Shown one piece after another: positions 1 through 14,264 of a stretch of DNA of 14,264 nt. The first letter of the stretch is position 1. The number at the start of each line of letters is the position of its first letter. Made by a program: the position numbers and the translations under genes. Under the pieces are notes generated by a model that did no database searches, was not told where the DNA came from, and was given only the letters and a program-made list of their open reading frames with translations. The stretch is from Hyphomicrobiales bacterium. GTDB lineage: Bacteria; Pseudomonadota; Alphaproteobacteria; Rhizobiales; HXMU1428-3. Where the stretch lies: assembly GCA_021775385.1 (NCBI GenBank), contig JAJFHW010000174.1:1-14264 (forward strand). The letters run 5' to 3'.

Positions 1-1329
1 AATGCTTCAAGACAAGATGCCCGCTTAGACCAGAAAATAGTTGAAAAGAAATTACAGGCAGAAAAGCGCTTAGAAGAACAACGCGCTGATGAAGCAAATG
101 ACAAAAAAGATTTAAACGAAAAACAAACAGCTAAGACCCAACACTCCGTTGAAAACACTGGAAGTATCAATAACAAAGAACAACACTTAACTGAAAAAAC
201 TTCGCAAAACGATGAAACAGCGAATCTTGATGCCAATCAAGAAGTAAGCAACACTGAAAAGACAACAAACAGCTTCGAAGCTGAAACACAAACAATCACT
301 GAGACTATTGAGACACCAAACAACATTGAAGAACTGCAATCATTGGCGGATGCAAGTAAAGCTGAAGAAAATACATCCATAGAAAACCCTGCAATTCTAA
401 ATACAATAACAGAAGACCTTACAAGCAAAACCAATGCAGATGAAAAAGGCCTGCTTGCAAATTCGGCAGCACTTACTAACCAACAAGATGGGCAATCTCC
501 AACTGTTAAAACAGGTCAACCTATTGATGGGACAAACGCAAAAACACCTCCTCACCTGGAAAGCTCCCTAGGTCAGGACAATGACGGACAAGGTGACAAG
601 AGCGGCGAAGGGCAAAAAGGGCAAACATCAGAAAACCAAACCCAATTCAACAAACCAAAATCAGATCTTTTCGCCCCTAAAGAGGGAACTTTTAGTCAAA
701 ACAATCAAGCTCAAACCAATAACGCCCCCATTTTGGCCTCAACACCATTAACGGATCAATTCACAAAAGCGCAAAACATCAAGACTACAGGTCCTGAGCT
801 CACTCAATTGATTTCAACTGACAAAACTGCCGATACAGCCACATCCATTGGAACGAATGTTGATGTGAAACAATCAAGTCCAGCTACCCAATTACGGGCA
901 GCTGGATACACAAGCCCAACCCAATCTGTTGCCATTCAAATTGCCGCAAAAGCCCAAAACGGAGCTCAGCAATTTGAAATTCGCCTCAATCCACCTGAAT
1001 TAGGACGCGTTGATGTCCGTTTGGAATTCACAAAAGAAGGACAGGTCACAACGCATCTCATCGTTGAACGTCCTGAAACATTAGACTTGCTTTCAAAAGA
1101 CGCCCGACAACTTGAAAAAGCACTCGGCGACGCAGGTGTAAATATTGAAAATGAAGGTCTAACATTTTCCTTACAAGATCAACAAAGCCAAGGAAGCAAC
1201 CCTCAAGATCAAAACGATCAATTTTCAAACAACAACCAATTTGAAAACGAAGACACAAGCACACCAATAGAGCCCGAAACAATTTACCGCCAACTAACCG
1301 CAACTAACGGCTTAGATATGAGCGTTTAA
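1..1329 (+). CDS. fliK: Flagellar hook-length control protein FliK, 5'-truncated by the window edge
   Basis: The reading frame is open from the first base to the TAA at 1327-1329, so the gene begins upstream and 442 C-terminal residues are visible. FliK is secreted by the flagellar export apparatus, measures hook length and switches export from hook to filament substrates. The first 40 or so visible residues are rich in Lys, Glu and Gln and look coiled-coil. Residues about 45-310 are low-complexity, rich in Gln, Asn, Thr and Ser, as in the disordered ruler part of FliK. Residues about 315-395 match the conserved C-terminal Flg_hook domain, including the FEIRLNPPELGRVDV signature. A TTG at 343 could be mistaken for a start, but it lies inside the continuous frame. 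flgD follows 29 bases after the stop with no promoter visible, so the two are probably co-transcribed. Confidence 0.9.
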   Translation, partial: NASRQDARLDQKIVEKKLQAEKRLEEQRADEANDKKDLNEKQTAKTQHSVENTGSINNKEQHLTEKTSQNDETANLDANQEVSNTEKTTNSFEAETQTITETIETPNNIEELQSLADASKAEENTSIENPAILNTITEDLTSKTNADEKGLLANSAALTNQQDGQSPTVKTGQPIDGTNAKTPPHLESSLGQDNDGQGDKSGEGQKGQTSENQTQFNKPKSDLFAPKEGTFSQNNQAQTNNAPILASTPLTDQFTKAQNIKTTGPELTQLISTDKTADTATSIGTNVDVKQSSPATQLRAAGYTSPTQSVAIQIAAKAQNGAQQFEIRLNPPELGRVDVRLEFTKEGQVTTHLIVERPETLDLLSKDARQLEKALGDAGVNIENEGLTFSLQDQQSQGSNPQDQNDQFSNNNQFENEDTSTPIEPETIYRQLTATNGLDMSV

Positions 1330-1358
1330 ACTAAATTAGAGATTAGAGAGTAAAAGCC

Positions 1359-2030
1359 ATGCCATCAATTAATCCATTATCTGCCCTATCAAACATAGGC
1401 GCCGCAACAGACTCACAATCAACAATCGCGACCAGTTTTGATACGTTTTTAACGCTTTTAACAACACAGTTACAAAATCAAAACCCGCTTGAACCACTCG
1501 ACGCGAATGAATTCACACAACAACTGGTGCAATTCAGTGAAGTAGAACAAACAATTAAATCAAATGAAAACCTTGAAAGCCTCTTAAAATTGCAAGCAGC
1601 GACAGCTGTAACTAATTCAGTTTCTTACATTGGGAAAACTGTCGAATTATCAGAGGCAACTCAAGAATTAACAAACAACTCCGCCAGTTGGCCAATTGAG
1701 GCAGCAAATTCATCCGATAAAGCAACTTTCACAGTCAGTGATGCAGATGGTAACGTTGTTTTCTCTGAACAAAAGGCAATCTCATCGGGAAGCTCAGAAT
1801 ACACTTGGGACGGAAGAACAAATACAGGTTCAATCGCTCCAAAAGGAAATTATTCGCTTTCAATTTCAGCGAAAAATTCTGAAGGCGTCACAATAGACAC
1901 CAACGTAGCCACCCGAGAAGGCACAGTAACAGGCATCGATATGAGCAGTGACACTTTATATCTCCTAATAGGCGACGATAAAGTGAAAATTGAAAATGTT
2001 AGCTCCATCAAGCAGGGAACTGTTAACTAA
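1359..2030 (+). CDS. flgD: Flagellar hook-cap (hook assembly) protein FlgD
   Basis: FlgD caps the growing hook and guides FlgE polymerisation outside the cell; it is exported by the flagellar type III apparatus. The 223-residue length is normal. Residues 27-64 hold the conserved N-terminal block, with FLTLLTTQLQNQNPLEPLD at 30-48 followed by the EFTQQLVQFSEVEQ stretch. YIGKTVEL (90-97) opens the C-terminal beta-rich domain, and WDGR (150-153) followed by PKGNY is the usual FlgD Ig-like signature. A purine-rich AGAGAG lies about 11 bases before the ATG. flgD pairs with fliK upstream, as is common. The hook gene flgE, often next to flgD, is absent here: the next gene is sciP. Confidence 0.95.
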   Translation: MPSINPLSALSNIGAATDSQSTIATSFDTFLTLLTTQLQNQNPLEPLDANEFTQQLVQFSEVEQTIKSNENLESLLKLQAATAVTNSVSYIGKTVELSEATQELTNNSASWPIEAANSSDKATFTVSDADGNVVFSEQKAISSGSSEYTWDGRTNTGSIAPKGNYSLSISAKNSEGVTIDTNVATREGTVTGIDMSSDTLYLLIGDDKVKIENVSSIKQGTVN

Positions 2031-2048
2031 TTTATAGTTTACTAACCA

Positions 2049-2078
2049 GTGCGGATGGTGTGTGGGCATCTAAAGCAC
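2049..2078 (+). repeat. Dispersed hairpin repeat, copy 1 (after flgD)
   Basis: The outer stem is GTGC (2049-2052) with GCAC (2075-2078). The inner stem is GATG (2054-2057) with CATC (2067-2070). The internal loop has a single G on the left and TAAA on the right. The element starts 18 bases after the flgD stop codon. Compared with the flhA-leader copy, both stems have changed on both sides, which keeps pairing intact. Confidence 0.7.
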
Positions 2079-2094
2079 CTTAACAAACTAAGGA

Positions 2095-2115
2095 CTGATT
2101 AAGAGGTTTAATCAG
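2095..2115 (+). terminator. Possible weak terminator or processing hairpin after flgD
   Basis: CTGATTAA and TTAATCAG form a perfect 8-bp stem around a 5-base loop. The T-run (about 2127-2132) begins roughly ten bases after the stem, so intrinsic termination is uncertain. It lies 65 bases beyond the flgD stop. Confidence 0.3.
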
Positions 2116-2152
2116 ATCAAAGACGATTTTTTAATCATTATTCGCAAAAACA

Positions 2153-2176
2153 CCTCTAGTTTTGAAAAACTAGAGG
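2153..2176. repeat. Perfect inverted repeat upstream of the sigma54 promoter
   Basis: CCTCTAGTTT pairs with AAACTAGAGG around TGAA. No T-run follows on the + strand; an A-rich stretch precedes it, so it would resemble a terminator only for a minus-strand transcript. It lies 47 bases upstream of the sigma54 -24 element, so it could alternatively be a protein-binding site. Confidence 0.45.
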
Positions 2177-2222
2177 GCCAGAAGTTTAAGAATTAATAAT
2201 TTACAAACGCCATGCAGTAAAA

Positions 2223-2238
2223 TGGCACATCACTTGCA
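2223..2238 (+). promoter_or_regulatory. Sigma54 (-24/-12) promoter upstream of sciP
   Basis: TGGCAC at 2223-2228 and TTGCA at 2234-2238 are separated by five bases, with exactly ten bases between the GG and GC dinucleotides. This is the full sigma54 consensus arrangement. Transcription would start near 2249, leaving a leader of about 95 bases before sciP. FlbD, encoded in this window, is the sigma54 activator of late flagellar genes in Caulobacter and is the obvious candidate activator here; that link is inferred. Confidence 0.85.
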
Positions 2239-2269
2239 GTTGTATTCATTATATAACTTAGCGTGATCT

Positions 2270-2285
2270 TAACCCGGCTGGGTTA
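2270..2285. promoter_or_regulatory. Palindrome in the sciP leader
   Basis: TAACCC (2270-2275) and GGGTTA (2280-2285) are perfect inverted arms around GGCT. A second small inverted repeat, GTACT/AGTAC, follows at 2288-2303. Both fall between the predicted sigma54 start point and the sciP ATG. They could be an operator or a leader hairpin affecting translation; nothing decides between these. Confidence 0.4.
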
Positions 2286-2343
2286 TGGTACTCATTGAAG
2301 TACATAGTATTAATTGGGTCAGAGTATAGTAGAGTAGAGTAAA

Positions 2344-2625
2344 ATGACCGATCATGGATTTAGACCACGAGCCCGCTTTGTCATCGGCCCCGACGGGAGC
2401 CCGTTAACAGTAGCTGACTTACCACCAAAAACCACCAAACGTTGGGTAATTCGTAGAAAAGCTGAAGTTGTTGCTGCCGTGCGCGGTGGCCTCTTAAGCC
2501 TTGAAGAAGCCTGCGAGCGATACAAACTAACCGTTGAAGAGTTCTTAAGTTGGCAAAAGTCAATTGATCGTCACGGTTTGGCTGGCTTGCGAGCAACCCG
2601 AGTTCAGGATTACCGTGGCGCTTAG
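2344..2625 (+). CDS. sciP: SciP, small CtrA-inhibitory protein (DUF1153)
   Basis: This 93-residue protein matches SciP closely. The N-terminus has RPRARFVIGPDGSPLTVADLPP, and the core contains the RRKAEVVAAVRGGLLSLEEAC and LTVEEFLSWQ blocks, a helix-turn-helix, and then IDRHGLAGLR. In Caulobacter, SciP binds DNA and CtrA and represses CtrA-activated genes, including flagellar ones, in swarmer cells. The length is that of the family. No good Shine-Dalgarno sequence precedes the ATG; the upstream bases are short GTAGA repeats (about 2321-2341). A sigma54 promoter lies 106 bases upstream. In Caulobacter sciP also neighbours hook genes, so the setting after fliK-flgD is conserved even though flgE is missing here. 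The stop codon nearly touches a degenerate copy of the hairpin repeat. Confidence 0.95.
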   Translation: MTDHGFRPRARFVIGPDGSPLTVADLPPKTTKRWVIRRKAEVVAAVRGGLLSLEEACERYKLTVEEFLSWQKSIDRHGLAGLRATRVQDYRGA

Positions 2626-2654
2626 TGCGGTTGCAAGAGAACATCTAAAACGCA
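2626..2654 (+). repeat. Dispersed hairpin repeat, degenerate copy 2 (at sciP stop)
   Basis: The outer arms TGCG (2626-2629) and CGCA (2651-2654) pair. The inner arms GTTG (2630-2633) and CATC (2642-2645) pair with one mismatch, as if halves of the two inner-stem types were combined. TAAA follows the inner stem as in other copies. It begins right after the sciP TAG. Confidence 0.45.
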
Positions 2655-2828
2655 GCTGATAAATCACAGTTGCTTCTTAACAGATACCTTGTAAGCAAAC
2701 CAAAGCACCACAAAAAACTAGAACGCACTTCTTAAGTTTATTAAAAAGAACATGTCCTAGTTTAAGCCATCATTCTGATACAAAACAGTTTTAAAACAAT
2801 TCACAGTTTTTTTTCTGTTTCAAAAACA
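2655..2828. other. sciP 3' region, no gene seen
   Basis: The stretch is AT-rich, with no coding signal and no convincing promoter. It runs from the sciP stop-proximal repeat to the terminator at 2829-2858 and is probably the sciP 3' untranslated region, or possibly a separate small RNA ending at that terminator. Confidence 0.35.
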
Positions 2829-2858
2829 AACGCTGTACCATCTGGTGCAGCGTTTTTT
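2829..2858 (+). terminator. Strong intrinsic terminator after sciP
   Basis: AACGCTG and CAGCGTT form the base of a stem that continues through a T-G pair into ACC/GGT, with a short ATCT apex. A run of six T follows directly (2853-2858). This closes the sciP transcript about 200 bases after its stop and separates it from the fliF promoter. Confidence 0.85.
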
Positions 2859-2919
2859 GTCGTTTTCAACCTCCAAAAACGAACTCCCCTCTCAACTTTA
2901 GTCACAATATTAAAATTTA

Positions 2920-2989
2920 TAGGCAATTTTTGCCGATAAAATACAAAACTTTAAACTCTGTTTAACTATTAGTGGGTAAAAATTGCCTA
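2920..2989. promoter_or_regulatory. 12-bp inverted repeat flanking the CtrA-type box of fliF
   Basis: TAGGCAATTTTT (2920-2931) and its exact reverse complement AAAAATTGCCTA (2978-2989) bracket the CtrA-type box, with 46 bases between the arms. The left arm also overlaps a small local palindrome, GGCAA/TTGCC (2922-2934). The right arm would sit near the -10 region if the box occupies -35. The arms could be repressor sites acting by looping; in Caulobacter, FlbD represses fliF, so FlbD is one candidate. Confidence 0.55.
2951..2966 (+). promoter_or_regulatory. CtrA-type binding site in the fliF promoter
   Basis: TTAA (2951-2954), seven bases, then TTAAC (2962-2966) match the full CtrA box TTAA-N7-TTAAC. 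It lies about 113 bases before the fliF ATG. In Caulobacter, CtrA activates the fliF operon from such a box overlapping -35. A -10 element would fall around 2983-2990, where GCCTAG is a loose fit. Confidence 0.75.
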
Positions 2990-3079
2990 GAGGGAATCAT
3001 GTTACATAGTTTATTGCGTTTAAACGTGCGGAGCCCTGCGTCGTACAACCATTATTAATGTGTGGAGCAAGCCAGTCTG

Positions 3080-4789
3080 ATGAGTGAGAATGTATCTATT
3101 GGTAACATTGAAATTAATAACAACAATAACATCGTTAGTTTTTTACAGTCTTTAGGGATAGCAAGAGTAGCAGCAATGGCAACAGTTGCTGTTGGTATGA
3201 TTGGGTTCTTCATATTTTTAATGACGCGGTTTAATCAACCACACTTAACGGTCCTTTATTCTGACCTTGAGTTCAAAGATTCAATCGAAATTGTCAAAAA
3301 ACTGGAAGGGTTAAATGTCCCTCACAAAATTAAAGGCGACGGGGCTATAATCCTGGTCCCTAAAGATCAGGTTTTAAAATTACGGCTCACTATGGCTGAA
3401 GAAGGTTTGCCTGCCGGCGGCACTGTTGGGTACGAAATTTTCGATAAAAGCAACACTCTCGGCGCAACCAATTTCGTTCAAAACATCAATCACCTGAGAG
3501 CCATCGAAGGTGAGTTATCAAGAACAATTAAAGCTCTTAATCAAGTCCAGCAGGCTCGTGTTCATTTAGTGCTGCCAAAAAGAAAACTTTTTGCCAGAGA
3601 TAAAGCGAAAGCCTCAGCCTCTATTATTATAAAATCAAGAGGTGAACTAGATCGCGGCCAAATCAGAGCTATTCAACATCTGGTAGCCTCAGCAGTTGAA
3701 AATTTAAGCCCTAGCCAGGTTTCTATCGTTGACGAAACCGGTCGCCTCCTTGCCTCAGGCCTAAACCAAGGCCAAGGTCCAATGGCACAAGAAGTTGCCC
3801 AGCGCACACAAACTTACGAGCTCCGATTAACAAGAGAGTTAGAAGAAATTGTTGGCCGGATCGTAGGGGATGGTCATGTACGCATCCGTGTGAATGCTGA
3901 GATGGACTATAACCGTGTCACTAAATCATCTGAAATATATGACCCGGATGGAAAAGTTGTTCGTTCATCAAATACAAGAGAAGAAACCTCATCATCCTCT
4001 CAACCAACCGGCGATAAATCCGTAACCGTTGGTAATGATCTTCCAGATGCTAATGCTGATAAAGGCGATAAAGGTAATGCCAAAGAAGATCAGGCAAAAA
4101 ACCAAGAAGTCATCAACTATGAAATTTCAAAAACAAACCAGACAGAAATCATAGAAGGCGGTCGCATAAAAAGACTGTCCGTCGCCGTTTTGGTTGATGG
4201 TGTTTATACAAAAGTTGCTGATGGCAAATCAACCTATGCACCTCGTGAAAAGGTTGAACTTGAAGAAATCGCCGACCTTGTCCGCTCGGCCATTGGTTTT
4301 GATAAACAACGCGGTGACTTGATCAATGTAACCTACCTAATATTTGCTAAGTGCGTAAATCTAAATCTTGATGATGCAGCCGTAGCTTCATTGTTTGACT
4401 TTACCAAAGCTGATTATTTCTACATTGCTGAACTCTTCATAACTTTGTTTATTTCTCTGTTTTTCATTCTCTTTGTCATTCGCCCCTTGGTAAAAAGAGT
4501 GTTGGAGCCAGAGAAAAATGACATCGTAATAGATCTAGTCGAACATCTCGGCGAAGCTCAAAGAGCCAATGACAATCCAGTTGAACTAGATCCAGAAAAA
4601 CTCAACACATTAGAGCAAGTAGAAGACCAACTAAATGAAAACAAAACAGCTCAGACCATTCAGGACGCTAAACAAAATGGAGAAATCCAAGCTGAAGCTA
4701 TCAGACAAATAGGAACACTCGTCGAAAACAACCCACGAGAAGCAACAAGCGTCATCCGTAATTGGGTTGATGAAGAAAAAGCAGCGTAA
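3080..4789 (+). CDS. fliF: Flagellar MS-ring protein FliF
   Basis: FliF forms the membrane-embedded MS ring, the base on which the rotor and export gate assemble. I choose the ATG at 3080 (569 residues) because GGAG at 3064-3067 is a Shine-Dalgarno sequence for it; a GTG at 3062 would add six residues but would overlap that site. A hydrophobic segment at about 30-48 is the first transmembrane helix. The YscJ/FliF periplasmic domain follows, with LTVLYSDLEF and the conserved ARVHLVLPKRKLF stretch. Residues near 280-350 are charged and low-complexity. A second transmembrane segment is near 446-470 (ELFITLFISLFFILFVIRPLV). The acidic C-terminal tail ending in NPREATSVIRNWVDEEKAA is the FliG-binding part. 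It is the first gene of the fliF-fliG-fliH-fliN-flbD operon; fliG starts 12 bases after its stop. Confidence 0.97.
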   Translation: MSENVSIGNIEINNNNNIVSFLQSLGIARVAAMATVAVGMIGFFIFLMTRFNQPHLTVLYSDLEFKDSIEIVKKLEGLNVPHKIKGDGAIILVPKDQVLKLRLTMAEEGLPAGGTVGYEIFDKSNTLGATNFVQNINHLRAIEGELSRTIKALNQVQQARVHLVLPKRKLFARDKAKASASIIIKSRGELDRGQIRAIQHLVASAVENLSPSQVSIVDETGRLLASGLNQGQGPMAQEVAQRTQTYELRLTRELEEIVGRIVGDGHVRIRVNAEMDYNRVTKSSEIYDPDGKVVRSSNTREETSSSSQPTGDKSVTVGNDLPDANADKGDKGNAKEDQAKNQEVINYEISKTNQTEIIEGGRIKRLSVAVLVDGVYTKVADGKSTYAPREKVELEEIADLVRSAIGFDKQRGDLINVTYLIFAKCVNLNLDDAAVASLFDFTKADYFYIAELFITLFISLFFILFVIRPLVKRVLEPEKNDIVIDLVEHLGEAQRANDNPVELDPEKLNTLEQVEDQLNENKTAQTIQDAKQNGEIQAEAIRQIGTLVENNPREATSVIRNWVDEEKAA

Positions 4790-4801
4790 AGGAGAAGAGC
4801 A

Positions 4802-5869
4802 ATGGCCGAAACAATGACAATACCGGAAACATCATCTGCCCTTCCAATAGCTTCACAAGCTTCAGGACTCGCCTCAGACACACTAAACGGAGAAGAACGC
4901 GCAGCTATCTTATTGCTCGCCTTAGGCAAAGACTATGGCGAACCTATTTGGGAATCCCTTGAAGACGATGAGATCGCTGAAATATCAATCGCCATGTCAA
5001 AACTCGGAAAGGTCACAACAGACCAGGTTGAAGAAATTTTAGCGCGCTTTATTTCAGATATGTCAATTTCTGGCGCTGTGATGGGCAACTTTGAATCAAC
5101 AGAAAGCCTCCTCAAACAAATCTTGCCAGAAGATCGAGTTAACCTGATTATGGAAGGCATCCGTGGTCCAGCTGGCCGTAACATGTGGGAAAAGCTCTCA
5201 AATGTGCAAGCCCACATCCTTGCCAACTATTTAAAGAATGAATACCCACAAACCATTGCCGTGATTTTATCCAAAATTTCTTCTGAACATGCCGCTAGGG
5301 TACTTGGCTTATTGCCAGATGATTTCTCGATGGAAGTTATCCAACGGATGCTCGCAATGGAGGCTGTACAAAAAGAAATTCTTGAAAAAATTGAACAAAC
5401 TCTCCGTAAAGAATTTATCTCCAATCTTTCAAGTACAAATCAAACAGATGCTCATGAAACTATGGCAAGCATTTTCAACAACTTCGATCGTCAAACAGAA
5501 GCTCTCTTCATGGGCAAATTGGAAGAAGTTGACCGTGACGCAGCTGAGCGCATTAAAAACTTAATGTTCACATTCGATGATTTAGGCACTCTCAATTCTT
5601 CAAGCATACAAGCACTGCTAAGAGAAGTTGAAAAAGATGTCTTAGCCCTTGCCATGAAAGGCACTTCAGAAAAAATTAAAGGGTTTTTCCTTGCAAACAT
5701 GTCCAAGAGAGCCGCTGAAATGCTCGTTGATGATTTAGAAAATATGGGCCCTGTGCGTTTAAGTGATGTGGATGAAGCTCAGGCAAAAATGATCAGTAAA
5801 GCAAAAGACTTAGAAGCTTCTGGTGACATTCAGATCACCAAAGGTGACGATGAAGATGAGTTTATTTAG
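4802..5869 (+). CDS. fliG: Flagellar motor switch protein FliG
   Basis: FliG is the rotor protein that contacts the stator and, with FliM and FliN, sets rotation direction. The 355-residue length is typical. The first 27 residues are a variable leader, then NGEERAAILLLALG opens the FliF-binding domain. The middle domain carries EYPQ at 147-150 (the variant of EHPQ) followed by TIAVILSKISSEHAARVLGLLP. The C-terminal torque domain contains IKGFFLANMSKRAAEMLVDDLENMGPVRLSDVDEAQ and ends in an acidic tail. AAAGGAG precedes the ATG by six bases. The stop codon abuts the next ATG, indicating translational coupling with the fliH-like gene. Confidence 0.97.
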   Translation: MAETMTIPETSSALPIASQASGLASDTLNGEERAAILLLALGKDYGEPIWESLEDDEIAEISIAMSKLGKVTTDQVEEILARFISDMSISGAVMGNFESTESLLKQILPEDRVNLIMEGIRGPAGRNMWEKLSNVQAHILANYLKNEYPQTIAVILSKISSEHAARVLGLLPDDFSMEVIQRMLAMEAVQKEILEKIEQTLRKEFISNLSSTNQTDAHETMASIFNNFDRQTEALFMGKLEEVDRDAAERIKNLMFTFDDLGTLNSSSIQALLREVEKDVLALAMKGTSEKIKGFFLANMSKRAAEMLVDDLENMGPVRLSDVDEAQAKMISKAKDLEASGDIQITKGDDEDEFI

Positions 5870-6595
5870 ATGAAAAGCGAACAAATGTCAGCACCGCAAA
5901 AATACATGTTCGACAATTCATTCGATAACAAGATCGATGTTATCGACCCCTTGGTCGAGCTCAAAGCACGCTTTGAAGAAAAGATAAAAAAGGCAAAAGC
6001 TGAAGCCTTTGCTGAAGGTCGTCTTGCAGGTGAAAAAGAGGCATTAGCAACAATAGAAAATCAAACAAAAGACGCCCTTGAAAAAATAGCCAATCAAGAA
6101 CAAAAAATACAAAAAGACTTTGAAGAAGAGCTAACAAAATTAGAATCTAAAGCAATTGAATTTGGAATAGCAGCCGGCACAACACTCGCAGGCGACCTCA
6201 TTAGTAAAGAGCCAATGTCGTTGATTGAAAAATTCTTCAAAGAGGCGTTTGAAATAGTGCGCGGCGTCCCTCATTTAACGGCAAGAATAAATCCAACCCT
6301 TGCTCAACAAACAAAAGAAGCTAGCAAAGTTTGGATAAGTGAAAGCGGATATACCGGTGACTTAGAAATAATTGAAGATGCAAATTTAAAAGAGTGTGAT
6401 GTTGCTATCACTTGGAAAGACGGAGGCATTTCTCAAAATGTTGATGAAATCATGAATTCAATCAAATCTGCATTGAATAATTTTTTCGCATCAAAAGAAA
6501 TAGCAAACGGCGGACAAAACGTTCCAGTTTTACCAATAGAACAAGTCGCAACAACACCAATTGAACCTTTAAACAAAAGTGAGAACTCATCATGA
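5870..6595 (+). CDS. fliH: FliH/FlbE-type export-ATPase regulator
   Basis: Position between fliG and fliN, size (241 residues) and composition fit FliH, called FlbE in Caulobacter. FliH binds the export ATPase FliI and links it to the C-ring. Residues about 30-90 are highly charged and predicted to be coiled-coil (EEKIKKAKAEAFAEGRLAGEKEAL, then Lys/Glu/Gln-rich repeats), including the small-residue spacing typical of FliH. The C-terminal part (about 95-205) resembles the E-type stalk domain fold, with a hydrophobic LISKEPMSLIEKFFKEAFEIV helix. The ATG directly follows the fliG stop and lacks a good Shine-Dalgarno sequence; an internal ATG at 5885 is an alternative start. The last four bases overlap fliN. 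Sequence conservation in this family is low, so the call rests partly on context. Confidence 0.85.
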   Translation: MKSEQMSAPQKYMFDNSFDNKIDVIDPLVELKARFEEKIKKAKAEAFAEGRLAGEKEALATIENQTKDALEKIANQEQKIQKDFEEELTKLESKAIEFGIAAGTTLAGDLISKEPMSLIEKFFKEAFEIVRGVPHLTARINPTLAQQTKEASKVWISESGYTGDLEIIEDANLKECDVAITWKDGGISQNVDEIMNSIKSALNNFFASKEIANGGQNVPVLPIEQVATTPIEPLNKSENSS

Positions 6596-6942
6596 GTGAA
6601 GATCAAGAAAAAAAAGATGATCTTGAGCTAACAGATTTCTCTGAAAATGCCTCAGATAGCGGAGAAAGTACAGAAGTCAGTACTGGACCAAAACAAGTCG
6701 AAGACCTCCAAGCCGTATTTGACGTGCCTGTTAAAATTTCCGCAGTTCTTGGACGTACAAATTTAGAAATCTCAGATCTGTTAGATCTCGATGAAGGGGA
6801 CGTCATTGAACTTGACAGAAAAGTCGGTGAAGCAATTGACCTTTATGTAAACAACCGTCTGGTCGCTCGCGGCGAAGTTGTACTTGTTGATGAAAAGCTC
6901 GGTGTCACTATGACCGAAATTATCTCTACGAAAAAAGATTAA
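6592..6942 (+). CDS. fliN: Flagellar motor switch protein FliN
   Basis: FliN forms the lower C-ring with FliM and docks the FliH-FliI export ATPase. The 116-residue protein has a variable acidic N-terminus (1-38) and a SpoA/FliN domain at about 42-112. That domain carries VFDVPVKISAVLGRTNLEISDLLDLDEGDVIELDRKVGEAIDLYVNNRLVARGEVVLVDEKLGVTMTEI, very close to the family consensus. The ATG overlaps the fliH end through ATGA, and a GTGAG-type sequence inside fliH may serve as ribosome site. fliM is not in this window. flbD follows 37 bases later. Confidence 0.95.
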   Translation: MSEDQEKKDDLELTDFSENASDSGESTEVSTGPKQVEDLQAVFDVPVKISAVLGRTNLEISDLLDLDEGDVIELDRKVGEAIDLYVNNRLVARGEVVLVDEKLGVTMTEIISTKKD

Positions 6943-6979
6943 ATTATAAAATAAACAGGCCCCTTAAAGGAGCAACATT

Positions 6980-8338
6980 ATGCGTCTAACAATCATAGGA
7001 AGTCTTAGCGGCAACCTTAGTACAGCCACCAAAATTGCGATGCAAAGCGGGGCAAAAGTCACTCATGCTCAAACCATTGAAACGGCACTCAATGAGCTTC
7101 GCAATGGGCAAGGGGCCGACCTCATTATGATTGAGGATAGCTTTGACATTAGAGAGTTAGTCGAACGCCTTGAAGCCGAACATATCCATATCTCAGTTGT
7201 TGCTTGCGGAAGCGGGGAAAACACAAGAGCCGCCGTAGAAGCCATTCAAGCTGGCGCCAAAGAATACATCCCCCTTCCACCAGACCCGGAATTAATCGCA
7301 GCAATTCTAACCGCCGTCTCAAGAGATCAAAAAGCAATGATCTATAGAGACCCGATCATGACTAAAGTCATTGCTATGGCAGATCAGGTTGCCAATTCCG
7401 ACGCAAGTATCCTTATCACAGGAGAATCCGGAACTGGTAAAGAAGTTATGGCTCGCCATGTCCACGAGCAATCAGCCAGAGCAAATAAAATATTCATTTC
7501 AGTGAATTGTGCGGCTATTCCAGAGAACTTACTGGAGTCTGAACTCTTCGGTCACGAAAAAGGCGCGTTCACAGGCGCTCTTCACCGCCGCATTGGTAAA
7601 TTTGAAGAAGCCAATGGCGGCACCCTACTCCTAGATGAAATTTCAGAAATGGACGTGCGCCTACAAGCAAAACTATTGCGCGCTCTGCAAGAAAGAATAA
7701 TCGACCGTGTTGGCGGCAGTAAACCTGTCCCTGTCGACATTCGCATCATAGCGACTTCAAACCGTAATTTAGCAGAAGCTGTTAAAGAAGGAACATTTAG
7801 AGAAGACTTGCTCTATCGTCTTAATGTCGTAAACCTAACCATTCCCCCGTTGCGCGAGAGAAAAGAAGACATCATCGCACTCGCATCGCATTTTGTTCAA
7901 AAATATACGCAAGCAAATGGCTTTGAGAGCAAAACCTTAAGCGAAGATGCCGTAAACGCGCTTTTATTAAATGAATGGCAAGGAAATGTCAGAGAATTAG
8001 AAAACACCATCCACCGTGCTGTGCTTCTATCAAATGGCTCAGAAATCAACTCAGATGTCATTCGCCCACCAGAAGCATTAACGAATTTAGCAAGTGAGCC
8101 AGCGGCAGCCGCCGCAGCGGCGGCAGAAGCAGTACAACAAAATCTTGTGGGTATGACTGTTGCAGAGGTTGAGCGAGATTTAATCTTGAATACACTAGAC
8201 CATTGTATCGGCAACAGAACACACGCAGCAAATATTCTAGGGATCTCAATCAGAACACTTAGAAACAAACTTAAACAATATGGTGATGAAGGACTTGAAA
8301 TCCCTCAACCTAATGAAACCCGCACCATCGCAACTTAA
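6980..8338 (+). CDS. flbD: FlbD, sigma54-dependent flagellar transcription activator
   Basis: FlbD activates late (sigma54) flagellar promoters and represses fliF in Caulobacter. The N-terminal 120 residues form a degenerate receiver domain: where response regulators carry the phosphorylated Asp there is Glu (E52, in ADLIMIED). The AAA+ domain has Walker A GESGTGKE (148-155), the sigma54-contact loop GAFTGA (195-200), Walker B GGTLLLDE (213-220) and the RLNVVNLTIPPLRER region. An alanine-rich linker lies near residue 375. A Fis-type helix-turn-helix follows at about 402-440 (HCIGNRTHAANILGISIRTLRNKL). The linker and C-terminus match FlbD rather than generic NtrC proteins. AAAGGAG sits 8 bases before the ATG. 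It is the last gene of the fliF operon. Confidence 0.95.
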   Translation: MRLTIIGSLSGNLSTATKIAMQSGAKVTHAQTIETALNELRNGQGADLIMIEDSFDIRELVERLEAEHIHISVVACGSGENTRAAVEAIQAGAKEYIPLPPDPELIAAILTAVSRDQKAMIYRDPIMTKVIAMADQVANSDASILITGESGTGKEVMARHVHEQSARANKIFISVNCAAIPENLLESELFGHEKGAFTGALHRRIGKFEEANGGTLLLDEISEMDVRLQAKLLRALQERIIDRVGGSKPVPVDIRIIATSNRNLAEAVKEGTFREDLLYRLNVVNLTIPPLRERKEDIIALASHFVQKYTQANGFESKTLSEDAVNALLLNEWQGNVRELENTIHRAVLLSNGSEINSDVIRPPEALTNLASEPAAAAAAAAEAVQQNLVGMTVAEVERDLILNTLDHCIGNRTHAANILGISIRTLRNKLKQYGDEGLEIPQPNETRTIAT

Positions 8339-8441
8339 AAACATTCCGAGCGTTTGGCTCAAAACAGATACCTATTTTAGAATAACAGCCGTTCCTAACG
8401 GAAAACCACAGCTAAAAAAATGTAAGTGTAACTAAAAAACA
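8339..8441. other. flbD 3' region with two small hairpins, no gene
   Basis: Two short stems are visible: GAGC/GCTC around five bases (8348-8360) and CCGTT/AACGG around CCT (8389-8401). Neither is followed by a T-run, so neither is a convincing terminator. No promoter or sigma54 site was found. Confidence 0.4.
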
Positions 8442-8560
8442 GGGTTTACTGCACGAAGAGGGAATGTCGCCACTTCAACAGCGGCAGGACATGGCAGCAC
8501 GAGCTACCCCGCGCAAGCGCCTCCCCTCGGAGGCCTATGAGCTTCAGCTCATAGAATAGC
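8442..8560 (+). ncRNA. Candidate structured RNA or flhA leader
   Basis: A series of nested and consecutive stems is visible. GGGT (8442-8445) pairs with ACCC (8506-8509), CTGC (8449-8452) with GCAG (8494-8497), and TGTCGCC (8465-8471) with GGC (8483-8485) plus GACA (8488-8491). Next come CGC/GCG around a GCAA tetraloop (8510-8519), GCCTCC/GGAGGC (8519-8534), and an 8-bp stem CTATGAGC/GCTCATAG around TTCA (8535-8554). The run is more G+C-rich than the surrounding intergenic DNA. It could be a small RNA or the folded leader of flhA. No known family was recognised and no terminator follows. Confidence 0.4.
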
Positions 8561-8582
8561 CGTGAGAGATAAAGTAAGCAAC

Positions 8583-8610
8583 GAATGCATAGTGGGCATC
8601 TGAAACCGCC
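8583..8610 (+). repeat. Dispersed hairpin repeat, degenerate copy 3 (flhA leader)
   Basis: The right half, GTGGGCATCTGAAA, matches the family. The inner stem is ATGC (8585-8588) with GCAT (8596-8599), and the outer stem is lost or altered. It is the first of three tandem copies before flhA. Confidence 0.5.
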
Positions 8611-8619
8611 ACTAAAACA

Positions 8620-8649
8620 GCCCGGTTGCGTAGTAGGCAACTGAAGCGC
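8620..8649 (+). repeat. Dispersed hairpin repeat, copy 4 (flhA leader)
   Basis: The inner stem is GTTGC (8625-8629) with GCAAC (8637-8641), followed by TGAA. The outer arms are GCCC (8620-8623) and GCGC (8646-8649), with one mismatch. The right half GGCAACTGAAGCGCAAA is identical to that of the next copy. Confidence 0.65.
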
Positions 8650-8658
8650 AAATAATCA

Positions 8659-8687
8659 GCGCGGTTGCTGGTGGGCAACTGAAGCGC
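8659..8687 (+). repeat. Dispersed hairpin repeat, copy 5 (flhA leader)
   Basis: This is a complete copy. The outer stem is GCGC (8659-8662) with GCGC (8684-8687); the inner stem is GTTGC (8664-8668) with GCAAC (8675-8679). The internal loop is G on the left and TGAA on the right, with TGGTGG at the apex. It ends 28 bases before the flhA ATG. Confidence 0.7.
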
Positions 8688-8715
8688 AAACAAAAATGAA
8701 AGCATAAAATAAATT

Positions 8716-10815
8716 ATGAGCGAAACAACGGTAATGAGCAGAATGAAAGGTCATGGCGATATCGGCCTGGCTCTTGGCATCATTGCAATTTTAGTCATGC
8801 TCATATTACCAATGCCCTCTTTTATGTTGGATATGGCCCTCGCCATATCAATTACGTTTTCAGTTCTTATTTTGATGACATCTCTCTTTATTCACACTCC
8901 TTTAGAATTTTCCTCTTTTCCAACAATCTTACTAATTGCCACCATGATGCGGTTGGCGTTAAACCTTGCCTCCACGCGTTTAATCCTAAGTCATGGCCAT
9001 GAAGGAACAGATGCAGCCGGTCACGTGATTGAAGCTTTTGGTAATTTTGTCATGCAGGGCAATTTTATCATTGGTATTATTGTCTTTTCCATTCTTGTCC
9101 TTGTGAACTTTATAGTGATCACAAAAGGTTCTGGGCGTATCGCCGAAGTCGCAGCCCGCTTTACCTTAGACGCCATGCCAGGCAAACAAATGGCGATTGA
9201 CGCTGATCTTTCAGCTGGCCTCATCAATGAAGAGCAAGCAAAAGAACGACGCCAGCGTCTTGAAAGTGAAAGTTCTTTCTTTGGCGCAATGGATGGTGCC
9301 TCTAAATTCGTAAGAGGAGACGCTGTTGCAGGTCTCTTAATCACCGTAATTAACATCGTTGGTGGTATCATTATTGGTGTGGGACAAAATGATCTCTCAT
9401 TTGGTGATGCGGCACAGACATACACCCTTCTCACCATTGGTGATGGTTTGGTCAGCCAGGTTCCAGCTCTTATCGTATCAACAGCCGCTGGCCTCCTTGT
9501 TTCTAAAGCAGGTGTCGATGGAGCCGCAAACGTAGCGCTCGCAGAGCAACTTTCTGGCTATCCAAAAGCATTAGCCATGTCATCTGGCGTTATGTTTTTT
9601 ATGTCAACTTTACCAGGCATTCCACTTGTACCATTTATATCCCTTGCCGCTGGCGCAGGGTTTTTGGCATGGCAGTCCAGTGGGGCCTTAAAGAAAAAGA
9701 AAGAAGAAGTCGCGCGCATGACAGCAGTGCAACAGATGGAAGCCGCCGCACCTCCAGCTGAAGAGCCCATAGCAAATGTTCTAAAAATTGATAGTTTACG
9801 TCTTGAGCTCGGCTACTCACTCATCCCAATGATCAAAGACGGCGCAGCTGATGGTGACAAATTAACAGAACAAATAAAAGCCCTACGCAGACAATTAGCA
9901 GCAGACATGGGGTTTGTAATGCCGTCCGTGCGTATTCTTGATGATGTTCACCTCGGGCCCAACAACTATATTATCAAAGTGAAAGAAGTCGCTTCTGGTG
10001 ATGGAGAAATCTACCCTGGTCAATATCTTGTCATGGATCCATCTGGTCGTGATATCCAGATTTCTGGCATCACGACTATCGAGCCAACATTTGGCCTACC
10101 AGCAAAATGGATCACTCCAGAAAACCGTGATGATGCACAAATAAAAGGGTACACAGTGGTAGACCCGGTCACAGTTATTTCAACACACTTAACCGAAGTA
10201 TTGAAAAACAACATGGCCGATCTACTCTCTTATACAGAGGTCAATGGCTTACTTGATAATCTGGATGCAAGTCAAAAACGCTTAATGGAAGATATTGTAC
10301 CAGCCCAAATCAATATAACAGGCATACAACGGATCCTTCAAAACCTACTTAAAGAACGAGTATCAATCCGTGACCTTCCATCAATCCTTGAAGGTATTGC
10401 AGAAGCAACAGCCTTCACATCAAATGGACAAGCTATCACAGAGCATGTGAGGTCTCGCCTTGCCCGTCAAATTTCGGCATCTCATACCAATCATGATGGA
10501 ACTTTAGCCATCATTTCTCTACATCCACAATGGGAACAAGAATTTGCTGAAACCATCATCGGTGACGGTGATGATCGCCAGCTAGCCATGGCACCAAGTA
10601 AACTACAGGATTTTATTCGCAATGTTGCAGCCGCTTTTGAAGAAGCATCCGCAAATGGAGATTATGCAGTCCTGCTAACAAGCCCAGCGGCTAGACCTTT
10701 TGTGCGCTCCATTGTCGAACGCTTCCGTCCACAAACCGTCGTCCTAAGCCAAAATGAAATACACCCAACAGCTAAAATAAGAACAGCAGCCCTCGTAGCC
10801 TCAGTAGAAGCTTAA
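8716..10815 (+). CDS. flhA: Flagellar export-gate protein FlhA
   Basis: FlhA is the large inner-membrane subunit of the flagellar type III export gate. Its N-terminal part forms the proton-driven channel and its cytoplasmic part docks substrates and chaperones. The 699-residue length is standard. About eight hydrophobic segments lie between residues 18 and 320. The conserved cytoplasmic FHIPEP-type loop contains KGSGRIAEVAARFTLDAMPGKQMAIDADL (the IDADL Asp at 162) and GAMDGASKFVRGDAVAGL. Residues about 345-699 form the soluble domain, ending in PFVRSIVERFRPQTVVLSQNEI. It is not in the fliF operon but stands alone behind a 377-base leader. No clear Shine-Dalgarno sequence precedes the ATG; three copies of the hairpin repeat lie just upstream, which may bear on its expression. 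Confidence 0.97.
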   Translation: MSETTVMSRMKGHGDIGLALGIIAILVMLILPMPSFMLDMALAISITFSVLILMTSLFIHTPLEFSSFPTILLIATMMRLALNLASTRLILSHGHEGTDAAGHVIEAFGNFVMQGNFIIGIIVFSILVLVNFIVITKGSGRIAEVAARFTLDAMPGKQMAIDADLSAGLINEEQAKERRQRLESESSFFGAMDGASKFVRGDAVAGLLITVINIVGGIIIGVGQNDLSFGDAAQTYTLLTIGDGLVSQVPALIVSTAAGLLVSKAGVDGAANVALAEQLSGYPKALAMSSGVMFFMSTLPGIPLVPFISLAAGAGFLAWQSSGALKKKKEEVARMTAVQQMEAAAPPAEEPIANVLKIDSLRLELGYSLIPMIKDGAADGDKLTEQIKALRRQLAADMGFVMPSVRILDDVHLGPNNYIIKVKEVASGDGEIYPGQYLVMDPSGRDIQISGITTIEPTFGLPAKWITPENRDDAQIKGYTVVDPVTVISTHLTEVLKNNMADLLSYTEVNGLLDNLDASQKRLMEDIVPAQINITGIQRILQNLLKERVSIRDLPSILEGIAEATAFTSNGQAITEHVRSRLARQISASHTNHDGTLAIISLHPQWEQEFAETIIGDGDDRQLAMAPSKLQDFIRNVAAAFEEASANGDYAVLLTSPAARPFVRSIVERFRPQTVVLSQNEIHPTAKIRTAALVASVEA

Positions 10816-10854
10816 ACAGCAACAAATATCTAAAAACTTTATATTTCTGTTTTT
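10816..10854 (+). terminator. Possible weak terminator after flhA
   Basis: ACAG (10816-10819) and CTGT (10847-10850), with inner AATAT/ATATT, form an interrupted AT-rich stem followed by four T. Its low stability makes this tentative. Confidence 0.25.
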
Positions 10855-10929
10855 AAAAGTTAGTATGTCTAGCATTAAAACATAGAAATGAATTCAGGAT
10901 ATTCAAAACAGTCTTGTATAAGCAATCGT

Positions 10930-10956
10930 CTTAAAACCGGGGAGCCGTTTTAAAAG
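10930..10956 (+). other. Hairpin in the flhA-comF interval
   Basis: AAAA-C-CGG and CCG-TTTT pair around GGAG, with a bulged C and further CTT/AAG pairing at the base. No T-run follows. It runs directly into the next copy of the hairpin repeat, so the two may form one folded leader or tail. Confidence 0.35.
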
Positions 10957-10986
10957 TATGGGATGCTGCGTCAGATACTGAAGCGC
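10955..10986 (+). repeat. Dispersed hairpin repeat, variant copy 6 (before comF)
   Basis: The stem GTAT (10956-10959) with ATAC (10975-10978) is followed by TGAAGCGCAAAT, the same 3' half as the flhA-leader copies. An extra CTG/CAG pairing lies in the apical loop. The left outer arm is not preserved. The inner stem here is a third sequence type that still pairs. Confidence 0.5.
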
Positions 10987-11057
10987 AAATAAAAAAGAAA
11001 CGCTAGAACAAGCTTCGAAATCATTTCTTTAAATTAACAAATAAGAGGAATGACCTA

Positions 11058-11867
11058 GTGTCTGCTTATCTCAGATTGTTAAACTCTCTTAGAAACCAGG
11101 AATTGGTTCATAAAAGATTTCATGAATTTGCCCACCAAGCAAACAAATCACTAATAGATTATCTTTTCCCACCAGTTTGCCTAAACTGCTTAACCTCATT
11201 AGAAGTCCCCCACAAAGTCTGCCCTGACTGCTGGCAAAATATAGATTTCTTAATTGCCCCTTTATGCGAAGTGAAAGGCACACCATTTCCATTTGATTTA
11301 GAGCCAGGTACCATCTCAGCAACGGCTTTAAAAAACCCTCCTCATTATGATAAGGCAAGAGGAGTAGCCACTTATGAAGGCACGATGAAGGAGCTAATAC
11401 ATAAATTAAAATATAATGACCGCCACGAACTCTTAAATTTATTAGTAGCTTGGATGAAGACAGCTGGAATAGAACTCATTCAACAAAGTGATTTAATCAT
11501 TCCAATCCCATTATATAAATCACGCCAATGGGAAAGACGGTTTAATCAATCAGCTTTACTAGCAAAACGGTTAAGTGAACAAAGTAACATTCCTTATGAG
11601 TGCTCTATACTACTTAGAAAAAAGAAAACACGCTCCCAAGTCGGTCTCACCTCTAAAGAGAGATACCAAAATCTCAAAAATGCATTTGTCATTGAAGAAA
11701 CCAAAAAGAACAAATTAGAGGGTAAATCAATACTTGTAATAGATGATGTAATAACAACCGGAGCAACTATAAATTCTGCAGCTATCGCACTAAAAAAATC
11801 AGGTGCAAAGTCAGTAAATATACTAAGTCTCGCAATCGTGACCAATAGTAACAATCAATTTATTTAG
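11058..11867 (+). CDS. comF: ComF-family phosphoribosyltransferase-like protein
   Basis: ComF proteins combine an N-terminal zinc-binding part with a phosphoribosyltransferase fold; some act in DNA uptake for transformation, and many have no tested role. Residues C41, C44, C55 and C58 (CLNC, CPDC) form the zinc ribbon. PLCEVKGTPFPFDLEPG is the usual linker of alphaproteobacterial members. The PRPP-binding motif VIDDVITTGAT is at 227-237. The 269-residue length is slightly long because of an N-terminal extension of about 30 residues. The start is GTG, supported by AGAGGA about ten bases upstream; the ATG at 11050 is immediately followed by a stop. Codon use is more AT-rich than in the flagellar genes. 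It is probably unrelated to the flagellar genes; other competence genes are not seen here. Confidence 0.85.
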   Translation: MSAYLRLLNSLRNQELVHKRFHEFAHQANKSLIDYLFPPVCLNCLTSLEVPHKVCPDCWQNIDFLIAPLCEVKGTPFPFDLEPGTISATALKNPPHYDKARGVATYEGTMKELIHKLKYNDRHELLNLLVAWMKTAGIELIQQSDLIIPIPLYKSRQWERRFNQSALLAKRLSEQSNIPYECSILLRKKKTRSQVGLTSKERYQNLKNAFVIEETKKNKLEGKSILVIDDVITTGATINSAAIALKKSGAKSVNILSLAIVTNSNNQFI

Positions 11868-12005
11868 CAAATAAAAGAAGCATGCTAATTATTTTCTTAT
11901 TAAACAAATCAAGTCAAATCAATTTATATTCATTAAAATCAGTTGACTAAGCTATAATAAATACAAATATTAACGAATTAGAGTCTTATTAGAGTTTACA
12001 AACTT

Positions 12006-12029
12006 GTATTGAAAAATTATTTTCAATAC
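12006..12029. promoter_or_regulatory. Perfect inverted repeat upstream of mucR
   Basis: GTATTGAAAA (12006-12015) and TTTTCAATAC (12020-12029) are exact inverted arms around ATTA. No T-run follows, so an operator is more likely than a terminator. It lies about 265 bases before the mucR start. Confidence 0.4.
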
Positions 12030-12226
12030 CTACTTAAAAAACTAGAAGTCAGACTTGCAAAGTCTTATTCATATTAATATAAGAACAAGCATTATAAAAT
12101 AGATATTAACAATACAATTTGCTAATATGTAATATAAATCAAAATGCATATAATTTATATATTTAAAAGATACTAGAAAATACTGATATTAAAACTTTAA
12201 TTTTTTTATTACTTAAAAAAACAATT

Positions 12227-12275
12227 TATTGCCCATATATTAGGGCTACCAAAGCCAAATATATAATTGGCAATA
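12227..12275 (+). promoter_or_regulatory. mucR leader hairpin next to the ribosome-binding site
   Basis: TATTGCC (12227-12233) pairs with GGCAATA (12269-12275), and within it GGCT (12244-12247) pairs with AGCC (12253-12256). The hairpin ends two bases before AAAGGAG (12278-12284 region), the Shine-Dalgarno of mucR. It may affect translation or act as an operator. The outer arms share the ATTGCC/GGCAAT core with the inverted repeat at the fliF promoter. Confidence 0.4.
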
Positions 12276-12293
12276 TAAAGGAGTTTTCAAACA

Positions 12294-12701
12294 ATGGATC
12301 AAGAAAAAAATAATGTTGCTGTCGTGGAACTCACGGCCGATATTGTTGCTGCATATGTCAGTAACAACTCAGTTGTAGCAACAGATGTACCTTCCTTAAT
12401 TGCAGACGTATTTGATGCGCTAAGTAAAGCAGCTCGCGTCAGCCCAGGAAGCACTCTTGAAGATCTAAAGCCTGCGGTTCCAGTAAAGAAGTCCATCACA
12501 CCAGACTTTCTTGTCTGTCTTGAAGATGGCAAAAAGTTTAAATCATTAAAACGCCACCTAAGAACACATTACAATCTCTCCCCTGAAGAATATCGTGAAA
12601 AGTGGAGCCTCCCACATGATTACCCTATGGTTGCACCAAATTACGCAGCCGCACGTTCTCGCCTCGCTAAAAAAATGGGTCTTGGCCAAAGAGCAGTGTA
12701 A
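12294..12701 (+). CDS. mucR: Ros/MucR-family zinc-finger transcriptional regulator
   Basis: MucR/Ros proteins are alphaproteobacterial DNA-binding regulators of AT-rich targets. In Caulobacter, MucR1/2 work with SciP in the swarmer/S-phase switch. The 135-residue length is typical. The N-terminal 45 residues are the oligomerisation part ([13 protein letters not shown]). The finger region [31 protein letters not shown] spans 74-104, with C75, H88 and H92. The position of the second Cys ligand is Asp (D78), a variant found in many MucR relatives. The end, [26 protein letters not shown], is the family signature. AAAGGAG lies about ten bases before the ATG. A strong terminator 33 bases after the stop makes it monocistronic. 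Confidence 0.93.
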
Positions 12702-12734
12702 GTAAATCATCTATTCCTCATTATTAATTTAGAT

Positions 12735-12769
12735 AAAAACCTCACTAACCGAGTTAGTGAGGTTTTTTT
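12735..12769 (+). terminator. Intrinsic terminator of mucR
   Basis: AAACCTCACTAAC and GTTAGTGAGGTTT form a perfect stem around CGA and are followed by a run of T (to 12769). The A-run before the stem could make it bidirectional. Confidence 0.93.
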
Positions 12770-12822
12770 ATAAAAAAATTTTTGAATCTTATCAGGCACT
12801 TAATTCTCTCTAACATCGAAAT

Positions 12823-12838
12823 GAGAACGTTTGTTCTC
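12823..12838. promoter_or_regulatory. Additional palindrome in the SOS operator region
   Basis: GAGAAC and GTTCTC are exact inverted arms around GTTT. The right arm contributes a GTTC half-site located six bases before the LexA box at 12843, so it may be an extra LexA half-site or resemble the other LexA spacing class (GAAC...GTTC). Confidence 0.5.
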
Positions 12839-12842
12839 TTTT

Positions 12843-12857
12843 GTTCTTTACATGTTC
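12843..12857 (+). promoter_or_regulatory. LexA box, alphaproteobacterial type
   Basis: GTTC (12843-12846), seven bases, GTTC (12854-12857) is the direct-repeat LexA box GTTC-N7-GTTC of alphaproteobacteria. It lies 53 bases upstream of the imuA ATG. Confidence 0.85.
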
Positions 12858-12879
12858 TCATTTTGCAGGTAAAAAATAA

Positions 12880-12894
12880 GAACATTAAGAGAAC
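12880..12894 (-). promoter_or_regulatory. Second LexA box, inverted orientation
   Basis: GAAC (12880-12883), seven bases, GAAC (12891-12894) is the same box read on the other strand. It lies 16-30 bases before the imuA ATG, just upstream of the AGGAG ribosome site, and would block transcription near its start. Confidence 0.75.
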
Positions 12895-12909
12895 TTAGGA
12901 GTCGGAATA

Positions 12910-13815
12910 ATGAGAAAAGAAGCTGAAATTCTATCACATCAACTAGCCCCAAACGCAGTATTGTCATTGTTAGACGAATCTTCTGCTCCTCTAGCAACTC
13001 ATATAACAATACCAACCGGCGCTTCGGTAAACTCTTCAGTTACTGATAACTCAACTATGACAGAATTTTCGAATTCTCTTAAGTCACTAGAACTAACAAT
13101 TTCCCCCACATCATCCACTCAACCATCGCAACAAAAGGTAACTGAATTAAATTTTGGAACACCACAAATAGATTTGTCTCTCCCAGAAGGTACACTTTCT
13201 AAAGATGGCCTCCACGAATTTAATCCAAAACACTTTAGAGACCAGGACCTAGCGTTCAAAACCGCCTTAACATTGGCCGCTCGTGAGATCACGACTTCAG
13301 AAACAAAACCTATTTTCTGCTTTTTAACTGAAGATCAATCAAACCTTATTAAATGGCTCTCAAGTAAAGAAATTTCTAAACTAGGGCTCACAAAAGAAAA
13401 TCTGATTGTTATCACAGCCAAACATACTGACGATTTATTATGGGCTATGGAAGAAACCTTACATACTGTAGATGCAGTGGCTCTGGTTGCTCACTTTACA
13501 TTGTTAAGCAATATCTCTGCTCAAAGATTATCATTCGCCTCTCAATCAAACAAAATCCCTTGCCTATTGATTTGCAATCATAAAATTGATGGCCCAAACC
13601 ATACAAAATCAAAATGGACTGTTTGGAATGAAAATGAAGAAGAAAACGACGAAAGTACTCAAATCCTCCAGGATGGTAAAATTGGCCTCTCTTTAAGTCA
13701 GATCAAAAATGAAAAACAAAACGCAAATTGGATCATCAAGTGGCAAGCTGAAAAAGGACGGTTTACTGCATCTTCAAAAGAAACATTAACCTCTCAAAGT
13801 ACAAAAATTCATTAG
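12910..13815 (+). CDS. imuA: ImuA-like SOS mutagenesis protein
   Basis: ImuA works with the polymerase-like ImuB and DnaE2 in SOS-induced mutagenic DNA synthesis and belongs loosely to the RecA-like superfamily. The recognisable elements are GLHEF at 100-104 (the GLHE motif opening the core), a hydrophobic FCFL strand, the LLWAMEETL helix (176-184), the SAQRLSFASQSNKIPCLLIC block, and the NWIIKW end (273-278). No Walker A is seen. The first 90 residues are Ser/Thr-rich and poorly conserved. The 301-residue length fits, allowing for that extended N-terminus. AGGAG precedes the ATG by eight bases. Two LexA boxes directly upstream independently support an SOS gene. imuB does not follow; repeats and a terminator do. 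Confidence 0.85.
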   Translation: MRKEAEILSHQLAPNAVLSLLDESSAPLATHITIPTGASVNSSVTDNSTMTEFSNSLKSLELTISPTSSTQPSQQKVTELNFGTPQIDLSLPEGTLSKDGLHEFNPKHFRDQDLAFKTALTLAAREITTSETKPIFCFLTEDQSNLIKWLSSKEISKLGLTKENLIVITAKHTDDLLWAMEETLHTVDAVALVAHFTLLSNISAQRLSFASQSNKIPCLLICNHKIDGPNHTKSKWTVWNENEEENDESTQILQDGKIGLSLSQIKNEKQNANWIIKWQAEKGRFTASSKETLTSQSTKIH

Positions 13816-13836
13816 GATCTAGAAGCATGTTTCGCA

Positions 13837-13867
13837 TAAACAGATGTTATGTGAGCATCTGAAGCTT
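13837..13867 (+). repeat. Dispersed hairpin repeat, copy 7 (after imuA)
   Basis: AGATG (13842-13846) pairs with CATCT (13856-13860), followed by GAAGCTTA. Outer arms TAAAC (13837-13841) and GCTTA match in four of five positions. It begins about 20 bases after the imuA stop. Confidence 0.55.
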
Positions 13868-13885
13868 AAAAAAAAAGGACGCTTT

Positions 13886-13916
13886 GTGCCGGTTGCTAGC
13901 GGGCAACTGAAGGCAC
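13886..13916 (+). repeat. Dispersed hairpin repeat, copy 8
   Basis: This is a complete copy. The outer stem is GTGCC (13886-13890) with GGCAC (13912-13916); the inner stem is GTTGC (13892-13896) with GCAAC (13903-13907). The internal loop is G on the left and TGAA on the right, with TAGCGG at the apex. The outer stem differs from the flhA-leader copy on both sides yet pairs perfectly. Confidence 0.7.
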
Positions 13917-13924
13917 ACTAAAAA

Positions 13925-13939
13925 GGGCATCTAAAGCTT
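13925..13939 (+). repeat. Dispersed hairpin repeat, half copy 9
   Basis: Only the right half, GGGCATCTAAAGCTT, is present; no matching left arm is seen upstream. It is the third unit of this tandem group after imuA. Confidence 0.45.
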
Positions 13940-13971
13940 AAATACAATATGCTATAGATCTAAAACCAGCT

Positions 13972-14046
13972 ACATCCCCTCTTTCCAACTTTGTTTCCCC
14001 CAATCTGAGGACAATGCCCCTGCGTGGAAAGAGGGGATGTTTTTTT
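13972..14046 (+). terminator. Long-stem terminator after imuA (possible small RNA end)
   Basis: The 16 bases ACATCCCCTCTTTCCA (13972-13987) and their exact complement TGGAAAGAGGGGATGT (14025-14040) form a perfect stem, followed by a run of T (14040-14046). The 37-base loop is unusually large and C-rich, with runs of C near its start and end. It lies about 155 bases after the imuA stop and may end the imuA transcript or a separate small RNA. Confidence 0.85.
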
Positions 14047-14075
14047 AGCTTTAATTTTCTTTTTAGGCTCAATAT

Positions 14076-14115
14076 CTTAAAATATATATAAGTTTTAACC
14101 TATATATATTTTAAG
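14076..14115. repeat. 15-bp AT-rich inverted repeat
   Basis: CTTAAAATATATATA (14076-14090) and TATATATATTTTAAG (14101-14115) are exact inverted arms around ten bases. No T-run follows. It could extrude as a cruciform or be a binding site for an AT-preferring protein such as MucR; neither is shown. Confidence 0.5.
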
Positions 14116-14153
14116 GACACGGGCAGGTACTTTAAAACTTCTCACCCCTTATA

Positions 14154-14183
14154 TTGACACAGTTAAATTATTTAACTTATAAA
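14154..14183 (+). promoter_or_regulatory. Sigma70-type promoter with palindromic operator in its spacer
   Basis: TTGACA (14154-14159) and TATAAA (14178-14183) are 18 bases apart. The spacer contains the perfect palindrome GTTAAAT-T-ATTTAAC (14162-14176). It would drive a gene beyond the window end. Confidence 0.6.
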
Positions 14184-14205
14184 GTAGGAATAGCTTTTGA
14201 GAAAA

Positions 14206-14220
14206 CCGGCTTAGAGCCGG
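14206..14220 (+). other. Hairpin downstream of the promoter near the window end
   Basis: CCGGCT and AGCCGG form a 6-bp stem around TAG, followed by ATATTTT. It falls in the first 35 or so bases of the predicted transcript, so it may be a leader hairpin or attenuator. No open frame is identifiable in the remaining bases. Confidence 0.4.
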
Positions 14221-14264
14221 ATATTTTAACAACTAACATATGCTCAATATGAGTATAAGTTAGG

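What the first reader, a model, noticed from the sequence alone, without database searches (positions are those of the whole stretch)
2049..13939. Dispersed, covarying hairpin repeat family with a fixed G / TRAA internal loop
About nine intergenic elements share one plan: outer stem, single G on the left against TGAA or TAAA on the right, inner stem, G/T-rich apex. Sites: 2049, 2626, 8583, 8620, 8659, 10955, 13837, 13886, 13925. Paired bases change together: outer GCGC/GCGC, GTGC/GCAC, GTGCC/GGCAC; inner GTTGC/GCAAC, GATG/CATC, and GTAT/ATAC in a variant. Such compensatory change argues for a selected RNA structure rather than a DNA site. All copies are on the coding strand, within or next to untranslated regions of flgD, sciP, flhA and imuA, and two groups are tandem. 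I know of no named family with this plan; they may control mRNA stability, act as protein-binding sites, or be small mobile palindromes.
Basis: partly seen in the sequence, partly recalled or inferred. Interest (0 to 1): 0.85.

Follow-up and report, generated by a model that had tools for sequence, protein, structure and literature searches.

The report
Replication-oriented mobile hairpin repeats
Hundreds of copies of a hairpin some 33 to 40 bases long sit between the genes of this bacterium and its relatives; they look like small jumping DNA hairpins that point with chromosome copying rather than RNA switches, and what moves them is not known.

Summary
The hairpin family is real and much larger than the window shows: its 10-base core occurs 150 times in this genome (control 2), and two cores together 7 to 351 times in the eight genomes of the genus. 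Related copies occur in a second family of the order. The stems covary. Three results speak against a selected RNA. In 1.03 Mb of two relatives 108 of 118 intergenic copies lie on the C-rich strand (by convention the lagging-strand sequence), and between genes on the other strand 39 of 47 oppose transcription. Outer-stem defects show no preference for G-T over A-C (36, 55). Copies come and go between sister species, and four of five readable insertions lie in loops or bulges of other palindromic repeats. A rate test was inconclusive. Best reading: a short non-autonomous palindromic mobile DNA, REP-like in build, spread on single-stranded DNA at the fork. It is not a REP by membership: no GT[AG]G foot, and no Y1 gene found in four well-assembled carriers. 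The mover is unknown. Polarity is clear in the genus, not in the second family.

The parts
2049..2078 (+). family A element, GATG-type inner stem, TAAA bulge; not found in the orthologous flgD-sciP gap of G002, G003 and G006, though G002 and G003 keep a string like its right end
   Evidence: CM 33.6 bits at 2047-2080; alignment of orthologous gaps, read by eye
2624..2656 (+). very degenerate candidate beside the end of sciP; at best a decayed copy
   Evidence: not found by the model at E 10; RNA fold z -0.01; G006 has a better copy at the same place, read by eye
8453..8570 (+). a copy of another multi-hairpin repeat ('family C'), which often holds family A copies in relatives; limits set by eye
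   Evidence: its 3' tail pattern has 91 distinct matches in 1.92 Mb of partly redundant loci, 70 of them printed, a few by chance in genes
8583..8604 (+). partial element
   Evidence: CM 17.1 bits, model positions 7-27
8618..8651 (+). element, first of a tandem pair
   Evidence: CM 44.5 bits; a tandem pair at this place in G002 and G003, none seen in G006, G007, G001, G004 (by eye)
8657..8689 (+). element, canonical copy (GCGC outer stem, GTTGC inner stem)
   Evidence: CM 49.4 bits; single-stranded DNA fold -8.9 kcal/mol for this strand, -5.5 for the complement
10954..10988 (+). doubtful decayed copy after flhA
   Evidence: CM 8.6 bits, E 0.98; fold z -0.76
13836..13869 (+). element without outer stem
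   Evidence: CM 22.7 bits; RNA fold shows the inner hairpin only
13877..13937 (+). nested composite: arms of an older element at 13877-13882 and 13925-13937 around the intact copy at 13885-13917
   Evidence: read directly from the sequence; 15 nested composites found by a script in own and related contigs
13885..13917 (+). element, lying in the loop of the composite
   Evidence: CM 43.2 bits; DNA fold -9.7 kcal/mol, complement -6.4

Best explanation
A family of roughly 33-40 bp non-autonomous palindromic mobile DNA elements (family A). The unit is an outer stem of about four pairs, a G-T or G-C pair with a three-base bulge, a fixed inner hairpin GGNTGC-TNGTGG-GCANCY, and an A-rich tail. It spreads as single-stranded DNA at the replication fork (inferred), entering in one orientation relative to fork movement and often at exposed single-stranded spots such as loops and bulges of other palindromic repeats, its own included, which gives nested and tandem arrays. 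Covariation in the outer stem reflects subfamilies and, probably, template switching that restores palindromes. Shown: abundance, intergenic placement, polarity in the genus, presence/absence differences, nesting, lack of a G-U signature in the outer stem. Inferred: single-stranded intermediate, fork coupling, template switching, and that differences between species are gains as well as losses. Unknown: the trans-acting enzyme.
For: Copy number of two cores: G002 351, G006 301, G003 272, G000 262, G007 98, G004 49, G005 9, G001 7. Inside called genes: 0 of 47 own copies at 81% coding, 12 of 165 in other loci at 78%, 11 of 129 in G002/G003. Polarity: 57 of 58 follow the contig majority in 20 x 20 kb of G003, and third-position GC and AT skews agree with it on 6 of 6 contigs; 108 of 118 on the C-rich strand in G002/G003 (contains most and partly orthologous loci); 8 of 8 on contig C1 and 5 of 5 on one piece of C2 in G004; G000 38 of 38 where the contig skew is at least 0.1, 58 of 68 overall. 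Differences between G003 and G002: 5 of 24 and 11 of 22 elements absent by an indel, two further clusters without flank match. Insertions: 4 of 5 readable empty sites lie in loop or bulge bases of another palindromic repeat; for 3 the empty site itself folds so, for 1 only the repeat's usual sequence is a hairpin. 15 nested composites, two of them one locus in two genomes.
Against: No mover found: Y1_Tnp in 1 of 8 genus genomes and 1 of 6 of the other family (the one being G273, with a single model match); RVT_1 in 3 of 10, IS110 in 2 of 10. No target duplication seen and a few bases lost at some sites, unlike Y1 chemistry (general knowledge). Few identical copies: 66 distinct words of 70 in G000, 98 of 102 in G003, 27 of 28 in G002, so no sign of a recent burst. 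The core is nearly the same in genomes of 41% and 65-66% GC, which hints at a conserved recognising factor or selection. Orthologous cores: 35/388 and 8/206 changed after dropping false or shifted alignments, flanks 0.114 and 0.125, so constraint is not excluded. Polarity weak or absent in the second family: G256 4 C-rich and 10 G-rich, G343 16 and 7. Raw GC skew of single loci agrees for only 102 of 157 copies. That C-rich means lagging rests on convention and on 503 against 340 genes on the G-rich strand; two translation-factor genes taken as fusA and tuf agree in G002 and G003 but lie on the element strand in G004.
Confidence: 0.6

Rival explanations
1. Selected RNA hairpin in untranslated regions (mRNA stability or protein binding).
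For: Covariation beyond shuffles. Own-genome copies mostly share the strand of both neighbours: 19 of 22 gaps. A rate test does not exclude constraint on the core.
Against: With strand fixed per contig 16.6 of those 22 are expected; G003 29 of 45 against 27.4 expected; G002 5 same and 7 opposite. In loci of other genomes 57 same, 43 opposite. 39 of 47 copies between genes of the G-rich strand oppose transcription. Outer-stem G-T 36, A-C 55, the ratio of shuffled partners 82:133. No Rfam match over an element in the window up to E 5, none at gathering score in 7 loci.
Confidence: 0.09
2. REP/REPIN-like element moved by a Y1 (RAYT) transposase that is lost, missed or too diverged to detect.
For: Size, palindrome with a bulge, intergenic, hundreds of copies, clusters; IS200/IS605 transposases act on the lagging-strand template (PMC6006769, passages seen).
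Against: No Y1_Tnp in G002 (99% complete), G004 (98%), G343 (98%) and G256 (100%). In G003 one of two Y1 genes (L031) has a palindrome of another sequence at both sides; no complete family A copy was seen near either, and L032 holds one string like its right end. No GT[AG]G foot in the consensus. Copies in clusters stand mostly in direct order.
Confidence: 0.15
3. Functional polar chromosome signal (as KOPS or Chi are), kept for replication or segregation.
For: Strong strand polarity; core shared by two families; constraint not excluded.
Against: Two-core copy number from 7 to 351 within one genus, though G005, with 9, has at least 22 model matches; presence/absence differences between sister species; tandem and nested arrays; few copies inside genes, unlike such short motifs (general knowledge).
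Confidence: 0.11

Closest known systems
REP sequences and REPINs with RAYT transposases
   Same: short imperfect palindromes, extragenic, hundreds of copies, insertion into or next to each other, compensatory changes in predicted hairpins; their tandem arrays too were forward in one part and reverse in another part of the chromosome (PMC3116915, passages seen)
   Different: no GT[AG]G foot, direct rather than inverted order, no RAYT found in four well-assembled carriers, and replication polarity of single copies, not only of arrays
Rhizobium intergenic mosaic elements
   Same: palindromic mosaic repeats in intergenic DNA of the same order (from a citation in PMC2873474, and recall)
   Different: sequences not compared; polarity and loop insertion not known to me for them
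IS200/IS605 elements
   Same: single-stranded, hairpin-recognising, tied to the lagging-strand template (PMC6006769, passages seen)
   Different: no transposase gene in the element; no Y1 gene found in most carriers tested
Mitochondrial repetitive hairpin elements (sponge RHE, fungal double-hairpin elements)
   Same: tiny intergenic mobile-looking hairpins whose tandem insertion makes compound hairpins (PMC2800124, passages seen)
   Different: organelle genomes; there loops vary and stems are conserved, here core loop and inner stem are conserved and the outer stem varies

Membership tests
REP / REPIN | 20-60 bp imperfect palindrome, intergenic, many copies | tested here: met
REP / REPIN | GT[AG]G at the 5' foot of the hairpin | tested here: not met
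   base frequencies before the stem of 122 copies with a 4-bp outer stem: A 89% just before it, no GT[AG]G; only this strand's 5' foot was profiled as such
REP / REPIN | RAYT / Y1 transposase gene in the genome, flanked by the same repeat | tested here: not met
   Y1_Tnp in 1 of 8 genus genomes and 1 of 6 of the other family (loci of G273 not inspected); the G003 loci hold no complete family A copy
REP / REPIN | inverted doublets | tested here: not met
   arrays are direct; of 13 own contigs with several intergenic copies none holds both strands, one (L210) does if a copy inside a called gene is counted; some reversed copies exist in relatives
Rfam RNA family | match to a curated covariance model | tested here: not met
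   window up to E 5: 7 weak matches, none over an element; 7 loci at gathering score: 0
IS200/IS605-type element | Y1 transposase acting on subterminal hairpins | tested here: not met
   the element has no room for a gene
Integron attC site | conserved AAC / GTT triplets in the two boxes (recalled) | tested here: not met
   91 of 291 copies have A-T at the second inner pair, which breaks the triplet
Rhizobium intergenic mosaic elements | sequence similarity to RIME or ABC repeats | not tested
   their sequences were not at hand

The most novel reading that the evidence does not exclude
A hairpin that multiplies without a transposase of any known class: fork-coupled template switching, or an undescribed single-strand enzyme, copies it into exposed loops of other palindromes in one orientation, so that intergenic DNA becomes nested hairpins written by replication itself. 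Families B and C, hairpin repeats of the same genomes (C with the same polarity), would be products of the same process.
Probability: 0.25. Interest if true: 0.8.

Novelty: new variant of a known kind. Interest (0 to 1): 0.52.

Why it matters
It is a natural case in which dispersed hairpins with true covariation look like regulatory RNA but behave as replication-polar mobile DNA, and two reusable tests (strand against replication; G-T against A-C defects) tell the two apart. The polarity, the insertion into unpaired bases of other palindromes and the lack of a Y1 gene in good carrier genomes make the old question of how REP-like repeats spread testable where the usual enzyme seems absent.

Tried and rejected
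RNA regulatory element: rejected as the main reading (see rivals). Rfam: nothing over an element. REP of G003's Y1 genes: rejected. Integron attC: rejected on the inner-stem variant. Reverse transcriptase (RVT_1) and IS110 as common movers: only 3 of 10 and 2 of 10 genomes; relaxases, plasmid Rep proteins and other HUH enzymes were not searched. Phage origin: one viral-contig match to one pattern; I printed its surroundings but did not annotate them, and take it as chance. Kink-turn: considered from the bulge, dropped because the left strand lacks the GA pair (by eye). Inner-stem G-T against A-C (30, 9) cannot be used: my pattern barred A-C at the pair that holds 22 of the 30; at the one unbiased pair it is 7 and 9. 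Fixing leading and lagging strands by rRNA failed (no 16S motif in held loci); tRNAs (few) were not decisive and translation-factor genes were mixed. Papers: eight searches; no title or abstract start in the listings named this family, which covers the held open-access library only; five papers were seen as passages, none read whole.
Full report
WHAT WAS CHECKED. The window is a whole contig (G000:C84) of a 2.88 Mb, 400-contig draft genome, 79% complete. GCAACTGAAG occurs 150 times in the genome, its reversed control twice; GCATCTGAAG, the second type, 112 times, control 0.

ANATOMY. From 57 distinct own-genome copies the plan is: outer stem, G, inner arm GTTGC or GATGC, loop TNGTGG, inner arm GCAAC or GCATC, TGAA, outer stem. 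The two best copies fold with the G paired to T and a three-base GAA bulge, as DNA and as RNA. In 291 distinct copies from the genus the G faces T in 269 and C in 22, the pattern allowing only these. Copies with a 4-bp outer stem carry an A just before it (89% of 122) and an A-rich tail. In the second family a third inner type, GGTGC/GCACC, and CGAA are common. Tandem arrays have periods of about 31-40 bases.

COVARIATION IS REAL BUT NOT RNA-LIKE. Paired columns exceed shuffled and slid controls; copies are related and form outer-stem subfamilies, so counts overstate events. If RNA, or one DNA strand, were under selection, G-T should outnumber A-C among defects. In the outer stem, where the pattern puts no limit, G-T is 36 and A-C 55, the ratio of shuffled partners (82:133); single defects in otherwise perfect four-pair stems are 14 and 21. 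Template switching can create paired changes in one event (PMC8794818, passages).

ORIENTATION FOLLOWS REPLICATION, NOT GENES, IN RELATIVES. Raw skew of single loci is noisier: 102 of 157 copies agree. With 340 kb of G002 and more of G003: of 129 copies 11 lie in called genes; of 118 intergenic, 108 are on the C-rich strand. Between codirectional genes on the C-rich strand 37 of 37 copies, and between genes on the G-rich strand 39 of 47, are on the C-rich strand. These sets overlap and partly hold orthologous loci. Own genome: 38 of 38 where the contig skew is at least 0.1, 58 of 68 overall; none of 13 contigs with several intergenic copies holds both strands, one does if a copy inside a called gene counts. 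Against this: 19 of 22 own-genome gaps with codirectional genes carry copies on the gene strand, 16.6 being expected if strand is fixed per contig, a slight excess that I cannot explain away. In the second family polarity is weak or absent.

PRESENCE, ABSENCE AND INSERTION SITES. The element at 2049 is missing from the same gap in G002, G003 and G006; since G002 and G003 keep a string like its right end, this may be a deletion. A tandem pair stands at 8618-8689 in G000, G002 and G003 and was not seen in G006, G007, G001 and G004 (by eye). Between G003 and G002, 5 of 24 and 11 of 22 elements are absent by an indel. Five single-copy differences have a readable empty site: two in the 3' bulge of another palindromic repeat (family B), one in an apical loop of family C, one in a second family C hairpin whose empty copy in G002 carries a change and does not itself fold so, and one in plain intergenic DNA. 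No target duplication is visible and a few bases are lost at some sites. Fifteen nested composites place one element in the loop of another (two are one locus in two genomes). Copies are nearly all different. Orthologous cores differ at 56/434 and 27/251 as first counted; without false and shifted alignments 35/388 and 8/206, flanks being 348/3040 and 346/2768. Copies were picked by core match in one genome, so roughly half the flank rate is expected without constraint; the test is inconclusive.

DISTRIBUTION. The model scanned over 347 genomes of the order matched 29 at E 0.01. Only 20 candidates per genome were scored, so counts are floors. Several matches per genome occur only in the window's genus (8 of 8; three in G001) and in family f2 (G343 24, G256 22, G201 13, G288 6, G059 3); 16 others have one match each.

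MECHANISM. The G/T-rich strand folds better as DNA than its complement (-8.9 against -5.5 kcal/mol at 8657, -9.7 against -6.4 at 13885, -5.6 against -1.7 at 2047). By convention it is the leading-strand template and nascent lagging strand; 503 genes on the G-rich and 340 on the C-rich strand agree. One-way insertion, unpaired target bases and direct arrays fit a single-stranded intermediate. No Y1, IS110 or reverse-transcriptase family tracks the repeats, so the enzyme, if there is one, is open.

VERDICT. A new family of palindromic intergenic mobile DNA, REP-like in plan but outside the REP definition, with unusual replication polarity and insertion into loops.

Noticed in passing
window 8453-8570; many loci, e.g. 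L142, L156, L139: Family C: a recurrent element of some 120-200 bases with several variable stems and fixed joints (GAAGAAGGAG, GGACATGGC, CCTCGNAGG, AATAGCC, GTGAGAGA); no Rfam match in the loci scanned; 36 of 38 tails on the C-rich strand in G002/G003. Often carries family A in its loops.
   Followed up: partly
G003:C3 about 69.6 kb, G002:C1 about 685.8 kb: Family B: another palindromic repeat with an outer stem and a 3' bulge of about five bases around an inner hairpin, in which family A copies are inserted.
   Followed up: partly
L031, L032 (G003:C1 11.5-15.4 kb): Two RAYT-like Y1 transposase genes, the only Y1_Tnp matches in the 8 genus genomes; the L031 gene has a palindrome of its own at both sides.
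   Followed up: partly
L066, L096, L111: Some family A copies in the first hairpin loop of family C are reversed, as if the loop had inverted between the stem arms.
   Followed up: no
window about 12738-12770 and 13971-14046: Two long hairpins followed by T runs, likely terminators after mucR and near the contig end (by eye).
   Followed up: no
L258 about 10041-10330 (G343:C15): Eight near-identical family A copies at a 32-base period, with a masked stretch between them, in the Hyphomicrobium MAG; the simple gene caller placed them in an open frame.
   Followed up: no
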